Assembly (NCBI GenBank): GCA_025449845.1
Contig: JANWIP010000006.1
Coordinates: 1 to 64,000, forward strand
Source: Solirubrobacteraceae bacterium
GTDB taxonomy: Bacteria > Actinomycetota > Thermoleophilia > Solirubrobacterales > Solirubrobacteraceae
DNA: 64,000 bases
Direction: 5' to 3'
Part shown: positions 1-64,000 of the stretch, piece after piece
Layout: each line of letters starts with the position of its first letter
How positions within the stretch are numbered: the stretch's first letter is position 1
Made by a program: the position numbers and the translations under genes
Notes under the pieces: model-generated
Told to the model about the DNA's origin: nothing
Databases searched by the model: none
What the model saw: only the letters and a program-made list of their open reading frames with translations

Positions 1-144
1 ATGAAACTACTCGCCGGCGTCGTGGACGTGCAGGACGCACACACCGGAACCGTCCGTCTCAGATCCCGCGTGCAGGACGCCGAGGAGATGGCGCTCGACA
101 CGCGCTCCACAAAGACGGTACGCGTGCAGGGAATCGGTGTATGA
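1..144 (+). CDS. C-terminal tail of an unidentified protein (5' end outside window)
   Basis: The first 47 codons form an open frame that ends in TGA at 142-144. The ATG at base 1 is probably internal, because no ribosome binding site is visible and the peptide starts as if in mid-domain. The ending, with a MALDTRST-type motif followed by TVRVQ, recalls the tails of VWA-domain proteins, and an FHA protein follows directly, which fits a signalling or secretion cluster. That reading is inference; the visible part is too short for a firm call. Confidence 0.5.
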   Translation: MKLLAGVVDVQDAHTGTVRLRSRVQDAEEMALDTRSTKTVRVQGIGV

Positions 145-187
145 CGCCCGCCGCCCGACCATCCACCACGCCGCTGCACACCGAGCG

Positions 188-895
188 ATGAGCGTCACCT
201 GCCCCAACGGGCACCTATCGGAGACCACCGACTACTGCGACCAGTGCGGCGCGCCCCTGGAGCATCGCTCCGGCGCACCGCCTGCCGGGGCCACGCCACC
301 AGCTGGTGCTTACACCGGGCCGCACCCCGCTGAGGTCGAGGTCTCTCCCGACACGAAGCCGAGCTTACCCGCCGAGCCCTGTCCTGACTGCCGAACGCCG
401 CGCACAGGCAGCGACAAGTTCTGTGAGGACTGCGGATATAACTTCGCCACCGGCGAGTCCGCTGCATCAAGCGCCCCCGCCCCTTCGACGTCCGCCACAG
501 CGGGATCTTGGGAGGCCCTCGTCGAGGCGGACCGCGAGTACTTCGAGCGCGTCACGGCGCATGAGATCGACTTCCCCTTCCACTGCCCGCCCCGCAGGTT
601 CGTACTCGAGGAGCCCCAGATCGGAATCGGCAGGCACAGCCCAACGCGTGGCACACGACCGCAGATCGACCTCTCGGGAGCGCCTGAGGACCCCGCCATC
701 TCGCATCTGCACGCGATCCTCCTCCGCCAGGATGACGAATCCTACGCGGTCATGGACCCGGGCTCGAGCAATGGCACCACTCTGAACGACGATCCCACTC
801 CAATCCCGCTCAACACGCCCGTACCGCTTGCCGACGGCGACCGCATCCATCTCGGCGCCTGGACCACCATGACGATCCGCAACGGCGAGGTGTGA
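188..895 (+). CDS. Zinc-ribbon and FHA-domain protein
   Basis: A 235-residue cytoplasmic protein. It opens with a zinc ribbon (CPNGH then CDQCG, about residues 5-21). A second CPDC/CEDC ribbon follows at about 66-85, then a low-complexity Ala/Ser/Pro linker, then a C-terminal FHA domain from about residue 130. The FHA signatures are visible: IGRHS, SHLHA and GSSNGTTLND, which form the phosphothreonine-binding loops. FHA domains bind phosphothreonine peptides, so this is probably an adaptor in a Ser/Thr kinase pathway. ATG 188 is chosen because the zinc ribbon begins right after it; a GTG at 137 is the alternative and would overlap the upstream gene. The specific partner is unknown. Confidence 0.85.
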   Translation: MSVTCPNGHLSETTDYCDQCGAPLEHRSGAPPAGATPPAGAYTGPHPAEVEVSPDTKPSLPAEPCPDCRTPRTGSDKFCEDCGYNFATGESAASSAPAPSTSATAGSWEALVEADREYFERVTAHEIDFPFHCPPRRFVLEEPQIGIGRHSPTRGTRPQIDLSGAPEDPAISHLHAILLRQDDESYAVMDPGSSNGTTLNDDPTPIPLNTPVPLADGDRIHLGAWTTMTIRNGEV

Positions 896-1009
896 ACGAC
901 GCCCCAAGGGTGGCTATGCGCAGCGGCGCGGATCTTGGAGGGATGGCGCTGCGGCGCGCGGTCGAGAAGACCGAGAGCCTGCAGGCGCGCGCCACGCCGG
1001 ACGCTGCGC

Positions 1010-1690
1010 TCAGAAGTCGCGGGGCAAGAGCACGCCGCTGGCTATGACGGTGGCTGCCAAGCGGGCACGCTTCTCGTTCTGGGGCAGCTCGTTGAGTCCA
1101 AATCGCTCGAACAGGACACGCAGGTGCGCCTTGACTGCGTCCACGCTCAGGAACACTTCCTCGGCTATCTGCCTGTTAGTGGCCGGCGTGGCGGAGGCCG
1201 AGTTGCTTATTGGCCGGCAGAGGGCGACCAGGACATTGCGCTGCGTCGGGGTGAATGTCGTCGAGTCCGGTGGTGAGGACCCGCGCTCCGTGGACGCGAG
1301 GTCACGAGCGACCGGATCGCGATAGACCAGGACGGTTTCACCGCAACAGAGCCGGTCGCCGTCCTTCAGCCGATGGCGGCCGACCACGCGCGTCCCGTTG
1401 ATGAACGAGCCGTTACTCGAAAGCCCGTCATCGATGAAAGTCCACTCCGTTCCGACTCGCTCCACGAGCGCGTGCAACCGAGAAACCTCGGGATCCCAAG
1501 CAAGTGACACGTCGCAGTCGGAATGGCGGCCGATCGTCGCTCGCTCACTACCTACAGGCAGCCCGAAGATCCGCTGGCACCCATCGCCGGCACGAACGCG
1601 CAGGAAGGGCTCGCCAGCCCGCTCGGCGGCGATCAGAGCCTTCAGCTCAGCCGCAACCTGCGCGGCCGACGGTGGCGTGGCGTCAGGCAT
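1010..1690 (-). CDS. FHA domain protein with C-terminal helix-turn-helix-like region
   Basis: A 226-residue protein with an FHA domain at about residues 35-110 (TIGRHSDCD, VSRLHALVE, GLSSNGSFING). A second region at about 140-215 reads TPTQRNVLVAL ... NRQIAEEVFLSVDAVKAHLRVLFERFGL. That pattern resembles a winged or LuxR-like helix-turn-helix in which 'SVDAVKAHLRVLF' would be the recognition helix. This suggests a transcription regulator switched by binding a phosphoprotein. Its start overlaps the end of the upstream VOC gene by 8 bases, so the two are co-transcribed. The FHA call is sure; the DNA-binding role is inference. Confidence 0.85.
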   Translation of the reverse strand: MPDATPPSAAQVAAELKALIAAERAGEPFLRVRAGDGCQRIFGLPVGSERATIGRHSDCDVSLAWDPEVSRLHALVERVGTEWTFIDDGLSSNGSFINGTRVVGRHRLKDGDRLCCGETVLVYRDPVARDLASTERGSSPPDSTTFTPTQRNVLVALCRPISNSASATPATNRQIAEEVFLSVDAVKAHLRVLFERFGLNELPQNEKRARLAATVIASGVLLPRDF

Positions 1691-2036
1691 CGGCGCAAGG
1701 CGATTCCTGGGTCAGCCCGAACGGGCTCCCCTCTGAGTCCTTGCAGATCGCCCACTGCTCGCCTGGGTGGACCACACTCCCCCCGAGCGTCTCGACCTTC
1801 TCCAGCACCTCAGCGACATTGCTCACCGCGAAGTAGGGCAGCGAAAAGGAATCGCCTGGGCCACGTCCGCGGGCATGAACGCCAACCACTCGAGCTCCTG
1901 AGGGCGTTTGCCAGCCTTCTCCCTCTGAACCTCGGCGGACCGCAAGCTCGACACCGAGCAGCTCCGCCCAGAAGCGCCGAGCGCGCTCGGGATCATCAGC
2001 GGGGAACTCGATGAGGACGGCGGGTATGCGCTCCAT
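1683..2036 (-). CDS. VOC superfamily (glyoxalase/bleomycin-resistance-like) protein
   Basis: A 117-residue single-module VOC fold. It has the typical opening (VLIEFPADDPERARRFWAELLG), a middle strand YFAVSNVAEVLEKVETLGGSVV and the ending CKDSEGSPFGLTQ. VOC proteins bind a metal between paired beta-alpha-beta-beta-beta modules and act as lyases, dioxygenases or drug-binding proteins. The substrate cannot be told from sequence. It lies just upstream of, and overlaps, the FHA/HTH gene. Confidence 0.8.
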   Translation of the reverse strand: MERIPAVLIEFPADDPERARRFWAELLGVELAVRRGSEGEGWQTPSGARVVGVHARGRGPGDSFSLPYFAVSNVAEVLEKVETLGGSVVHPGEQWAICKDSEGSPFGLTQESPCADA

Positions 2037-2138
2037 GACACCCCAAGGTTACGGGCACTCAGGCGTAGTCGCCATCGAGTCGGGCCACGGGTGAGAAGCC
2101 GACGCGGGTAGTCGGTCGCACGGACTTCTTGTTTTGAG

Positions 2139-2212
2139 GGTGAGCGACGGGACTCGAACCCGCGGCCACCGGGACCACAACCCGGAGCTCTACCAACTGA
2201 GCTACGCCCACC
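2139..2212 (-). tRNA. tRNA-His (anticodon GTG)
   Basis: A full cloverleaf reads on the minus strand. The acceptor stem is GTGGGCG/CGCTCAC with one G-U pair. There is an extra 5' G paired with C73, the tRNA-His identity element. The anticodon loop carries GTG and the T loop is TTCGAGT. CCA is not encoded. Confidence 0.95.
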
Positions 2213-2242
2213 AAGCGAGAGCACTTGAGTCTAGCGGCGGGC

Positions 2243-2261
2243 CATGCCGACCGGCGGCATG
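2243..2261. terminator. Candidate hairpin between the pdxH-linked gene and tRNA-His
   Basis: CATGCCG and CGGCATG form a 7-bp perfect stem with a 5-base loop just past the stop of the minus-strand gene ending at 2266. The hairpin sits between two direct copies of CTAGCGGCGGGCCA (2231-2244 and 2266-2279); the second copy contains that gene's stop codon. No U tract follows, so termination is only a possibility. Confidence 0.35.
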
Positions 2262-2265
2262 CTGA

Positions 2266-2943
2266 CTAGCGGCGGGCCACGCTCACTTGCTGCCCGGTCC
2301 AACTGTCGACGCTGCGCAGCAGTGTATGCACATCGCCTTCATCGACCTGCCCCTGCGTCCCCCCGGACCCATCGGTCGACGCCAACACGATCAACCCCGA
2401 TCCCAGCAAAGACAGGATGGCGCCCTCGGCCAACGCGAGACACTGGCTGGCGCTGCGTTCGGGATGGCGCGCGAGCGCAAGCTCCCAGGCGCGCCGCAAC
2501 GGCGCGGGGGCGGAGCCGAGTTGAGCGAGCAGTTCAAGACCAAGCGAGTCGGCCAGCAGCCCGTCATTCTGCGCTGCCGATGCATCGCCCTGCCCACTCG
2601 CAGCAGCTTGAGCGCCTCCCTCCACCCATTTCTTGGCGGTCGCCAGCATGCGAACGGTGACATCCTCGCTCTCACGCTGAGCGCTGCGCCAGCCACGGCC
2701 CATCGAAAGCTCCTCGATGGGCAGATGTGGGCCTTCAAGCACGGTGAGCTTCGCCTGATGGGGACTCCACTTGCGTTCCCCCAACTCGATCCACTCCTCC
2801 CGCGCCCAAGGCTCCACGATCGTTGTGCGCAGCTCATGTTCGGTCAGGTTGAAGTGGCAAAGATTGTGCGGGAACTGACGCAGCTCTATATGGAAGGCCG
2901 GAGAGACCCCAGACCCTCCGGAATGCCTGGAAGCGTCGCTCAT
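2266..2943 (-). CDS. Conserved hypothetical protein coupled to pdxH
   Basis: A 225-residue protein of unknown function. The N-terminal half (FHIELRQFPHNLCHFNLTEHEL ... WARE..IELGERKWSPHQAKLTVLEGP) looks like a compact folded domain. The rest is alanine-rich and possibly helical. No membrane segment or catalytic motif is evident. The start at ATG 2943 is firm because it overlaps the pdxH stop as ATGA (2940-2943), so the two are translationally coupled. This suggests a role near vitamin B6 metabolism, but only by position. Confidence 0.7.
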   Translation of the reverse strand: MSDASRHSGGSGVSPAFHIELRQFPHNLCHFNLTEHELRTTIVEPWAREEWIELGERKWSPHQAKLTVLEGPHLPIEELSMGRGWRSAQRESEDVTVRMLATAKKWVEGGAQAAASGQGDASAAQNDGLLADSLGLELLAQLGSAPAPLRRAWELALARHPERSASQCLALAEGAILSLLGSGLIVLASTDGSGGTQGQVDEGDVHTLLRSVDSWTGQQVSVARR

Positions 2944-3611
2944 GGCCATAGCTGTACCCGTTCCCACGAGCCATCGCGCAAGAGGTAGCGCAGCCTGACG
3001 TGGCGGCGTTCGGGGTGGGCCTGCCAGAACTCGACCTCATCGGCCACCAGCCCATAGACGGTCCACTGCTCGTCCACCACGCCGGGGTCGCGCTCGATCA
3101 GCTCTCTTGCCTCGCACAGCGCCTCCTCTAGATCGCTACTGTCGCTCAGCACCTCGCTCTGGGTGCCGGCAAGTGCCTCAGCACGCGCGCCAGTTGAGCG
3201 AGCCAAGAAGTCATCCGCGCTGCGGTCGGCACCCGCCTCAAGCACGCGCCCGCGGATGCGTACCTGGCGCCCAAGCTCAGACCAGTAGAAACTCAAGGCT
3301 GCCCAGCTGTTGTCCTGCAGCTCCTTGCCCTTGCGACTGCGCCGACTGGAGGCAAACTCCCAGCGACCGTCGCCGAGCCCCTTCAGGATCAGCACCCGCG
3401 AGGTCGGCCGGCCCTCGGGATCTACCGTCGAAAGCGTCATCGCGTGTGGCTCGCGCACTCTCGCCTCGATCGCCTCCTCCAGCCATCGCAAGAAGAGTTC
3501 CGCGGGGTGAGGCGGCGAGTCCGAGACATCAAAATGGGCGAGATCGCCCTCGAAGACGACAAGCTCACGCAGTCGCTCACGCAGATCCTCAGTTTGCCCG
3601 GCGGACGTCAT
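2940..3611 (-). CDS. pdxH: Pyridoxamine/pyridoxine 5'-phosphate oxidase
   Basis: A 223-residue flavin enzyme that oxidises pyridoxine or pyridoxamine 5'-phosphate to pyridoxal phosphate with FMN and oxygen. Family blocks appear in order: PHAMTLSTVDPEGRPTSRVLILKGL, the FASSRRSRKGKELQDN FMN/PLP region, LSFYWSELGRQVRIRGRV, and the C-terminal DEVEFWQ followed by R.RHVRLRY. The ending W..VQLWP corresponds to the usual 'RLAP' terminus, though it is altered here. ATG 3611 (MTSAGQ) is chosen; the longer frame has no homologous N-terminus. It is divergent from the hydrolase gene starting at 3638. Confidence 0.93.
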   Translation of the reverse strand: MTSAGQTEDLRERLRELVVFEGDLAHFDVSDSPPHPAELFLRWLEEAIEARVREPHAMTLSTVDPEGRPTSRVLILKGLGDGRWEFASSRRSRKGKELQDNSWAALSFYWSELGRQVRIRGRVLEAGADRSADDFLARSTGARAEALAGTQSEVLSDSSDLEEALCEARELIERDPGVVDEQWTVYGLVADEVEFWQAHPERRHVRLRYLLRDGSWERVQLWP

Positions 3612-3637
3612 GATGTCGAGCTTGCCATATTGTGGGG

Positions 3638-4588
3638 ATGAGCGACAGTTCACGGCCCAAGCCCCAAGCCACTCCATCCGAGCTTCCCCTGCCTGGCGGC
3701 GAAGCAGGGGCCAGCGTCACCTTGCATCCTCTGTTATGCGCTGAGATGAAGGGGCCCATCGGCTGGTTTCATCGCGCCAAGGGACCTACGGCGACGCTCA
3801 AGGCGCTTGGCATCGGCGTGCCGGCTGAGCAGAACATAAGCGTTCCGATCGTGGCCTTCCTCGTCGAGCACCCGAGCGTGGGGCTGCTGCTGATCGATAC
3901 GGGCTTTCACGGCTCGATAGCCGACGGCCCAGGGGCCGAGCGCAGTCGCAATCTTGGTCCGGTCGGGCGTTTGATGGCGCGCGACGTGAGTATGCGTCCC
4001 GAGCAGACGGTTGCCGCGCAGCTGAGAGCTCGGGGGATCGACCCTGCTGATGTTGCTGTGATCGTGATGACGCATCTGCATTTCGACCACGCCAGCGGTC
4101 TGGCGGATTTTCCTGGCGCAACAGTGCTGGTCTCAGAGCCCGAGTGGCAGTCCGCGCGCGGGCGCGGCGGCGTCTTGCGCGGCTACAGCACCACCCAGTT
4201 GGATCCCCGACTGAGCTATCGCACGCTTGACTTCAGCACCGCTCCCGCTCGCTCCTCCAACGCCTCTAAGTCCCGTGGTGCTTTCGCGCAGACCTTGGAC
4301 GTGTTTGGCGATGGCTCGGTGACGCTCGCTTTCACGCCCGGGCACAGCCGCGGACACCTGTCGGTGATCCTGCGCCTGAGCTCGCGCGAGGCGCTGATAG
4401 CCGGCGATGCCATCTACACCATGGCAACCCTCAGGGATGGCGAGCGACCTTGGCGCTCAGAGGACGCAGAGGCATTTGAGCAGAGCCTCAGCGCACTCCA
4501 GGCCTATGACCGCGAACAGCCCGACGCGCTGATCGTCCCGGGGCATGACATGGAGCACTGGCGAGGGCTGGAGGAGCACTACTCCTGA
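3638..4588 (+). CDS. Metallo-beta-lactamase-fold hydrolase (AHL-lactonase-like group)
   Basis: A 316-residue cytoplasmic hydrolase. The dinuclear-metal signature THLHFDHASG lies at about residues 144-153. Further ligands are in TPGHSRGHLS, the AGDAIYT strand and the C-terminal PGHDMEHW. This arrangement (HxHxDH, H, D, H) and the 'LLIDTGFHGS' strand match the lactonase-like branch of the superfamily, whose members open lactones or cleave similar esters. The natural substrate is not predictable. ATG 3638 is preferred over GTG 3632. Past the stop, a 14-base direct repeat (TTCTTGAGCCCCCT at 4595 and 4616) leads up to the attachment site of the first mobile element. Confidence 0.85.
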   Translation: MSDSSRPKPQATPSELPLPGGEAGASVTLHPLLCAEMKGPIGWFHRAKGPTATLKALGIGVPAEQNISVPIVAFLVEHPSVGLLLIDTGFHGSIADGPGAERSRNLGPVGRLMARDVSMRPEQTVAAQLRARGIDPADVAVIVMTHLHFDHASGLADFPGATVLVSEPEWQSARGRGGVLRGYSTTQLDPRLSYRTLDFSTAPARSSNASKSRGAFAQTLDVFGDGSVTLAFTPGHSRGHLSVILRLSSREALIAGDAIYTMATLRDGERPWRSEDAEAFEQSLSALQAYDREQPDALIVPGHDMEHWRGLEEHYS

Positions 4589-4647
4589 GAGCCCTTCTTG
4601 AGCCCCCTCAGAGAGTTCTTGAGCCCCCTTGGGGTCAGAGACGCCGT

Positions 4648-4692
4648 GATGCCCCCGGCAGGATTCGAACCTGCGACCCTCGGATTAGAAGT
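4648..4692. repeat. Distal attachment site: 45-bp copy of the tRNA-Arg 3' half
   Basis: This segment is identical over 45 bases to 11237-11281, the 3' half of the intact tRNA-Arg(TCT) gene from the anticodon loop through the acceptor end. It breaks off at the anticodon and is not a tRNA gene itself. It is the displaced original 3' end left when the element entered the tRNA gene. Confidence 0.93.
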
Positions 4693-4838
4693 TGCTCATT
4701 TGCAGGGGTTTTATGCTTTGTAGAGCCGGATTCGATCGGGCTCGATCGGGTCCACAGGGGTCACATCTGCCGAGTCGGGGACGGGCTCGGGACAGAGTCC
4801 TGAAATTCTAGGGTCGAGGAGACCATGAAAGCGCATCG

Positions 4839-5042
4839 TCACCTACCCCTGCCTGGCAACGGCGGGACGGCAAGCTGCTTGCAGATCGCAAGCGCGGTTC
4901 CGCGCGGTATGCGCGAATGCCTCGGAACCGTGACCGGCCTGGAGGCACCGGGAGAGATCCAAACGTCGTGCTTGGGTCCATTGCGCAACAACGACGCCCC
5001 ATGGTTGCGCAGATGCGCTTCGAGATCACGACGGCGGATCAT
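4839..5042 (-). CDS. hicA: HicA-family mRNA interferase toxin
   Basis: A 67-residue protein with the HicA pattern: an N-terminal helix with RRRDLEAHLRNHGA, then the strand GPKHDVWISP containing the conserved histidine of the double-stranded-RNA-binding-like fold, then PVTVPRHSRIPRGTALAICKQL. HicA toxins cleave mRNA and are neutralised by HicB. The start at ATG 5042 (MIRRRD) matches the family N-terminus; the frame continues upstream without homology. The partner hicB lies 118 bp away but on the opposite strand. HicAB pairs are normally co-directional, so this head-to-head arrangement is unusual. Confidence 0.8.
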   Translation of the reverse strand: MIRRRDLEAHLRNHGASLLRNGPKHDVWISPGASRPVTVPRHSRIPRGTALAICKQLAVPPLPGRGR

Positions 5043-5160
5043 GACGCCAATCCCAGCATTGACGGCGGCGTACAAGAACACGCGGCAACACAGGCGGGCG
5101 AACAGCCTCCGCCGCAGAGAGCGAGTGGCCGTGCGTCCAAATTGCTCTACTCTCTCTTAC

Positions 5161-5397
5161 ATGACGCAAGCGCTGACCTTCACCGCGCGGTTCGAGACGG
5201 TCGAGGATGACTGGGTGCAGGCCACAATCGATGAGTTGCCCGGAGTTATCACGGCAGCTCCTTCGCACGAGGAGGCCAAGGACATGCTCGCCGATGCCTT
5301 GCATGCCTATCTTCTCGCACTCGGCGACCTCGAAGAGCGGCCCGACGCAACACCTCGTGGGGACGCCGAGCCTCTGCGCATCACCGTTAGCGCCTAA
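5161..5397 (+). CDS. hicB: HicB-family antitoxin
   Basis: A 78-residue protein with the HicB core: LTFTARFETVEDDWVQATIDELPGVITAAPSHEEAKDMLADALHAYL, the partly degraded RNase H-like fold that binds HicA. The tail is short and contains no recognisable ribbon-helix-helix or HTH domain, so any promoter control must come from elsewhere. ATG 5161 is chosen because the fold begins there; the frame runs open upstream to 4825. It is divergent from hicA, sharing the 5043-5160 spacer, which presumably contains both promoters. Confidence 0.8.
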   Translation: MTQALTFTARFETVEDDWVQATIDELPGVITAAPSHEEAKDMLADALHAYLLALGDLEERPDATPRGDAEPLRITVSA

Positions 5398-5423
5398 CTG
5401 AGCATCCCCACAGACGGCCGGGA

Positions 5424-6038
5424 TCACTGCACCTCACCGTCGCCAGGAGGGAGTTGGCGCGACTGGTCGAACACGAGCGCACGAATAAACGCGGTCAGGC
5501 GCTCAGCGTCGGTGCGATCCAGGCGAGTCGGAAGATGAAGCTGAGCCATCTGCCCCGACTTCAACGGAAACGGGTAGGTGACGACCGACGCCAAACCTTG
5601 CCCTAGCGCTTCCGGCACCACCTCTTGATCACTTCGGACGGGCTTCTTCGACTTGCTGCTCTTGCTATTCGTCGCCGCCCCAGGCGCCGTCGTCCCACGG
5701 GCATTCGTAGAACGAGCCGCTGGCTTCCAATTGGGGTCTGCCAAATAGCTCCTATACGACTCAACCGCTCTACGGAATCGGGAGCGGTACGCAGCCAAGC
5801 TGTCCGCTGAGTACCTGCCCATCGATCGATTCACGAATCGTGCCAGATAGTCGTCGATGTCGAAGCTACGAACATCCAAGCCACCGAAGTCCTCGCCCTC
5901 AACGACGCTAAAGACCTGCTTTGCGGCAGACTTCAAGAGGCTGATTGATCCAGAAGTCCCATAACCCTTCTGGACCATGAAGTCCATGAACGACATGAAC
6001 CCTGCGGCACTACCTGAAGCTATATCCGTGGTCGCCAT
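5424..6038 (-). CDS. Hypothetical mobile-element protein
   Basis: A 204-residue protein. The N-terminal 100 residues are helical and resemble the SAM-like core-binding domain of tyrosine recombinases (FMVQKGYGTSGSISLLKSAAKQVF ... YLARFVNRS..RYSADSLAAYRSRFRRAVESYRSYL). A Ser/Lys-rich linker follows. The C-terminal strand-rich block is YPFPLKSGQMAQLHLPTRLDRTDAERLTAFIRALVFD, a motif I recall from proteins on actinobacterial mobile elements. No catalytic recombinase residues are present. A regulatory or DNA-binding role is possible. Homology statements are from memory. Confidence 0.6.
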   Translation of the reverse strand: MATTDIASGSAAGFMSFMDFMVQKGYGTSGSISLLKSAAKQVFSVVEGEDFGGLDVRSFDIDDYLARFVNRSMGRYSADSLAAYRSRFRRAVESYRSYLADPNWKPAARSTNARGTTAPGAATNSKSSKSKKPVRSDQEVVPEALGQGLASVVTYPFPLKSGQMAQLHLPTRLDRTDAERLTAFIRALVFDQSRQLPPGDGEVQ

Positions 6039-6089
6039 CTGAACTCCTAGAGCTTGGGATTACGAGGTAGTATACATCCCCATCCCAAG

Positions 6090-6254
6090 ATGGTCAAGAT
6101 CGAATTGAAAATTCTTCGAGGCGAAGAATATCAAACAAAACTTGATAACTACCTAACCTGGTCAGCCCTGAGACAGAGCCTCGCTCGCCAAGCAATAGAG
6201 CCAGCCAAGTGGCTTGAGGCAGACTTGCTGCAGAGAGTGGCGCAGGGCATGTAA
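6090..6254 (+). CDS. Doubtful small ORF in an AT-richer patch
   Basis: A 54-codon frame beginning MVKIELKILRGEEYQTKLD. It lies between two minus-strand genes in a stretch visibly richer in A and T than its surroundings. No Shine-Dalgarno sequence precedes the ATG and no family is recognised. It is listed because the composition shift suggests foreign or once-coding DNA. Confidence 0.2.
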   Translation: MVKIELKILRGEEYQTKLDNYLTWSALRQSLARQAIEPAKWLEADLLQRVAQGM

Positions 6255-6307
6255 CGGCGAGATGATTGGACGCATTCCCACCCCGCGACCTCGCCAGCAG
6301 ACTACGA

Positions 6308-6529
6308 CTAGGCGCCGCCCTCGATGCTGTCCCCCAGCCACTCCTCCAACATTGACCGCGTGAAGCGGATGTGGCGACCAATGCGCAGGCAGGGCATTCG
6401 CCCTGTCCGCACGGCTTCATAAATCCAGTTCGTCTTCACGGAGAGCAGGCGGGCGGCCTCCTCCGGGCGAAGGAGTGGCGCGTCGAGCTGAATGGGATCC
6501 GGGTTTGGTGTCGATCGGGCGGTGTCCAT
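6308..6529 (-). CDS. Excisionase-family helix-turn-helix protein
   Basis: A 73-residue DNA-binding protein. Residues 19-68 read LLRPEEAARLLSVKTNWIYEAVRTGRMPCLRIGRHIRFTRSMLEEWL. This is the MerR-like winged HTH of excisionase and 'helix-turn-helix domain' proteins of actinobacterial elements: 'EEAARLL' helix, 'IYEAVRTG' recognition helix and 'RIGRHIRFTRS' wing. It is probably the recombination directionality factor or a repressor for the integrase element. The start at ATG 6529 is preceded by GTCAGTAAGG, a sequence repeated before the divergent relaxase gene. Confidence 0.8.
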   Translation of the reverse strand: MDTARSTPNPDPIQLDAPLLRPEEAARLLSVKTNWIYEAVRTGRMPCLRIGRHIRFTRSMLEEWLGDSIEGGA

Positions 6530-6531
6530 GT

Positions 6532-6935
6532 CCTTACTGACCGTCAACAGCCCAAAGCGGCCAACGAGTTTTTGGACCCGCCTCTTCGAGACGTCGTGCC
6601 GCCGGGCGCCAGCACGACGCTGCTCGACCAGTGAGCGACATCTGCGGCCGTGGTCTCCCGTTGTCTGCACGCGGGCTGCGCCCGCGTTGAAGCGCCTCCC
6701 TGCGGTCGGCTCTCTCGGCTGTCGCGCTGTTCTCCGCCTGGCCTTACCGGCTCTGACGAGCCGGTCCGCTGCGACGCCGGCCAAGGGCGTCGTCTCCGCG
6801 AGGCCATCACACACCGCGACAGCCGAACAGCAACAGCAAAAGCAACGGCAGACCAGATGCACGCCGAGCGAGCCGCTGTCTGTGTGCTGCCAAAAGTTTT
6901 TGGCCGGTTTCGGGTGTTCGCGGTCAGTAAGGGGC
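6532..6935. promoter_or_regulatory. Divergent control region with a long imperfect inverted repeat
   Basis: About 400 bp without a credible gene separates the excisionase-like and relaxase genes. The sequence before each start is nearly the same when read in that gene's direction. Shared pieces are TTGGCCG, then TTT.GG.TGTT, then CGGTCAGTAAGG, over about 45 bases (about 6532-6575 reversed and 6888-6935 forward). The match ends at the two start codons, so it supplies both ribosome binding sites and probably matching operators or promoters. A perfect hairpin, ACGCGGGC-TGC-GCCCGCGT, lies between at 6669-6687. The region is also a reasonable place for an origin of transfer, though no nick site was identified. 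Confidence 0.6.
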
Positions 6936-6938
6936 GTG

Positions 6939-9568
6939 GTGAGCACTGCCAGCATCCCCGCAGACCGCGCTAGCGGCTACGCACAATACCTGGAGTCAAA
7001 GACCGTCGAACACGAACACGGCGCGTACTACCTCACGCCAGATGGTGAGATGACGGAGCCCGCCGGGCGGTGGCTCGCGGCGGCCGAGACCCTGGAGCGC
7101 CTGGGGATCACCACCGGCGAGGTAGTGGACGGCGATGACTTTCTCGCGTTGATGGAAGGCCGCCACCCCGCCACCGGCGAGTGGGTTCGCCGCGAGGGCG
7201 CCGGTGGTGGCCGCGGCGGCGGGATCGACATCACGTTCAGCGCCCCCAAATCCGTATCGGTCATGTGGGCGCTCACCGACCAGTGGCAGCGGGAGACGAT
7301 CGAGCAGGCCCACACCCGCGCCGTGGAACGCTCGATGGCGTATCTGCGGGAACAGGTGCCCGTCGTGCGCCGCCGCTACAGCGGCCAGGTGGTCGAAGAG
7401 CCCGCGCGGGACGTGATCGCAGCGGAGTACCGGCACACCACGGCCCGCGGCGTTACGGATAGCCTGGCGCCGGACCCGCAGCTTCACAGCCACGTCGTGA
7501 TCACCGGTGCGATCCGCGAGGACGACCGGATCGTCGCCGTCGCCTCACGCCCCGTCTTCCGCGCGGCGAGGGAGCTGGGCGCGTTCTACCGCTCCGCGCT
7601 GGCCGAGGAACTGGCCTACGAGGGTTATGGGATCGAGCAGAACACGGGGAAGGGCGGCAAGTACTTCGAGGTCGATGGTGTCCCGCGCGATCTGTGCGAG
7701 TCGTTCTCTGGGCGCTCCAGGGAGGTCGCCCGTGCGGCGGAGCGTTTCCGGGCGCGCTACGGCCGAGCACCGAAGCGTGGGGAGCTGCGCAACCTCGCAC
7801 TCGAGAACCGAGCCACCAAGACCCTCACGATTCGCCCTGATCTGGAACGCGCGTGGCGGGACACCGGGCACGAACACGCCTTTGGCGCCGACCAGGCCGT
7901 GGGATTGATCGCGTTCAACGAGCCACCGCAGCACGAGCGGCCGGTGGAGGATCGCATCGAAGCGAGGCTGACTGAGCACAAGGCGATCTTCGAGGCGAAG
8001 GAGCTGCGCACCGTCGCGCTGGAGCAAACCGCCGGAGATGCCACCAGCGCAGGCCCTCGCAGTCGCCAGAGAAATGGTCCGCGACCGCCGCATCCTGACC
8101 CTGCAGGGCGGGCAGATGACGACCCTCGCCATCCGCGCACAGGAGCAGCGATCGAACGCCGCGCCACGCAGCTCGCCCAGCCAGCCGGACGCGACGTCGG
8201 CCAAGCCATACGCGAGAACGCCGCCCGCGAAGTCGCCGAGCGTATCTCCGCACCCTTGAGCCCCGAGCAACAGCACGCGCTCGCGGTCCTCACCGGTCCA
8301 GAGCGCGTCGCCGTGCTCGTTGGACCCGCCGGCACCGGCAAGGGCGTCGTGATCGACGCCGCCGCACGCGCCGAGCAGCTCGCAGCCCGCGAAACGATCG
8401 GCGTCGCCGTGTCATGGTCCACCGCCGAGCGCCTCGCCACCGACAGCCCCGCCCTACACAAGCAAACGATGGCACTCGACGCCCTCATCACCCGCGCGCA
8501 AGCCGGGACCGTTCACGTCGGACCGGACACAACGATCATCCTCGACGAGGCCGGGATGACCGACCACACCCGCATGGCCGCGCTCACCGAGCTCGTGGAG
8601 CGCTCCGGTGGAAAGCTGATCGCGGTCGGCGACGGCAAACAGCTCCCCTCCATCGGACCCGGCGGCATGTTCTACCGCCTCGCCAACCACGCCCCCACCG
8701 CAGAGCTGCAGACCATCCACCGCACCAAAGACCCCGCCGAGCAACACGCCTGGCGAGCACTCCGCAACGGGGAACCCAGCCGCGCGCTCGCGCACTACGC
8801 CTCGCGCGGAGCGCTCCACGTCGCCGAGACCCACGACCAGGCCGCCGAGAACGCCGTCCAAGCATGGGCACAGCTCACCCGAGAACACCCCATCCGCGAC
8901 ATCGCGCTCATCGCCGACGCCTCCAACCAAGAAATCGACCGCCTCAATGCCCGCGCCCAACACCTCCGCCTCGAACACGGCGAACTCGGCCAGCACGAAA
9001 CCCAACTCCCCCACGTCCACTACGGCATCCGCCAAGGCGACCTCATCGCGTTCACCCACCAACACCGCCCACCCCGAGCACCCCGCGTCGAGAACGGCAC
9101 CGCGGCGAAATCACCCGCCTCTACACCGACGGCAGCGCAAGCATCGTCCTCGACGGGTCAGACCGCCACGTCACCCTCGCCCCCAACGACCTCAAATCGA
9201 TCCGCCTCGCCTACGCCCAACACGTCTACCGCCAGCAAGGCGCGACCGTCGAGCGCGCCATCGTCCTTACCGGCGGATGGCAAACCAGCAAAGAGACCGC
9301 CTACGTCGAGGCCACACGCGCACGCCAACGCACCGATTGGCACATCGCCCGCCAGGACCTCGCCCCCGACCGCCAAGACCTCGACCCCATCGTGCGCCTC
9401 GCCCAGCGCATGACCCGCAGCCGAGCGCACACCTCAACCACCACCCAACGAGAGCGACCCGTCCGCACTTGGGAGAATCCCTACGACCCAGAGTATCTCG
9501 ACGACCCCTTCTCACGCACCTCCTGGCCCACCTGGATACGAGACCACGACCTCGACCGGGGCCGCTGA
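6939..9568 (+). pseudogene. traA: MobF/TraA-type relaxase-helicase, frameshifted
   Basis: A conjugative relaxase with N-terminal TrwC-type nicking domain and C-terminal RecD-like helicase. The nicking domain shows a Tyr pair (HGAYYLTP), DITFSAPKSVSV and the three-histidine metal motif DPQLHSHVV. The helicase shows Walker A GPAGTGKG, Walker B ILDEAGMTD, GDGKQLPSIGPGG and VYRQQGATVERA. GTG 6939 is preceded by AAGGGG. The frame is broken near 8031-8037 (+1), restored near 8146-8150 (-1), and broken again at 9099-9103 (-1). The last part then reads on in another frame to 9568. All three breaks lie in runs of G or C, so either real decay or sequencing error is possible. Confidence 0.85.
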
Positions 9569-9682
9569 CATCTTGTCTGCAAAAATCGACCTGAGTCCAG
9601 GGAATACCGGGCCCGTATGGCCCTCGGAGAAGCCGTTCGAAGGGTTTTCCTAAAACACCACAATCAGGAGCATTCATATCTC

Positions 9683-9877
9683 ATGACGACTAAAGAGGCC
9701 ATCGACATTCTGGAGAAGTTCGTAAACGACTCCCCAGATCCAGGCGAGGAGGCCATCGAAGCTGTCAAGACGCTGAGGAAAGCGCTGAAAACTAACCCGA
9801 CTCCAGAGCCGGTGGTCGTGGACAGCGGTAGACAGGACAGCGAAGGCTGGAGGGATCCACTCAACCGCCCGTTCTGA
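9683..9877 (+). CDS. Small acidic hypothetical protein
   Basis: A 64-residue protein starting MTTKEAIDILEKFVNDSP, with a helical, acidic N-terminal half (EEAIEAVKTLRKAL) and a disordered, Pro- and Asp-rich tail. AGGAG at 9666-9670 precedes ATG 9683 at a slightly long spacing. It converges with the integrase gene, leaving only a few bases between the stops. No family is recognised; small helical proteins at this position may control element genes. Confidence 0.5.
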   Translation: MTTKEAIDILEKFVNDSPDPGEEAIEAVKTLRKALKTNPTPEPVVVDSGRQDSEGWRDPLNRPF

Positions 9878-9881
9878 CTGT

Positions 9882-11093
9882 TCAATCACCAGCTGCCGGA
9901 CGCCCTCTGTCGGTAGACGCACTAGACGGCGGGCGCAGCCAGCGCTCGTCCCCATCGACCGCCCCGAACGCCGCGGACAGCCTCCTGGCTGCGTCCGCTC
10001 GCGGCCTGTAGTGCATGTAAATCTGCGTGGTTGAGAAGTCGGAGTGCCCCATCCACTCCTGAAGCTCGCGCGGGTCCACTGTGCGGATGGCGACACTGCC
10101 GAACGTATGCCGCAGATCGTGGAAGCGCAACGGCCGCAGCCCCGCCGCATCCCGCGCCCGCTTGAAGCGCCTGCGCAGCGCCGACCCGTCCAGATACTCC
10201 CCCGTCTGCCCGACGAACACCACATCGTCCGGCCCGGTCCAGCGCTCCCGATTACCAAGCCGCGCCAGCGCCTCCGCGACCTCCTGAACGAGCGGGACCG
10301 CCCGACCCAACCCCGACTTCGGCGTGCCGAGCTTCCCGACGGTATAGCTCGCCGTGACGCGCACGGTCTGCGCAGAGAAGTCCACATCGCGCCAGCGCAG
10401 CGCGAGCAGCTCCCCCATTCGTAGCCCGGTCATGGCTGCCGTCAAGAACAGCGCCCCGTCCTGCTTGTCGTGCGCGGCCCGCACGAGCGCGTGGACCTCC
10501 TCGGGCGAATAGAACTCGATGTCGGTGCGCTGCGGCGCGGTCACGCGCTCGATGTCGGCGACGGGGTTCTGCGGCAGCTTCCAGACCTTGCGCGCGCGCT
10601 TGAAGATGCCGTTCAGCAGCACGACGAACTTCTGCAGGCTTCGCCGCGACAGCTCGCCGTCGCGCAGCTGCCCGGAGAGCCACCGTTCGATTGTCTCCGA
10701 GTCGATCCGCTCAAGCGGCATATCGCCGAACGCCGGCAGCAGATGCGCGCGCACGACCGAGCGGTAGTCGGCGAGCGTGGATGCCTTGTGCCCGCGCTCC
10801 TGTTCGACGTAGCGCAGCCACTCGGCAGCGGCGTCAGCGAACGTCGCGCCCGTGCGCACCATCCCCGACAGCGTCCCCCGGTGCGCCTGGTCGAGCACGT
10901 CGCGCAGCCACGCCTCGGCGGTGCGCTTCGTGAAGCACCCCTCCGCCGGGCGCCCCCGCTGCGTCCAGGCTGGCCCGAGCGCCTTCTGCACCTGGCGCCC
11001 ATCGGGCAGCCGGTACTTGGCATACCAGCGCGGCCCGCGCTTGCCATCGACCCTGAAAACGTGTCCGCTGATTGGTCTGACGCTGCCGTTCAT
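9882..11093 (-). CDS. int: Tyrosine-family site-specific integrase
   Basis: A 403-residue integrase. It has an N-terminal arm-type DNA-binding domain (RWYAKYRLPDGRQVQKALG), a core-binding SAM-like domain at about 80-165, and a catalytic domain at 195-380. Catalytic residues are all visible: Arg225 (TGLRMGE), Lys259 (TPKSG), His325 and Arg328 (HDLRH), His350 (GHSD) and nucleophile Tyr359 (IYMHY). It should catalyse integration and excision at tRNA-Arg. The gene is 143 bp from the intact tRNA, as is usual for tRNA-targeting islands, and it is intact, unlike the relaxase. Confidence 0.95.
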   Translation of the reverse strand: MNGSVRPISGHVFRVDGKRGPRWYAKYRLPDGRQVQKALGPAWTQRGRPAEGCFTKRTAEAWLRDVLDQAHRGTLSGMVRTGATFADAAAEWLRYVEQERGHKASTLADYRSVVRAHLLPAFGDMPLERIDSETIERWLSGQLRDGELSRRSLQKFVVLLNGIFKRARKVWKLPQNPVADIERVTAPQRTDIEFYSPEEVHALVRAAHDKQDGALFLTAAMTGLRMGELLALRWRDVDFSAQTVRVTASYTVGKLGTPKSGLGRAVPLVQEVAEALARLGNRERWTGPDDVVFVGQTGEYLDGSALRRRFKRARDAAGLRPLRFHDLRHTFGSVAIRTVDPRELQEWMGHSDFSTTQIYMHYRPRADAARRLSAAFGAVDGDERWLRPPSSASTDRGRPAAGD

Positions 11094-11236
11094 GGCCCCT
11101 CCAACCGAGGTGGAGTCCGAAACAACCCTCTGATTCAGGCCATGAGCCTAGCAGACCTTCGGGACAGATTTGGGACAAAAACGCCCTTTGAACGAAACCG
11201 CCCAAATCTAAAAGCGCCTATTTGCAGCCCTTTTGC

Positions 11237-11281
11237 GATGCCCCCGGCAGGATTCGAACCTGCGACCCTCGGATTAGAAGT
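11237..11281. repeat. Proximal attachment site within tRNA-Arg
   Basis: This 45-bp segment is identical to 4648-4692. Here it is part of the complete tRNA gene, so the element carries its own copy of the 3' half and restores a working tRNA on integration. Confidence 0.93.
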
Positions 11282-11312
11282 CCGACGCTCTATCCAGCTG
11301 AGCTACGGGGGC
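11239..11312 (-). tRNA. tRNA-Arg (anticodon TCT)
   Basis: A complete 74-base cloverleaf on the minus strand. The acceptor stem is GCCCCCG/CGGGGGC with discriminator A, the anticodon loop carries TCT and the T loop is TTCGAAT. CCA is not encoded. Its 3' half is supplied by the mobile element at 4648-11281. Confidence 0.95.
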
Positions 11313-11431
11313 TTGATCTAGCTCCATAGTGTGGCCATGATGTTCGCTGAGCGCACCCCGACCGCCGGGACGAAGCTGTCGAGATGCATCGTTTTAGGCA
11401 ATCTTGAACCGAAAGCTGTAAAAGTAGGCCC

Positions 11432-12280
11432 ATGAGCTCGACACCTGGCACCGATCCGGACCTGACACGCAAGGAGCGCCGCGAGCAGGCGCGCGCCGAA
11501 CGTAAAGCGATCGAGGAATCCCAGAAGGCCAGCGCACAGCGCCGCCGGCTGATGCAGCTGGGAGGCGTGGTCGGCGTGGTCGTGGTGATCATCGCGGTCA
11601 TCGTGGTAGCCACCAGCAGCGGAGGCGCCCACAAGCTGAAGGCCACCCAGACCGGCTCCTCCGTACCGCACGCGGCCGAAGTACAGGCCAGGTTCACGGG
11701 GATCCCGCAGAAAGGCGCCGAACTGGGCAGCTCCACAGCGCCTGTGACGCTCCAGGAGTACGCCGACCTGCAGTGCCCCTTCTGCCGACAGTACACGCTC
11801 AGTGTCTTCCCCTCGCTCGTCCGAAAGTACGTACGTGAAGGCAAGCTGCGCATGGAGTTCCATAACTTCGACATCATCGGCCCAGATTCGATCAAGGCTT
11901 CAAAGATGGCCATGGCCGCAGGGCAGCAGAATCTCCTCTGGCAGTACGCCGATCTCTTCTACAACAACCAGCAGCAGGAGAACTCGGGCTATGTCACCGA
12001 TCAGTTCCTGACCCAGATCGGTAGCGGCGTCAAGGGTCTGAACGTCAACAAGGCGCTCACCGAACGCTTCTCGCCGACGGTCGAAGGCAAGGTCAACAAC
12101 GACAATCAGCTCGCTCGGGTCTACGGCTCGCAGTACGCCAATCTGCCCGTCCCCGGCTTCAACGGCACTCCTTCCTTCTTGCTCTATAAAACGGGCACGA
12201 CACCGCAGCTTTACAGCCCCACGTCGCTCACCGAACCCGCGGTGTTTGAAACGGCGATCAACAAGCTCCTCAAGGGGTAA
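11432..12280 (+). CDS. Membrane-anchored DsbA-like thioredoxin-fold protein
   Basis: A 282-residue protein. A charged cytoplasmic tail (about residues 1-38) is followed by one membrane segment (about 42-60), then an extracytoplasmic thioredoxin domain. The active site is C115-P-F-C118 in YADLQCPFCRQY, and the cis-proline loop is GTPSFLL. This is the DsbA/'DSBA oxidoreductase' form found in actinobacteria, which puts disulfides into exported proteins. The next gene encodes a VKOR-family partner that would re-oxidise it, 12 bp downstream. An operon is likely. Confidence 0.92.
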   Translation: MSSTPGTDPDLTRKERREQARAERKAIEESQKASAQRRRLMQLGGVVGVVVVIIAVIVVATSSGGAHKLKATQTGSSVPHAAEVQARFTGIPQKGAELGSSTAPVTLQEYADLQCPFCRQYTLSVFPSLVRKYVREGKLRMEFHNFDIIGPDSIKASKMAMAAGQQNLLWQYADLFYNNQQQENSGYVTDQFLTQIGSGVKGLNVNKALTERFSPTVEGKVNNDNQLARVYGSQYANLPVPGFNGTPSFLLYKTGTTPQLYSPTSLTEPAVFETAINKLLKG

Positions 12281-12292
12281 GCCGGCCTCGCC

Positions 12293-12796
12293 ATGAGCAC
12301 ACGAGCGCTCAGCAGGACGATGATCGGCCTGACCCTGCTCGGCCTGGGCGTGGCTACCTACCTCACCATCGCCCACTACTCGGGCGGCACCACCATCTGC
12401 CCATTGCACGGCGGCTGCGAGACGGTGCAGCACTCGAAGTACTCGCAGCTTGCTGGCGTTCCCGTCGCGCTCATCGGTCTGATCGGCTACATCCTGATCC
12501 TCGGCGTGCTGCTGACGCCATCCAGCGAGACGACAAGGCTGATCGCAGTGGTCCTAACCGTGGGTGGTTTCGGCTTCTCCATCTATCTGACCGGTCGCGA
12601 GCTCTTCTCCATCCACGCCATCTGCCCGTGGTGCGTCAGCAGCGCCATCATCATGACCATCCTTGCCTGCCTGTCCATTTGGCGCTTCCTACGAGGCGAG
12701 GACGTCCCGTTGAAAAGCACCTCCCAGGGGGCGGGCGGGTTGGATGCCGCGACCGCATCGCCGTCGTCGGCCGCCGAGCCTCTCCCAGGCGCCTAG
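12293..12796 (+). CDS. Vitamin K epoxide reductase (VKOR) family membrane protein
   Basis: A 167-residue protein with about four membrane segments. It carries the VKOR cysteine pairs: loop cysteines C36 and C42 and the active-site CPWC at 111-114 at the end of a membrane helix. The conserved Ser of the family is probably in SKYSQLAGVP. Bacterial VKOR homologues play the DsbB role, passing electrons from DsbA to quinones. Directly downstream of the DsbA-like gene, so the two form a disulfide-forming pair. Confidence 0.92.
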   Translation: MSTRALSRTMIGLTLLGLGVATYLTIAHYSGGTTICPLHGGCETVQHSKYSQLAGVPVALIGLIGYILILGVLLTPSSETTRLIAVVLTVGGFGFSIYLTGRELFSIHAICPWCVSSAIIMTILACLSIWRFLRGEDVPLKSTSQGAGGLDAATASPSSAAEPLPGA

Positions 12797-12942
12797 GAGC
12801 TCTGGGCCGGCAGCGGCCCTTGACGATAGGTCATTCGTCCATTGCCTAATCGCAACGCCTGGCTAGGGTCCGCGGCGGCCGACTTGATGAGTGCAATACA
12901 CGCGTCTCGACAGCAGTAAGCGCGTTCCCATTGCCTCTAAGC

Positions 12943-13917
12943 ATGTCCTCAAACAGCGACCCCGCTCTCCACCACTCCGCCTCAGCCATCGACCTTGCGC
13001 GATGGTCTTCGCAGGCGTCACGGCAACCCTCGCCGGCCGTGGCCGCGCGCGGCGACGTAGACCAGATCGCACGGCTGTTTGAGATGACCAACGATCTGCT
13101 CGCGGCGATCACGCTCGACGGCCGCTTCACGCTACTCAACCCGGCCTGGGAACAAGCACTGGGCTGGTCGCGCGAGGAGCTGATGGCAAGACCAATGCAT
13201 GAGCTCATACACCCCGACGACCTGGAGCAGACGATCGCCCTGACACTTGCAGGGCGTCACCGCTCGGCGCATTTCGTCAACTTCACCAACCGCTATCGCC
13301 ACCGTGACGGCTCTTGGCGTTGGCTTTTGTGGAGCGCGCGCTGTGACGGAGAACACTGGTATGCCGCGGCCAAAGACGTCACCGATCGCATGTGGCTGGA
13401 ACGTCAAGCACTACGAGATCCACTAACCAAGCTGCCTAACCGCCTGCTGCTGATGGACCGCGTACGGCAAGCACTGGGGCGTCTGCGACGCAGCCAGGGC
13501 TTGATTGCGCTGCTGTTTATCGACCTTGACCGCTTCAAGGCGATCAACGACAACTTCGGGCACGCCGCGGGCGACCATCTGCTGATTGCCGTCGCGGAGC
13601 GGATCACACAGACACTTCGCGACAGCGACACCGCCGCACGCCTGGGTGGCGATGAGTTCGTGGTTCTCGCCGAGGACCTGGAGGGCGAGGGAGAAGCGCT
13701 CGCGGTCGCCAAACGCATCCTCTGCGCGCTGGAGGCGCCCTTTTCAACAGGCTCTACTGAAGTGGCGATGCTCGCCAGCATCGGCGTCTCGATATCTCAT
13801 GCCCTTGACTGCGACCCCGAGGATCTCCTGCGCGAGGCCGACATTGCCATGTACCGTGCCAAGAGCGCGGGAGGCGGACGGCTGGAGCTGTTCGATATGA
13901 GCTGGGCCGCAAGCTGA
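12943..13917 (+). CDS. Diguanylate cyclase with PAS sensor domain
   Basis: A 324-residue soluble protein. A PAS domain at about 45-150 (FEMTNDLLAAITLDGRFTLLNPAWEQALGWSREEL) is followed by a GGDEF domain (DPLTKLPNRLLLMDRV to the end). The catalytic GGDEF motif is intact, so cyclic di-GMP synthesis from two GTP is expected. An RxxD inhibitory site (RDSD) lies exactly five residues before it, so product inhibition is likely. ATG 12943 is chosen over TTG 12931. The PAS ligand is unknown. Confidence 0.92.
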   Translation: MSSNSDPALHHSASAIDLARWSSQASRQPSPAVAARGDVDQIARLFEMTNDLLAAITLDGRFTLLNPAWEQALGWSREELMARPMHELIHPDDLEQTIALTLAGRHRSAHFVNFTNRYRHRDGSWRWLLWSARCDGEHWYAAAKDVTDRMWLERQALRDPLTKLPNRLLLMDRVRQALGRLRRSQGLIALLFIDLDRFKAINDNFGHAAGDHLLIAVAERITQTLRDSDTAARLGGDEFVVLAEDLEGEGEALAVAKRILCALEAPFSTGSTEVAMLASIGVSISHALDCDPEDLLREADIAMYRAKSAGGGRLELFDMSWAAS

Positions 13918-14042
13918 CCCAAGCGGTGCCGCGTGACCTCAAGCGCGCTACCACGTGACCCCAAGCGCTCGTGACCCAGCGCGCTGCCACGTGACCTCAC
14001 GTGACCAAGCGGGCGCCGCGTGACCCCAAGAAGTGCCGCGCG
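13915..14042. repeat. Seven degenerate TGACC-led repeats
   Basis: The spacer between the diguanylate cyclase and rpiA consists of about seven imperfect repeats, each starting TGACC and most continuing CAAGCG and ending GCCGCG or CCACG. Unit lengths vary between about 10 and 22 bases. The first overlaps the upstream stop codon. Function unknown; slippage-type expansion is likely. Confidence 0.7.
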
Positions 14043-14059
14043 ATAAGGTCGCTCCCCGG

Positions 14060-14758
14060 ATGGCACCCACGCGCCCGCTTTCAGGCCCTCAAGAGTTTGA
14101 CCCGCAGCAGGCGGAGCGTCAGAAGCGCGCCGCCGCCGAGGCCGCCGCCGAGTTGGTACAGGACGGAGCTCGGCTCGGGTTGGGAACCGGATCGACGGTC
14201 GCCTATCTGCTGCCGGCGCTTGCCGCCCGTGGACTGCGCGACGTGCGCTGCGTAGCAACCTCGCCAGCAACCGAGCGCGCCGCGCGCGCCCTGCACCTGC
14301 GGCTGGACACCTTGGACGAGCTGGGGGAGTTGGACATCGCGATCGACGGCGCCGATCAGATCGACCAGCAGGGTTGGCTGATAAAGGGCGGCGGGGCCGC
14401 GCACACGCGCGAGAAGATCGTCGCGGCCGCCGCGCGACGTTTCGTCGTGATTGCCTCTGCCGAGAAGACCGTCGCAACCGTGAGCGCCCCAGTGCCGGTC
14501 GAGATCCTGCGCTTCGGGGCGCACAGCACTCTGCGGGCACTAGGCTCAGCGCGACTACGCGAGGTTGCCCCCAGCCCTGAGGGCAACCTGATCGCAGACT
14601 ACTTCGGTGCCATCGCAGACCCCGCGATCCTCGCGGTCCGCCTTTCCGGCACGCCCGGGGTCGTTGAGCATGGTCTGTTCGCGCCCGAACTCGTGAGCGA
14701 CATCTTGATCGCCGGCATCAATGGCCTAGAGCATCGCCAGGGCGGGAAGCGGGACTGA
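14060..14758 (+). CDS. rpiA: Ribose-5-phosphate isomerase A
   Basis: A 232-residue enzyme interconverting ribose 5-phosphate and ribulose 5-phosphate in the pentose phosphate pathway. RpiA motifs are present in order: GLGTGSTVAYLLPAL, ATSPATERAAR, the catalytic DGADQID, KGGGAAHTREKI with the active-site Lys and Glu, and the C-terminal GTPGVVEHGLF. The family length fits. ATG 14060 is chosen; a GTG at 14033 lies inside the upstream repeats. Confidence 0.92.
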   Translation: MAPTRPLSGPQEFDPQQAERQKRAAAEAAAELVQDGARLGLGTGSTVAYLLPALAARGLRDVRCVATSPATERAARALHLRLDTLDELGELDIAIDGADQIDQQGWLIKGGGAAHTREKIVAAAARRFVVIASAEKTVATVSAPVPVEILRFGAHSTLRALGSARLREVAPSPEGNLIADYFGAIADPAILAVRLSGTPGVVEHGLFAPELVSDILIAGINGLEHRQGGKRD

Positions 14759-14760
14759 TC

Positions 14761-15027
14761 TCATATCGAGACCATCCCCAGCGCATCCAGATGGCGGGCA
14801 CACCGTGAGGCCCACACCAGCTCGCCCGATAGATGCACCACCCCCGCCTCACGCAGGCGCTCCAGCGCTTCGCTGATTGCCAAGGGCTCGATGTCATAGA
14901 TCTCGCCCTCCAGCTCCACGCGCACCCAGCGCTCATCATCACGGTCGTCGCGCAGCACCTGCAGCACGATCGCCCGCTCGGCAATCTCGTCATCCTTCAG
15001 CTCGCAACCATTACGCTCACTTCGCAT
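14761..15027 (-). CDS. Small winged-helix-like conserved protein
   Basis: An 88-residue protein. The core AIVLQVLRDD ... ISEALERLREAGVVHLSGELVWASRCARHLDAL has the shape of a small winged helix: two helices, a two-strand wing and a C-terminal helix. The proteins at 20084-20353 and 31122-31373 in this window appear to be distant relatives with the same 'AL..L...GL.HR.GE.VWASR' ending. Function unknown. The start is uncertain: the frame is open back to 15162, but the extra N-terminus looks non-conserved. Confidence 0.65.
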   Translation of the reverse strand: MRSERNGCELKDDEIAERAIVLQVLRDDRDDERWVRVELEGEIYDIEPLAISEALERLREAGVVHLSGELVWASRCARHLDALGMVSI

Positions 15028-15201
15028 GGGAAGAACCGCCCTTTCCGTGCACGGCCCCGGCGCGGCACCACCCGCGTCGGGGCCATCCGATTTCTTGAAC
15101 CAGCTCAACTCACCACAGCTGGCGGACGTATCTGCCCTCAGACCGGGAATTTCGGCCTTCATACGGCAAAGTTGGCGCGAAAACGACGTTCGGCTGAATA
15201 T

Positions 15202-15576
15202 TCAGTCGGCGTCGAGCTCTATGCGGAAGGACTCTGACGCCTGTACCGTGGCACCTGTCGCGTGCACCCGATCGGCCAGCCACTGGTCGGAGGTGACCAC
15301 GCGAACCGTCCCAGGCTGAGGCTCCACAGCAAGCAGACGCACGATCTCGTCATCCGCCGAATCGCGACGCGGACGGGGTGCATGCGCGACCGTGATCACG
15401 GTCGAGGAGATCGGCGGACGAGGAGGCTGCTCGAACACCACCGTCACGTCCTCGCCGTTGGCGATGGCCCAGCGCTCGAGCAGGCCCACGAGGCGAACCA
15501 TCGCCGCGTGACGGTCCTCCCACCATCCATCGGGCCGCGTTCCGATCACATTCATTCCGTCCACAAGCCATCGCAT
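15202..15576 (-). CDS. NYN/PIN-like domain protein (YacP-type)
   Basis: A 124-residue nuclease-fold protein. Acidic residues sit at the positions expected for the PIN/NYN metal site: LVDGMNVIG at the N-terminus, DSADDEIVRLL in the middle and VVTSDQWLADRV near the end. Members are predicted RNases acting in RNA processing; YacP/Rae1 is the best-known relative. A tRNA-Trp gene lies 160 bp away on the other strand, which may be chance. Confidence 0.85.
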   Translation of the reverse strand: MRWLVDGMNVIGTRPDGWWEDRHAAMVRLVGLLERWAIANGEDVTVVFEQPPRPPISSTVITVAHAPRPRRDSADDEIVRLLAVEPQPGTVRVVTSDQWLADRVHATGATVQASESFRIELDAD

Positions 15577-15736
15577 CGACGATCAGGGTACGTCTTTTGT
15601 GAGCCTCAGCCAGATGAGCAGGGCGGCTCGGGCAGACGGGCTTGGCCAGCCGGGCAAATGGGCAGCGTGGCCGGCAGCGCGGCCTGGTCGGGATATTCAG
15701 CGGATCGCCTGCAACCCCTACAATCCAAAGCCCTCT

Positions 15737-15807
15737 GGGGGACTGGTGTAACGGCAACATAGGGGTCTCCAAAACCCTTGCTCGAGGTTCGATTCCTCGG
15801 TCCCCCG
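15737..15807 (+). tRNA. tRNA-Trp (anticodon CCA)
   Basis: A complete 71-base cloverleaf. The acceptor stem is GGGGGAC/GTCCCCC with discriminator G, and the D stem GTGT/ACAT closes a 7-base loop. The anticodon stem GGGGT/ACCCT bears CTCCAAA with anticodon CCA, and the T arm is CGAGG-TTCGATT-CCTCG. CCA is not encoded. Discriminator G fits tRNA-Trp. Confidence 0.93.
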
Positions 15808-16163
15808 CTGATCGCCGCGCAGCCTGGAGCGCGAGCTTGGCACTGTGCCGCGCGCCAAGCCGCTCGGCTGTACCGCCTAGCGCTCCGCTGCATCGTCTAG
15901 ACGATCTCTGCCCATCCGCCTGAGCCGCATCCAAAGAGCTAAAGCAGCGCTCGGGGCATGCCGAAGCCCATCGGGACGACGACCCTTTGGCATTTGTGAT
16001 GATCCGTACATACTTCGGCAGACTCCAGCGCACGCGGCGGAAATCGCGATCGCTGGATCGACCCTCGGCGGGGGCACCTCCAAGGACCGCCGCTGCCAGC
16101 TCTTGGCCACGGCGCGACCTCTCTGACGGACCGCGCCCGTCAAGCGGCGCCACTCTGCCTGCC
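15808..16163. other. Untranslated stretch before the prepilin operon
   Basis: About 355 bp without a gene I can support. TGCCGAAG (15960-15967) and CTTCGGCA (16014-16021) are perfect complements about 46 bases apart and could pair in a leader RNA. I compared the loop with cyclic di-GMP riboswitches and saw no match. The frame of the first prepilin is open back to 15987, but that extension has no prepilin character. Confidence 0.4.
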
Positions 16164-17447
16164 ATGGATGCCCAGGCAGGGTTCGCGCTGCTGGAGGTGC
16201 TGATCAGCGCCGTGATCGTTGCGCTGATCGTGATCGCCACCTTCACCGGCTTTGATGTCACCCAGCGCGCCACGGGCGACGAGCGCGCACACGCGCAGGC
16301 CGATGCGCTCGCCCAGCAGGACGAGGATCGGCTGCGCAGCCTGCAGATCAACCAGATCTCGGGGCTGAACGAAACGCGCACCGTCATCTATAACGGCACC
16401 CACTACTCGGTCACCTCGACGGGCGAATTCCTCGCCGACTCGACCGAATCCCCGAGCTGCGTCAAGGAAGCCGGCAGCGCCAGCTACGTGCGCACGACCT
16501 CGACCGTCACCTGGCCGGCACTCAAGAGCCGCCCCCCGGTGGTTGAGACCGGGCTGATCACGCCGCCGATCGGAGGCGAGCTTTTGGTGCAGGTCTTCGA
16601 CGGCAACGGCGCCGGCGTCCCTGGCATGACCGTTCAGGCCACCGGGCCCTCGCCTTCAGCCGGCGTGGTCAGCGCCGTCACCGGCGCCAATGGCTGCGTG
16701 ATCTTCTCTTCCTTGAAGGAAGGCGAATACAGCGTCAACACCTTCCAGACCGGCTATGTCGACAAGGACGGCAACAGCGAACCGCCCCCCTCCAAGCGCA
16801 CCGCTTCGGTGACCACCGGCGCGACAACCAAGAAGACATTTGAATTCGCCCAGGCGGGAGCGCTGAAGATCAATTTTGTCGAAAACGGCAATGTCGCGGT
16901 AGAAGGCGACCAGTTCCTGATCTACAACAACAACATGAGCATCCCGTGGTTCAGGGTGTTCGGAACGTTGGGCACCTACGCGCGCACCGTCACGACTCCA
17001 GCGACGATCTTCCCCTTCAGCTCCACCTACTCGGTGTATGCCGGCAGCTGCACCGCCGACGCGCCTCCGGCGGCCATCCTCGCAGCCCAGGCCAGCACCG
17101 TCGCCGCTGGCGCGACGAGCTCGATCAACGTGCTGGTCCCACCGATCAAGGTGGAAGTGCTGAGCGGGACCTCATCGGCCGAACGCGGCGTGGCGGTGAC
17201 CAACGCGACGGGCACCCTGAAGGACACCGGCATCAACTGCAACACGACGCGCACCATCTCCAGCACCCCGCTGGGCGGGCTGCCGCACCCCAACATGCCC
17301 TTTGGCAACTACTCGCTCTGCGTGACCGCGAGGATCGGAGTCAAGAACAGGAAGTTCACCCTGGCCGTCGCCAATAACCTCATCACGGGCACGCCGCTCA
17401 CCCCGATCTACCTCGGCGCCGCCCCGGAAGGCGCGACCTGCCCATGA
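16164..17447 (+). CDS. Type IV prepilin-like protein with large Ig/carboxypeptidase-regulatory-like exported region
   Basis: A 427-residue exported protein. A short leader MDAQAG is followed by the class III signal FALLEVLISAVIVALIVIATFTGF, with cleavage expected between Gly6 and Phe7 and the conserved Glu at mature position 5. That marks it as a pilin or pseudopilin substrate of PilD. The exported part holds a repeat-like domain (GELLVQVFDGNGAGVPGMTVQATG ... TGANGCVIFSSLKEGEYSVNTFQTGY) resembling carboxypeptidase-regulatory or Ig-like folds, rare in ordinary pilins. ATG 16164 is chosen because the leader begins there. The stop overlaps the next gene by ATGA, so this is the first gene of an operon. 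Confidence 0.85.
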   Translation: MDAQAGFALLEVLISAVIVALIVIATFTGFDVTQRATGDERAHAQADALAQQDEDRLRSLQINQISGLNETRTVIYNGTHYSVTSTGEFLADSTESPSCVKEAGSASYVRTTSTVTWPALKSRPPVVETGLITPPIGGELLVQVFDGNGAGVPGMTVQATGPSPSAGVVSAVTGANGCVIFSSLKEGEYSVNTFQTGYVDKDGNSEPPPSKRTASVTTGATTKKTFEFAQAGALKINFVENGNVAVEGDQFLIYNNNMSIPWFRVFGTLGTYARTVTTPATIFPFSSTYSVYAGSCTADAPPAAILAAQASTVAAGATSSINVLVPPIKVEVLSGTSSAERGVAVTNATGTLKDTGINCNTTRTISSTPLGGLPHPNMPFGNYSLCVTARIGVKNRKFTLAVANNLITGTPLTPIYLGAAPEGATCP

Positions 17448-18157
17448 GCCCTGTCGCCGCCCCAGCCGCCACCCTGCAGGCCGAGCATGGTTTCACGCTC
17501 GTGGAGATGCTCGTGGCGATGGTCACCGGCATGGTCGTGATCCTTGCCACCCTCTCGGTCCTCGACATCTCGATCAGCCAGTCCTCGCGCATCACCGAAC
17601 GCACCGACGCCGATCAACGCGGGCGGCTGGCGATGGAAAAGATCCTGCTGGAGCTGCACTCCAGCTGCATCGCCGATCCATTCACGCCCGTGCAGCCTGA
17701 AAGTACGGAAACAAATCTGCGCTTCATCAGCCAGACCGGCGCGAACGCTTCCTTCACCACCGTCACGATGCACGAAATCAAACTGAATACCGCAACAGGC
17801 AAGTTGACCGACGCCTCTTATGTGAGCAGCCCCGTGGAAGGTACCACCATGACGTTCCCCTCGACACCCACCCGCACCGAAACCATCCTGACAGGCGTCT
17901 CCAGCTCGAAGCTGGAAGGCAAAACGGTGCCGGTCTTCAGCTACTACAAGTACGCCGGCGGCAACCTTTCGAGCACCGAAGAGACGACCCCCCTCATCAA
18001 GACAGACGCCGAAGCTACGGCGGAGGTCACCGTGGCCTTTACCGTCGCCCCCAGCTCCGAACGCACAACTGCCGATCGCACCGTCGACTTCACCAATACA
18101 GCGGTTCTCCGCTATGACCCGGCGTCTGCCGGCGGGAGCAACACACCATGCGCATGA
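17444..18157 (+). CDS. Type IV prepilin-like protein (PilW-like)
   Basis: A 237-residue protein with leader MSPVAAPAATLQAEHG and the prepilin segment FTLVEMLVAMVTGMVVILATLSVLDI, with Glu5 present. The following helix (RITERTDADQRGRLAMEKILLELHSSC) and the length fit minor pilins of the PilW/PilJ type. The remainder is strand-rich and Thr/Ser-rich. It is translationally coupled to the first gene by ATGA and overlaps the third by 10 bases. It probably primes pilus or pseudopilus assembly. Confidence 0.82.
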   Translation: MSPVAAPAATLQAEHGFTLVEMLVAMVTGMVVILATLSVLDISISQSSRITERTDADQRGRLAMEKILLELHSSCIADPFTPVQPESTETNLRFISQTGANASFTTVTMHEIKLNTATGKLTDASYVSSPVEGTTMTFPSTPTRTETILTGVSSSKLEGKTVPVFSYYKYAGGNLSSTEETTPLIKTDAEATAEVTVAFTVAPSSERTTADRTVDFTNTAVLRYDPASAGGSNTPCA

Positions 18158-19923
18158 CGACGAACCAACCCACCACGAACAAGCCCGCTCTTTCTGGACA
18201 CTCCCGCACCTCTGGACGCCCCCGTAGACCTGCTGTACAGCCCGCCAGAGTATGGAGCGAGAGCGGCTTTACGATGATCGTGACGTTGACCGTGCTGCTG
18301 GTCTCTTCCCTGCTGATGGCCGGCGCCTTCGCGGCTGCCGAGGGCGACATCCACCTCACACACTCGGACACCAATGCCAAGAAGGCCTACTACGCCGCGC
18401 TTGCAGGCATCAGCGACTACTCCTATCACCTCAACGAGGACGTCAACTACTGGACCTACTGCACCGAAGGGCCAGCCGCCTCCAATCACTCGCTCAACCA
18501 GGCCGGCGCCCCACCCACCCACAAGGTGCCGGTGCCCGGCGCAGGCGAAGAGGAATACGCGATCCAGCTGCTGCCCGCGGCCAGCGCGCCCACCACCGAC
18601 GAAAAATGCGACCCGCTCAACCCCGTGTCCACGATGATCGAGTCGGGCACCAAGACGGCCGGTGCCAACAGCGGCACCTTCCGCATCCAATCGACCGGCT
18701 ATTCCGGCAACCGCGAGCGCACGCTGGTTGCGACCTTCAGCAATGGCGGCTTCCTCAAGTTCATCTACTACACCAAGTATGAGACGGCCGATTCGGTCAC
18801 CTACGAACCGGCCGAACCGGCCTGTGAAGCCTTCCGCGCCGAACGACCCGGCAAGTGCACCACGATCAGCTTCATCAGCGCCGATAGCATCAATGGTCCG
18901 ATCCACACCGAGGACACCGCCTCGATCTGCAACGAACCGACCTTCGGCCGCGGTCCCTCGGACGTGGTCGAATTCCGCGGTGGGTCGGTTGCCACCGGGG
19001 GCTGCACCAACAACGCCAAATACGTGGGCACGCTGATCCCCAAGGCAAGTGTTCAGTCAATCGAACCACCACCGAGCAACAACTCGTTGAAGACCGTCGT
19101 GGAACCGGCCTACCACTACACGAACAAGACGATCATCGTCCTCAATGGCACCACCATGAATGTCACCAACTGGGAACCGGTCAAAAAAGAATATGTCACC
19201 AAGCTCAATGTCCCGCTGCCGCCCGGTGGCGTGATCTACGTCTCAAATGGTGCCTGCTCCAGCTTGGCGGCCTACACACCCTTCGGACCCACGTACAGCA
19301 AGGACGAAGAATGCGGCAATGCCTATGTGAGCGGCAACTACACGGGTCAGCTCACGATCGCCGCCGAAAATGACATCGTCATCAACGGCAGCATCACGAC
19401 GCCGGTCAACGGCGAAAACAAGCCGATCACCAACGCCGTGCTGGGCCTGATCGCGAACAACTTCGTGCGGGTCTACCACCCGGTCGCCGAAACGTATGAA
19501 GCGCACGGCGCCAGCCGTAACCAGTGCAACGAAGAAGACAAGTATCTCGGCAACCACGTGTGCGAATACGAAAACAACGAAGGCAGCTGCGATGCGCCCA
19601 CCCTGAGCGCCGCCGAAGACCCCAACAAGTGGGGAGCCTTGACAAATCCGACCATCTACGCGGCGATCCTCGCTGTCAACCACTCCTTCATCGTCGATAA
19701 CTTCCGCTGCGGCTCATCGATGGGGAGCCTGACGGTGCGCGGCGCCATCGCCCAGATCTTCCGCGGGACCGTCGGCACGCACAGTGGCGGCGTAGTCGTC
19801 AGCGGATACGCCAAGAACTACAACTACGACGACCGCCTCCAGTATGAGTCCCCGCCCTACTTCCTGAACCCCGTGCGGGCCCCCTGGACGATCCGGCGCG
19901 AGACGCTGGCGCCAAACCCGTAG
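18148..19923 (+). CDS. Prepilin-like exported protein (PilX/large minor pilin type)
   Basis: A 591-residue protein. After a long basic N-terminus, WSESGFTMIVTLTVLLVSSLLMAGAFAAAEGDIHLT resembles a prepilin helix, but mature position 5 is Val, not Glu. Large minor pilins (PilX or GspK type) often depart from this rule, and such proteins sit at the pilus tip. The C-terminal 500 residues include several Cys and beta-rich stretches (NGTTMNVTNW, DIVINGSITTPVNG) reminiscent of parallel beta-helix proteins. It is third in the operon. An exported surface or tip role is inference. Confidence 0.75.
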   Translation: MRMTTNQPTTNKPALSGHSRTSGRPRRPAVQPARVWSESGFTMIVTLTVLLVSSLLMAGAFAAAEGDIHLTHSDTNAKKAYYAALAGISDYSYHLNEDVNYWTYCTEGPAASNHSLNQAGAPPTHKVPVPGAGEEEYAIQLLPAASAPTTDEKCDPLNPVSTMIESGTKTAGANSGTFRIQSTGYSGNRERTLVATFSNGGFLKFIYYTKYETADSVTYEPAEPACEAFRAERPGKCTTISFISADSINGPIHTEDTASICNEPTFGRGPSDVVEFRGGSVATGGCTNNAKYVGTLIPKASVQSIEPPPSNNSLKTVVEPAYHYTNKTIIVLNGTTMNVTNWEPVKKEYVTKLNVPLPPGGVIYVSNGACSSLAAYTPFGPTYSKDEECGNAYVSGNYTGQLTIAAENDIVINGSITTPVNGENKPITNAVLGLIANNFVRVYHPVAETYEAHGASRNQCNEEDKYLGNHVCEYENNEGSCDAPTLSAAEDPNKWGALTNPTIYAAILAVNHSFIVDNFRCGSSMGSLTVRGAIAQIFRGTVGTHSGGVVVSGYAKNYNYDDRLQYESPPYFLNPVRAPWTIRRETLAPNP

Positions 19924-19929
19924 GCAAAC

Positions 19930-20036
19930 AGATAAGCCAGGCCCACAGTCAAGCCGGAGGCCAGGCCCACAGTCAAGCCGGGCCAACTAAGCGGGCCACA
20001 CCCAGCTATCGCGGGCCACGCCCAGCCGCAGACAGA
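19930..20036. repeat. Imperfect tandem repeats after the prepilin operon
   Basis: Two copies of AGGCCCACAGTCAAGCCGG lie in tandem, followed by two copies of a GCGGGCCAC.CCCAGC unit. They occupy the gap to the next gene and hold no recognisable terminator. They could arise by slippage. Confidence 0.6.
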
Positions 20037-20083
20037 CATCAGACCAGCAGACAACCGTCTGCAAGATGATGTAGCTTTCGGCT

Positions 20084-20353
20084 GTGGCCCAAGCGCCAGA
20101 GCGATCGAGCGACACCCAGCACCCCGACCTGCTGGCAGCGGTCGTGCTGCACACGCTCGTGGCTGCCGGCGCCCGCGCCGTTCCTGTGCGCCAAACAGTT
20201 CTCGCCTGCGAGCGTGATCCGCAAAGTCCGGCCGATTGCAAGGCGATCGAGACCGCCCTGCGAGGTCTTATCGCCGACGGTCTCGCTTACCGTCGCGGCG
20301 CCCGGGTGGGGGCGACGCGTGCCGCGCTGCGAGCTGACGCGCTGAACTTTTGA
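20084..20353 (+). CDS. Small winged-helix-like protein
   Basis: An 89-residue protein beginning at GTG 20084. The layout HPDLLAAVVLHTLVAAGA ... IETALRGLIADGLAYRRGARVGATRAALRADAL matches the small winged-helix pattern at 14761-15027: a helical N-terminus, a 'L..L...GL.YR.G' wing and a final helix. Its last 86 bases overlap the 3' end of the double-HTH gene on the other strand. No function is known. Confidence 0.55.
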   Translation: MAQAPERSSDTQHPDLLAAVVLHTLVAAGARAVPVRQTVLACERDPQSPADCKAIETALRGLIADGLAYRRGARVGATRAALRADALNF

Positions 20354-20852
20354 GCGGCGCTTCGTTGCTTTCCACGCCGCCGAGCATCACCGCGGCAGGC
20401 ACCTCCAAAGCGCGTGCCAGCTTGAGGATCGTACGCAGATTGGGATCGCGGCGACCGTGCTCGAACACGCTGATAGCCGCGCGGTCCACCTCCGCCTTCA
20501 AGGCCAGAGCTTCCTGGGAGATCCCCGCGCGCTGGCGCGCCCAGCGTAGGTTGACGCCGAAGCGGCTGGCGGGGCTAGCGGAGGGGTCGGGCTCGTGGCG
20601 CGGTCCGCGCACGCCCGATCCGGTGATGCCGACGCCCTTCAGCAGCGCCGCCGGCGTGACATCCACGGCATGGGCCACGCGTACCACCGTGGGCAAGTCG
20701 GGCGAGCGCTCCGCTCGCTCCAGAAAACTTACGGCCGCGCGGTCGAGACCCAGCCTGTCCTGCGACAGGCCGATCCGTTCGCGCGCGCTGCGAATGTTCT
20801 GGCCGAACTGCTCCAGCTGTCCATCTATCTCGCGGTCGCCTGTGCTCTGCAT
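20268..20852 (-). CDS. Regulator with two tandem XRE-type helix-turn-helix domains
   Basis: A 194-residue protein containing two similar Cro/C1-type HTH domains. The first is about residues 8-70 (FGQNIRSARERIGLSQDRLGLDRAAVSFLERAERSPDLPTVVRVAHAVDVTPAALL). The second is about 98-160 (FGVNLRWARQRAGISQEALALKAEVDRAAISVFEHGRRDPNLRTILKLARALEVPAAVML). The duplication suggests one protein binding two half-sites. ATG 20852 is chosen (MQSTGD); ATG 20867 is possible. The basic tail overlaps the convergent small gene. Confidence 0.85.
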   Translation of the reverse strand: MQSTGDREIDGQLEQFGQNIRSARERIGLSQDRLGLDRAAVSFLERAERSPDLPTVVRVAHAVDVTPAALLKGVGITGSGVRGPRHEPDPSASPASRFGVNLRWARQRAGISQEALALKAEVDRAAISVFEHGRRDPNLRTILKLARALEVPAAVMLGGVESNEAPLKSSARQLAARHASPPPGRRDGKRDRRR

Positions 20853-21050
20853 GTGTGCGCCGTGCATCCTGTCCGTCGCCTGTGAACTCAACAACTGCGC
20901 AAACACAAGAAAAAGCCGAATTCTGCCAGAAGACCGAATGGTCGGACTCGCGGCGCCTCGCGACGACCCACATCGGCCGCTGTGCCGACTCGCGCCCTCA
21001 CATCGGCTCGCTCTGCCGACGAGCCACGCGCACTGCGGGCGTCGATCAAA

Positions 21051-21136
21051 TGGTGCGGCGGGTGGGATTCGAACCCACACGCCCTTGCGGACAAGGCCTT
21101 TTGAGGGCCCCGCGTCTACCGTTCCGCCACCGCCGC
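21051..21136 (-). tRNA. tRNA-Leu (anticodon CAA)
   Basis: A complete 86-base class II tRNA on the minus strand. The acceptor stem is GCGGCGG/CCGCCGC with discriminator A and encoded CCA. The anticodon loop CTCAAAA gives CAA. A long variable arm (TTGTCCGCAAGGGCG) is present. Confidence 0.95.
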
Positions 21137-21175
21137 ACGCGGTCGATCCAATATATGCCAGCAGGCCGTCGGAGG

Positions 21176-21697
21176 TCAGGCGGGGTGCGGCGTCGGATCG
21201 CCGTAGTCACCCTCAGCGCCAGAGGGCACACGCTGCTCCAGCTCGACGTTCCAGCCCTGCTGCAAGCCGCGCATGGCGAACGCGATGAGCAGAATCTGCA
21301 CCGGCACGAGCAGCAGCGTCAACAAGCCCAGCAGATCGGCGTTAAGCATCGGCTGGTTGAAGCCAACGCCGTTGCGGTTGAACCACCCAGAGGCACCTGT
21401 CAAGGCAAAGATGATCAGCAGCACCGCCAGCGCCGCGGCCACCGGCAACACTCCTCGGTTCCAGCGCCCAGCGTAGAAAGCCAGCAGCAGGTAGATCGCC
21501 ACGAAGACGAGCTGCAAGCCGATGGAGGAACCCTGCAGGGCTGCCCAGCCACCGATGGTGATGAGCAACATCAACCCCACGCTCACCAGCAGCAGCAGGA
21601 TGACCGTCGCGCGCGTGCCCTGCACCACGGCCTTTTCGCGGTTGGGATGCGTGATCGACACGCTGGCAGAGGTCTTGCGGGCGGCTGCGCTGGACAT
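21176..21697 (-). CDS. Four-helix integral membrane protein of unknown function
   Basis: A 173-residue protein with a short cytoplasmic N-terminus and about four hydrophobic segments: VILLLLVSVGLMLLITIGG, LQLVFVAIYLLLAFYAG, VLPVAAALAVLLIIFAL and LLGLLTLLLVPVQILLIAFAM. It ends with an acidic, Pro-rich tail. ATG 21697 (MSSAAA) is chosen. It lies between two tRNA-Leu genes. The neighbouring recombinase frame runs over its 5' part in another frame, which I take as an accident of integration. Confidence 0.75.
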   Translation of the reverse strand: MSSAAARKTSASVSITHPNREKAVVQGTRATVILLLLVSVGLMLLITIGGWAALQGSSIGLQLVFVAIYLLLAFYAGRWNRGVLPVAAALAVLLIIFALTGASGWFNRNGVGFNQPMLNADLLGLLTLLLVPVQILLIAFAMRGLQQGWNVELEQRVPSGAEGDYGDPTPHPA

Positions 21698-23498
21698 CGT
21701 CTGGATGACCATACAATCTCAGGCGGCTTCCATGTGCAATCTTGCTCATGGAAGCCTTTGGATACACCCGCGGGCGTGGTGGAATTGGTAGACACGCTGG
21801 CCTTAGGAGCCAGTGGGCGCAAGCCCTTGGGGGTTCGAGTCCCTTCGCCCGCACCATTTGGGTCTTATTCAAACCCTGGCCCCGAAAAACGGGGTCAGGG
21901 TCGTCTGTGCGGCGTGCCTGACTGCCGAGGGGTGATCCGGCGAGTTGGTGGATTGCGGCGACCCAGGGGGCGGGGTCGGCCTCGACGTCGCCCTCAGCGC
22001 GCACGTAGAGCGCCTCGAAGAGCGTCTGGTTGAAGAGCCGCCGGAGGTGCGGGGTGGCTTGCTGGTAGGGGATGTGGGGGTCGCTCAGGAGCGCCAGGGC
22101 CTCATCGAGGGTTTCCTTGATCTCGTTGGCGTCTTGGGCGGCTACCTCGGCCCAGCGGTGGGCCTCGGTGCGCTCGGTTTCGATGCGGTTCTGCTCGGCG
22201 GCGAGCACGTCCTCGTCGATGCTGCCTTTGTAGAACAGGTGCAGGAGCTTCTGCTGCTCGCGCTGGAGTTCTTGCAGGCGGCGGGCGTGGCGCTCGGACT
22301 CGCGCACGGCGGTCTGCATCTGCTCCCCGGCGTACTCCTCGACCTCTCGGCGGACAGTCTGTTGCTGGCGGGCTGTGAGTCGCACTCGGCGGTAGTAGCG
22401 CTCGATGGCCTGCTCGACGTCGGAGGTGAATAGGTGGCGAGCCTCACAGCGCTCTTGGCGTCCCTGGCGGCTGAGGCAGCCGAAGTACTCGTAGGTTCCG
22501 CCGTTGCCGGATACGCGGTTGTAGACCAGGCGTCGGCCGCAGTAGCCGCAGAAGATCGAGCCTCTCAGGTAGTGCTTGTGTTTGCGAGTGCGGTTGCCGC
22601 GCAGGGTGGCCGACTCCAGCACCTCCTGAACCTTCTCGAACGTCGCCCGGTCGATCAGCGGCTCGTGACGGCCGTCGGGGTTCTTGGCGCCGTCCCAGGT
22701 CACGACTCCGATGTAGTAGTCATCGCGCAGCATCTTGTGGACCTTGCTACGACACAGCGGCGCCGGAGCGCACTTGGGAGTCGTGCGGCTCCGCAGACCG
22801 GCTTCCTCAAGCCTGTCGCGCAGGCTTGAGATCGAGTAGTCGCCGCCGGCGTAGGCCTCGAACGCCATCCGCACGAGCGGCGCGCGCTCCGGGTCAATAG
22901 CGACGGTACGGATTTCGCGGCCGTCGATCCGCTCGCGGGTGTTGATGTAGCCGACTGGAGCCCTGCCGAGCGTGCCACCATCGGCGTGCTTGCGGGACAG
23001 CCCCATCTTGACTTTCTCGGCGTCGCTACGAGAGCGGAAGGCGTTGACGCCAGCCATGATGGTGTAGAGCAGCCGCCCGGCCGGTGTGTTGTCGGTGCGC
23101 TCCAGGGTCGACTCCAGTTTGCTGCCGTTACTTTCGATCTCGCGCAGCAGCCACAGCGCGTCGAAGTCATCGCGCGCCACCCTTGAGAGGTCGTAGAAGA
23201 TGACATAGGTGGGGCGAAGCTCAGGGAGCTTTGCGAGCATGGACTGGAGCGCCGGACGCTGCGTGTTGGTGCCAGAGCGCCCGGACTCGACAAACTCAGC
23301 GACGATCTCCGCACCGAGCTGCGCGGCGTGGCGCTGGCACGCCTCACGCTGGCCGGGAATCGAGTAGCCCTCCGGGTCATGCGCCTTGTTCATCTGGCCG
23401 TCGCTCGATACCCGCAGATACACCACCGCCGTGGCGGGTGCATCGGGAAACGAGAGGTCGGTCAGGGATTTTGATGATGTTGCTTTCATGTGTGACAT
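21342..23498 (-). CDS. Large serine recombinase (element integrase), reading through tRNA-Leu
   Basis: The N-terminal resolvase domain begins VVYLRVSSDGQ with catalytic Ser31 and contains YDLSRVARDDFDALWLL. The recombinase domain (GYINTRERIDGREIRTV... to NRTRKH) is followed by a zinc ribbon (FCGYCGRRL ... YFGC) and a coiled coil rich in Arg and Glu. It should integrate and excise the second element by double-strand breaks. AAAGGAGG precedes ATG 23498. The frame does not stop at the element edge: it continues past about 21860 through the whole tRNA-Leu(TAG) gene and 430 more bases. The natural C-terminus probably ended near 21.9 kb in the unintegrated form, so the last 170-180 residues are likely not native. 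Confidence 0.85.
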   Translation of the reverse strand: MSHMKATSSKSLTDLSFPDAPATAVVYLRVSSDGQMNKAHDPEGYSIPGQREACQRHAAQLGAEIVAEFVESGRSGTNTQRPALQSMLAKLPELRPTYVIFYDLSRVARDDFDALWLLREIESNGSKLESTLERTDNTPAGRLLYTIMAGVNAFRSRSDAEKVKMGLSRKHADGGTLGRAPVGYINTRERIDGREIRTVAIDPERAPLVRMAFEAYAGGDYSISSLRDRLEEAGLRSRTTPKCAPAPLCRSKVHKMLRDDYYIGVVTWDGAKNPDGRHEPLIDRATFEKVQEVLESATLRGNRTRKHKHYLRGSIFCGYCGRRLVYNRVSGNGGTYEYFGCLSRQGRQERCEARHLFTSDVEQAIERYYRRVRLTARQQQTVRREVEEYAGEQMQTAVRESERHARRLQELQREQQKLLHLFYKGSIDEDVLAAEQNRIETERTEAHRWAEVAAQDANEIKETLDEALALLSDPHIPYQQATPHLRRLFNQTLFEALYVRAEGDVEADPAPWVAAIHQLAGSPLGSQARRTDDPDPVFRGQGLNKTQMVRAKGLEPPRACAHWLLRPACLPIPPRPRVYPKASMSKIAHGSRLRLYGHPDDVQRSRPQDLCQRVDHASQPRKGRGAGHARDGHPAAAGERGVDVAHHHRWLGSPAGFLHRLAARLRGDLPAAGFLRWALEPRSVAGGRGAGGAADHLCLDRCLWVVQPQRRWLQPADA
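21770..21856 (+). tRNA. tRNA-Leu (anticodon TAG)
   Basis: A complete 87-base class II tRNA with acceptor stem GCGGGCG/CGCCCGC, discriminator A, encoded CCA, anticodon TAG in CTTAGGA and a long variable arm. The second mobile region starts right after its 3' end. Confidence 0.95.
21874..21900. terminator. Strong hairpin just after tRNA-Leu(TAG)
   Basis: CCCTGGCCCCG and CGGGGTCAGGG pair in an 11-bp stem (one G-U) around a loop of five A. It lies 17 bases past the tRNA and fits an intrinsic terminator for it, though no clear U run follows. The element's recombinase frame crosses it. Confidence 0.5.
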
Positions 23499-23517
23499 TA
23501 CTTCCTCCTTTCGGTAA

Positions 23518-23889
23518 TTACGGTTTGCCTGCTGGTTGTGGTGTCGTGGCGGTGAGGAGCGTCGCGCCGGCACGGTCGATCTGGTTCTGGAGCGACCGCG
23601 ACAGGCGCTCGTCGCGTGCCAGCCTGGCGAGGTCGGCGGTGATGACAAAGTCAGCCCCGCCACGCGATAGGTCGTGCATCATGCCGGTGAGTCCCGGCCT
23701 GTCTGCACTCATGCCGGAGGCGCCATAATCGATATAGGCGCGGGACAGGTTCAGGTTCAGCTCCCGTGCCAGCGCCAGGCACAGCCCAGGCTGGCGTTCG
23801 ATGCTCCTTCGACTGTCTGCCGGGTTCCCGGTAGCGGCTCGCAGATAGCCGACCGTTATCTCTGGCTTTGCTGCTCTTGTGTCGTTCAC
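23518..23889 (-). CDS. Resolvase-like N-terminal domain lacking the catalytic serine
   Basis: A 123-residue protein that aligns by eye with the catalytic domain of serine recombinases: VGYLRAAT at the place of YxRVSs, then RRSIERQ...LCLALARELNL, the YIDYGASGMSADRPGLTGMM segment (usual 'D.G.SG...RP....ml') and GADFVITADLARLARDERL (usual 'vvv.dl.RlaRd'). The catalytic Ser is replaced by Ala. There is no recombinase or zinc-ribbon region. GTG 23889 has AAAGGAGG at good spacing and the gene ends 19 bases before the recombinase. It may modulate the recombinase or act as its directionality factor; that is inference. Confidence 0.7.
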   Translation of the reverse strand: MNDTRAAKPEITVGYLRAATGNPADSRRSIERQPGLCLALARELNLNLSRAYIDYGASGMSADRPGLTGMMHDLSRGGADFVITADLARLARDERLSRSLQNQIDRAGATLLTATTPQPAGKP

Positions 23890-24012
23890 TTTCTGGCCTC
23901 CTTTCTCGGTTAATTTGGCTTAACCATTTTCCCGTTAAGTGGTGAGTTAAGCAACCTGTGGTTTTGTAGGTGCAGGCCGGTCCAGACGATTGTCCAGACC
24001 GGCCTGCGTTGT

Positions 24013-24390
24013 TCACTTCAGCGCCTCCAGGCGCTTCGTGATTTCGGCCTTGCGTTCCTCGGCTGAGCCACGAATCTGGTCATACTCGGCCGCAGCCTCC
24101 TTGGCCCGCTCCCTGGCAGTCTCCACCTCCTTGTCGATTGACGCGATTGCCCTTTCGAATGCGGCACGGGCATCGGCGACGGCGTCGTCCGCTGTGGTGG
24201 TCCTCCGCTTGGTGCGCGGCTTGGTCTCACCGCCCTCGATCTTCTTCTTGTGGGAGTAATAACTCCCTCTCACGGAGTCGAAAGGACGCTTTGTTTCGTC
24301 GGCGATCTGCCGGAAGGCGTCTGCCTTGTCGGTGCCGTCGGCGACCATCTGGTTCACCCGGTCGTAGATTCCCTCGGCCTTGGTGGCCAT
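24013..24390 (-). CDS. Small element protein with HTH-like start and coiled-coil tail
   Basis: A 125-residue protein. Residues 1-50 (MATKAEGIYDRVNQMVADGTDKADAFRQIADETKRPFDSVRGSYYSHKK) read like a small helix-turn-helix in which 'PFDSVRGSYYSHKK' would contact DNA. A basic linker follows, then a long charged helix rich in Ala, Glu and Arg (ERAIASIDKEVETARERAKEAAAEYDQIR), probably a coiled coil. AAAGGAGG precedes ATG 24390. A regulatory or nucleoid role is plausible; no family is recognised. Confidence 0.6.
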   Translation of the reverse strand: MATKAEGIYDRVNQMVADGTDKADAFRQIADETKRPFDSVRGSYYSHKKKIEGGETKPRTKRRTTTADDAVADARAAFERAIASIDKEVETARERAKEAAAEYDQIRGSAEERKAEITKRLEALK

Positions 24391-24479
24391 GTGCTGGTTC
24401 CTCCTTTGGTGGGTTGAACGGCCTTGGCGGCAGGCAGAAAGACCTGGGTCCTTCCGCCGGCCGTGAGACCGCCCCGCCC

Positions 24480-25478
24480 TCACGAGGGCTTCCTTGCCTC
24501 ATGCGCCCAATGGGTGAGCCGCGCGCAGGCGATATCCACATACCGCCCCTCCCGTTCGATACCCAGGAACCGCCTACCCTCCAGCACCGCCGCCACGCCG
24601 GTCGAGGCGCTCCCGGTGAACGGGTCGAGCACCAAACCGCCCGGTGGAGTGACGAGGCCTACCAGCCAGCGCATCAGCGCCAGCGGCTTCACCGTGGGAT
24701 GGATGTTGCGCCGCAGGCGCACGGCGGGACGGCTGTAGAGCTGGTCGTCTACCAGGGGCAGCTGGTCGCATCCGGCCTCGCGCTCGGCCTTGGATGCTTT
24801 TGAGCAGAAGAAAAGGCGGGATGGCCGTAGATCGGGGCGGGCGGCATCGAGCATCGCCGCCGGACAGTCGCTGGTGCAGCCGGCCTCGGCGCAGGCGGGA
24901 GCGTGGGTGAGGGCGAGGTTCGCCGGCCAGTAGCCGTTCACGCGGTTCGTCTCGATGTTGAGCGCCCCGGTGCCGTGAGCCTCAATGTTGTCGATCGTTC
25001 TGCCCGCAAGCGGTTTGCGGGCCAACAAGACCGGCTCGTATCCAGGCCGGAGCATCGAAGCGAGCCCGCCGGGCAGCTTGCGAGCCTTGGGGACGCCTTG
25101 CGCGTACAGCCACAGCAGTTGGTCGCGCACCTCCAGCCCTCCGTCCTCTATACCCGACACCAGCCGATGGAAGGTTCTGGGAGCCCCGAACACCGCCATG
25201 ACGGCGCCCGGCCGGAGCACCCGCCGGCACTCAGCCGCCCACTGAGCCGTCCAGCACTCGAACGCTTCGCCCTGGCTCAACCGCTCCCCATCCGGACCTG
25301 TGGCGCGGAAGCTGTCCCACGACTCATCGTGGAAGCCGAGGCCGTATGGCGGGTCGGTGACGATCGCGTCGACAGAGTTCTCAGGGAGCTTCGCTAGTAG
25401 CGCGAGCGCGTCGGCCTCGATGAGCCCCCATGCCTGGGTGTCGTCCTCATACAAGGCGAGCTTGGCCGTGGTGCTCAT
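24480..25478 (-). CDS. DNA methyltransferase (beta-class N4-cytosine/N6-adenine type)
   Basis: A 332-residue enzyme with the catalytic motif TDPPYG near the N-terminus and the AdoMet-binding motif DPFTGSASTGVAAVLEGRRFLGIE near the C-terminus, i.e. the beta-class order. NIHPTVKPLALMRWLV is the conserved block just before the AdoMet motif. A small Cys cluster (CAEAGCTSDC) is inserted. No restriction enzyme lies nearby, so it is an orphan that may protect the element from host restriction. The start overlaps the upstream gene's stop as ATGA (25475-25478). Confidence 0.9.
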   Translation of the reverse strand: MSTTAKLALYEDDTQAWGLIEADALALLAKLPENSVDAIVTDPPYGLGFHDESWDSFRATGPDGERLSQGEAFECWTAQWAAECRRVLRPGAVMAVFGAPRTFHRLVSGIEDGGLEVRDQLLWLYAQGVPKARKLPGGLASMLRPGYEPVLLARKPLAGRTIDNIEAHGTGALNIETNRVNGYWPANLALTHAPACAEAGCTSDCPAAMLDAARPDLRPSRLFFCSKASKAEREAGCDQLPLVDDQLYSRPAVRLRRNIHPTVKPLALMRWLVGLVTPPGGLVLDPFTGSASTGVAAVLEGRRFLGIEREGRYVDIACARLTHWAHEARKPS

Positions 25479-26374
25479 GAGCGTGCCTCGGTGGTCAGGA
25501 GTACTGCGGCCTCGGCGGCGGTCGTGACGACGAACAGCTTGCGAGCTTCGGTCGGCAGCCGCCTCAGCGCCTCTTCGATGATCTCGGCGCGGGCGGTATC
25601 CGGTGCGACCCAGGCGGTACGGGGGAACACGCCGCGCTCGGATTGGAGGGTGCCGGTCTGCCAGCACTCAAGGTAGCGCCGCGCCTTGCCGGCAATCGTG
25701 ACCGGCGCCTCGGTCGCCATATCTTGCTCTAGGAACCACGACAGCTCGTAGTCGCCGATGCCGAGCTTCAGGTAGGCATCGGGCTTGAGGAGCTGTAGGG
25801 CTCCATACGGCCCCGGATACGAGCACCAGCAATCCGGCTCAGGGTCGAAGGCCAGCAGTTCGGCTCGTGGGTGCTGCACCTTCAGGTCGACATAGAGCTG
25901 GGCGACCGCCAGCGTGTGCGCGAGATGGCGCACGCCGGGTGTGTGCGGACGCCGTACCCGCCGCGCGGGAGAGCCGGCGGCAAGGAGCCGCTGGCCGCTA
26001 CTCCCAAGCGCAAAGGTCAGACCGGCGCTACCGGCGCGCACCCCGCCGACTCGGCGAGCGAGCGGTGAGAGTAGCTCCAGCTTGGCTAGTTTCGCCAGCC
26101 CCCGCCGCGCCAGCCGGGCACGGGTCGCGGGTGAGCCCTCCGGCCAGTACAGCTCCCGTAGTTGGGCGCCGCTCATCACGCGGAAGCGCGCCACCGTGGC
26201 GAGGATGTGCAGGTCACGGTCGGATAGGTGGTCGGGCGAAGGGGTGGGCGGGGCGGGGAGGCTGCGTCCAGGGGGACGCAGGTCTTGTATTGGCTGGGAG
26301 GGGCGAATGCCCCCGTCGTTGTTGGGGTTGTGGTGGAGGGCGCGCGACGCGACCGGACGGGCGAGCGGACTCAC
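25475..26374 (-). CDS. Replication-relaxation family protein
   Basis: A 299-residue protein. It has a winged-helix N-terminal half: LSDRDLHILATVARFRVMSGAQLRELYWPEGSPATRARLARRGLAKLAKLELL. A C-terminal nuclease-like half follows: HTLAVAQLYVDLK, LKPDAYLKL, YELSWFLEQDMATEAPVTIAGKARRYLECWQTG. The E..D and K placement resembles restriction-endonuclease-like folds. This matches the 'replication-relaxation' group on actinobacterial plasmids and integrative elements, thought to help start plasmid-type replication. It is coupled by ATGA at both ends, to the methyltransferase and the ATPase. Confidence 0.8.
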   Translation of the reverse strand: MSPLARPVASRALHHNPNNDGGIRPSQPIQDLRPPGRSLPAPPTPSPDHLSDRDLHILATVARFRVMSGAQLRELYWPEGSPATRARLARRGLAKLAKLELLSPLARRVGGVRAGSAGLTFALGSSGQRLLAAGSPARRVRRPHTPGVRHLAHTLAVAQLYVDLKVQHPRAELLAFDPEPDCWCSYPGPYGALQLLKPDAYLKLGIGDYELSWFLEQDMATEAPVTIAGKARRYLECWQTGTLQSERGVFPRTAWVAPDTARAEIIEEALRRLPTEARKLFVVTTAAEAAVLLTTEARS

Positions 26375-28557
26375 GCGCGCCTCCGCTTCCGGCCGAGTTC
26401 GCCGGTGTCTTCCTCTGGCGGGGTCGGTTGCGCGCCGCCATCTGGCTCGGTCGGTGCTCCGTACTCGCCCGCCGAGCGGTCGCGGATGGCCTCGGCCTGG
26501 CCGGTCGGCTCACCCAGCGCCTCGGTGCGGCCGGTGACGACCGCCACCTCGCTGCCAACACCGACGCCGACCCTGGCCGCAACCTCGAAGCGGCCGAGCG
26601 ACATCACGTCTTGGGTGGAGAGGCCGGGCAGCTCGCGGCTGAGACGAGCGGCCTCCTCCGCCGCCGCACGGAACGTGATCAGGGTCGCCACGTTGCCGAG
26701 CAGGCTGGAGCGGGTCGGTTCAGGCACGCGCCCCGTCGTTTGCAAACTGACCGTGATCGAGGCACCCAGCCCGCGCGCCCGTTCGGCGAGTAGCTCAAAC
26801 GAGAAGGGGACGCCGCGCGTCAGCGTTGCAAGCTCATCGACAACCAGCGAAACCGGCGAGCGCTGCTCCGGTGGCAGGGCGGAACGCGCCTCGATGCTGC
26901 TCCACACCAGATAGGCCAGCGCGCTGGCCACGAACATCGCCGGCCCCTCCCCCAGCTGGCCCGGCGACAGACTGATCAACAGCCACTTCTTTTCGGCCAG
27001 CAGCCGGGGGATGTCCAATGTCGGCGCGGGCGATGCCAGCACCGCTCGCACGCGCGGCATATTCAAAAGCGCCTGAACGCGCGCCATCGGGGCCTGGACG
27101 TGCTCGGCCTTGGCAGCAGATGAGAGCTGCTGCTCGTAGTGCTGCCAGGCGGCAATCTGGAAGCTGTCACTGAGCCGCGCCATTGCCGCCCGGCGGTAGG
27201 ACGAGTTGAAGAAGAGATCGCCAATGTTGGCGAGCGTGGCACCGGGCACCTCGCTTAGCGTGCGAACCGCCAGCCTCATGTAGTAGTCGCTCCTGACGCC
27301 CCACACCTCGGCGAAGGTGGCGCGCAGCGCGCCGGTCAACGCCTCCGCCCGCAGATCCGGGTCGCCTCCCGAAAACAGCGCCACACCAGGGATAGGCCGG
27401 GAATCGCCGGGGTCTAGCACGGCAAGCCGGGGAGCGTCCTGCGGCCGGACGTAATTCAGAACCGTGTTGATGAGATCCGGTCCCTTCGGGTCGATCACCA
27501 CCCCGCCGCTGGAACCGGCCGCGATATCGCTCAAGATGCCACTGGCAAGCAGCTCCGACTTGCCCGCGCCGGTCGGCCCCACCACACTGGTGTGGTGCAA
27601 CGCGGCCTCGGCCGAAAGCGCCACCGGCCGCTCGGTACCGCTACCGCTGCGCCCGATAAACAGCCGTCGCCCCTCACGCGGAACCCGTCGGGGAACCGGC
27701 AGCTCCCGCGCGGCGCCGACCTCGACGCCGGGGATCAGCTGGTCGCCGACCGGCCACATCAGGCAGGGCAGCAGCTCGGCCGCGTTCAACCAGCCGCTCG
27801 TGCGGGTCGTCTTCGGGAGCGAGTCCAGGCTGCGGCCGCGATACTCCGAGGTCAGGCGCAGCGCACCGAGAGAACCCCTCCGGCTACGGATCAGGCTGGC
27901 CACGTGCGCGCTCAATGCTTGGCCGCGAGACGGCCGCTCGGCTCTCACCAGCACTAACCCGGCTACTCGGAACCCCGGCCCCAGCCCCATCGTCTTCTGC
28001 CGCCACACGCGCTCGGCCTCTTTGGCGGCGCGGTCTTGCGGCTCGCTGCTCCGCAGAGCACCGGCCGTATCCGGGCGTACCGCCCAGCGCACGACGATTT
28101 CCTCGCCCGGCGCCAGCCTCAGCGCCGCCAGCACCGGCAGCGTCGCCTGCGGATTGTCCGTCACCAACGCCACCGGCGTGGGCGCAAAGATTTTCAGCGC
28201 GAACGTGGCGCGGCCCTCCGGGGCGGACTCCTTTGTCAAACGCAGGCCTGGCAGGGCCGCCCGGAGCATCGAGGTCGCCGAGTCTTTCGCCGCCGCCGGA
28301 ACCAATACGGCGTGAGCGATGCCCTCGGAGGTCATCGCCACCTCAAACACGCACTCCATCGACCGGGAGCTACCGGCGATACCGCTTAGCGCGATCTTGG
28401 CGCTGGCCGGGTCGGCTCCGAGCGGAAACCGCGCGCCGAGGCGTACCATGCTGGCGCGCATCGCGGCGTCGCGCCGATACTCGTGAGCCCAGATACCGGC
28501 CAGCATCGCCGAGCCGCCGCCGGCAGCCACCACCGCCGGGACAAGATCACCGTTCAT
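26371..28557 (-). CDS. TraG/VirD4-like conjugative ATPase
   Basis: A 728-residue protein. The N-terminus begins with a weak membrane-like stretch (VPAVVAAGGGSAMLAGIWA) and a 270-residue variable region. The ATPase core starts with HHTSVVGPTGAGKSELL (Walker A), then GGVVIDPKGPDLI, and has Walker B in PVSLVVDELATLTRG and the sensor SLQTTGR. These are features of type IV coupling proteins and their 'type IV secretory system conjugative DNA transfer' relatives, which pump DNA through the envelope. It is the best evidence that the second element is or was conjugative. It overlaps the small gene upstream by 11 bases and the next gene by ATGA. Confidence 0.85.
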   Translation of the reverse strand: MNGDLVPAVVAAGGGSAMLAGIWAHEYRRDAAMRASMVRLGARFPLGADPASAKIALSGIAGSSRSMECVFEVAMTSEGIAHAVLVPAAAKDSATSMLRAALPGLRLTKESAPEGRATFALKIFAPTPVALVTDNPQATLPVLAALRLAPGEEIVVRWAVRPDTAGALRSSEPQDRAAKEAERVWRQKTMGLGPGFRVAGLVLVRAERPSRGQALSAHVASLIRSRRGSLGALRLTSEYRGRSLDSLPKTTRTSGWLNAAELLPCLMWPVGDQLIPGVEVGAARELPVPRRVPREGRRLFIGRSGSGTERPVALSAEAALHHTSVVGPTGAGKSELLASGILSDIAAGSSGGVVIDPKGPDLINTVLNYVRPQDAPRLAVLDPGDSRPIPGVALFSGGDPDLRAEALTGALRATFAEVWGVRSDYYMRLAVRTLSEVPGATLANIGDLFFNSSYRRAAMARLSDSFQIAAWQHYEQQLSSAAKAEHVQAPMARVQALLNMPRVRAVLASPAPTLDIPRLLAEKKWLLISLSPGQLGEGPAMFVASALAYLVWSSIEARSALPPEQRSPVSLVVDELATLTRGVPFSFELLAERARGLGASITVSLQTTGRVPEPTRSSLLGNVATLITFRAAAEEAARLSRELPGLSTQDVMSLGRFEVAARVGVGVGSEVAVVTGRTEALGEPTGQAEAIRDRSAGEYGAPTEPDGGAQPTPPEEDTGELGRKRRRA

Positions 28558-28717
28558 GCTTACGCTCCCGGCGTTTGGCTTTCTCTCTCGCCTCGCGCTC
28601 TCTTCTGGCGCGCAGCTCTGATTTTCCCATTAAGTAGTACAGATAGCTGAGCTCTTCCGTGGACATCGAAAGCTCGCGTTTTTTAACCCCCTTTACCTTG
28701 ATCCGCCGTGTGGCCAT
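28547..28717 (-). CDS. Tiny basic protein, overlaps the coupling ATPase gene
   Basis: A 56-residue, very basic helical protein starting MATRRIKVKGVKKREL, with ELSYLYYLMGKSELRARRERE in the middle. GGGAGGAGG lies just upstream of ATG 28717 and the stop overlaps the ATPase start by 11 bases. These signals make a real gene likely despite its size. A role in DNA binding or in docking to the ATPase is conceivable. A two-codon frame (MNN) with its own AGGAGG lies just before it and may be a leader. Confidence 0.65.
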   Translation of the reverse strand: MATRRIKVKGVKKRELSMSTEELSYLYYLMGKSELRARREREAREKAKRRERKHER

Positions 28718-28836
28718 AGATAATACCTCCTCCCTTGTTAGTTGTTCATAATTTCACCTCCTGTTCGGTTTATGTTCGGTATTGAACCTCCTGAGTATTG
28801 ACCGGAGCTTACGGGCCTGTCAAGAACTTTTTTGCG

Positions 28837-29001
28837 TCAACGGGTGTAGAACCAGACGGCGCGCAAGACAGCGACGCCAATGAAGAGGACTGTTACGAGT
28901 GGCACCAGGGCTCCGGCAAGTCGGCCGAGCGCGGGGGCGGCGGCATCAAGGACTGCGAGCACGGCGAACACAAGCAGAAGCAGTTGGATTAGCTTGTTCA
29001 C
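28837..29001 (-). CDS. Tiny membrane protein
   Basis: A 54-residue protein with two hydrophobic segments: LIQLLLLVFAVLAVLDAA and ALVPLVTVLFIGVAVLRAVWF. GTG 29001 overlaps the stop of the upstream gene as GTGA, and AAGGGG lies just upstream. It resembles the small holin-like or conjugation membrane proteins found in such operons, without a named family. Confidence 0.6.
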   Translation of the reverse strand: MNKLIQLLLLVFAVLAVLDAAAPALGRLAGALVPLVTVLFIGVAVLRAVWFYTR

Positions 29002-29237
29002 AACCGCCCCTTAGGACGGCTGTTGTTGGCGAGCAGATCGTCCATCGCTGCTCCCAAGAGCACGTCGGTGGCGTCACGCTCAACTTGCAGGTTGGCGTTG
29101 GCGTCGATCAGCTCGTAGAGTTCCTTTTCCTTACGGAGTAGGTCGTCTCGCAGGCGCTCATTTGCGTCCGCGAGGATCACAACCGCCCGTCGCTCCCTTT
29201 TGGAATGACGAAGAAGCCGTTGTTCGCGCTCAGTCAT
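28998..29237 (-). CDS. Small coiled-coil protein
   Basis: A 79-residue, strongly charged helical protein (ADANERLRDDLLRKEKELYELIDANANLQVERD), probably a coiled coil. It overlaps the upstream gene by ATGA (29234-29237) and the downstream gene by GTGA. It is part of the compact chain of small element genes; function unknown. Confidence 0.6.
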   Translation of the reverse strand: MTEREQRLLRHSKRERRAVVILADANERLRDDLLRKEKELYELIDANANLQVERDATDVLLGAAMDDLLANNSRPKGRL

Positions 29238-29500
29238 AGCGAGCGCTCCTCCCTACACGTTCCCTCGACAACTTCGCCTTGGGCCTCGGCGGCGATGCGC
29301 CGCAGCTCTTTCATGCCGTTTCGCTGTGCGGTCTCAATGGCCGCGAGGTGGTAGTGATGCGCCCAGGCTTCTTCTTCGCGCCGATAGGCAGCCATGATGC
29401 GGTCGTCTTCGCGGTTACTGATTTCGGTGGCCAGATCTTTGACGACGGCGTAGACGAGCCAGCACAGCAGGAACGCCACAATGATGAGGAAAAGCTCCAT
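29234..29500 (-). CDS. Small membrane-anchored helical protein
   Basis: An 88-residue protein with one N-terminal membrane segment (MELFLIIVAFLLCWLVYAVV) followed by a charged helical cytoplasmic part containing RREEEAWAHHYHLAAIETAQRNGMKELRRIAAEA. It is linked by ATGA to the next small gene. A membrane scaffold of a transfer apparatus is one possibility. Confidence 0.6.
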   Translation of the reverse strand: MELFLIIVAFLLCWLVYAVVKDLATEISNREDDRIMAAYRREEEAWAHHYHLAAIETAQRNGMKELRRIAAEAQGEVVEGTCREERSL

Positions 29501-29504
29501 CGCT

Positions 29505-29789
29505 TCAGTCTCCGGAGCGGTGGATGTGGCCGATAATGACTACCGTCGTGGCATTGGAAGCGGATTCGAGCTGGCGCGCGACCCAGGGAACCTCATTTGC
29601 CAAGGCTCCAGCCAAGGAGCCGACTTCGGCGATCCCGACCAGGCCATTACGGGCGGCCCTGACCGACCGCCGGATGCGCAAGGCGTCCTGGTTGCTGACG
29701 AGAGCGGCCTGGGCGTCCTGCTTGGCGAGCTGGCGGTTGATGCGGGCGGGGAAGAGCCCACTGTGGGGTTCGGGGAGGTACTGGCTCAT
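29505..29789 (-). CDS. Small hypothetical element protein, first gene of the minus-strand operon
   Basis: A 94-residue protein beginning MSQYLPEPHSGLFPARINRQLAKQDAQAALVSNQDALRIRR. GAAAGGAG precedes ATG 29789. The C-terminal half is mildly hydrophobic (VGIAEVGSLAGALANEVPWVARQL). I recall similar small proteins at this place on actinobacterial elements but cannot name a function. Its promoter should lie in the 29790-29960 spacer. Confidence 0.6.
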   Translation of the reverse strand: MSQYLPEPHSGLFPARINRQLAKQDAQAALVSNQDALRIRRSVRAARNGLVGIAEVGSLAGALANEVPWVARQLESASNATTVVIIGHIHRSGD

Positions 29790-29966
29790 CGAATGGCTCC
29801 TTTCACGCTGGTGGCTATTGCGAGCCATGAGAGCAGCCGAAGCGCAACGCCCAAAGGGAGCCGGCGGAGGTCAGAGGACGCGACTGGATGCCCGTGGAAG
29901 CGACTGGATGAGAGCCGATTGCTTCCGTCCGAAGAACCTGTCAAGCTACTATCCCGGTCAGGGTTG

Positions 29967-29994
29967 AGAACCTGCTTCAGGTGAAGCAGGTTCT
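29967..29994. promoter_or_regulatory. 28-bp perfect palindrome between divergent transcription units
   Basis: AGAACCTGCTTCA and TGAAGCAGGTTCT are perfect inverted copies separated by two bases. The site lies in the spacer between the minus-strand mobility operon (from 29789) and the plus-strand gene at 30022. It could be a dimeric regulator's operator, a hairpin in the short leader of the plus gene, or part of an origin of transfer. Confidence 0.6.
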
Positions 29995-30021
29995 AAGGGT
30001 CCCCGCTCACTCAAGCTCTTT

Positions 30022-30516
30022 ATGGAGTTGTTCGTGGACCCTTTTGACCTTCCTACGCCTCTTGATGTTGAGGGCGACCTCAACCAGATCGTTCATAACC
30101 TCAAGCGCTGGGAAGCTCTCCCACTACACGGCCTGCGTGCGCTGCCCTCGGTTCGTTCCCTGACACCGCCTCCAGCAGACCACGCTCGCTATGAGGGGCA
30201 GCCCGCTCGTCGTACTAATGCGGCGATTCGTCAGCGTATTGAGGAAGCGACCGAAAGAACCGTCCTAGAAGGTGACCAAGAAGCGTTGGCGAGTCTCTTT
30301 ACGTTTCACGAGCCGAAACGCTTGTTGAAGACGCGTCAAGAGGAGGCCGCCACATATCGTGATGTGGAGTCGGAAAGTTTCCGCAAAGAAAACGAGAAGA
30401 TACTACTCCGAGCGCTAGCTGAAGAGATGTATCGGTGGGAGTTGGAGCAGGCGTTGCGTCAGTCGCTACACAAGACAGCTAATCTTGACACAGAGCTACC
30501 AGCGGCCGCACAATAG
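30022..30516 (+). CDS. Hypothetical charged helical protein
   Basis: A 164-residue protein. The N-terminus (VDPFDLPTPLDVEGDLNQIVHNLKRWEALPL) is followed by a basic, mostly helical region with many Arg, Glu and Gln. No motif is recognised. The start is uncertain: ATG 30022 has no clear Shine-Dalgarno sequence and GTG 30033 is near. It is the first plus-strand gene of the cargo half. Confidence 0.5.
   Translation: MELFVDPFDLPTPLDVEGDLNQIVHNLKRWEALPLHGLRALPSVRSLTPPPADHARYEGQPARRTNAAIRQRIEEATERTVLEGDQEALASLFTFHEPKRLLKTRQEEAATYRDVESESFRKENEKILLRALAEEMYRWELEQALRQSLHKTANLDTELPAAAQ
30485..30514 (+). promoter_or_regulatory. Candidate promoter for the first hairpin-leader gene
   Basis: A perfect TTGACA (30485-30490) is followed after 18 bp by CACAAT (30509-30514), giving an expected start near 30521. 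It lies inside the end of the preceding gene. The conserved leader hairpin begins about 22 bases later. Confidence 0.45.
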
Positions 30517-30542
30517 ATGCGCTACATCCTGACTGTTATGTG

Positions 30543-30596
30543 TGTCTCCGAGCATCGGGTTCGGAGACAGGCGAGACAGAGCAGGAGGTACAGACC
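30543..30596 (+). ncRNA. Conserved hairpin leader, copy 1
   Basis: TGTCTCCGA and TCGGAGACA form a perfect 9-bp stem around the loop GCATCGGGT. Thirteen bases later comes AGGAGG (30583-30588), then the TTG start at 30597. A homologous leader with the same spacing lies at 34557-34609. About 39 of 53 positions match without gaps and most differences are transitions. One stem pair changes C-G to T-A, and one C-G becomes T-G, so pairing is kept. This suggests selection for an RNA structure, probably controlling translation. Confidence 0.6.
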
Positions 30597-30893
30597 TTGA
30601 GCGATACCAGTGGCACCTCAACCGAGACCGACCCAACATTCGAGGTACCGGAGGACGCCGTGTTGCTTGTGGGCAGGGAAATGGCTGTTCTCGCCAGACC
30701 CTGGAAGCATGGCGATCGGACAGGTATCACTGCCGAGCGCACATATATGTATCGCGGGAGTCGCCCAATATTTGGCCCCCTAGATATAACGACCGAGCGC
30801 CTTGCCGAAATGCTCGCTACCGGTGAGCTTCACGAGTTCCGCGCCTGCGCCCCAAATCACCCTTCATCATCGGGCTCGGCGCCTACAGCCTGA
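30597..30893 (+). CDS. Hypothetical protein behind a conserved hairpin leader
   Basis: A 98-residue protein. The TTG start at 30597 is decided by AGGAGG eight bases upstream; the open frame extends back to 30540 only through the leader. The Ser/Thr-rich N-terminus (SDTSGTSTETDPTFEVPED) is followed by a compact part (AVLLVGREMAVLARPWKHGDRTGITAERTYMYRGSRPIFGPLDITTERLAEMLATGELHEF) that may be a small beta-barrel-like fold. No family is recognised. A terminator follows the stop. Confidence 0.55.
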   Translation: MSDTSGTSTETDPTFEVPEDAVLLVGREMAVLARPWKHGDRTGITAERTYMYRGSRPIFGPLDITTERLAEMLATGELHEFRACAPNHPSSSGSAPTA

Positions 30894-30906
30894 TCCTCGC
30901 GACACA

Positions 30907-30936
30907 TCCCCCGGCGCTCACCATGAGCGTCCGGGG
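30907..30936 (+). terminator. Intrinsic terminator-like hairpin
   Basis: CCCCCGGCGCTCA pairs with TGAGCG-T-CCGGGGG: 13 bp with a single bulged T, a CCA loop and the tail CTTTGATTAT. It lies 14 bases after the stop at 30893. Confidence 0.7.
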
Positions 30937-30973
30937 GCTTTGATTATCCGCTCTGTAGCGGCGAGCCCTTGCC

Positions 30974-31020
30974 TCACAGCTTGACATCACAGAGGCGGAA
31001 TATCACAGTTTGACATCACA
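30974..31020. repeat. 18-bp direct repeats containing TTGACA
   Basis: TCACAGCTTGACATCACA (30974-30991) recurs with one change at 31003-31020, 29 bp apart, i.e. close to three helical turns. Each copy contains TTGACATCACA. They lie upstream of the small gene at 31122 and could be tandem operator sites or overlapping -35 elements. Confidence 0.55.
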
Positions 31021-31058
31021 TCAATCACACTCTTAGTGTGGGGCGCTCTAATCAAAGC

Positions 31059-31121
31059 GGCTCCGACGCAGGGTAGTAGCCCCGCGCCGGAGCCTCGACA
31101 CAAGGAGGACGAAGCTCCCTT
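31059..31121 (+). promoter_or_regulatory. Leader with hairpin before the 31122 gene
   Basis: GGCTCCG (31059-31065) pairs with CGGAGCC (31088-31094). AAGGAGG follows at 31102-31108, 13 bases before the ATG, a long spacing. The architecture recalls the two hairpin leaders in this element, but the sequence is not similar enough to call it a third copy. Confidence 0.35.
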
Positions 31122-31373
31122 ATGCCTGAAACTGATTCTACCCTCACCCCGGCCGAGCGTGATCAGTACGCCGACGGGAACATCCTGCTCTGGCTCACCA
31201 CTGGCGACATCCAGCGCCCCTGGTCGGTCGATGAGATCATCCGTGAATACGGCGACTCCGCCGATGCCACCGACGCTCTCTCTCGCCTGCACGGCGTCGG
31301 GCTCATCCACCGCCAGGGCGAGTTCGTGTGGGCCAGCCGAGCCGCTATCCGGGCCAACGAGATCGCCATATAG
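31122..31373 (+). CDS. Small winged-helix-like element protein
   Basis: An 83-residue protein. ILLWLTTGDIQRPWSVDEIIREYGDSADATDALSRLHGVGLIHRQGEFVWASRAAIRANEI shows a winged-helix layout. It closes with the same 'L..L...GLIHR.GEFVWASR' signature as the chromosomal proteins at 14761 and 20084. It may therefore be a DNA-binding regulator captured from, or donated to, the chromosome. Function is not known. Confidence 0.65.
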   Translation: MPETDSTLTPAERDQYADGNILLWLTTGDIQRPWSVDEIIREYGDSADATDALSRLHGVGLIHRQGEFVWASRAAIRANEIAI

Positions 31374-31429
31374 TCGGCTGGCAGAGCCGCCGCGCCGCTC
31401 GGATCAGGGCGCGGCGGCTCATGGCCTCC

Positions 31430-31942
31430 CTACGACACGGGGCGCCGCGTCCCGCCCGGCAGCTCGTTCAGCACGATGCTGGCGATCTCGGCCATGCCCG
31501 CGGCCCGACTGAGCACTACGGTCGACTTCGCCCCCGGCTCATCGATGATCTGGAGCACATAGGCCAAGAGCCGCCGGAAGATACTTCTGATCTCATCCGA
31601 GGCCAGCGTGATCGCATACACGTCCTTGCGGCCCTTGGGCTCCCACCCAATCTGATCGAGCAAACGCATATCCTCCTCGAACCGGACCCGCAACCGCCGC
31701 GCCAGGTGCAGCTCGCCGCCCCTGATGAGGGTCGTCATGTCCGCGATTGCCCCCACGTCAACCAACAGATATTGATACACCTCGTCCCGCTGAGAGTTAA
31801 CCAAGAAAATACCCATCCACACTCCATTCGGGTCAGGGCCGGGGCTGACCTCGGCCACTATGTACGTAAGGACCCGATGAAGCCATGAGCCAGGGCGATA
31901 GGGCAAGGTGTGAAAGCGCCGATCAGAGCGACACCAGCACAC
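31430..31942 (-). CDS. Hypothetical cytoplasmic protein
   Basis: Up to 170 residues. The convincing part starts around residue 27 (LTYIVAEVSPGPDPNGVWMGIFLVNSQRDEVYQYLLVDVGAIADMTTLIRGGELHLARRLRVRFEEDMRLLDQIGWEP), with a strand-rich first half and a helical second half. The N-terminal 25 residues are Cys- and Arg-rich and may be untranslated; a GTG near 31860 is a possible start. It converges with the gene ending at 31373. No family is recognised. Confidence 0.5.
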   Translation of the reverse strand: MCWCRSDRRFHTLPYRPGSWLHRVLTYIVAEVSPGPDPNGVWMGIFLVNSQRDEVYQYLLVDVGAIADMTTLIRGGELHLARRLRVRFEEDMRLLDQIGWEPKGRKDVYAITLASDEIRSIFRRLLAYVLQIIDEPGAKSTVVLSRAAGMAEIASIVLNELPGGTRRPVS

Positions 31943-31965
31943 ATAGCCAACCCAGCGACTTCCTA

Positions 31966-31971
31966 TATAAT
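31966..31971 (+). promoter_or_regulatory. Consensus -10 element
   Basis: A perfect TATAAT lies 24 bases before the ATG at 31995. I see no good -35 box at the right distance, so an activator may be needed. Confidence 0.35.
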
Positions 31972-31994
31972 GAACCCATCACACGGAGGCCCAC

Positions 31995-32240
31995 ATGAAT
32001 GAAGACGATGCCACAAATATGTTCCTCAACCCGTTCTATGCCATAAACATCGAGCCCGACCTGGCCGTAGAGCATGAGCCGCTAGTGTCGGAGGCTGATT
32101 GGGTACGAGCCAACGTCAAGCTCATGGAGGAGATCGGCGCCCAAGAGTGGCTGGAGCGCCTACTTGCTGTCCTGCAAGGCGCTGGCCCGCGCAACCCTGA
32201 CGAACTGGCTAGTCCACACGACCGGCCAGAGAACAACTAA
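31995..32240 (+). CDS. Small conserved hypothetical protein (NPFYAI...HEP family)
   Basis: An 81-residue protein. NPFYAINIEPDLAVEHEPLVSEADWVRANVKLMEEIGAQEWLERLLAVLQG resembles a family of short actinobacterial proteins I recall, in which an 'NPFYA' start and a 'HEP..s...WV.AN..li.e.G...wL..LL..L.g' body are constant. Function is not known. CGGAGG precedes ATG 31995 at good spacing. Confidence 0.65.
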   Translation: MNEDDATNMFLNPFYAINIEPDLAVEHEPLVSEADWVRANVKLMEEIGAQEWLERLLAVLQGAGPRNPDELASPHDRPENN

Positions 32241-32340
32241 ACAAATCACTCGGTAAGAGACAAGGCTTGACCCGACGCCCTCAGGTCATGGATTATAGGC
32301 GGTGCATGGGCGTCGGCTCTCGTCATTACGCAGAAGTGAT

Positions 32341-32370
32341 TTGACCCAGAACGTCTAGCAGTCTTACAAT
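32341..32370 (+). promoter_or_regulatory. Promoter of the helicase gene
   Basis: TTGACC (32341-32346), an 18-bp spacer and TACAAT (32365-32370) form a good vegetative promoter 31 bases before ATG 32401. Confidence 0.6.
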
Positions 32371-32400
32371 GAGAGTGCTAATAAAGTGGACGAGGGCATA

Positions 32401-34443
32401 ATGCATGACGATCACAGTGTTCCTTGGCAGCAAGATGTACGCGGTACACAAGTTTTACCGCTGATCAATGACGACCATCCGGTACTTCGCGTAGCCGCCG
32501 GACCTGGCACTGGGAAGACATTTGGTCTTAGGAAGCGTGTGCTTCGGCTCCTTCACCCAGATGGTCTTGGCGCTACTCCGAGCCGCGTTCTTGTTTGCGC
32601 TTTTAACCGCGTCATAGCGGCCGATTTGCGTCAGGAGATAGAGGCGGAGCTAGAGCCTTACGGCTTGGAGTCACCGATAGTCACGACTGTGCATGGTTTG
32701 GCCGGACGGCTGGCGACCACCCCACCCCGCTATCTACTGCCGCAGGAGACCGAAGCCATGATTTACGATATTCGCAACGCGCACCCTGAACTCGATGCAC
32801 ACTATGACCATAAGCAAGCACGAATGATGAGAGCCTTACGCGAACATGAGGCGGGCATAGACGACCATACCGCCCTTGGCCAAGCGGTGCGTTATTGGCT
32901 TACGGCTCACGGTGCCGCACTAGTTGGTGATCTGCCTCGTCGCATTGAGGCACAACTGCGTGGCGGCGACTTCAGTGAGCATAGGTATGATCATATTATA
33001 ATTGATGAGTTTCAGGATCTCACTGAGACTGAGGCCAAGCTCGTGCTTGGTCTTCGCGCGGACGGCAGCCAAGTAGTTGCACTTGGTGATAAGAAGCAGT
33101 CCATCTATGCTTTTCGCGGCAATGAAGGTTACGGTCTCGATGCGTTACCGCAACTGGTCAATACGTCAATTGCTGACAGCCCGATGGATGAGTGCCAGCG
33201 GTGTCCATCAGAGATTGTTTTGCTTGCGAACGACGTAATGGCTATCTACCATGAGCCTCTACGCGACGTTCGTGGCAGTGGTGGCCAGGTACACCGGATT
33301 CACTTCAGGACGCCGGAGGATGAACACAGACGCTTATCGGAAGAAATCGTAAGAGTCTTTCGCGCGCGACCCGATGGCAAACATCTCGTCCTAGTAACAC
33401 GTCGCAAGTGGGGCTATAACATTCGTAATACAATCCGAGAAATTGATAATCAGATTCGAGCTCAGACGGTATTTTCTGAGGATGTATTAGAGACGTGGCC
33501 TGCACGCGAGGCATTTATCTTCTTTTCAGTTGTAGCTGATCCGAACGATGCCGCAACCCTGCGTGACTGGGTTTCCTACAAGGAGCCCGATGCGGAGGGT
33601 AAGATGTGGAAGGCGCCAAAGCGGAATACGGAGGCCTATGCAAATCTTCGATCGGAGCGGGGTGTACTTAACGTCACGAAGGCTCTTGAAGTGGCTGGTC
33701 TCCGCGAGAGTGATCTTGTCGGTGGCGGAAGACGAAATATACTCCGTCGACTACAGCGCCTCAAGGCTCTTTTAGAAGAACTCCCGACCACAGAGGAACC
33801 CGGCAGTTTGGTTGCACATATTTTTGATCCTGATCGATGGATTGTGGAGAGTTCGGCGGAACCCGACCTTGCACGAGATGACATTGAGAGGCTCCGGCAG
33901 GAAGCCGAGCGTATGCTACAAGAACAGGATGAGAATGTAGAGCTAACATTGAAATCGTTAGCTCAAAAGCTGAGATACCGAATCTCGATCCGCGAGCCGC
34001 TCGGACAAGAGGAAGAACAACCTGATATTCAGATTGTGACACTGTGGGGAGCTAAGGGACTAACGGCTGACTTCGTATACATCGTCGGCCTTTGTGACGA
34101 GGCTTTACCTGGACCGTACGACAGAGATAGCACTGGACTAACTGAGGAGGAGCACGAGCTAGAGCAGCTACGGTTGTTGTATGTATCCCTGACGCGGGCA
34201 AAACAGGTGCTTGTGATCTCTCGACCACAAACGATCCTACGAGGCCAAGTTGCGGCACTCGGACTAAAGCGCACGTCTGAGGGATCACAATATCGGCAAC
34301 AGCTCAACCAGTGCCGCTTTTTTGGCGATGTCCCCGCTGCTCACCTACCGACCTCGATCGACGGAGCCCAGTGGTCAGGAATTGAGCTCGACTCAACTGA
34401 GCACAATCTACCCCACCCTACGCCTGAGTTACTACTAGATTAG
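32401..34443 (+). CDS. UvrD/Rep-like superfamily 1 DNA helicase
   Basis: A 680-residue ATP-dependent 3'-5' helicase. Motifs in order are motif I RVAAGPGTGKTFGL, Ia CAFNRVIA, II IIIDEFQDLTETE, III LGDKKQSIYAFRG, IV near LVLVTRRKWGYN, V TLWGAKGLTADFVYIVGL and VI LLYVSLTRAKQVL. It is complete but near the short end for UvrD. It stands alone with its own promoter in the AT-richer cargo half, with no nuclease partner beside it. Repair, element replication or anti-phage defence are all possible. ATG 32401 is chosen over GTG 32386 because the promoter's start site leaves little room for the latter. Confidence 0.85.
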   Translation: MHDDHSVPWQQDVRGTQVLPLINDDHPVLRVAAGPGTGKTFGLRKRVLRLLHPDGLGATPSRVLVCAFNRVIAADLRQEIEAELEPYGLESPIVTTVHGLAGRLATTPPRYLLPQETEAMIYDIRNAHPELDAHYDHKQARMMRALREHEAGIDDHTALGQAVRYWLTAHGAALVGDLPRRIEAQLRGGDFSEHRYDHIIIDEFQDLTETEAKLVLGLRADGSQVVALGDKKQSIYAFRGNEGYGLDALPQLVNTSIADSPMDECQRCPSEIVLLANDVMAIYHEPLRDVRGSGGQVHRIHFRTPEDEHRRLSEEIVRVFRARPDGKHLVLVTRRKWGYNIRNTIREIDNQIRAQTVFSEDVLETWPAREAFIFFSVVADPNDAATLRDWVSYKEPDAEGKMWKAPKRNTEAYANLRSERGVLNVTKALEVAGLRESDLVGGGRRNILRRLQRLKALLEELPTTEEPGSLVAHIFDPDRWIVESSAEPDLARDDIERLRQEAERMLQEQDENVELTLKSLAQKLRYRISIREPLGQEEEQPDIQIVTLWGAKGLTADFVYIVGLCDEALPGPYDRDSTGLTEEEHELEQLRLLYVSLTRAKQVLVISRPQTILRGQVAALGLKRTSEGSQYRQQLNQCRFFGDVPAAHLPTSIDGAQWSGIELDSTEHNLPHPTPELLLD

Positions 34444-34495
34444 CTGCTCACGTCGTACAACAGCCTTGAGCGACGAGCCTGACCGTCGCTTGCAC

Positions 34496-34524
34496 TTGCC
34501 GAAACTAGCGGATCATTATATAAT
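34496..34524 (+). promoter_or_regulatory. Promoter for the second hairpin-leader gene
   Basis: TTGCCG (34496-34501), a 17-bp spacer and a perfect TATAAT (34519-34524) predict a start near 34531. The conserved hairpin begins about 26 bases later, nearly the same distance as in copy 1. Confidence 0.55.
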
Positions 34525-34556
34525 CACTCTCTGAATCCACCTTGGCTCTCCAAGCG

Positions 34557-34609
34557 TGTTTCTGAGCATCAGGCCCGGAAACAAGCAAGATAGCCAAGGA
34601 GGTGCAGAA
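34557..34609 (+). ncRNA. Conserved hairpin leader, copy 2
   Basis: TGTTTCTGA and CCGGAAACA pair over eight positions (one T-G) around the loop GCATCAGGC. AGGAGG (34597-34602) follows after exactly 13 bases, as in the copy at 30543-30596, and ATG 34610 after seven more. The two leaders serve unrelated genes, so the similarity is in the control region and not in the proteins. Confidence 0.6.
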
Positions 34610-35068
34610 ATGGGTGGGCCAGTGGGCACTACGCCGACAGTTCCCGTTGTTTTCCCTCTTGCCATCGACCACGTCAGGTCGTTAGCCGAACTGGTGGCAG
34701 CCGGGAACTACGACTATGTTAACCCCAACATCACCGAGGAGAACTTCCCGATGGTGGCGAGTGAGGTTGTGGTCCAGGTTGCGCTCGTTCACCTCGACAA
34801 CATTGTCGAGAGCGATGACGTCTTAGGCGAACTAGAGCAAATGGGCTTACGCCCCGGCACCATGCGAGAGCTGGCTCATTTCGGTGAGCAGTACCCCAAG
34901 GTGCAACGCCAGTTCCCGGTCGCCGCCCTCGGCTCCGTCTGGACGGCCCCGAACGGTAGCCGCCGCGTTGGTTACCTCTGGGAGGGCATTGTCAGCCGGA
35001 AGCTCAGCCTTGGCTGGTACGACCTCAGGTGGCGTGCGAGCTACCGCTTCTTGGCCTTCCGTAAATAG
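34610..35068 (+). CDS. Hypothetical protein with C-type-lectin-like C-terminus
   Basis: A 152-residue protein. The first half (VRSLAELVAAGNYDYVNPNITEENFPM..SEVVVQVALVHLDN) is followed by 'DDVLGELEQMGLRPGTMRELAHFGEQYPKVQRQFPVAALGSVW'. The ending is strand-rich with many Trp and Tyr (GYLWEG, LSLGWYDLRWRASYRFLAFRK). From memory, proteins with this architecture and a terminal 'RFLAVRK' are common in Patescibacteria (CPR) genomes. The terminal strand also recalls CLec-fold proteins. I saw no reverse transcriptase or template repeat. Function is unknown. Confidence 0.55.
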   Translation: MGGPVGTTPTVPVVFPLAIDHVRSLAELVAAGNYDYVNPNITEENFPMVASEVVVQVALVHLDNIVESDDVLGELEQMGLRPGTMRELAHFGEQYPKVQRQFPVAALGSVWTAPNGSRRVGYLWEGIVSRKLSLGWYDLRWRASYRFLAFRK

Positions 35069-35354
35069 TGCCCCTTCGGCTTCGCGGCTCCATGCTGCCT
35101 CTATCGCTTCGGCGACGGAGGCAGCTGGGGCCGCTCTTTATGTTCTGATGCGAAACTGTGCCCTAATCCCGATAGCCTACGACCTGAACAGTGCCAAGAC
35201 CTCTCGCCGTTGCCTACGGCCCAACGACTCCAGAAGCATTCGCACCAAACCCTCGACCCCGGCTTGACTGTTTCGGTGGCGTCCACCCTGGCGCATCGCC
35301 TCGCCGACTGCCTCCAGGCGCTCCCGAGGCGCCCGGCCGACCCATCGCCGAGCA
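35069..35354. other. Boundary region between second element and chromosome
   Basis: About 290 bp with no gene I can support. Composition changes here from the element's moderate GC to the chromosome's high GC. The right attachment site should lie here or shortly before. I found no copy of the tRNA-Leu 3' end. Confidence 0.4.
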
Positions 35355-36233
35355 CTAGTCTGCGCTGTCCACAAACTCCAGCAGCGGCGCACACAATGCA
35401 GGGGGTGCCACAAGGATGCCCCAGGGCAGGTCCTCGCGCTCGGGCAACTCAAGCACGGCCAGGCCCGCGCCTTCGCAGATGAGCGTGCCCGCCGCGATGT
35501 CCCACGGCTTGACGGTGCGCTCGAAGTAGGCGTCAAAGCGACCCGCCGCCGTCCAGGCGAGGTCGAGCGCGGCGCTGCCGAAGCGGCGGATGTCGCGCAC
35601 ATGCGGGATCAGGCGCGCCAGCACCTTGGCCTGCGCGGCACGCACGCGCGCGTCGTAGGCCAGGCCTGTGGTCACCATCGCGGTGGACAACTCATCGCGC
35701 AGCGGAGAGGTCAGCGCCCGCTCGCCGCTGGGACCCTTGAGCTTGGGGGCCTCACCGCGCACCGCCGTGAACAGCTCCCCCCGGCAAGGGTCATAGATCG
35801 CACCTGCCAGCGAACCCTCCTCGTCCCGCACGGCCACGCTTACGCACCACTGGGGTATGCCGAAGAGGAAGTTGACGGTGCCATCGAGCGGGTCCACCAC
35901 CCAGCGCAGGCCACTGCTGCCCGACTCTCCGCCACTCTCCTCACCGAGGAAGCCGTCCTCGGGCCGTAGCTCGGCGAGCATCGCGCGGATCGCGCGCTCG
36001 GCGGCGAGATCTGCCTCGCTGACGAGGTCAGTCGGAGTGCTCTTGCTCATCACCCCTTGCTGCTCCCCACCCTGAAAGCGCTCCAGCAGCAGCGCGCCGG
36101 CGCCGCGGGCAGCCCGCACGGCAATTTCGCACAGCGCCTGCGGTGAAGGCTCGGCAGTCGCCGAGCCCGCCGCGGCCTCACGATCCTCGTGAGCCTCACT
36201 ACCCTCACGGGCCTCACGATCCTCGCGGCTCAC
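35355..36233 (-). CDS. Inositol-monophosphatase-family phosphatase
   Basis: A 292-residue enzyme of the lithium-sensitive phosphatase fold. Metal-site motifs are visible: GEESGG, WVVDPLDGTVNFLFGIP and, near the C-terminus, KPWDIAAGTLICEGAG. Members hydrolyse inositol-1-phosphate, histidinol phosphate or related sugars; the substrate is not certain. GTG 36233 is chosen because it overlaps the amidase stop as GTGA. The N-terminal 35 residues are a repetitive REDREA/EAHEDREA stretch encoded by imperfect repeats. Confidence 0.9.
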   Translation of the reverse strand: MSREDREAREGSEAHEDREAAAGSATAEPSPQALCEIAVRAARGAGALLLERFQGGEQQGVMSKSTPTDLVSEADLAAERAIRAMLAELRPEDGFLGEESGGESGSSGLRWVVDPLDGTVNFLFGIPQWCVSVAVRDEEGSLAGAIYDPCRGELFTAVRGEAPKLKGPSGERALTSPLRDELSTAMVTTGLAYDARVRAAQAKVLARLIPHVRDIRRFGSAALDLAWTAAGRFDAYFERTVKPWDIAAGTLICEGAGLAVLELPEREDLPWGILVAPPALCAPLLEFVDSAD

Positions 36234-37654
36234 GAGAACAGCGGCGGGCGCTGCTGCGCCCACGGGCGGGCGGCCTCGATCTGCGCCGCCAGCGAAAGCA
36301 GAGTGGCTTCGGCGTTCGGCCGGCCCACGAGCTGTGCGCCACGCGGGAGCCCTTCGGAGTCAAAGCCCGCGGGCACCGAGCAGGCGGGCTGGCCGGTGAC
36401 GTTGAAGGGCCCCAGATGAGGGACCATGGTGGCCGCATCGTTGACGGTCCACAGCCCACCGCGACCCTCCAGGCGCCCGATGCGCGGCGGCGGCGTGGCG
36501 GTGGTGGGAGTCAGCAGCACGTCGTTATCCTCGAGCACCTGATTGATGCGCGCGCGCAACTGCCCCTCCATCGCGCGTGAGCGCTCAAGCAGCGCCGACG
36601 GAATCAGTCCGCCTAGGCGCGCGAGCGTGCGCGAGCGCCGTTCCAGGCGCTCGGGGTGCGCCAGTGAGTAGGCCTCATCATGCAGGCCACGGAAGTAACG
36701 CAGCACCACCGCTGGAAAGGCGGCTGGACCGTAGTCGGGGTCGCGCTCGCTGACCTCGTGGCCGAGCGAGCGCAACAGCTCCGCCAGCTCTTGCGTGGTG
36801 CGCTTGGCCTCAGCATCCACGCGCGAGGGCACGCCGGGCGGTACGCGCGTGGAGAGCGCCACGCGCAGCTTCCCGGGCGGCGTGGCGATGGCCTGCCGGA
36901 AGCTTCCCTGCAACTCCGGCGCATGCTCACGATCGACGGAGGTGGTGCCGGAGATGACGTCGTACATCAGCGCCGAGTCCGCCACCGTGCGGGTGATGGC
37001 GCCGCGCACCGAGAGGCCGTGCCAGGTCTCCGCATGAGGCGCCATCGAGACGCGGCCGCGCTGAGGCTTGAGCCCGAACAGCCCGCACCAGGCCGCGGGG
37101 ATACGGATCGAGCCCGCGCCATCGGAACCAAGACCGGCACCCACCAGGCCCGCGGCCACAGCGGCGCCGGTGCCGCCGCTGGAGCCTCCTGGCGTGTGCT
37201 GCAACTCCCAGGGGTTGCGCGTCGCGCCCCAGGTGGCGGTCTCGGTGAAGTTCCAGGCGCACAGCTCGGGCACGTTGGTCTTGCCGATGATCACCGCGCC
37301 CGCCTCGCGCAGGCGGCGCACCACCTCGGCATCGGCCGCGGCGGGGTCGCCGTAGGCGTTGGTGCCGAGCGCCGTCACCTCGCCGGCCACCTCAATGTCG
37401 TCCTTGACCGCGATCGGCACGCCTAGCAGCGGGCGTTGGGCGGGGGTGGCGCCGGCTCCCCGCCGGGCGTCGGCCTGATCGGCTTCTAGGCGCGCGCGTT
37501 CGCGGAAGACCACACGGAAGGCGTTCAGCATCGGGTCCAGGCGCTGGATGCGCTCCAGGTAGACCTCCAGTAGGTCGCGCGCGGACAGCTCCCCGGCGGC
37601 GATCATCTCGGCCTGACGCGCGACGCCTGCGAAGGCGAGATCGACGGGGTCCAT
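36230..37654 (-). CDS. Amidase-signature-family amidohydrolase
   Basis: A 474-residue enzyme with the Ser-cisSer-Lys triad: Lys in GVPIAVKDDI, cis-Ser in TPGGSSGGTGAAVAAG and nucleophile Ser in GSDGAGSIRIPAAW. Its length is typical. Amidases of this type hydrolyse small amides or act in GatA; GatB/GatC partners are absent here, so a free-standing amidase is more likely. ATG 37654 (MDPVDLAF) is chosen. It is coupled to the phosphatase downstream by GTGA. Confidence 0.92.
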   Translation of the reverse strand: MDPVDLAFAGVARQAEMIAAGELSARDLLEVYLERIQRLDPMLNAFRVVFRERARLEADQADARRGAGATPAQRPLLGVPIAVKDDIEVAGEVTALGTNAYGDPAAADAEVVRRLREAGAVIIGKTNVPELCAWNFTETATWGATRNPWELQHTPGGSSGGTGAAVAAGLVGAGLGSDGAGSIRIPAAWCGLFGLKPQRGRVSMAPHAETWHGLSVRGAITRTVADSALMYDVISGTTSVDREHAPELQGSFRQAIATPPGKLRVALSTRVPPGVPSRVDAEAKRTTQELAELLRSLGHEVSERDPDYGPAAFPAVVLRYFRGLHDEAYSLAHPERLERRSRTLARLGGLIPSALLERSRAMEGQLRARINQVLEDNDVLLTPTTATPPPRIGRLEGRGGLWTVNDAATMVPHLGPFNVTGQPACSVPAGFDSEGLPRGAQLVGRPNAEATLLSLAAQIEAARPWAQQRPPLFS

Positions 37655-38122
37655 GGAGGGAAATCTATTGGAGTGCGGGCGCCCGTGCACGATGGAGGAA
37701 AGGAATGGGAAGGGGAGGGCCGGCAGCCGCGCTCAGACACGCAGGACGCCGCCGCGGGGAGAGGCAGGCCCAGGGGAAGGCCGGCAGCCCCGTCGCGCCG
37801 ACCCGCCCCAGACCGTCAGTCGGAAACAGTTCGGCCTATGTCTCGCGCGAGACCCCAGAGCCGGCGGTTGAGCCATGCTCGCACGAGAACCCCCAGTCGG
37901 CGGTTGAGCCGCGGTCAAGAGGATCGACCGTGCACCGGGCCTTGCGTGGGCCCCGGTCGATGTGTTAGCCCTTGCGCTGTTCAATTGAAAGGCGGTAAAG
38001 CCGTCCAGGGCCTTTCTCGCGTTGCCCCGTCGCGGCGAGCACGCTCGGCGCGCTGGTTGCTTTGAGAGGGCTTCTTGGTCGACGCGTTGGATCCGTCCTC
38101 ATCAAAAAAAGGAGCCCTTGAA
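37655..38122. other. Non-coding gap with short direct repeats
   Basis: About 470 bp without a supported gene. CGGCGGTTGAGCC occurs at 37862-37874 and 37898-37910 inside a 36-bp imperfect duplication that includes CGAGA.CCC. The promoter of the secreted-protein gene at 38123 should lie in the last 100 bases. Confidence 0.45.
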
Positions 38123-39307
38123 ATGACAAGGCTTAAGCTAGCCGTTGGACTCGCGGTCCTGATGTGCGCCTACGGCGCATCTGTCGTCCCTGCCTTCGCG
38201 GTAAGGGAATTTTCAAAAGTTGGGAGTGCTGTCAAAACGACGGACAAAGAAGCAAGTGTCCTGACTGTCAACAGTGTTCCCGTGAGCTGTGCGAACAGCA
38301 GTGGAAAAGGCACGGTAGCCAGCACCACAGCGGTCAAAATCACGGTAACTTTTGAAAAATGCAAAGTCGTCGGGCTCGCAGCGAAAATGACCCCCTGCAC
38401 TTTCACTTTTAACCCAGCCGAAACACTTGCGATAGAAACCGGATGCACCGTGACAGTATCCTCCTGCGAAATCAAAGTTCCCTCGACCAAAACCACACAA
38501 CTTAAATTAGTGGAATACGCCAATTTAAAAGAAGCGGCGGAAGAATCCTTTGAACCGCTCCTGGGTATATATCTGACTGACTTGACATATGAAGCAAATG
38601 CGGGATGCGAAACGCTCGGAGTCAAAAAAGGCACGGAAGGAGTGCTTGAATCTGGCACTACCGAAGAGACGGGCCTTGTTGTCCTAACGGATAAACCGGA
38701 CGAGTACCATGCGGCGGAACATGCCATCAAAGGCAACCCTCCGACTGGTGGGCTTCACATTTTCAATACGGCGGTGAGTGAATTCAAATGCTCAGGCGCC
38801 TCGCTGGACGGATCCGGCCCGACCGGCGGCGTTGGGGCTCCGACATACCCGTCGAGGCCGCACCAGAGCAGGGTCGTCAAGGTGATTATCACCTATACGA
38901 CGTGCACGGACTTTACTTCGGGGGAAGTGGCGACAATCACCGGTAGTCACTGTGCATGGTCGTTCGACGAGCCAGCGGACCTCGCGGAAGAGGCGCCCGA
39001 CGACAAACATGAAACAAAGGTCGGCCTGGTGACGACTGGCGTTCCATTTTCGTGCACATTTGAAATAAAATACGGGACCCCCGCATGTGTAATCGTGATT
39101 ACGTCCCCGACAAATGAAAGTCTCAGCAAAGTTTCGTTCTTGAACATCGCGAACAACAAGCTGGAAGCCAAATTTGAAGTGGCAGGCATAAAGTACGTAG
39201 GAGGCACCAACTGCAGGGGAATGGACAAAGGAACCCAGTTCAACGGTAAATACAAAGGTATCGAGAAGCTGGAAAGCAAAGGTGGGAGCTACATGTTCAT
39301 AACCTGA
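38123..39307 (+). CDS. Secreted Cys-containing protein of unknown function
   Basis: A 394-residue protein with a Sec signal peptide (MTRLKLAVGLAVLMCAYGASVVPAFA, cleavage after AFA expected). The mature part is strand-rich, rich in Thr, Val and Lys, and has about a dozen Cys that would suit extracytoplasmic disulfides (compare the DsbA/VKOR pair at 11.4 kb). It looks like two related halves, each with 'F.C..A' and 'Y..C' strands. AAAGGAG precedes ATG 38123. The gene uses AAA and GAA far more than its neighbours, suggesting different expression or acquisition. Confidence 0.75.
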   Translation: MTRLKLAVGLAVLMCAYGASVVPAFAVREFSKVGSAVKTTDKEASVLTVNSVPVSCANSSGKGTVASTTAVKITVTFEKCKVVGLAAKMTPCTFTFNPAETLAIETGCTVTVSSCEIKVPSTKTTQLKLVEYANLKEAAEESFEPLLGIYLTDLTYEANAGCETLGVKKGTEGVLESGTTEETGLVVLTDKPDEYHAAEHAIKGNPPTGGLHIFNTAVSEFKCSGASLDGSGPTGGVGAPTYPSRPHQSRVVKVIITYTTCTDFTSGEVATITGSHCAWSFDEPADLAEEAPDDKHETKVGLVTTGVPFSCTFEIKYGTPACVIVITSPTNESLSKVSFLNIANNKLEAKFEVAGIKYVGGTNCRGMDKGTQFNGKYKGIEKLESKGGSYMFIT

Positions 39308-39411
39308 CCCGGAGAACGCAGCCACCCGAAGCTGGGCCATCCGTGAACGCGAAGGCCCGATTGGTCTCACACCGGCCGATTGGGCCTTTGCTCCAGCTCC
39401 TGCGATCTCCG

Positions 39412-40956
39412 TCAGACGGGCGTGACAGCGCTGTGTCTGGCGGGCCACTCACGCAGCTTGTTCCGAGCGTGCGCGAAGCGGCGTATGAGCTCGGCGCGCA
39501 GGTCCGCGGGCTCCACCACGGCATCGATCACCAGCTCGCTGGCCAGGTGCAGCAGGTCGATGTCCTCGGCGTACTCCTGGCGCAGCTCCTGCACCTTCGC
39601 CGCCCGCTCCTCCTCGCCGGCGATCGCCTGCAACTGGTTGTAGTAGACCGCGTTGATCGCGGCCTGCGGCCCCATCACCGCGATCGAGGCGCCGGGCAGC
39701 GCCAGGCAGCAGTCGGGCTCGAAGGCGGGGCCGGCCATCGCGTACAGCCCCGCGCCGTAGGCCTTGCGCACGACCACCGAGATCTTCGGCACCGTCGCCT
39801 GCGACACCGCGCTGATCATCTTGGCGCCATGGCGGATGATCCCCTGGCGCTCCACCTGCGTGCCGATCATGAAGCCCGGCACGTCCGCCAGGAACAGCAG
39901 CGGGATGTTGAACGCGTTGCACGTATTGATGAAACGGGCTGCCTTGTCGGCGGAATCGCCGAACAGCACTCCCCCCTTGTGCTTGGGCTGGTTGGCCACG
40001 ATGCCCAGCGCCTGACCATCCAGGCGCGCGTAGCCCACGACCAGCTCCTTCGCCCAGCGGGGATGGATCTCAAGCCACGAGCCCTCATCGAGGAGCCCTT
40101 CGATCAGCCCTTTGATGTCGAACGGCTTGTTCTCGTCCGCCGGTATCAGCTCGGCAATCGGCGTGGCCTGCGCGGGTGGCTGCATCGCGACCCCAACCGG
40201 GGGCGGCTGTTCCCAGTTGGACGGGAAGAAGGACAGATAGCGCCGCGCCATCGCGATGCCCTCCTCGTCGCTCTTCACCAGCTGATGTCCGCAACCGGAT
40301 ACGCCCGTGTGCATCCTGGCCCCGCCCATCTCCTCCAGCGTCACCTTCTCGCCGATCACCATCTCGGCCATCCGCGGCGAGCCGAGGTACATCGAGGCGT
40401 TGCCTTCGCGCATGATCACCAGATCGCAGAAGGCGGGGATGTAGGCGCCGCCGGCCGCGCTGGGGCCAAACAGCACGCACACCTGCGGCAGCACCCCCGA
40501 CATGCGCACCTCGTTGTGGAAGATCCGCCCCGCCCCGCGCCGTCCCGGGAACATCTGCACCTGCTCCGTGATGCGCGCCCCCGCGGAGTCCACCAGGTAG
40601 ACCATCGGGATGCGCAGCGCCATCGCGCGTTCCTGCATGCGCAATATCTTCTCGACCGTCTTGGGACCCCACGAGCCGGCCTTCACGGTGGGGTCGTTGG
40701 CCATCAGCGCCACCGCACGCCCGTCGATGGTTCCGACGCCCGTCACCACCCCGTCCGCGCCCAGTCCCTCCTCCTGCCAGTTGGCCAGCAGCGCCTCCTC
40801 GGCGAACGAGCCTTCATCCAGCAGCATCGCCACACGCTCGCGCACTGGCAGCTTGCCCTGCTCGAGCGCCTTCTCGCGATGCCTCGCGGGACCGCCGGAC
40901 AAAGCCCGCTCGTTCGCGGCGTCAAGCCTGCTCACGCCACCAACCAACCCATCCAA
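39412..40956 (-). CDS. Acyl-CoA carboxylase beta (carboxyltransferase) subunit
   Basis: A 514-residue carboxyltransferase of the PccB/AccD type. It has both crotonase-like halves: VVTGVGTIDGRAVALMANDPTVKAGSWGPKTVEK and LVDSAGARITEQ ... GPSAAGGAYIPAFCD in the first, and ELVVGYARLDGQALGIVANQPKHKGGVLFGDSADKAARF with VPGFMIGTQVERQGIIRHGAK in the second. It moves carboxyl from biotin to acetyl-, propionyl- or a related acyl-CoA. No biotin-carboxylase subunit is beside it. It lies 27 bp after the 3-hydroxybutyryl-CoA dehydrogenase gene, so an operon is likely. The start may be ATG 40956 or GTG 40935. Confidence 0.92.
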   Translation of the reverse strand: MDGLVGGVSRLDAANERALSGGPARHREKALEQGKLPVRERVAMLLDEGSFAEEALLANWQEEGLGADGVVTGVGTIDGRAVALMANDPTVKAGSWGPKTVEKILRMQERAMALRIPMVYLVDSAGARITEQVQMFPGRRGAGRIFHNEVRMSGVLPQVCVLFGPSAAGGAYIPAFCDLVIMREGNASMYLGSPRMAEMVIGEKVTLEEMGGARMHTGVSGCGHQLVKSDEEGIAMARRYLSFFPSNWEQPPPVGVAMQPPAQATPIAELIPADENKPFDIKGLIEGLLDEGSWLEIHPRWAKELVVGYARLDGQALGIVANQPKHKGGVLFGDSADKAARFINTCNAFNIPLLFLADVPGFMIGTQVERQGIIRHGAKMISAVSQATVPKISVVVRKAYGAGLYAMAGPAFEPDCCLALPGASIAVMGPQAAINAVYYNQLQAIAGEEERAAKVQELRQEYAEDIDLLHLASELVIDAVVEPADLRAELIRRFAHARNKLREWPARHSAVTPV

Positions 40957-40983
40957 ATAAAAAATATCGGCTGTGCAACGGCC

Positions 40984-41868
40984 CTAGATCCCCGGGTTGG
41001 AGACAGGCGCCTCGCCCGAGTAGTCATAGAAGCCCATCCCCGACTTGCGCCCGAACCAGCCCGCGGAGAGCATCTTGCGCAGTGTGGGCGGCTGCGCGAA
41101 GCGGCGCTCGCGGAACTCGTCAAAGAGCACGTCGCAGATCGAGCCAAGGGTGTCGAGGCCCACGAAGTCCGACAGCGCCAACGGTCCCATCGGGTGCCCC
41201 GCGCCGGCCTTCATCGCGTCGTCAATCTCGCTCACCGACCCCACGCCCTCCTCATAAGCGCGGATCGCGTCGAGCATGTAGGGCACCAGCAGGCGGTTGA
41301 CGATGAACCCGGCCTTGTCCTTCGTGGGGATCGCCAGCTTGCCCTCGGAGCGGGCGAACTGGAGCGCGACATCGAAAGCGGCGTCGGTGGTGGTGACGCA
41401 GCGCACGACCTCGACCAGCTTCATCACCTGCGCCGGGTTGAAGTAGTGCAGCCCCACGAACTGCCCCGGGCGGCCGGTGCTGGCGGCCTGGTCGATCACG
41501 GCCAGCGAAGAGGTGTTGGTGGCGAAGACCGCCTCGGGCTTGACGATCTCATCCAGCTCGCGCCACATCTCAAGCTTCAGCGCCAAGCTCTCGGTGATCG
41601 CCTCGATCACCAGGTCGCAGGGCGCCAGGTCGCGGTAGTGGACCGTGCCGTGGATGCGCCCGCGCACCGCTTCGGAGTCCTCCCGCGTGGACTTGCCCTT
41701 CTCCACCGCGCGCGCCAGCTGCTTCTCGATCTTGTGGATGCCCTTGGTCAGCGTCTGCTCATCCACCTCGCGCAGCACCACCTCATAGCCGGCCTGCGCC
41801 GCCACCTGCGCGATGCCGTGGCCCATTAGCCCGGCTCCCAGGACTCCTACCTGCTTGATCTCCGCCAT
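40984..41868 (-). CDS. 3-Hydroxybutyryl-CoA dehydrogenase
   Basis: A 294-residue NAD(P)-dependent dehydrogenase. The Rossmann start is VGVLGAGLMGHGIAQVAAQAGYEVVLREVD. Active-site blocks follow: NTSSLAV, GLHYFNPAQVMKLVEVV (catalytic His) and KDKAGFIVNRLLVPY. The C-terminal dimer domain has HPMGPLALSDFVGLDT. It interconverts 3-hydroxybutyryl-CoA and acetoacetyl-CoA in polyhydroxybutyrate, butyrate or ethylmalonyl-CoA metabolism. GGAGG precedes ATG 41868. Confidence 0.94.
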   Translation of the reverse strand: MAEIKQVGVLGAGLMGHGIAQVAAQAGYEVVLREVDEQTLTKGIHKIEKQLARAVEKGKSTREDSEAVRGRIHGTVHYRDLAPCDLVIEAITESLALKLEMWRELDEIVKPEAVFATNTSSLAVIDQAASTGRPGQFVGLHYFNPAQVMKLVEVVRCVTTTDAAFDVALQFARSEGKLAIPTKDKAGFIVNRLLVPYMLDAIRAYEEGVGSVSEIDDAMKAGAGHPMGPLALSDFVGLDTLGSICDVLFDEFRERRFAQPPTLRKMLSAGWFGRKSGMGFYDYSGEAPVSNPGI

Positions 41869-42024
41869 GAAACCTCCGCTCGCGTCAGCTCTTGTTGGGG
41901 GTGTGCTTGTTGGGGTGTGGAGCCTAGTACGTAGTACGTGGGACGGGATTCCGCGGGATGGAAGTTCCGTGCCGGTCTTGGCGTCTGTGAGTTTGAGAGC
42001 CATCTACGCGAAGGAGCTATCACC

Positions 42025-43119
42025 ATGTCCAATCGTCTGGCGCTGCCGCTGGCGGCGCTGCTCGCATGTCTCGCGCTCACACCCGCTGGCGCCCTGGCGT
42101 TCGACCGGCCTTTCATCGGCCAGTTCAACACCCTCTCCCAGTTGGGCTCCACGATCCCGGCCAACGGCGACGTCAACCCCTACGGGATCGTCACCGTGCC
42201 CCGCAGCGTGGGCGCGCTGGTGCGTGGCAACATCCTCATCAGCAACTTCAATAACGGCGAAAACCTTCAGGGCACGGGCACCACGATCGTGCAGCTGACG
42301 CCTCAGGGCACGCTCACCCAGTTTGCCCAGATCGACCCCAAGTCATTGCCCGGCGCCTGCCCCGGCGGGGTGGGCCTGACGACTGCGCTCGCCGTGCTGC
42401 CGCGGGGCTTCGTCGTCGTGGGCAGCCTGCCCACCACCAACGGCATGGCGGCCACCGCGCAGGCGGGCTGCCTGATCGTGCTCGACAGCTCCGGCAACGT
42501 CGTCGAGACGATCTCCGGAGGACCCATCAACGGCCCTTGGGATATGACCGCGGTGGGCGACGGGGTGAACAGCACCTTGTTCGTCACCAACGTTCTCAAC
42601 GGCACCGTTGCCTCCGGGGAAACGCCCACCAATGGCGGCGCCGTCGTGCGCATCCGCATCCACACCAGTGCCCGTCACGCACCGGAAGTCACGGCCGAGG
42701 ACGTCATCGCCGAAGGCTTCCCCGAGCGCACCGACCCCGCCGCGCTGGTGATCGGCCCTACGGGTGTCGCGCTGGGTAACGGCGGCACGCTGTACGTGGC
42801 CGACACTCTGCAGAGCCGCCTCGCGGCCGTGCCCAACGCCCGCTGGCGCACAACGCCGCTGGGCGGCGCTGGGGAAACGGTGGCCAAGGGCGGCTACCTC
42901 AACAGCCCGCTCGGGCTGACGGTTGCCCCCAACGGCGACATCCTCACGACCAACGGGGCCGATGGCAACCTCGTCGAGACCACCCCCATCGGGGCCGAGT
43001 TCCAGCCCTTCGACACCGGCTTTGGCGAAGGCGCCCTCTTCGGCCTCGCTCTCGCGCCTCAGCGCCAGGGGGTGTATCTGGTGGATGACGGCAATAACAC
43101 GCTGCAGCTGTTGCACTAG
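42025..43119 (+). CDS. Secreted NHL/beta-propeller-like protein
   Basis: A 364-residue exported protein with signal peptide MSNRLALPLAALLACLALTPAGALA. The mature part has repeating strands typical of NHL/SMP-30-like propellers: NPYGIVTVPR, GPWDMTAVGDG, GPTGVALGNGGTLYVADTLQSRLAAV, SPLGLTVAPNGDILTTNGADGNLVE and LFGLALAPQRQGVYLVDDGNNTL. AAGGAG precedes ATG 42025. A structural, sensing or lactonase role is possible. Confidence 0.85.
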   Translation: MSNRLALPLAALLACLALTPAGALAFDRPFIGQFNTLSQLGSTIPANGDVNPYGIVTVPRSVGALVRGNILISNFNNGENLQGTGTTIVQLTPQGTLTQFAQIDPKSLPGACPGGVGLTTALAVLPRGFVVVGSLPTTNGMAATAQAGCLIVLDSSGNVVETISGGPINGPWDMTAVGDGVNSTLFVTNVLNGTVASGETPTNGGAVVRIRIHTSARHAPEVTAEDVIAEGFPERTDPAALVIGPTGVALGNGGTLYVADTLQSRLAAVPNARWRTTPLGGAGETVAKGGYLNSPLGLTVAPNGDILTTNGADGNLVETTPIGAEFQPFDTGFGEGALFGLALAPQRQGVYLVDDGNNTLQLLH

Positions 43120-43129
43120 CCTCCCGTAG

Positions 43130-43516
43130 GTGAGCAGCGAGGACACCTTCGATCTCTCCGCCGCCGGCCTGCGTGCCGACGGCGGAGACCTGCGGATCTC
43201 CGTCGAGGTGCTGGCGTCCAAGCTTGAGTCCTCGCTGCCTGGGCGCGTGCGCGTGGAGCGCCATGGCGGGGGGCTCCTGGGGCGCGGCGAGAAGCGCGTG
43301 CGGCGCCTGCAGGTGGACCTTGGCGGATGCTCCTATGAGCTGAACGCGGCGGACGAGCGCGTGGAGTGCTCGCGCGAGCGCAAGGTCGGGGGCATCTCCA
43401 TCAAGCGCGAGCCGCTGGAGCCGGATGACTGGGTAGCGGCGCTGACGGGCGAGCTTCAGAGCGAGGCGCAGCGCAGCGCGCAGGCACGCGAGGCGCTCGA
43501 AAAGCTGGTGGGCTGA
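43130..43516 (+). CDS. Hypothetical protein preceding the YbjQ pair
   Basis: A 128-residue cytoplasmic protein starting at GTG 43130. It is rich in Glu and Arg, with a likely strand-rich core (VRVERHGGGLLGRGEKRVRRLQVDLGGCSYELNAADERVECSRERKVGGISIKREPL) and a helical C-terminus. I do not recognise a family. It is upstream of, and in the same direction as, two YbjQ-type genes, so a common operon is likely. Confidence 0.6.
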   Translation: MSSEDTFDLSAAGLRADGGDLRISVEVLASKLESSLPGRVRVERHGGGLLGRGEKRVRRLQVDLGGCSYELNAADERVECSRERKVGGISIKREPLEPDDWVAALTGELQSEAQRSAQAREALEKLVG

Positions 43517-43563
43517 GCATGGCCATCGGCGCGGCGTTCATGCTGGAAAAGCTGGTGGGCTGA
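43499..43563 (+). repeat. Tandem microduplication creating a 14-codon ORF
   Basis: GAAAAGCTGGTGGGCTGA, the end of the upstream gene, occurs at 43499-43516 and again at 43546-43563. Each copy is followed by GCATGGCC and a similar stretch, so about 47-49 bp are duplicated. The second copy places a mini-ORF (43519-43563) between the genes: a start resembling that of the next gene joined to the end of the previous one. Confidence 0.75.
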
Positions 43564-43567
43564 GAGC

Positions 43568-44401
43568 ATGGCCGCCGGCACGGCATTCACCTCAGACCTC
43601 TCCGTGAGCGGCTTCGCGCTGTGCCATCAGCTGGGGCTGAAACCGATTCACCAGGTGATGGGCAGCTCGATCTACCAGGTCGGCTATCAGAGCTCGACGT
43701 GGCCGATGATGATGGGCGGCACCGTCCTCACCGAGCTGGACACGCTCTCCCAGGCATGGAACGAGGTGCGCGGAAACGCGCTGGGGCGACTGGCCAACGA
43801 GGCGCGCGAACTGGGGGCGCACGCCGTCGTCGGCGTGCAGCTGCGCATCGGCTCGCACGACTGGGCCGAAGGCGCCATCGAGTACCTGGTGCTGGGCACC
43901 GCCGTGCACCGCGCGGGAGCCGAGCCAACCGGTGAGCCGATCCTGACGGAGCTCTCGGTGAGCGACTACGCCAAGCTCGTGCAGGCGGGCATGGAGCCGG
44001 CCGGCATCGCGGCGTGGAGCAGCGTGTTCTTCGCCTCCTACACCTTCAACTCGATGCTCGCCGTGGGCGGCGGCTTGGGCGGACTGGGTGGCTCCTCGGC
44101 GCTGGGCGGCGCGTCCTACAACTACGAGCTCAAGGAATTCACGCAGGCTTTCTACAACGCGCGCGCGCAGGTCATGCAGAGCATGGGCGAGCAGGCGCAG
44201 CAGATGGGAGCCGCGGGGATCGTGGGCGTACGCATCGAGCACAGCGCGCGCCGACACACGATCGGCGGCGGCCGCTCGCTCGGCGGTGGCGGTGAGCGCA
44301 ACGGGCTGGTCGTGGAATTCCACGCGATCGGCACGGCCATCAAGGAAACAGCCGGCGCCAAGCCATGGCCGCCGGAGATGACAATCGATCTGACCAGCTA
44401 G
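43568..44401 (+). CDS. Tandem YbjQ/UPF0145-type heavy-metal-binding-domain protein A
   Basis: A 277-residue protein made of two related YbjQ-like modules. The first contains FALCHQLGLKPIHQVMGSSIYQVGYQ, the helix LSQAWNEVRGNALGRLANEARELGAHAVVGVQLRIG and EYLVLGTAV. The second (LSVSDYAKLVQAGMEPAGIAAWSSVFFASY ... YNARAQVMQSMGEQAQQMGAAGIVGVRIEH ... VEFHAIGTAI) has a glycine-rich insertion. YbjQ-like proteins are small pentameric or decameric folds of unknown role. The two-module form and its adjacent paralogue suggest a hetero-oligomer. It begins at ATG 43568. Confidence 0.85.
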   Translation: MAAGTAFTSDLSVSGFALCHQLGLKPIHQVMGSSIYQVGYQSSTWPMMMGGTVLTELDTLSQAWNEVRGNALGRLANEARELGAHAVVGVQLRIGSHDWAEGAIEYLVLGTAVHRAGAEPTGEPILTELSVSDYAKLVQAGMEPAGIAAWSSVFFASYTFNSMLAVGGGLGGLGGSSALGGASYNYELKEFTQAFYNARAQVMQSMGEQAQQMGAAGIVGVRIEHSARRHTIGGGRSLGGGGERNGLVVEFHAIGTAIKETAGAKPWPPEMTIDLTS

Positions 44402-44419
44402 CGAAGGAGCTGACCCTGC

Positions 44420-45259
44420 ATGAGCAAGAGTGACGATGTAAGCGAGAGCGAGTCCGCCTACGACCCCACCTCCCTGGAGGGCGTCCCCGAGGCGGGCCGT
44501 GCACGCCTGGAGCAGAACAAGCAGGGCCTATTCACCTCAGACCTGAGCGTGAATGAGTTTCTGCTGATCAAGCAGGCTGGCTTCGATCCGCTGGGCCTGG
44601 TCGTGGGCAGCTCGATCTACCACATCGGCATCCAGATCTCGGGCTGGAAGAAGAGCCAGGAGATGACCGTCCTCTCCGAAGCGATGTACGGCGCGCGCCA
44701 GCTAGCGATGACGCGCATGGAGGAGGAGGCCGACCAGCTCGGCGCCGACGGCGTCGTGGGCGTGCGCCTGGACATCGGTCGCTACGAGTGGGGCCAGGAC
44801 ATGGCCGAGTTCATCGCGATCGGCACGGCGGTCAAGCACCGCGATGGTGTCATGCACCGTGCCCCCAACGGACGCCCCTTCACCAGCGACCTCTCAGGCC
44901 AGGACTTCTGGACCTTGCTGCGCACCGGCCACCGCCCGGTGGGCATGGTGATGGGCAGCTGCGTCTACCACGTCGCCCACCGCGGCATGATGCAGTCGAT
45001 GGCGCAGACCGGCCGCAACGTGGAGCTGTCGAACTTCACACAGGCGCTGTATGACGCGCGCGAGCTTGCCATGGGGCGCATGCAGAGCGAGGCGCAGGAA
45101 ATCGGCGCCGAGGGCATCGTCGGCGTGGACCTGCAGGAGACCAGCCACGGCTGGGGTAGCCACACCATCGAGTTCTTCGCCGTCGGCACCGCGATCGTGC
45201 CGCGCGAGGGTCATGATGAGAAGATCGAAGCGCCTACGCCGGTGCTGGATCTGAGCTAA
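44420..45259 (+). CDS. Tandem YbjQ/UPF0145-type protein B
   Basis: A 279-residue paralogue of the gene before it. A 35-residue acidic N-terminus precedes two modules: FTSDLSVNEFLLIKQAGFDPLGLVVGSSIYHIGIQ with EEEADQLGADGVVGVRLDIG and EFIAIGTAV, then FTSDLSGQDFWTLLRTGHRPVGMVMGSCVYHVAH with SEAQEIGAEGIVGVDLQE and EFFAVGTAI. The shared 'FTSDLS' opening at both modules points to an old internal duplication. AAGGAG precedes ATG 44420. It lies 18 bp after its partner and is surely in the same operon. Confidence 0.85.
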   Translation: MSKSDDVSESESAYDPTSLEGVPEAGRARLEQNKQGLFTSDLSVNEFLLIKQAGFDPLGLVVGSSIYHIGIQISGWKKSQEMTVLSEAMYGARQLAMTRMEEEADQLGADGVVGVRLDIGRYEWGQDMAEFIAIGTAVKHRDGVMHRAPNGRPFTSDLSGQDFWTLLRTGHRPVGMVMGSCVYHVAHRGMMQSMAQTGRNVELSNFTQALYDARELAMGRMQSEAQEIGAEGIVGVDLQETSHGWGSHTIEFFAVGTAIVPREGHDEKIEAPTPVLDLS

Positions 45260-45339
45260 GGGCCCGACCGCGCACGGGCACCTCCCAGCCATTGGTCGCC
45301 GTCACCCGCTCACCCCCCCACCGATAGGAGAACGCCGCC

Positions 45340-46107
45340 ATGAGCCTCGTCACAACCGAAGACCGCGACGCCGTCCGCCACGTCGTGCTCAACCGTCCGG
45401 AGAAGCGCAACGCGATGAGCCAGGCGCTGCTCATGGAGCTGAGGGACGCACTGCGCGCGGCGGGGGACGCGCCCTCGGTGCATTGCGTCGTGCTGCGCGG
45501 CGCCGGCCCGGTCTTCTCGGCCGGCGTGGACCTCGGCGAGCTGGCCTCCTTCGCCGGCGAGCCCAGCGTGCTGCGACCGTTTCGCAACACGTTCCTGGAC
45601 TGCGCCAACCTCTGCGAAGCGATGCCCAAGCCGGTCATCTGCCAGATCCATCGCACCTGCGTCGGCGGCGCCCTGGAGGTCGCGCTCGGCTGCGACCTGC
45701 GCGTCGCCTCCGAGGACTCCCGCTTCAGCCTGCCCGAGGTCCGCTTCGGGATCATCCCCGACGTGGGCGGCAGCTCGCGCCTGCCAGCGGTCGTCGGGCT
45801 CGGCCGCGCCAAGGAGCTGATCATGACCGGCGCCAGCATCGACGCCGCCGAGGCCTACCGCATCGGCCTCGTCAACCGCGTCGTCGCGGCGCAAGAGCTG
45901 GACGCGGCCACTCAGGTCCTGGTGGACGAACTGCTCGCCAACGCGCATATCGCCGTCGGGCGCGCCAAGCGCGTAATGGACGCCTCCGCCCGCCCTGCGC
46001 TGGCGCAGACGCTGGAGCTGGAGGTCTCGGTTCAGGAGTTCTGCGTGGCGGCGATGCGCGAAGCCGCGCAGGCGGCACGCGAGGCTGAGGGAGCCGTCGC
46101 CGGCTAG
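45340..46107 (+). CDS. Enoyl-CoA hydratase/isomerase family protein
   Basis: A 255-residue crotonase-fold enzyme. The oxyanion-hole segments are GAGPVFSAGVDLGELASF and KPVICQIHRTCVGGALEVALGCDLRVAS. ARFSLPEVRFGIIPDVGG-type sequence follows (SRFSLPEVRFGIIPDVGGSSRLP), where Glu and Asp suit hydratase or isomerase chemistry. AGGAG precedes ATG 45340. It is likely to act in fatty-acyl-CoA breakdown with the neighbouring enzymes. The exact reaction is not predictable. Confidence 0.92.
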   Translation: MSLVTTEDRDAVRHVVLNRPEKRNAMSQALLMELRDALRAAGDAPSVHCVVLRGAGPVFSAGVDLGELASFAGEPSVLRPFRNTFLDCANLCEAMPKPVICQIHRTCVGGALEVALGCDLRVASEDSRFSLPEVRFGIIPDVGGSSRLPAVVGLGRAKELIMTGASIDAAEAYRIGLVNRVVAAQELDAATQVLVDELLANAHIAVGRAKRVMDASARPALAQTLELEVSVQEFCVAAMREAAQAAREAEGAVAG

Positions 46108-46174
46108 AACTTCTGAGGCGCCCGCCCGTGCCCTCTGGGTGAGGACGCAGCAGCGCGCCGAGTCCAGGGCCGCC

Positions 46175-47086
46175 TCAGTGCCAGTCCACCGGCCCAGCCA
46201 CCAGCGTATGACTGCCGAGCGGCCGTCCCAGGATCTCCTGCGCACGGCGCGCGCAAGAGATCAGCGCATCCAGGTCGATGCCCGTCTGCACCCCCATCTC
46301 GTGCAGCATGCTGACGAGATCCTCGCTGGCGACGTTGCCGGTGGCCCCGGCGGGCACGGGGCAGCCTCCCAGCTCGCCGAAACTCGACTCGAAACTGGAG
46401 ACGCCGGCCTGCCAGGCGGCGAAGGCGTTTGCGAGCCCCGCTCCGCGCGTGTTGTGAAAGTGCGCCGTCAGCTCCACCTGCTCGCCGAGCGTTTCGCGCG
46501 CGAGCGCGAAGAAGACCCCCACCTGCGCCGGGTTGGCCATGCCGGTCGTGTCTCCGAAACCGATCTCCTGCGCACCGAAGTCGCGCAGGCGCGCGGCGAT
46601 CTCAAGCACGCGCTCTGGGGGAACGTAACCCTCGTAGGGACAGCCAAAGGACGTCGAGATCACGCCCTCGCAGCGCAGCCCCGCCTCGCGCGCACGTCCA
46701 AGCACGCGCTCCAGCCCTGCCAGCGACTCATCGATGGAGCGGTTGACGTTCTTGCGGTTGTGTGTCTCCGAGGCCGACAGAAAGACGTTGATCTCATCGA
46801 TCCGCTCGCGCTGCTCCAGCGCGCTCTCGAGCCCGCGCTCGTTGGGTATCAGCACGCTCACCGCAACCTCCTCCGGCACGCTGATCCCTGCCAGCACCTC
46901 CGCGGCGTCCGCGAGCTGCGGGATCACATCGGCGCGCACGAAGCTGGTGACCTCCAGCCGTCGCAGGCCGGTGCGCGCGAGCGCGTCGATCAGCTCGATC
47001 TTGCTCGCCGTCGGAATGACCTCGGGCTCGTTCTGAAAGCCGTCGCGCGGCCCGACCTCCCTGATGCTGACCGTTGCGGGGCGCAC
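46175..47086 (-). CDS. Hydroxymethylglutaryl-CoA lyase-like enzyme
   Basis: A 303-residue TIM-barrel lyase of the HMG-CoA lyase/DRE-TIM family. Metal and catalytic elements are visible: EVGPRDGFQNE, LIPNERGLE, NVFLSASETHNRKNVNRS, ISTSFGCPYEG, GFGDTTGMANP and the ligand pair in TAHFHNTRG. The signature loop GELGGCPVPAGATGN carries the catalytic Cys. It should split HMG-CoA (leucine breakdown) or a similar 3-hydroxy-3-methyl acyl-CoA. Its stop lies 3 bases from the SDR gene's stop-side neighbour, and both run in the same direction. Confidence 0.9.
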   Translation of the reverse strand: MRPATVSIREVGPRDGFQNEPEVIPTASKIELIDALARTGLRRLEVTSFVRADVIPQLADAAEVLAGISVPEEVAVSVLIPNERGLESALEQRERIDEINVFLSASETHNRKNVNRSIDESLAGLERVLGRAREAGLRCEGVISTSFGCPYEGYVPPERVLEIAARLRDFGAQEIGFGDTTGMANPAQVGVFFALARETLGEQVELTAHFHNTRGAGLANAFAAWQAGVSSFESSFGELGGCPVPAGATGNVASEDLVSMLHEMGVQTGIDLDALISCARRAQEILGRPLGSHTLVAGPVDWH

Positions 47087-47088
47087 GA

Positions 47089-47838
47089 TTACGACATCGA
47101 AAGGCCGCCGCTCACATTGAGCGTCTGGCCGGTGATGTACGAGGCATCCTCGCTGGCGAGGAAGACGATCGCGGCAGCCACCTCATCAGGCTCCCCGGCG
47201 CGCCCAAGCTGCGTGGCGTCGATCATCCCCTGCTTGAGGCGCTCTCCCACCTCGCCGTACACAATTGGCGCGGCATTCAGCAGTGGCGTCTCGATCGGCC
47301 CGGGGGCGACGGCGTTGACGCGCACCTTGTAACGCGCCGCCTCACGCGCGATCGCCTTGGTGAAGCCGATTACGCCGGCCTTCGCGGCGGAGTAGACGGC
47401 CGAGCCCTGTGAGCCCACGCGGCCGGCCTCGGAGGCGACGTTGACGATCGCGCCACTGCGCCGCTCCTGCATGCCGGGCAGCACCGCGTGGGTGACGGCC
47501 AGCGTGCCGCGCAGGTTGACGCCGAGCACGAAGTCCCACAGTCCCGGGTCGGTCTTCACGAAGAAGGAGAAGAGATCGGTGCCGGCGTTGTTGACGAGCA
47601 CGTCGATCGGTCCCAGCGTCTCGGTGACATCGGCGACGGCCGCGTTGACCGATGCGGTGTCTGTGACATCCATCAGTACCGCTTGGCCATCGAGCTCGCC
47701 GGCCACTGCGCGGGCGCCCTCCTCGTTGAGGTCGGCGATCGCCACGCGAGCTCCTTCTGCCGCGAGGCGGCGAGCGGTCGCGGCACCGATTCCGGAGGCG
47801 GCGCCAGTGACGAGCGCGATCTTGCCCTCAAGACGCAT
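47089..47838 (-). CDS. Short-chain dehydrogenase/reductase
   Basis: A 249-residue classical SDR. It has the cofactor motif TGAASGIGAA, the NNAG motif (VLVNNAGTDLF), the catalytic Ser in NVASEAGRVGS, YSAAK for the Tyr-Lys pair and the C-terminal GQTLNVSGG. An acidic residue at ADLNEEG favours NAD. Immediately upstream of the HMG-CoA-lyase-like gene in the same direction (2-base gap), so they form an operon. It is probably a 3-hydroxyacyl-CoA or related dehydrogenase. Confidence 0.92.
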   Translation of the reverse strand: MRLEGKIALVTGAASGIGAATARRLAAEGARVAIADLNEEGARAVAGELDGQAVLMDVTDTASVNAAVADVTETLGPIDVLVNNAGTDLFSFFVKTDPGLWDFVLGVNLRGTLAVTHAVLPGMQERRSGAIVNVASEAGRVGSQGSAVYSAAKAGVIGFTKAIAREAARYKVRVNAVAPGPIETPLLNAAPIVYGEVGERLKQGMIDATQLGRAGEPDEVAAAIVFLASEDASYITGQTLNVSGGLSMS

Positions 47839-47982
47839 GGCTGGCAGCCTAGCCGTCCGCGCGGTGGCAGGCGTCCACCGCCCGGACAGATGAGGACTTT
47901 TTCTATCGGCAGATCAGGAGTTTGTTCCCCGCAGGTTGTGCCTATATCTCGACAGATCGCTCGGCTCGTATACTCGGCCGCC

Positions 47983-48669
47983 GTGGCCCCAGCCCCCGTA
48001 TGCATAGTCGGCGCCTCGGGCGCTTTGGGCTTCGGGCTGGCGGTGCGCCTGGGCCGAGCGGGCGTGCCGGTGGTGATCGGCTCGCGCGACGAGGCCCGCG
48101 CGCAAGAGGCCGCACAGCGCGCGCGGGACGCCGTCCCACAGGGCGAGTTCGTGGGTTATGACAACTCCCGCGCGGTCGGCGAGGCGGAGCGCGTCGTGCT
48201 GAGCGTGCCTTTCCGCAGCCAGTCCGAGACGCTGACAAACTTGAAAGACGCCTGGCGCGAGGGCCAGCTTCTGATCGACGCGACGGTACCGCTGGCTGCC
48301 GCCGTGAGCGGCAAGGCGACGCGCATGTTGGGCGTCTGGCAGGGCTCGGCCGCGCAGCAGGCGCAGGAGATGGCCGGCGCAGGCGTGCGCGTCGTGAGCG
48401 CGCTGCACACCGTCAGCGCCGCCTCGCTCAGCGACCTCGGCCATGAGCTTTCAGAGGACGTGCTGGTCTGCGGCGACAAGCGCGCGGACAAGCGCGAGGC
48501 CGCCGAGCTCCTGCAGCAGATCGATGGCTTGCGCTGCGTGGACTGCGGGCGCCTTGAGATGGCGCGCATCACGGAGTCGCTCACGGCGATGTTGATCGCG
48601 GTCAACTCCCGCTACAAGACCCACGCGGGCCTTCATCTGACGGGGCTGCCGGAGGAGCTGTGGGAGTAG
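47983..48669 (+). CDS. npdG: NADPH:F420 reductase (F420-dependent NADP oxidoreductase)
   Basis: A 228-residue Rossmann enzyme. The nucleotide-binding start CIVGASGALGFGLAVRLGRAG and GSRDEARAQEAAQRA are typical of F420-dependent NADP oxidoreductase, as are VVLSVPFRSQSETL, LIDATVPL and the C-terminal SRYKTHAGLHLTGL. It exchanges hydride between F420 and NADP. GTG 47983 is chosen; a much longer open frame upstream has no homology. Its 3' end overlaps the cofD frame by 10 bases, so it leads the F420 operon. Confidence 0.9.
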   Translation: MAPAPVCIVGASGALGFGLAVRLGRAGVPVVIGSRDEARAQEAAQRARDAVPQGEFVGYDNSRAVGEAERVVLSVPFRSQSETLTNLKDAWREGQLLIDATVPLAAAVSGKATRMLGVWQGSAAQQAQEMAGAGVRVVSALHTVSAASLSDLGHELSEDVLVCGDKRADKREAAELLQQIDGLRCVDCGRLEMARITESLTAMLIAVNSRYKTHAGLHLTGLPEELWE

Positions 48670-49598
48670 ATGTCCTCGTGACCGGGGACGTCGTCGTCCT
48701 CGCGGGCGGTACCGGCGGCGCCAAGCTAGCGCGCGGCATGCAGGACGTGGTCGGACCTGAGCACCTGACGGTGGTGGCCAACACCGGCGACGACATCGAG
48801 ATCTATGGCTCCTACGTCTCCCCCGACCCGGACCTGGTGAGCTTTTGGCTGGCCGATGCGATCGACGAGCGCGGCTGGGGGCTGCGCGGGGACACCTTCA
48901 ACACAATGGACGGCCTGCGCGCGTTGGGGGTGGACGTGTGGTTCAACCTCGGCGACCGTGACCTGGCGTGGTGCATCGAGCGCAAGCGGCTGCTGGGCGA
49001 GGGTGTGTCTCCAACCATGGCCCTGGCGCGGCTAAACGAGGCGCTGGGCGTGCGCGCCAAGGTGCTGCCCATGAGCGATGACCTGGTGAACACATGGGTG
49101 CGCGGCGCCAGCGGCTGGTGCTCCTTCCAGGAGTTCATGATCCGTGAGCAGGGCCAGGGCCTGATCGAGGGTCTGGAGTTCCGCGGCGCCGAGCAGGCAA
49201 GACCAAGTGATGAGGTGCTCGCCGCGATCGCCGGCGCCAAGGCGATCGTGATCGGACCGTCCAACCCAATGGCATCGATCGCGCCGATCCTTGCGGTGCC
49301 CGGAATGCACGAGGCGCTGGCGGCGGCCACGGCGCCGGTTATCGCCGTCAGCCCGATCGTTGATGGGGAGGTGCTGAAGGGTCCCACCGCATCCTTCATG
49401 GCCTTCGCGGGGCTGGCTTGCAACGCCACCGGGGTACGCGACTTCTACGGCGAGCTGCTCGATGGGATCGTCTCCGACGAGACCCCGCCGGAGGGCGGGC
49501 CGCGGGCATTGCGCATCAGCACGCGCATGTCCGACGCGGCCGCTCGTGCCAGCGTAGCCGAGGAGGTGCTGGAGTTCGCCGAGACGCTGGCGGGCTAG
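48660..49598 (+). CDS. cofD: 2-Phospho-L-lactate / phosphoenolpyruvate transferase of F420 synthesis
   Basis: A 312-residue enzyme (CofD/FbiA) that joins the activated lactyl or enolpyruvyl unit to the deazaflavin Fo. Signature blocks are LAGGTGGAKLARGM, NTGDDIEIYGSYVSPD, FNLGDRDLAWCIERKRLL, MSDDLVNTWV, PSNPMASIAPIL and SPIVDGEVLKGPTASFMAF. In actinobacteria the usual donor comes from phosphoenolpyruvate, giving dehydro-F420-0. GTG 48660 overlaps npdG; GTG 48678 is the other possible start. Confidence 0.94.
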   Translation: MGVDVLVTGDVVVLAGGTGGAKLARGMQDVVGPEHLTVVANTGDDIEIYGSYVSPDPDLVSFWLADAIDERGWGLRGDTFNTMDGLRALGVDVWFNLGDRDLAWCIERKRLLGEGVSPTMALARLNEALGVRAKVLPMSDDLVNTWVRGASGWCSFQEFMIREQGQGLIEGLEFRGAEQARPSDEVLAAIAGAKAIVIGPSNPMASIAPILAVPGMHEALAAATAPVIAVSPIVDGEVLKGPTASFMAFAGLACNATGVRDFYGELLDGIVSDETPPEGGPRALRISTRMSDAAARASVAEEVLEFAETLAG

Positions 49599-49611
49599 GC
49601 TCTGAGAGCCG

Positions 49612-50289
49612 ATGCGCACCGCCGCGATCCTCCCCGTGAAGCGCTTCGAGCGCGCCAAGCAGCGCCTGGGCGCGAGCGTGGCCGATCCGCTGCGACTGGA
49701 CCTGGCGCGGGCAATGGTGGGCGACGTACTCACGGCCTTGCACCGCTGCGCGTCGATCGACCTGACAGTTGTCGTGACCAGCGAGCAGTCCGTGGCTACT
49801 GCCGCCGGCTATCAGGGCGCGGTGGTTGTGGAGGACAGCGCCGAGGAGAGCCAGAGCGCGGCCGTCACACTGGGCCTGGAGCGCGCACTGGCGGAAGGCG
49901 CCGAGCGGGCGCTGTGCATACCCGGCGACTGTCCCGCCTTGGACCCGGCCGAGCTGGATGCGCTGCTGCTAGCCGACAGCGCCACGCGCGAAGTGGTGAT
50001 CGTCCCTGACCGTCACGGCACAGGCACGAATGGCCTGCTGCTGACGCCGCCGCACGCGATCTCCCCCAGCTTCGGCCCTGGCAGCTGTGCGCGCCACCAG
50101 CAGCTGGCGCGCGCGGCAGGCTTGGCATGTCGTCTGGAGCATCCGGCGTCGCTGCTGCTGGACATCGATACGGGCGAGGACCTGGCGGCGTTGCGTGAAC
50201 GACTGGCGGGCGAGACGGTGAGAGCGCCACGCACACGGACGGTGTTGGGGCTCGTGGGACAGCACCGGTCCGCCGTGAGCGCCCGTTGA
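49612..50289 (+). CDS. cofC: Phosphoenolpyruvate/2-phospholactate guanylyltransferase
   Basis: A 225-residue nucleotidyltransferase (CofC/FbiD). It begins AAILPVKRFERAKQRLG, the GTP-binding loop of the family, and has LCIPGDCPALDPAELDALL and DRHGTGTNGLLLTPP. It makes the activated GPP-linked precursor used by CofD. It sits between cofD and cofE, 13 bp after cofD and overlapping cofE by TTGA. Confidence 0.92.
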   Translation: MRTAAILPVKRFERAKQRLGASVADPLRLDLARAMVGDVLTALHRCASIDLTVVVTSEQSVATAAGYQGAVVVEDSAEESQSAAVTLGLERALAEGAERALCIPGDCPALDPAELDALLLADSATREVVIVPDRHGTGTNGLLLTPPHAISPSFGPGSCARHQQLARAAGLACRLEHPASLLLDIDTGEDLAALRERLAGETVRAPRTRTVLGLVGQHRSAVSAR

Positions 50290-51038
50290 GCACCTTGCAA
50301 GCCCGCAGCGTGAGCGGCCTGCCTGAGGTGCGGGCCGGGGATGACGTGGCGGCGCTGATCATGGCGGCGCTGGAGGCAGAAGACCTTGATGGCCAGATCG
50401 TGGCGATCGCGCACAAGGTCATATCGAAGTCCGAGGGCGCGGTGGTGGCACTGGCGGAGGTGACCCCCACCCCACGCGCACAGGCACTGGCCGCCGAGCA
50501 GGGCAGGGACCCCCGCGCGGTACAGGTGGTGCTCGATCAGTCCCAAGAGGTGGTGCGCGCGGCAAATGGTGTGCTGATCTGCCGCACGCACCACGGCTTC
50601 GTATGTGCCAACGCGGGCGTGGATGCCTCAAACGCGGCGGCCCGGGACACGCTGATAACCCTTCCCCAGGACCCCGACGCCTCGGCAAGGAAGATCCGCA
50701 CGCGCCTGCGCGAGCTGACCGGCACGGCCCCGGCGGTACTCATCAGCGACAGCTTCGGCCGCGCCTGGCGCCATGGCCAGTGCGATGTTGCGATCGGCTG
50801 CGCCGGCCTCTCCCCGCTGGAGGATTGGCGCGGTCGCACCGATAGCGCCGGCCTGGAGCTTCGTGCGACATGGCTGGCGGTGGCCGACGCCATCGCCGCG
50901 ACAGCTGATCTGGCGCGGGCAAAGGACTCAAGCGAGCCGGTCGTGATCCTTGGGGGGCTGGAGCGGTATGTGACCGACGAGGACGGGCCGGGAGCGGTGG
51001 CGTTGCTGCGCCCCGCAGCGGAGGACCTGTTTCGATGA
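50286..51038 (+). CDS. cofE: F420-0:gamma-L-glutamyl ligase (single-domain)
   Basis: A 250-residue CofE/FbiB-type ligase that adds glutamates to F420-0 with GTP. Family blocks are IVAIAHKVISKSEG, GVLICRTHHGFVCANAGVDASN, LPQDPDASARKIRTRL, VLISDSFGRAWRHGQCDVAIGCAG and DWRGRTDSAGLEL. It ends at the CofE domain. The C-terminal FMN-binding reductase domain found in mycobacterial FbiB, which reduces dehydro-F420-0, is absent. TTG 50286 overlaps the cofC stop as TTGA. Confidence 0.93.
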   Translation: MSTLQARSVSGLPEVRAGDDVAALIMAALEAEDLDGQIVAIAHKVISKSEGAVVALAEVTPTPRAQALAAEQGRDPRAVQVVLDQSQEVVRAANGVLICRTHHGFVCANAGVDASNAAARDTLITLPQDPDASARKIRTRLRELTGTAPAVLISDSFGRAWRHGQCDVAIGCAGLSPLEDWRGRTDSAGLELRATWLAVADAIAATADLARAKDSSEPVVILGGLERYVTDEDGPGAVALLRPAAEDLFR

Positions 51039-51054
51039 GAAGTCGTCGGCTCGG

Positions 51055-51933
51055 CTAAGAAGCCGCCGCGCCCTGCGACGCCGCATCCGCCCCACCGCTG
51101 AGGCGGGCGCTGAGGAAATCCACCAGCAGCCGCTGAACGGTGTCGGGGGCGTCGGCGAACGGCCAGTGCCCGGAGGCGGACAGCACGTGCACCTCGGCCG
51201 AGGGGAAGGCGTCGCGCTGGCGCACCGCGTAGGAAGAGGGCACGTAGGCATCGTGTTCGCCCCAGATGATGAGCGCGGGAATGTCGCGGGGGGCAAGCAG
51301 CGCGGCGAACTCGGCTGCCCCCTCACCAGGCTCGGGCGTGGCGCGGTAGAGAGCGAGCACAGCGCTGCGCGTGCGCTTGTCGTAGTGGTCATACATGCGG
51401 TTGGTGAAGTCGCTCGGCAGCCCCTGCGGCTCGCCGCGTGCGACAAGCCAGCGGAAGGCGGAGCGGGTGGCGGTCGCCTGGAAGATCTCACCCAGCACCG
51501 GCGTGCGCCACAGGCGCGCCAGGCGATGCCAGCGATAGCCGGGCATGATTCCGATATCGATCAGGGTGATGCTGGCGACGCGATCGAGGTGCCCAGCCAT
51601 CCAGGCGAGGCCAATCGGTCCGCCGAAGTCGTGTAGCACGAGGTGCACGCGCTCGATGCCAAGCGCCTTGATGACTTCCCCGAGGAAGGCGGAGTAACCC
51701 TCGACGGTGTGCTGGAAGCCGGCTGGCGCCACGGTGTCGCCGAAGTCGGGCAGGTCGAAGGAGACGGCCCGCAGCTGCTCGCCGGCGGACGCGACGAGCT
51801 TCTCCCAGTCATCGGCGGAGCCGGGGTTGCCGTGCACGAACACCACGGCCTCGCTCGCATCCGAGGGTCCCGCCATGTTGACGCGGGTACGGGTGCCGCC
51901 AACCTCCAGACGCGTGCGCTCGATGTCACTCAT
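51055..51933 (-). CDS. Alpha/beta-hydrolase, epoxide-hydrolase/haloalkane-dehalogenase type
   Basis: A 292-residue hydrolase. The oxyanion loop is FVHGNPGSADDW and the nucleophile elbow LVLHDFGGPIGLAW has Asp rather than Ser, which points to epoxide hydrolases, haloalkane dehalogenases or related C-X hydrolases. Acid and base are likely in WGEHDAYVP and SASGHWPFADAP. It is coupled to the upstream flavoprotein by ATGA (51930-51933) and belongs to the PadR-adjacent operon. Confidence 0.9.
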   Translation of the reverse strand: MSDIERTRLEVGGTRTRVNMAGPSDASEAVVFVHGNPGSADDWEKLVASAGEQLRAVSFDLPDFGDTVAPAGFQHTVEGYSAFLGEVIKALGIERVHLVLHDFGGPIGLAWMAGHLDRVASITLIDIGIMPGYRWHRLARLWRTPVLGEIFQATATRSAFRWLVARGEPQGLPSDFTNRMYDHYDKRTRSAVLALYRATPEPGEGAAEFAALLAPRDIPALIIWGEHDAYVPSSYAVRQRDAFPSAEVHVLSASGHWPFADAPDTVQRLLVDFLSARLSGGADAASQGAAAS

Positions 51934-53288
51934 TGTACGCTCTCCCGGTTGGTGTGGGTATGCCCGGCCGGCACGGCGACGCTGGTGGCGCGCACCGACC
52001 CGCTTGCTCGCACGGGGGCGATCGTTGCGGCCGGGCGGCGACGCAGCGCATGGCGCGCGTTGACCACGAGTGCCCGTGGTAGACCTGAGGTCACCAAACG
52101 GGTCGGCCCGATGTTGCGCGTGCCGAAGGCTTCGAAGATGCCGGCCACCTTGGCGTCCCGGGCGGCAGCGGAGAACAGCAGTCGCTCGCCAGGGTTGAAT
52201 GGTCGCCCGGTGGCGTAGCTATGGATCAGGAATGCGTGGCCGCGCAGCCCGATCGCGTGGCGACGCCGGTAGGCGCTCAGCCCGCGCCGCAATGATTCCC
52301 GGCCTGGCGTTCCTCCAGGACCGGCCACCGCCGCTGCAACGCTGTCAGCGAGCCATTCAGCCGACTGAAAGGCCCACCCGCAGCCGACACCGAACAGCGG
52401 GTCCGTGGCGAACGCGGCGTCGCCGACGAGTGCCAACCCCGGAGCGGTGGGGGTACGCATGACGTTGGGCATCTCAAGCTTGCCGATCGTCGGCCCGACC
52501 TGCGTCGAAGCGAGAATCGGGGGCGCTTCGGGAAGATCGGCGACGAATGAGATGAGCGCGGCGGTGGGGTCGCGCCGGAACTCGGGCAGACGCTCCTCGG
52601 TGGGCATCGCCGCATACATCGTCGACCCGTCGTCGGTGGGGAAGGCTGCGCCCCACTGCGGGTCGGCCATCCAGATAGAGCCGTTCGGCGAGCCCACCGG
52701 AGGCGGCCCCTCGAAGTAGCCGGTGTAGCTGAAACGGCGGTGGGGACTCGTGCGGGAGTGCACCCCGGCGAGCTCGGCGATGTGCGAATCGCGCCCATCG
52801 GCGCCGACGACCAGACGCGCCCGCAGCTGCGTGGCATTGCCCTGGCGGTCCTCGATGCGCACTCCCGAGACACGGCCGTCTTCGGTGTCGCGCAGCAGCT
52901 CTCGCGCGGTGCGGTCGAGCATCAGGTCCACCCCGGGGGTGTCGGCGGCCGCTGCACGGACGAGCGGGTCGAGCACTTCGCGGCGCAGGTTGATGCTGCT
53001 CGGCAGCGTCTCGGTATCTGGCTCGATCCAGCCCCAGCGCGTCCAGATGCGCACACGCGAGCGCAGGCCGCCCGCCTCTTCGATCGCCTGGAGCAGCCCT
53101 AGCCGCTGGAGGGTCGCCATCGCCGAGGACTGGATGAAGTGCCCGCAGATCCGCTTGAAGGCCGCCGGGTCGGGTCGTTTCTCGACCAGCGCCACGCGAG
53201 CGCCAGCCCTCGCAAGGAAGATCGCGGTCGCGCAACCGGCGAGGCTGGCCCCCACGACCGCCACGTCGCAGTCCTCCTGAGTGCCCAT
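51930..53288 (-). CDS. FAD-dependent monooxygenase/geranylgeranyl-reductase-like protein
   Basis: A 452-residue flavoprotein. It has the Rossmann start CDVAVVGASLAGCATAIFLARAGARVALVEKR, the second FAD motif LRARLVVGADGRDSHIAELAG and the third motif GLALVGDAAFATDPLFGVGCGWAF. These mark group A flavin monooxygenases and geranylgeranyl-reductase-like enzymes. It overlaps the next gene by ATGA and the previous one by TGATG. A close paralogue lies directly upstream. Confidence 0.9.
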   Translation of the reverse strand: MGTQEDCDVAVVGASLAGCATAIFLARAGARVALVEKRPDPAAFKRICGHFIQSSAMATLQRLGLLQAIEEAGGLRSRVRIWTRWGWIEPDTETLPSSINLRREVLDPLVRAAAADTPGVDLMLDRTARELLRDTEDGRVSGVRIEDRQGNATQLRARLVVGADGRDSHIAELAGVHSRTSPHRRFSYTGYFEGPPPVGSPNGSIWMADPQWGAAFPTDDGSTMYAAMPTEERLPEFRRDPTAALISFVADLPEAPPILASTQVGPTIGKLEMPNVMRTPTAPGLALVGDAAFATDPLFGVGCGWAFQSAEWLADSVAAAVAGPGGTPGRESLRRGLSAYRRRHAIGLRGHAFLIHSYATGRPFNPGERLLFSAAARDAKVAGIFEAFGTRNIGPTRLVTSGLPRALVVNARHALRRRPAATIAPVRASGSVRATSVAVPAGHTHTNRESVQ

Positions 53289-54592
53289 CAGGCGCTCTCC
53301 AGCCCGGCGCGGCTGGAGCGATTGTCCCTGCGCCGCGAGATCGAATGGCGTGCCTGCGCCACCACCGCAAGCGGCACCCCCGTGGCCAGCATGCGCACCG
53401 GCCCGATGTTGCGCGACCCGAAGGCCTCGAAGACCCGCGCCGTGCGCTCGTCATACGTCGCCGCCGAGAACAGCATGCGCTCGCCGGGATTGAGCTTGCG
53501 CCCGCTGGAGTAGTCGAGGATCGTCATCGTGTGCCCGCGCAGCCCGCGCGCGTGGCGACGCCGGTAACGCTCAAGGCCCTGCTCCAGAGACTCGGCCCCC
53601 GTCAGCGCCGGCGCGACGCTGTCGGCGAGCCACTCCGAGGACTGGAAGGCGAAGCCACAACCGACGCCCCACAGCGGGTCCAGCGCGCCCGCGGCGTCAC
53701 CGGTGAGCGCCAGACCCGGCGCGGTGGGCTTATGGATGACGTTGGTCATGTCGATCTTGCCGGTGACCTCTCCAAACAGGCGCGAAGCGAGGATCGGCGG
53801 GGCCTCGGGTACGGCGGAGACGAACGCCTTCAGCGCCGCCTCGGGGTCAGCCCGGAACTCGGGCAGGCGGTCCTTGGTGGGCATCACGGCATAGAAGATC
53901 AGGCCGCTGTCGGTCGGGAAGGCGGCCGCCATGTGCGGGTCGAGCAGCCACAGCGCGGGGTCGGGAGCCGTGACCGGCGGGGGCCCTTCGAAATAGCCGC
54001 CATAAGCAAAACGCCCATGACGCACCGTCTTGGTGCTCACCTCCGCAAGCTTGGCCACGCGCGAGTCGCGCCCATCGGCGCCGACGACGAGGCGGGCGCG
54101 CAGCGTGAGCGTCTCGCCCTGTGAGTTGCGGGCTTTCAGGCCACACACCGTTCCTCCCTCACGTACCAGCTCCTGCACGGTGTGGCCGAGGATCAGATCC
54201 ACCCCCGGCGTCTCGGCAGCCAACTGCCGAATCATCGGATCGAGCTTCTCGCGGCGCAGGTTCACGCCGCTGGGCACGGTGCTCCGTGCGGGCGGATCGA
54301 TCCACCCCCAGCGCGTCCATAGGCGCGCGCGCCCACGCACCGCACCCGCCTGCATCATCCGCTCCAACAGACCCATGCGTTCCAGCGTGGGCACAGCCGA
54401 GGACTGGATGTAATGCGTGCAGATGCGCTTGAACGCATTCGCGTCCGGACGCTGCTCAACAAGCGCCACGCGCGCTCCTGCCTTGGCAAGCAGGATCGCC
54501 GTGGTGCAGCCCGCGAGACTGGCGCCGGCGACTGCTACGTCGTAGTCCGAAGCACCAGCGAAGATGCTCCCTGCCTGTGCTGAATCGGCCAT
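53288..54592 (-). CDS. FAD-dependent monooxygenase/reductase, paralogue of the next gene
   Basis: A 434-residue flavoprotein closely similar to the gene after it: YDVAVAGASLAGCTTAILLAKAGARVALVEQR, ICTHYIQSSAVPTLERMGLLER, LTLRARLVVGADGRDSRVAKLAE and GLALTGDAAGALDPLWGVGCGFAF. The pair probably arose by tandem duplication. They may act in series on one substrate or form a dimer. It starts at ATG 54592, divergent from the PadR regulator with the palindrome at 54644-54664 between them. Confidence 0.9.
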   Translation of the reverse strand: MADSAQAGSIFAGASDYDVAVAGASLAGCTTAILLAKAGARVALVEQRPDANAFKRICTHYIQSSAVPTLERMGLLERMMQAGAVRGRARLWTRWGWIDPPARSTVPSGVNLRREKLDPMIRQLAAETPGVDLILGHTVQELVREGGTVCGLKARNSQGETLTLRARLVVGADGRDSRVAKLAEVSTKTVRHGRFAYGGYFEGPPPVTAPDPALWLLDPHMAAAFPTDSGLIFYAVMPTKDRLPEFRADPEAALKAFVSAVPEAPPILASRLFGEVTGKIDMTNVIHKPTAPGLALTGDAAGALDPLWGVGCGFAFQSSEWLADSVAPALTGAESLEQGLERYRRRHARGLRGHTMTILDYSSGRKLNPGERMLFSAATYDERTARVFEAFGSRNIGPVRMLATGVPLAVVAQARHSISRRRDNRSSRAGLESA

Positions 54593-54643
54593 GTATCTCA
54601 GCTCCTTCTGCTCGCACCCGGCGGTGCGGCGACACGCACGCTC

Positions 54644-54664
54644 TATAGTTCGAGCCGAACTATA
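54644..54664. promoter_or_regulatory. Palindromic operator for the PadR regulator
   Basis: TATAGTTCG and CGAACTATA are perfect inverted copies separated by AGC. The site lies in the 83-bp spacer between the flavoprotein operon and padR, 12 bases before the regulator's ATG. This position fits PadR binding that represses both directions. Confidence 0.7.
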
Positions 54665-54675
54665 CAGGACGAACC

Positions 54676-55218
54676 ATGGAAAGCAAGACGACCCGTCTCA
54701 CAACAACTTCCTACGCCGTGATGAGCCTGCTGCAGCTGCTGGGCGAGGCCACGCCGTATGATCTCAAGCAGGCGCTGGACCGCTCGATCCAGAACTTCTG
54801 GCCGGTGCCGCATACGACCTTCTACGACGAGCCCGCAAGGCTGGCGAAGGCTGGCTACCTCTCACAGAGCCAGGAGTCGGGCGGGCGTCGGCGCAAGCGC
54901 TACGCGCTCACCGACACCGGTCGCCAAGCGCTGCACGACTGGGCCGACTCCCCCGTGACGGCGCCGTCACAGTTTCGTGATGAGGGCATGCTGAAGGTGC
55001 TCGCGGGCGCCGATCCGCGGAAAGTCTATGCCGGCCGGGGCGACTGGCACCGCGGCAAGTTGGCCGAGCTGGAAGGCTATCTGGAGAACCTGCGCGCGGC
55101 GCAGAAGGTGAAGCCGATGGACCGGTGGCGCGGGGCCGAGGCGACTTTGGTGGCGGGGATCAACTACCACCAGCAGATGATCGAATCAATCGAACGCTTC
55201 ATCGAGCGTCCCGCCTAG
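54676..55218 (+). CDS. PadR-family transcription regulator
   Basis: A 180-residue protein. The winged helix covers TTTSYAVMSLLQLLGEATPYDLKQALDRSIQNFWPVPHTTFYDEPARLAKAGYLSQSQESGGRRRKRYALTDTGRQAL, typical of PadR, followed by the helical dimerisation domain (about 95-180) of the larger PadR subgroup. It probably represses the divergent flavoprotein-hydrolase operon and itself until an aromatic or drug-like ligand binds. The ligand is unknown. Confidence 0.92.
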   Translation: MESKTTRLTTTSYAVMSLLQLLGEATPYDLKQALDRSIQNFWPVPHTTFYDEPARLAKAGYLSQSQESGGRRRKRYALTDTGRQALHDWADSPVTAPSQFRDEGMLKVLAGADPRKVYAGRGDWHRGKLAELEGYLENLRAAQKVKPMDRWRGAEATLVAGINYHQQMIESIERFIERPA

Positions 55219-55260
55219 CTCAGGCAGCCACGGGCACCTCGCCGGCGCCCTTCAGGCCGC

Positions 55261-57549
55261 TCAGGCCGCGACCGGCACCTCGCCGGCGCCCTTCAGCGGA
55301 TAGCTCCGCCGGACCTCATACAGCGTGGTGCGCTCCGCCGCCGGCCGGCCCGCCTCGTGCGCCGCGGCAACGAGCTGACCGGGGTCGAGCTTGGTGCCGT
55401 GATAGGAACCGGCGAGACGGCTGATGGACTCCTCCATCAGCGTGCCGCCAAGATCGTTGACACCCCAACGCAGCGACTCGGTGGCGGCGGACAGGCCCAT
55501 CTTGACCCACGAGGCCTGCAGGCTAGGGATGCTGCGCCCGAGCGCCAGGCGGAAGACGGAAGTGTGCTTGAGATTCTCCTCGCGCGAGATCTCCTCCACG
55601 CCGTGGGTGCGCCCGAGCAGTGTCTGAAAGGGAATGAAGGAGAGCGGGACGAACTCGGTGATGCCGCCGGTGCGCTCCTGCAACTCGCGGATCACGCGCA
55701 TGTGCTCGGCCAGCTCCCAAGGCTCCTCGATGTGGCCGAACATGACCGTGGAGGTCGAGCGCAGGCCGGCGTGATGAGAGGCTTCGATGATCTGCACCCA
55801 GCGCGCGACGGGCAGCTTGTTGGGGCTGATGCGCTGGCGCACGCCGTCGTGCAGAACCTCGGCCGCGGTGCCGGGCGTGGAGCCCAGACCCGCGTCGCGC
55901 AGCTGCGCGAAGACCTCAGCGGGAGGCAGCTCGGAGATATCGCACATATGGGCGATCTCCATCGGCGAGTAGGCGTGCAGGTGAAGCTCCGTGCCGGCGT
56001 CGTGTGCGGTGGTCTTGGCCAGGCGCAGCCAGCCCAGGTAATCATCGAAGGACCAATCGGGATGGATGCCTGACTGGATACACAGCTCCGAGGCGCCGTA
56101 GTCGATGCCCTCCAGCACGCGCCGCACGAACTCTTGCTCGTCGTGCTGATAGGCATCGGGCGAGCGCTTGCCCTGACCGAAGCCGCAGAAGGCGCAGCCG
56201 ACGGTGCAGACGTTGGAGATGTTGATGTTGCGGTTGACGACGAACGTGACGGTCTCGCCGGCCAGTTCAGCGCGCAGCTCGTCGGCGGCCTGGCGCATGT
56301 CCTCGATCGCCTCCGGGCGCGTCTCGGCGAACAGGGCCGTCAGCTCTTCGGCCTGGAGCCACTCCCCATCGCGCCCCTTGGCGATGGCCCCCGGCACCAG
56401 ATCCGAGTTGATCGCGAACGGTGGGTCCTGGCGACCGGAGCCGCTGCGCGGGATGAAGGACCAGTACTTGAGCTTGATCGTGTCGAGCACGCCCTGGGCG
56501 ATCCAGCCCTGGTCGATGTACTGCGGATAGACGCACAGGCGCTCGGTCAAGGCGTAGCCCTCGGCCTGCAGGCGCTTGCGCACCTGATGTGGGGAGGGAA
56601 AAGGGTGCTCCGGGGAGATGTGATCGCCGTTGGCGGACAGCCCGCCGAGGTCGGTGGCGCCGGCCGCCACCAGCTCGGGCCACCAGTCGGCGAGGTTGGG
56701 CGGGATCTGGATGCCCACGTCGGGCATCAGCCTGTGGGTCTCGGCGATCAGGCGCTTCATGTCCGCGATGGAGATCGCCTTGCCGCCTGCGTCCTTCCCC
56801 CCATTGGCCCAGGCGGGCAGTGGCAATTCAGGCCGAGCACGAGTGGAACCACCGCCGTCAATGCCGGTGCGCCAGTACTCGCGCGCTGCCTCATCTGCGA
56901 TCTGCGCTGGCTCCTGCCCGTAGTAGCGCTGGTGCGGGACGAAGTTCTGCAGGATGATCTCCTGGATGTGGCCGTACTCGGCGTGCACGGCGGCGAGCGC
57001 CTCCAGCGAGGCCACGCGCTCTTCCTCGGTCTCACCGATGCCCACGAGGATTCCCGAGGTGAAGGGAATCTGAAGCTCACCGGCGGCGCGGATCGTCTCC
57101 AGTCTCCTTAGGGGATGCTTGGTGGGCGAGCCGGCGTGCACGGTCTGCATCAGCCGCTCGGCGACCGACTCCAGCATCAGCCCCTGCGAGGCGGTCACCT
57201 CCCGCAGGCGCCCCAGGTCCTCGCCTGAGAGCACACCGAGGTTGGTGTGCGGCAAGATGCCGTGCTCAAGCGCGCGTTCACAGGCCCACGCCACGTAGGC
57301 GGTGAAGTCGGCATGGCCGTAGTCGGTGAGCTTGGCGGCAACCCCCGGGTTGACCTCGGGGCGCTCGCCGGTGAGCACGAGCAGCTCCTTGATGCCGCGG
57401 CGCGCGGCGCCATCGATGATCCGCAGCACCTCCTCGGGCTCATAGAGGTGCGCCTGATGCGTGGCGAAGGCGCAGTACTTGCAGTAGCACTGGCAGGTAC
57501 GCGACAGCGACAGCGTCAGGTTGCGTGAATAGGTGACCCTCCGACGCAT
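55261..57549 (-). CDS. fbiC: FO synthase, fused CofG/CofH radical-SAM enzyme
   Basis: A 762-residue enzyme that makes 7,8-didemethyl-8-hydroxy-5-deazariboflavin (Fo) from tyrosine and a pyrimidine precursor. It has two radical-SAM halves, each with the CX3CX2C cluster motif: CQCYCKYC in the first (CofG part) and CTVGCAFC in the second (CofH part). Fusion of the two is the actinobacterial form. ATG 57549 (MRRRVTYSRNL) is chosen; an upstream open frame would overlap the divergent channel gene. It completes the F420 pathway with cofC, cofD and cofE 4 kb away. Confidence 0.95.
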   Translation of the reverse strand: MRRRVTYSRNLTLSLSRTCQCYCKYCAFATHQAHLYEPEEVLRIIDGAARRGIKELLVLTGERPEVNPGVAAKLTDYGHADFTAYVAWACERALEHGILPHTNLGVLSGEDLGRLREVTASQGLMLESVAERLMQTVHAGSPTKHPLRRLETIRAAGELQIPFTSGILVGIGETEEERVASLEALAAVHAEYGHIQEIILQNFVPHQRYYGQEPAQIADEAAREYWRTGIDGGGSTRARPELPLPAWANGGKDAGGKAISIADMKRLIAETHRLMPDVGIQIPPNLADWWPELVAAGATDLGGLSANGDHISPEHPFPSPHQVRKRLQAEGYALTERLCVYPQYIDQGWIAQGVLDTIKLKYWSFIPRSGSGRQDPPFAINSDLVPGAIAKGRDGEWLQAEELTALFAETRPEAIEDMRQAADELRAELAGETVTFVVNRNINISNVCTVGCAFCGFGQGKRSPDAYQHDEQEFVRRVLEGIDYGASELCIQSGIHPDWSFDDYLGWLRLAKTTAHDAGTELHLHAYSPMEIAHMCDISELPPAEVFAQLRDAGLGSTPGTAAEVLHDGVRQRISPNKLPVARWVQIIEASHHAGLRSTSTVMFGHIEEPWELAEHMRVIRELQERTGGITEFVPLSFIPFQTLLGRTHGVEEISREENLKHTSVFRLALGRSIPSLQASWVKMGLSAATESLRWGVNDLGGTLMEESISRLAGSYHGTKLDPGQLVAAAHEAGRPAAERTTLYEVRRSYPLKGAGEVPVAA

Positions 57550-57613
57550 GGCTTCGCAGTGTATGAGGTGCAGCCCGCGAGATCCGTCCGATGCGAATCG
57601 TAGTTTGCGGGCC

Positions 57614-58345
57614 ATGTCCAGAGACACCGCTGACACCGCACGCCTCGCCGTAGCTGAGTTCATTGGCACCTTCACCCTGATCTTCATCGGAGCCGGCTCG
57701 ATCATCGCCGCTCACAGCATCGAAGACCCCTCGCTGATCGGCATCGCGATCGCGCATGGCGTGGCGATCGCCGTGATGGTTGCCGCCTACGCTCGTGTGT
57801 CCGGAGCCCACTTCAACCCGGCGGTCACCTTCGGTTTCCTGCTGACGCGCCGCATCAAGCCGCCACTGGCGATCGTCTACTGGGTGGCCCAGCTGGCCGG
57901 CGCCGTGTTGGGCGCGCTGCTGCTCAAGGAACTGCTGCCAAGCGGCGAAACCGAAGCGGTGAACCTTGGCGTTCCCGCCTTGGGCCATGGCGTGGACGCG
58001 GCAGCGGGCGCGACGCTTGAGGGCATCTTGACGTTCCTGCTGGTGACGGTCGTGTTCGCCACGGCCGTCGATCCCAAGGGCGCCTTCAAGTCGATCGCGG
58101 CGCTGATGATCGGCCTGACGATCACGATCGACATCCTCTTCGGTGGCCCCTTCACGGGCGCGGCAATGAACCCCGCTCGCGCGTTCGGCCCGCAGCTGGT
58201 GGGCGATCACTGGGCCAACGGCTGGGTCTGGTACGTGGGACCGTTGATCGGCGGTGCGATCGCGGCGGTGCTGTATGAGTGGCTGTATCTGCCCGGGCGC
58301 TCCAAGGAGGAGCCGCCGCCCGTGGCCGAGGGCATCGCCGAGTAG
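57614..58345 (+). CDS. MIP-family channel (aquaporin/glycerol facilitator)
   Basis: A 243-residue membrane channel with six membrane segments and the two half-helix NPA motifs (HFNPAVTFG and AMNPARAFGP). The sequence around the second NPA and the residues seen (TFGF, ARAFGP) look more like aquaporin Z or plant-type MIP than GlpF, but solute choice is not certain. ATG 57614 is chosen. It is divergent from fbiC with a 64-bp spacer. Confidence 0.93.
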   Translation: MSRDTADTARLAVAEFIGTFTLIFIGAGSIIAAHSIEDPSLIGIAIAHGVAIAVMVAAYARVSGAHFNPAVTFGFLLTRRIKPPLAIVYWVAQLAGAVLGALLLKELLPSGETEAVNLGVPALGHGVDAAAGATLEGILTFLLVTVVFATAVDPKGAFKSIAALMIGLTITIDILFGGPFTGAAMNPARAFGPQLVGDHWANGWVWYVGPLIGGAIAAVLYEWLYLPGRSKEEPPPVAEGIAE

Positions 58346-58433
58346 AGATTCATCCCCGTTGACCCCGGTCACATCCCAGTAGGCCCGGGTCAAACGCAGC
58401 CAGGCGGCAGATCAACCCCTATCCTGAGCAGCC

Positions 58434-59039
58434 ATGGCCGCTCCCCCCCGCGTCTACCTGGCCCGTCATGGCCAGACGGCGTACAACCTTGAGGGTCGCT
58501 TCCAGGGGCAGCTACCGGTGCCGCTCGATGAGACGGGTCGCGGCCAGGCGCAGGAACTGGCCAAGCGTGCGGCCAAGCACGAGTTTGGAGCGCTGTGGTG
58601 CAGCCCGCTGCTGCGGGCGCGCGAAACCGCCGACGCGGTGGCCAAGCGCATCGGTCTCGAACCCCGCGAGGACGCGCGGCTGATGGAGACCAACGCGGGC
58701 GACTGGACCGACCGCCTGTTCAGCGAAATCCAGGCGCAGGCGCCCGATGAGTTCGATCGGTTCATCGACGGCGACCCGATGTTCGCCTTTCCCGGCGGCG
58801 AGAGCTTCGCCCAGCAGGGCGTGCGGGTGGCGGCGGCGATCTATGACATCAGGCGTGCCGAGGCCCCGGCGCTCGTGGTCTGCCACGGTGGCGTGATCCG
58901 TCTCGCCCTTTCACTGCACCTCGAACACGGGGCGACGCTGGCCGACCGGGTCCCCAACGGAGCGCTGATCCCTCTCGATCCCCGCGAGGCGCGGCGGATC
59001 GAGCACGGGGATGACCCGGTCGCCACTACGCCAGGGTGA
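58434..59039 (+). CDS. Histidine phosphatase (phosphoglycerate-mutase-like) family protein
   Basis: A 201-residue enzyme. The phosphohistidine motif LARHGQTAYN is near the N-terminus, followed by LWCSPLLRARETADAVAKRIG, the METNAGDW block and the second catalytic His in VVCHGGVIR. Members include phosphoglycerate mutases, alpha-ribazole phosphatase and broad phosphatases; the substrate is open. Confidence 0.92.
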   Translation: MAAPPRVYLARHGQTAYNLEGRFQGQLPVPLDETGRGQAQELAKRAAKHEFGALWCSPLLRARETADAVAKRIGLEPREDARLMETNAGDWTDRLFSEIQAQAPDEFDRFIDGDPMFAFPGGESFAQQGVRVAAAIYDIRRAEAPALVVCHGGVIRLALSLHLEHGATLADRVPNGALIPLDPREARRIEHGDDPVATTPG

Positions 59040-59047
59040 GCGCCTGC

Positions 59048-59416
59048 TCAGACAGGCTTGTCGAGCGCCAGCCGCGTGACCAGCTCCGCCCCCTCGCGCG
59101 CCATGCGCGAGCGGGGGACCACCTGATCAAAGCCGGCCGCCAAGGCGCGCTCGCGCACTGCGGGGTCGACATGTGCGTAGAAGCCCAAGGTGCTCACCGC
59201 TTTGAGCACACCCTCCTCAGACCATTCACGCACCAGTGCCGCGCCGTCCAGATCGGGATTGGTGAGGTCGACCACCAGCAAGTCGGCCTCAGTCAGCCGC
59301 TCTCGTGCTAGCTGCGCATCTCCGACCAGTTCCACCTCGTGACCCGCGACGATCAACTGCCCTTGCACCTGCGATCCGAACAGCAGGTCGGGGACGAGCG
59401 CCACCACTCGCGTCAT
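59048..59416 (-). CDS. Response-regulator receiver-like protein
   Basis: A 122-residue protein with the receiver fold layout: VVALVPDLLFGSQVQGQLIVAGHEVELVGDAQLARERLTEADLLVVDLTNPDLDGAALVREW ... VSTLGFYAHVDPAVRERALAAGFDQVVPRSRMAREGAELVTRL. The Asp of LLVVDLTNPD is at the usual phosphorylation place, but the acidic pair at strand 1 is missing (VPDL only). So it may be a degenerate, non-phosphorylated receiver. The start at ATG 59416 is chosen; the open frame beyond has no homology. Confidence 0.75.
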   Translation of the reverse strand: MTRVVALVPDLLFGSQVQGQLIVAGHEVELVGDAQLARERLTEADLLVVDLTNPDLDGAALVREWSEEGVLKAVSTLGFYAHVDPAVRERALAAGFDQVVPRSRMAREGAELVTRLALDKPV

Positions 59417-59451
59417 CGCGCCGCCCTCACCCGCGTCATATCGCCAGGCTC

Positions 59452-59814
59452 CTACTGCGCGCGCAGGCGAGCGAACTCGTCGCGCACCGAATGCGGCCGA
59501 CCCCACATCTGCGTGACCTCGACGCGCCCCTCGCGCAACTCGCGCACGACCATCTCCCCTTCGATCCCGGCATCGTCGAGCAGCTGGAGCGCACCGTGCA
59601 CGGTGGGCGCGGCGGCGGCATGGCCGAAATGGTGGGCGACCAGCACACGCCAATGCCAGTCGTGATGGGAGTAGGGCTGGGCGTTGCAGGTGGCCAGGTA
59701 GATAGCGGCATCGACGTAGCGCGACTCGTCGGCGATGCGCAGATCGAACTCGAGGTCGGTCCAGTCCTGCGGGAGAGAGTCGATGATCTGCTGGAAGGTG
59801 TCAGCCAGGCTCAT
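59452..59814 (-). CDS. Conserved hypothetical protein
   Basis: A 120-residue protein. MSLADTFQQIIDSLPQDWTDLEFDLRIADESRYVDAAIYLATCNAQPYSHHDWHWRVLVAHHFGHAA contains several His and Asp that could bind metal. The rest reads VHGALQLLDDAGIEGEMVVRELREGRVEVTQMWGRPHSVRDEFARLRAQ. I do not recognise the family. It lies upstream of the receiver-like gene in the same direction. Confidence 0.65.
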   Translation of the reverse strand: MSLADTFQQIIDSLPQDWTDLEFDLRIADESRYVDAAIYLATCNAQPYSHHDWHWRVLVAHHFGHAAAAPTVHGALQLLDDAGIEGEMVVRELREGRVEVTQMWGRPHSVRDEFARLRAQ

Positions 59815-59870
59815 GAGGTGAAGCCTATCCCCACCACATCCTGAAACCCGCCGTGGCTATGCTCGAATCA

Positions 59871-60902
59871 ATGGCTGCCACCGATACGGACCTTCTCAAT
59901 GAGGAGTACCGCGTGCTGAACGAGAGCTGCGGACTGGTCGATCGCTCAGAGCGCGGCAAGCTGGCGCTTACGGGCTCCGGTGCGGTGGAGTTCCTCAACG
60001 GCCAGGTCACCAACGAGCTGGCCGAGCTGCGTCCCGGCGAAGGTCGCTATGCCGCCTTCCTCACCCACAAGGGCAAGATGCTCGGCGACCTGCGCATCCT
60101 GGCCGTGGGCGAGGAACCCGAGGGCCCGCCGAGCGAACTGCTGCTCGACACCGAACGGGTGGCATTGCAGGCGCTGTTCGACATGATCCGCCGCTTCAAG
60201 GTGGGCTATGACGTGGAGCTGCACAAGCGCACGGTGGAGCGCGGTCTGCTCTCACTGGTCGGTCCCCGCAGCCGCGAGATCGCCGCGAACGTCACCGGCA
60301 TCGAGCCAGATGCCCTGCCGGAGACGGAGCACACCCACGTATTCGCCCAGGCAGCAGGGCACCCGACACGGTTGATTGCCACCGAGGCGGCGGGTGTGGA
60401 CATCCTCTGTAACGCGGACGACCACGATCTCGTGCGCGATGCGCTTCAGCAGGGGGGCGCGGTGCCCGTGAGCGAACAGGCCGCCGAGATCGTGCGCGTG
60501 GAGCGCGGCCGCCCTCGCTACGGGGTGGACATCGATGACAACACAATCCCCCAGGAGGCCGGGCTGAACGAGCGCGCGGTGAGCTTCACCAAGGGCTGTT
60601 ACGTGGGCCAGGAGACAGTCGCTCGTCTTCATTACAGAGGCAAGCCCAACCGCCACCTGCGCGGTCTGCGCCTGTCGGCCCTAGCCGTGCCTGGCGATGA
60701 GATGCACCTGGGCGAGCGCTCGGTCGGTCACCTGAGCAGCGTCGCTCTCTCCCCCAGCCGAGGGCCGATCGCCCTGGCCCTTGTACGCCGTGAGGCGGAG
60801 CCGGGCGCGACGGTGAGCGTCGGAGATCACGGCGTCAGCGCCGTGGTGGTCGAACTGCCGTTCGACGGACTCGCTCGCGGACTGACGAGCGCCTCCAGCT
60901 AG
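59871..60902 (+). CDS. YgfZ/GcvT-like folate-binding protein
   Basis: A 343-residue protein of the aminomethyltransferase fold. The conserved YgfZ motif K-G-C-Y-x-G-Q-E is intact (KGCYVGQETVARLHYRGKPNRHLRGL). The N-terminus is SCGLVDRSERGKLALTGSGAVEFLNGQVTNEL. YgfZ-type proteins bind tetrahydrofolate and help iron-sulfur enzymes mature or get repaired. Starts at GTG 59853 and ATG 59859 are also possible. Its last codons lie in a 15-bp tandem repeat. Confidence 0.9.
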   Translation: MAATDTDLLNEEYRVLNESCGLVDRSERGKLALTGSGAVEFLNGQVTNELAELRPGEGRYAAFLTHKGKMLGDLRILAVGEEPEGPPSELLLDTERVALQALFDMIRRFKVGYDVELHKRTVERGLLSLVGPRSREIAANVTGIEPDALPETEHTHVFAQAAGHPTRLIATEAAGVDILCNADDHDLVRDALQQGGAVPVSEQAAEIVRVERGRPRYGVDIDDNTIPQEAGLNERAVSFTKGCYVGQETVARLHYRGKPNRHLRGLRLSALAVPGDEMHLGERSVGHLSSVALSPSRGPIALALVRREAEPGATVSVGDHGVSAVVVELPFDGLARGLTSASS

Positions 60903-60930
60903 AGCGCCTCCAGCTAGAGCGCCTCCAGCT
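60888..60930 (+). repeat. 15-bp tandem repeat across a stop codon
   Basis: AGCGCCTCCAGCTAG occurs 2.9 times. The first copy contains the stop codon of the YgfZ-like gene, so loss of one base would add residues. It ends right at the operator region of the next gene. Confidence 0.85.
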
Positions 60931-60990
60931 GTGTGATCCATGTCACACACGCAATGATTGCGCACCTAGCTATACTTGCATGCATGCAAG
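60931..60990 (+). promoter_or_regulatory. Promoter with three palindromes before the MarR gene
   Basis: Three inverted repeats lie in 60 bp. GTGTGA-N6-TCACAC (60931-60948) matches the Crp/GlxR-type consensus TGTGA-N6-TCACA. GCAAT-G-ATTGC is at 60951-60961. CTTGCATGCATGCAAG (60975-60990) is a perfect 16-bp palindrome that contains the MarR start codon and directly follows a TATACT -10-like box (60971-60976). The last is a good candidate MarR operator. Confidence 0.6.
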
Positions 60991-61532
60991 CAACCTCTGC
61001 CCCCACGCAAGTTTCCCGCGAGGTCTTGATCCGGGACATGTTTGCCCTGGCGAGCTATCTGATGCGGACCTCGAACGTAGGGGCGTTCAACGCGATCGCC
61101 GAGCTCGATCTGTCGTTCACGCAGATCAAGGCGCTGTGCACGATGGACATCGACTCAAGCCAGCCGTCGGTGAAGGGGCTGGCGGAAGCAATGAAGGTTT
61201 CGCTGCCCGCGATGAGCCGTGCCGTGGACGGCTTGTACGAGCGCGGCTTCGTGGACCGCTACGAAGACCGCGAGGACAGGCGCATGAAGCGCATCTGCCT
61301 GACCGACGCCGGGCGCACGGTGACGAGCACGCTCAACGAGGCGCGCCTGATCGGGATGCAGGAGTTCCTGACATCGCTGAGCGACGAGGAGTCCCAGGCG
61401 CTCGCCAGAGCGCTTGAGCTGATCCTCGCCGACCGCCCGGAGATGGCGGCGCTACGCCCCAGCCCCAGCGAGATTTCACAGTTGCCGCCGCCCGAGGCAG
61501 CCGCACCGGCCAAGACAGCCGCATCCGCCTGA
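60984..61532 (+). CDS. MarR-family transcription regulator
   Basis: A 182-residue protein with the MarR winged helix: LSFTQIKALCTMDIDSSQPSVKGLAEAMKVSLPAMSRAVDGLYERGFVDRYEDREDRRMKRICLTDAGR. The helix SLPAMSRAVDGLYERGFV is the recognition helix and DREDRRMKR the wing. The MFS exporter starts 15 bases after its stop, so it probably represses that exporter and itself. ATG 60984 is chosen; it lies inside the operator palindrome. Confidence 0.93.
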   Translation: MQATSAPTQVSREVLIRDMFALASYLMRTSNVGAFNAIAELDLSFTQIKALCTMDIDSSQPSVKGLAEAMKVSLPAMSRAVDGLYERGFVDRYEDREDRRMKRICLTDAGRTVTSTLNEARLIGMQEFLTSLSDEESQALARALELILADRPEMAALRPSPSEISQLPPPEAAAPAKTAASA

Positions 61533-61547
61533 GAAAGGAGCCAGATC

Positions 61548-63155
61548 GTGACCAAGAGGATCAACGCCATGAGGATGACGGAGGAGAACCGCCGCTGGTG
61601 GGCGCTGGGAGCGATGTGCTTCGCGCTGTTCATGATCATGCTCGACAACACGGTCGTGAACGTGGCCCTGCCCTCGATCCAGCGCAGCCTGAACGCGACG
61701 ACAACCACGCTTGAGTGGACGGTCAACGCCTATACCCTGTCCTTCGCGGTGCTGCTGGTGACGGGCGGGCGCCTGGGCGACATCTTCGGACGGCGGCGGA
61801 TCTTCCTGATCGGCGTCGTCATCTTCGCGACGGCGAGCGCCGCGATCGGCTTCTCCCCCAACGACACCTGGCTGGTGGTCTGGCGCGCGATCCAGGGCAG
61901 CGGCTCGGCGCTGATGATGCCGATGACGCTGTCAATCATCACCAACGCCTTCCCACCGCAGGAGCGCGGCAAGGCGATCGGCACGTGGGCGGGAGTGTCG
62001 GCGATGGCGCTGGCGATCGGGCCGGTGCTCGGTGGCCTGCTGGTGGAAACCGTCAGCTGGCAGTCGATCTTCTTCCTGAACCTGCCGGTCGCCGTGGGCG
62101 CGATCGTCGTGGCCCTGTTCGCCGTGCGCGAGTCGCGCGATGAGACGGTCGAGCGCACGGTTGACATCCCCGGCGTGCTGACGCTCACGACCGGCCTGGC
62201 CGCGCTCGTGCTGGCGCTGGTGGAGGGAAACAGCTGGGGCTGGGGCTCGACGCGCGAGCTGGCGCTGTTCGCGATCGCGATCGTGGGCCTCGTCAGCTTC
62301 GTGCAGATCGAGCTGCGCCGCCGCGTGCCGATGGTCGACTTCAGCTTCTTCCGCGCGCGCACTTTCGTCGGCGCGAACGCGGTCGCGTTCATCGTCAGCT
62401 TCGCGATGCTCTCGATGTTCTTCTTCCTCGCCCTATACATGCAGAACATCCGTGACTACACGCCGCTGCAGGCCGGAATCCGCTTCCTGCCCTCAACGGT
62501 GCTGGTAATCGTGATGGGACCCCTGGCGGGGCGTCTCGCCGACCGCGTGGGACCCCGACCACTGATGACGCTTGGCCTTCTACTCGTCTCAGGAGCGCTC
62601 TTCCTGCTCTCACAGGTGACGGTGTCAAGCGGCTACGGCACGCTGCTGCCCGGCTTCATACTGATGGGCATCGGCATCGGCCTGACGATGTCGCCGATGA
62701 GCACGGCTGCGATGAACTCGGTCGAGCAGACCAAGGCGGGCGTAGCCTCGGGCATCCTTTCCCAGAACCGCATGGTGGGCGGCACCTTCGGCGTGGCCGT
62801 GACCGGCGCGCTGGTGGCCAGCCTGGGCGGCTCCAAGATCGACCAGCTGCTGCCCGGAGTGCCCTCGGCAGGGCGTTCGCGGCTGACCGAAAGCCTGGGC
62901 TCGGGCGGCGTCCTGCACGGCGTACCCCCGCATGTGCTCGAAGCGACCCACATCGCCTACGTCTACGCGCTCCAGAGCGGCCTGCGCGTGGGCGCCGCCG
63001 TCGCACTCTTGGGTTCGGTCCTGGCGTGGACGCTGGTGGCGCCGCGAGCACGGGCGATGGTGCCCTCGCGCGGCGGCGCGGTCCAGTCCAGAGATCCGGT
63101 GGGGGCGACGCACACCGAGACATCGGAGGCCGCCGCCGAGGTCGTCCACGTATAA
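61548..63155 (+). CDS. MFS multidrug exporter, DHA2 (EmrB/QacA) family
   Basis: A 535-residue transporter with about 14 membrane segments. It has the family blocks LDNTVVNVALPSIQ, GGRLGDIFGRRRIFL (motif A), RAIQGSGSALMMPMTLSIITNAFP (motif B) and WAGVSAMALAIGPVLGGLLVE (motif C of antiporters). It is a proton-coupled drug or metabolite exporter. GTG 61548 has AAAGGAG upstream. The cytoplasmic C-terminal tail is long and acidic. Confidence 0.94.
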   Translation: MTKRINAMRMTEENRRWWALGAMCFALFMIMLDNTVVNVALPSIQRSLNATTTTLEWTVNAYTLSFAVLLVTGGRLGDIFGRRRIFLIGVVIFATASAAIGFSPNDTWLVVWRAIQGSGSALMMPMTLSIITNAFPPQERGKAIGTWAGVSAMALAIGPVLGGLLVETVSWQSIFFLNLPVAVGAIVVALFAVRESRDETVERTVDIPGVLTLTTGLAALVLALVEGNSWGWGSTRELALFAIAIVGLVSFVQIELRRRVPMVDFSFFRARTFVGANAVAFIVSFAMLSMFFFLALYMQNIRDYTPLQAGIRFLPSTVLVIVMGPLAGRLADRVGPRPLMTLGLLLVSGALFLLSQVTVSSGYGTLLPGFILMGIGIGLTMSPMSTAAMNSVEQTKAGVASGILSQNRMVGGTFGVAVTGALVASLGGSKIDQLLPGVPSAGRSRLTESLGSGGVLHGVPPHVLEATHIAYVYALQSGLRVGAAVALLGSVLAWTLVAPRARAMVPSRGGAVQSRDPVGATHTETSEAAAEVVHV

Positions 63156-63258
63156 GGGCCCCGCCAACGAAGGTCCCCGCCAACGCCCAAGGCTCGACCC
63201 AGGGTAGGATTGCGGGTACCCCTTCAAACGTCCCCGACACGCGAGGTTCAACGACACC

Positions 63259-64000
63259 GTGGCAATCGACTTGCAGCAGGTATCAGAGGTAAGCACCGAG
63301 CCGGGCGAGCTGCCCAAGACGATGGCGGCTTGGGTCATCCGCGAGGAGCGCCAGGGCGAACCGAAGGACGCCTTCCAGCTCGAGGAGATCGAAGTGCCCG
63401 AGCCGGGCGCATTCGAGGTCATTGTGCGGGTGATGGCGGCAGGGGTCAACTACAACAACGTATGGGCCGCGCTGGGCAAGCCGGTGTCGGTGATGAAGTA
63501 CGGCGATCATCCCGAGTACGGCCACCACATCGGCGGCTCGGACGCCTCGGGCGTGGTGTGGAAGGTCGGCGCCGGCGTGACCCGCTGGAAGCCGGGGGAT
63601 GAGGTCGTGGTGCACTGCAACCAGGCCTCCTACGAGGACCCCGAGGTGCATGGCCTCGATCCAATGGCCGCGCCCTCGCAGAAGATCTGGGGCTATGAGA
63701 CGACGTGGGGCTCCTTCGCGCAGTTCACCAAGGTGCAGGCGCAGCAGCTGCTGCCCAAGCCCAAGGCGCTGAACTGGGAGGAGGCGGCCTCCTACGGCCT
63801 CGTGTATTTCACGGCCTACCGCATGCTGATCACGCGCTGCAAGATCCAGGCGGGCGCGAACGTGCTGATCTGGGGCGCCGCGGGCGGCCTGGGCGTGTTC
63901 GCGACGCAGCTCTGCGCAGCGGCGGGCGCGCATTGCGTAGGCGTGGTCTCAAGCGCCGAGAAGGGCGAGCTGGTCAAGCGCCTGGGCGCGGTGGACTACA
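63259..64000 (+). CDS. ccr: Crotonyl-CoA carboxylase/reductase (3' end outside window)
   Basis: The first 247 codons of a zinc-free medium-chain reductase. GELPKTMAAWVIREERQGEPKDAFQLEEIEVPEPGAFEVIVRVMAAGVNYNNVWAALGKP is typical of Ccr. YGDHPEYGHHIGGSDASGVVWKVG and GDEVVVHCNQ follow, then the nucleotide-binding start ANVLIWGAAGGLGVFATQL. Ccr reductively carboxylates crotonyl-CoA to ethylmalonyl-CoA with NADPH and CO2. GTG 63259 is chosen. A long minus-strand frame over the same bases is a shadow. Confidence 0.93.
   Translation, partial: MAIDLQQVSEVSTEPGELPKTMAAWVIREERQGEPKDAFQLEEIEVPEPGAFEVIVRVMAAGVNYNNVWAALGKPVSVMKYGDHPEYGHHIGGSDASGVVWKVGAGVTRWKPGDEVVVHCNQASYEDPEVHGLDPMAAPSQKIWGYETTWGSFAQFTKVQAQQLLPKPKALNWEEAASYGLVYFTAYRMLITRCKIQAGANVLIWGAAGGLGVFATQLCAAAGAHCVGVVSSAEKGELVKRLGAVDY

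Follow-up and report, generated by a model that had tools for sequence, protein, structure and literature searches.

The window analysed here is the whole 64,000-nucleotide stretch of contig JANWIP010000006.1 from a Solirubrobacteraceae bacterium. It contains a predicted hicA toxin gene and a predicted hicB antitoxin gene that lie head to head, hicA on the minus strand and hicB on the plus strand, 118 bp apart. A preliminary description had reported this divergent pair, and both open reading frames were confirmed at its coordinates and on its strands. The features of the locus and of the DNA around it are as follows.

4648–4692, no strand: att repeat of 45 bp, identical to the 3' end of tRNA-Arg, adjoining hicA (repeat comparison)
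4839–5042, minus: hicA, toxin, 67 aa (PF07927, 38.9 bits)
5043–5160, no strand: divergent spacer of 118 bp, without inverted repeat or sigma-70-type consensus promoter
5148–5153, plus: TACTCT, a -10-like TAnnnT hexamer 7 nt before the hicB ATG, of leaderless type
5161–5397, plus: hicB, antitoxin, 78 aa, partial RNase H fold (PF21748 at the cut-off; structure model and Foldseek)
5424–6038: 204-aa open reading frame adjoining hicB, with no Pfam family and a weak match to PHROG 2602 (unknown function)
6308–6529, minus: excisionase-type helix-turn-helix protein (TIGR01764, PF12728)
6909–9413, plus: TrwC relaxase with helicase domain (PF08751, 212.9 bits)
9882–11093, minus: tyrosine integrase (PF00589, 109.6 bits)
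11237–11281, no strand: second 45-bp att copy, inside tRNA-Arg (11239–11312) (repeat comparison)

The HicA score against the Pfam family HicA_toxin was well above the cut-off of 27 (E 9.5e-10), and the protein also matched a PHROG annotated as "toxin" (1.1e-10). The codon-position G+C signal of the gene is weak (0.64/0.58/0.72), so the case for hicA as a gene rests on homology; an earlier start is possible at a GTG at 5081. The H-x-x-W and PRH motifs were invariant in all ten rows of the HicA alignment (A4), and the histidine of H-x-x-W would be the catalytic residue of an active site, by analogy with the accessible part of a 2024 HicAB review (PMC11594946). HicB matched UPF0150 (PF21748) with 27.3 bits, which is exactly the cut-off (E 3.5e-6), and a HicB-like PHROG (1.1e-6); neither protein of the window was matched by NCBIfam or PADLOC. 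A structure model of HicB built from eight relatives (pLDDT 77) presented a strand-strand-strand-helix order followed by a low-confidence tail, with the final strand not formed. Its nearest Foldseek matches were the N-terminal domain of the Burkholderia pseudomallei HicB (6g1c) and TTHA0281 (2dsy), both with probability 1.00 and the best E-value being 2.5e-3. Neither Pfam nor the model placed a DNA-binding domain in HicB, and 78 aa leave no room for one. We infer that HicA would be an RNA-cutting toxin and that HicB would cover its active site.

The two att copies flank the integrase, excisionase and relaxase genes and therefore place the hicA-hicB pair at one end of a 6.6-kb element. With all of these parts present, this is an integrated mobilisable element at tRNA-Arg. 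By eye, the C-terminal end of the relaxase-helicase looks frameshifted, with two overlapping plus-strand frames at 6492–9568. The relaxase and integrase parts of the element are matched widely in the genus, and the hicA-hicB part (query 240–798) was covered by none among the matches listed outside the window (24 genomes); the pair therefore appears to be variable cargo. As cargo, it probably helps to retain the element.

The HicB query matched 38 of the 232 genomes of the order, at 45 places, and the HicA query 42 of the same 232. At the five best of the 45 HicB places (G000, G074, G107, G043 and G038), hicB lies head to head with hicA or, in G038, with a hicA remnant only; the remaining readable places in the order have hicB-hicA on one strand or are without detected hicA. 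Because the nearest relatives have the same arrangement, it exceeds what chance would give, and a chance layout was rejected. A profile made from the five best HicBs was run on 399 genomes of the class and matched 84 of them. Its best nine places were all head to head, and the scanned class loci below 67 bits were co-directional or without detected hicA, with one exception, the decayed locus G374. The genome_contigs collection yielded no close relatives when searched with the window HicB and seven loci with the profile, four of them on the same contigs as G074, G107, G043 and G038, and L074 matching G598. A wider profile applied to 396 genomes drawn from the phylum added two further members, G460, which is head to head, and G598, in which hicB lies near a contig end and hicA was not detected. 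Beside this head-to-head-type hicB of G598 (L119:100-420), a few hundred bases off on the opposite strand, we noted a small cysteine-containing open reading frame that is HicA-like by eye. One candidate, G134, was rejected as a head-to-head locus: its HicB-like match is weak, and the hicA lying 601 bp away has a partner of its own.

In the viral contigs no close relatives of the window HicB or HicA were found, and in the plasmids and phages none of the window HicB. A scan of the viral contigs with the HicA alignment gave seven distant HicA loci, with HicB undetected at all of them. Six distant plasmid matches were found for HicA, and the two that were opened had one hicA co-directional with hicB and one without detected hicB.

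When loci L001–L132 were pooled they contained 83 different HicBs: 60 in hicB-hicA order, 15 head to head, seven without detected hicA and one in hicA-hicB order. An E-value limit of 1e-15, applied for the trees, removed G134, the hicA-hicB case of G399, L002, L025 and two L100 pieces, and left 77 HicB rows, 14 of them head to head and 58 co-directional. The search for divergent hicA/hicB loci in other genomes, which the preliminary description had proposed, was thus rewarded with 14 distinct loci in the order, class and phylum of the window, two of which have a truncated hicA; some carry one extra gene between hicA and hicB. Several genera and families retain the layout: its rows belong to three families within the class, to one more family elsewhere in the phylum, and to records titled Corynebacteriales and Chloroflexi, of which the Chloroflexi record may be misbinned.

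In a tree of HicB only, the 14 head-to-head rows fell on one side of a branch and the co-directional rows on the other, weakly (60/85). A joint tree of HicA and HicB was built from 58 pairs with truncated HicAs excluded, and here the 12 head-to-head pairs in which HicA is nearly complete occupied one side of a branch with support of 93/91; the same 12-pair split occurred in 94% of 200 bootstrap trees. Only one change of layout is needed on the joint tree, versus a mean of 11.1 with shuffled labels. These trees indicate that the head-to-head hic pairs are one conserved lineage, to which the co-directional hicB-hicA relatives are more distant. Within it, we refer to one family, whose six loci have spacers of 44–52 bp (counted by hand), as f7. 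Their flanks differ, except in two species of one genus, and these mostly unshared flanks suggest that the modules move; G043 and G038 have common neighbours.

The spacer of the window was also searched for signals of control. No inverted repeat was found in 5020–5180, and a consensus promoter scan of the window found nothing. In actinobacteria, a TAnnnT hexamer 6–7 nt before an in-frame start is the signature of a leaderless gene. Such a hexamer precedes the in-frame hicB start in 11 of 15 head-to-head rows; the shuffles left the motif untouched in G399 and G315, which makes the expectation meaningless for those two rows, and without them the count is 9 of 13, versus about 0.34 expected. The same signature was present in 33 of 58 co-directional rows (0.87 expected from shuffles), so it is a property of the hicB family and not of the layout. 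Leaderless genes in actinobacteria are treated in PMC3160421 and PMC3898074, in the parts available to us. The divergent layout requires a second promoter for hicA. The same -10-like pattern indicated none before hicA in the window, G074 or G043, and in five of the six f7 loci (G/A)ATACT stands 6–7 nt before the hicA start, which in f7 is mostly GTG, the hicB start being ATG. With so short a spacer and outward -10-like signals for both genes, the two outward promoters of f7 would overlap.

Three of the relatives (G107, L073 and G460) encode a protein of about 250 aa, here called W, together with hicA, overlapping it or adjacent to it, and divergent from hicB. W was read at the following places.

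L072:5003-5761: W
L073:5089-5880: W
L120:511-1251: W

W itself matched no Pfam family, and its relatives give weak helix-turn-helix matches. The W model was poor (pLDDT 52, with residues 161–220 at 67–83) and had no Foldseek match at E<=0.001; its C-terminal half suggests a winged helix. Relatives of W were found in six of 151 genomes of the order and in 59 actinobacterial plasmid records, mostly beside other genes, and in three (L149, L152 and L153) of the 12 plasmid records opened an Abi family gene comes next downstream. We therefore rejected W as a dedicated hic partner, its relatives not being confined to toxin-antitoxin loci. Two relatives of W (L134:2209-2874 and L136:2201-2934) lie beside a small gene that is divergent from a DUF2283-like gene, which is possibly another divergent toxin-antitoxin-like layout. 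By eye, genes adjoining W in L134, L136 and L135 look DUF2283/DUF4258-like and GNAT-like, and Pfam supports only the DUF2283 of L134, below the cut-off.

Taken together, these observations lead us to consider it probable that a small-HicB pair was turned head to head a single time, in an ancestor that belonged to Actinomycetota or stood close to it, that the layout has persisted since, and that separate promoters, not an antitoxin repressor, set the ratio of the two proteins. Genes on opposite strands share no message, and a bare HicB fold is not expected to repress; to this extent the preliminary description was right not to expect classical autoregulation. HicB would cap HicA as in known pairs. 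Its gene would have a promoter of its own that yields a leaderless message, which would make the antitoxin independent of translational coupling to hicA, and hicA would be transcribed from a separate promoter. The geometry of the promoters and the strength of the starts, rather than antitoxin repression, would then determine the HicA:HicB ratio. In f7, RNA polymerase at one overlapping promoter would hinder the other, and in G107, L073 and G460 the W protein made with hicA could act as a regulator. A stronger version, that these loci form a separate class without antitoxin-as-repressor, based on mutually excluding divergent leaderless promoters and with a winged-helix protein as an optional regulator, we put forward only tentatively and with low confidence.

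Control could instead lie in RNA, if the 5' ends of the two transcripts overlap and are antisense to each other in an excludon-like manner, such that transcription of the antitoxin silences hicA. The hicB frame of the window is open across the hicA antisense as a 190-aa plus-strand frame (4825–5397), and that of G043 is open far upstream; an excludon-like arrangement has also been described around another type II pair in the available part of PMC4963859. However, antisense open frames are common in G+C-rich DNA, and with leaderless-type signals the hicB RNA would begin at its ATG, with no overlap left, and we regard this explanation as unlikely. We likewise consider it improbable that the module is dying, with hicA fading, hicB retained by chance and the balance of the two irrelevant. 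The damaged partner is indeed hicA and not hicB in G038 and L071 (two of the 14 head-to-head loci), where the 5' half is gone, the hicA of G239 seems frameshifted, and in G374 a deletion has joined the beginning of W with the last part of HicA, so that this fusion alone remains opposite a split hicB. Yet HicA is near-full in 12 of the 14 loci over long branches, with its motif residues invariant in the ten aligned, and the loss of hicA with hicB kept in G038 and L071 also fits a toxin and its antidote.

That hicA and hicB of the window are unrelated neighbours, each partnered otherwise, appears very improbable to us. In a test of co-evolution, the correlation of HicA and HicB distances vanished when f7 was reduced to one representative (r 0.00, seven rows), and in G399 a second hicB-hicA pair stands right behind the head-to-head pair; against this, the same two subfamilies are found side by side in 14 loci, and in the genome of the window no hicB other than the divergent one was detected near hicA, so that the co-directional partner considered in the preliminary description was not seen. 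The hicB behind the head-to-head pair of G399 was considered as a second, co-directional partner for hicA and rejected, being itself followed by its own HicA-like gene (by eye). With this second hicB and the HicA-like gene, G399 (L084:2020-2400) contains two hic modules in tandem. Many of the loci come from metagenome assemblies, but independent assemblies agree, among them G239, whose genome is a single contig, and G315, with a contig of 786 kb, and an assembly or binning artefact is hardly credible. 

Regulators apart from the antitoxin are known from omega-epsilon-zeta and PaaR-PaaA-ParE, which are single operons with a separate regulator beside an antitoxin without a DNA-binding domain; W might resemble these regulators, although the families there differ. 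The classical hicAB modules whose HicB has an HTH or RHH domain (Escherichia coli, Yersinia pestis, B. pseudomallei) have the HicA fold family and the neutralising domain of HicB in common with the window pair. Unlike them, the window pair has no DNA-binding domain, no operator repeat was found, and its layout allows no shared transcript; an operator repeat and a DNA-binding antitoxin, the features of an autoregulated type II module, are both absent from it by sequence and model. E. coli hicAB has two promoters of the same direction, according to the accessible part of PMC11594946.

In the available part of Gerdes 2024 (PMC10865869), the broadest HicA survey consulted, HicA is described in 14 contexts, of which Classes 1–10 are bicistronic operons, 11–13 are fused genes and 14 is an SMC fusion. 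This agrees with the preliminary description that hicAB loci are normally one operon. It had also pointed to the lack of a DNA-binding domain in HicB; the lack itself stands by Pfam and the model, but it does not set this HicB apart, given that Classes 1 and 2 consist of small HicBs without such a domain and are the most prevalent. These two classes had not been studied experimentally at that time, according to the same part of the paper, which also raises the question of what regulates the many hic loci whose antitoxin does not bind DNA. Its main text uses none of the words "divergent", "opposite" and "head-to-head", and none of the 14 contexts is divergent; the 2024 review, in its accessible part, contains neither "divergent" nor "orientation", and our searches of open-licence papers turned up no divergent hicA/hicB.

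Among the closest known systems is Class 2 hicBA, as presented in the available part of PMC10865869, which is like the window pair in families, sizes and the absent DNA-binding domain, and which the co-directional hicB-hicA relatives found here resemble. Class 2 is bicistronic, with hicB before hicA and the genes mostly overlapping or closely linked, suggesting translational coupling, whereas the genes of the window pair and of the 14 loci lie on opposite strands. This excludes translational coupling and a shared transcript, so that control must come from the strength of the promoters, from exclusion of one by the other, from antisense RNA or from a third protein. An analogy, and no more than that, is offered by the Ecl18kI restriction-modification system (PMC3874152, in the part available), in which divergent toxin-like and antitoxin-like genes are balanced by promoter competition; the proteins there are unrelated, the promoters point towards one another and the methyltransferase acts as its own repressor. 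New in comparison with these systems is the divergent layout of small-HicB hic modules, probably with control by promoter geometry, and this head-to-head lineage makes the question of how hic loci without DNA-binding antitoxins are regulated a testable one.
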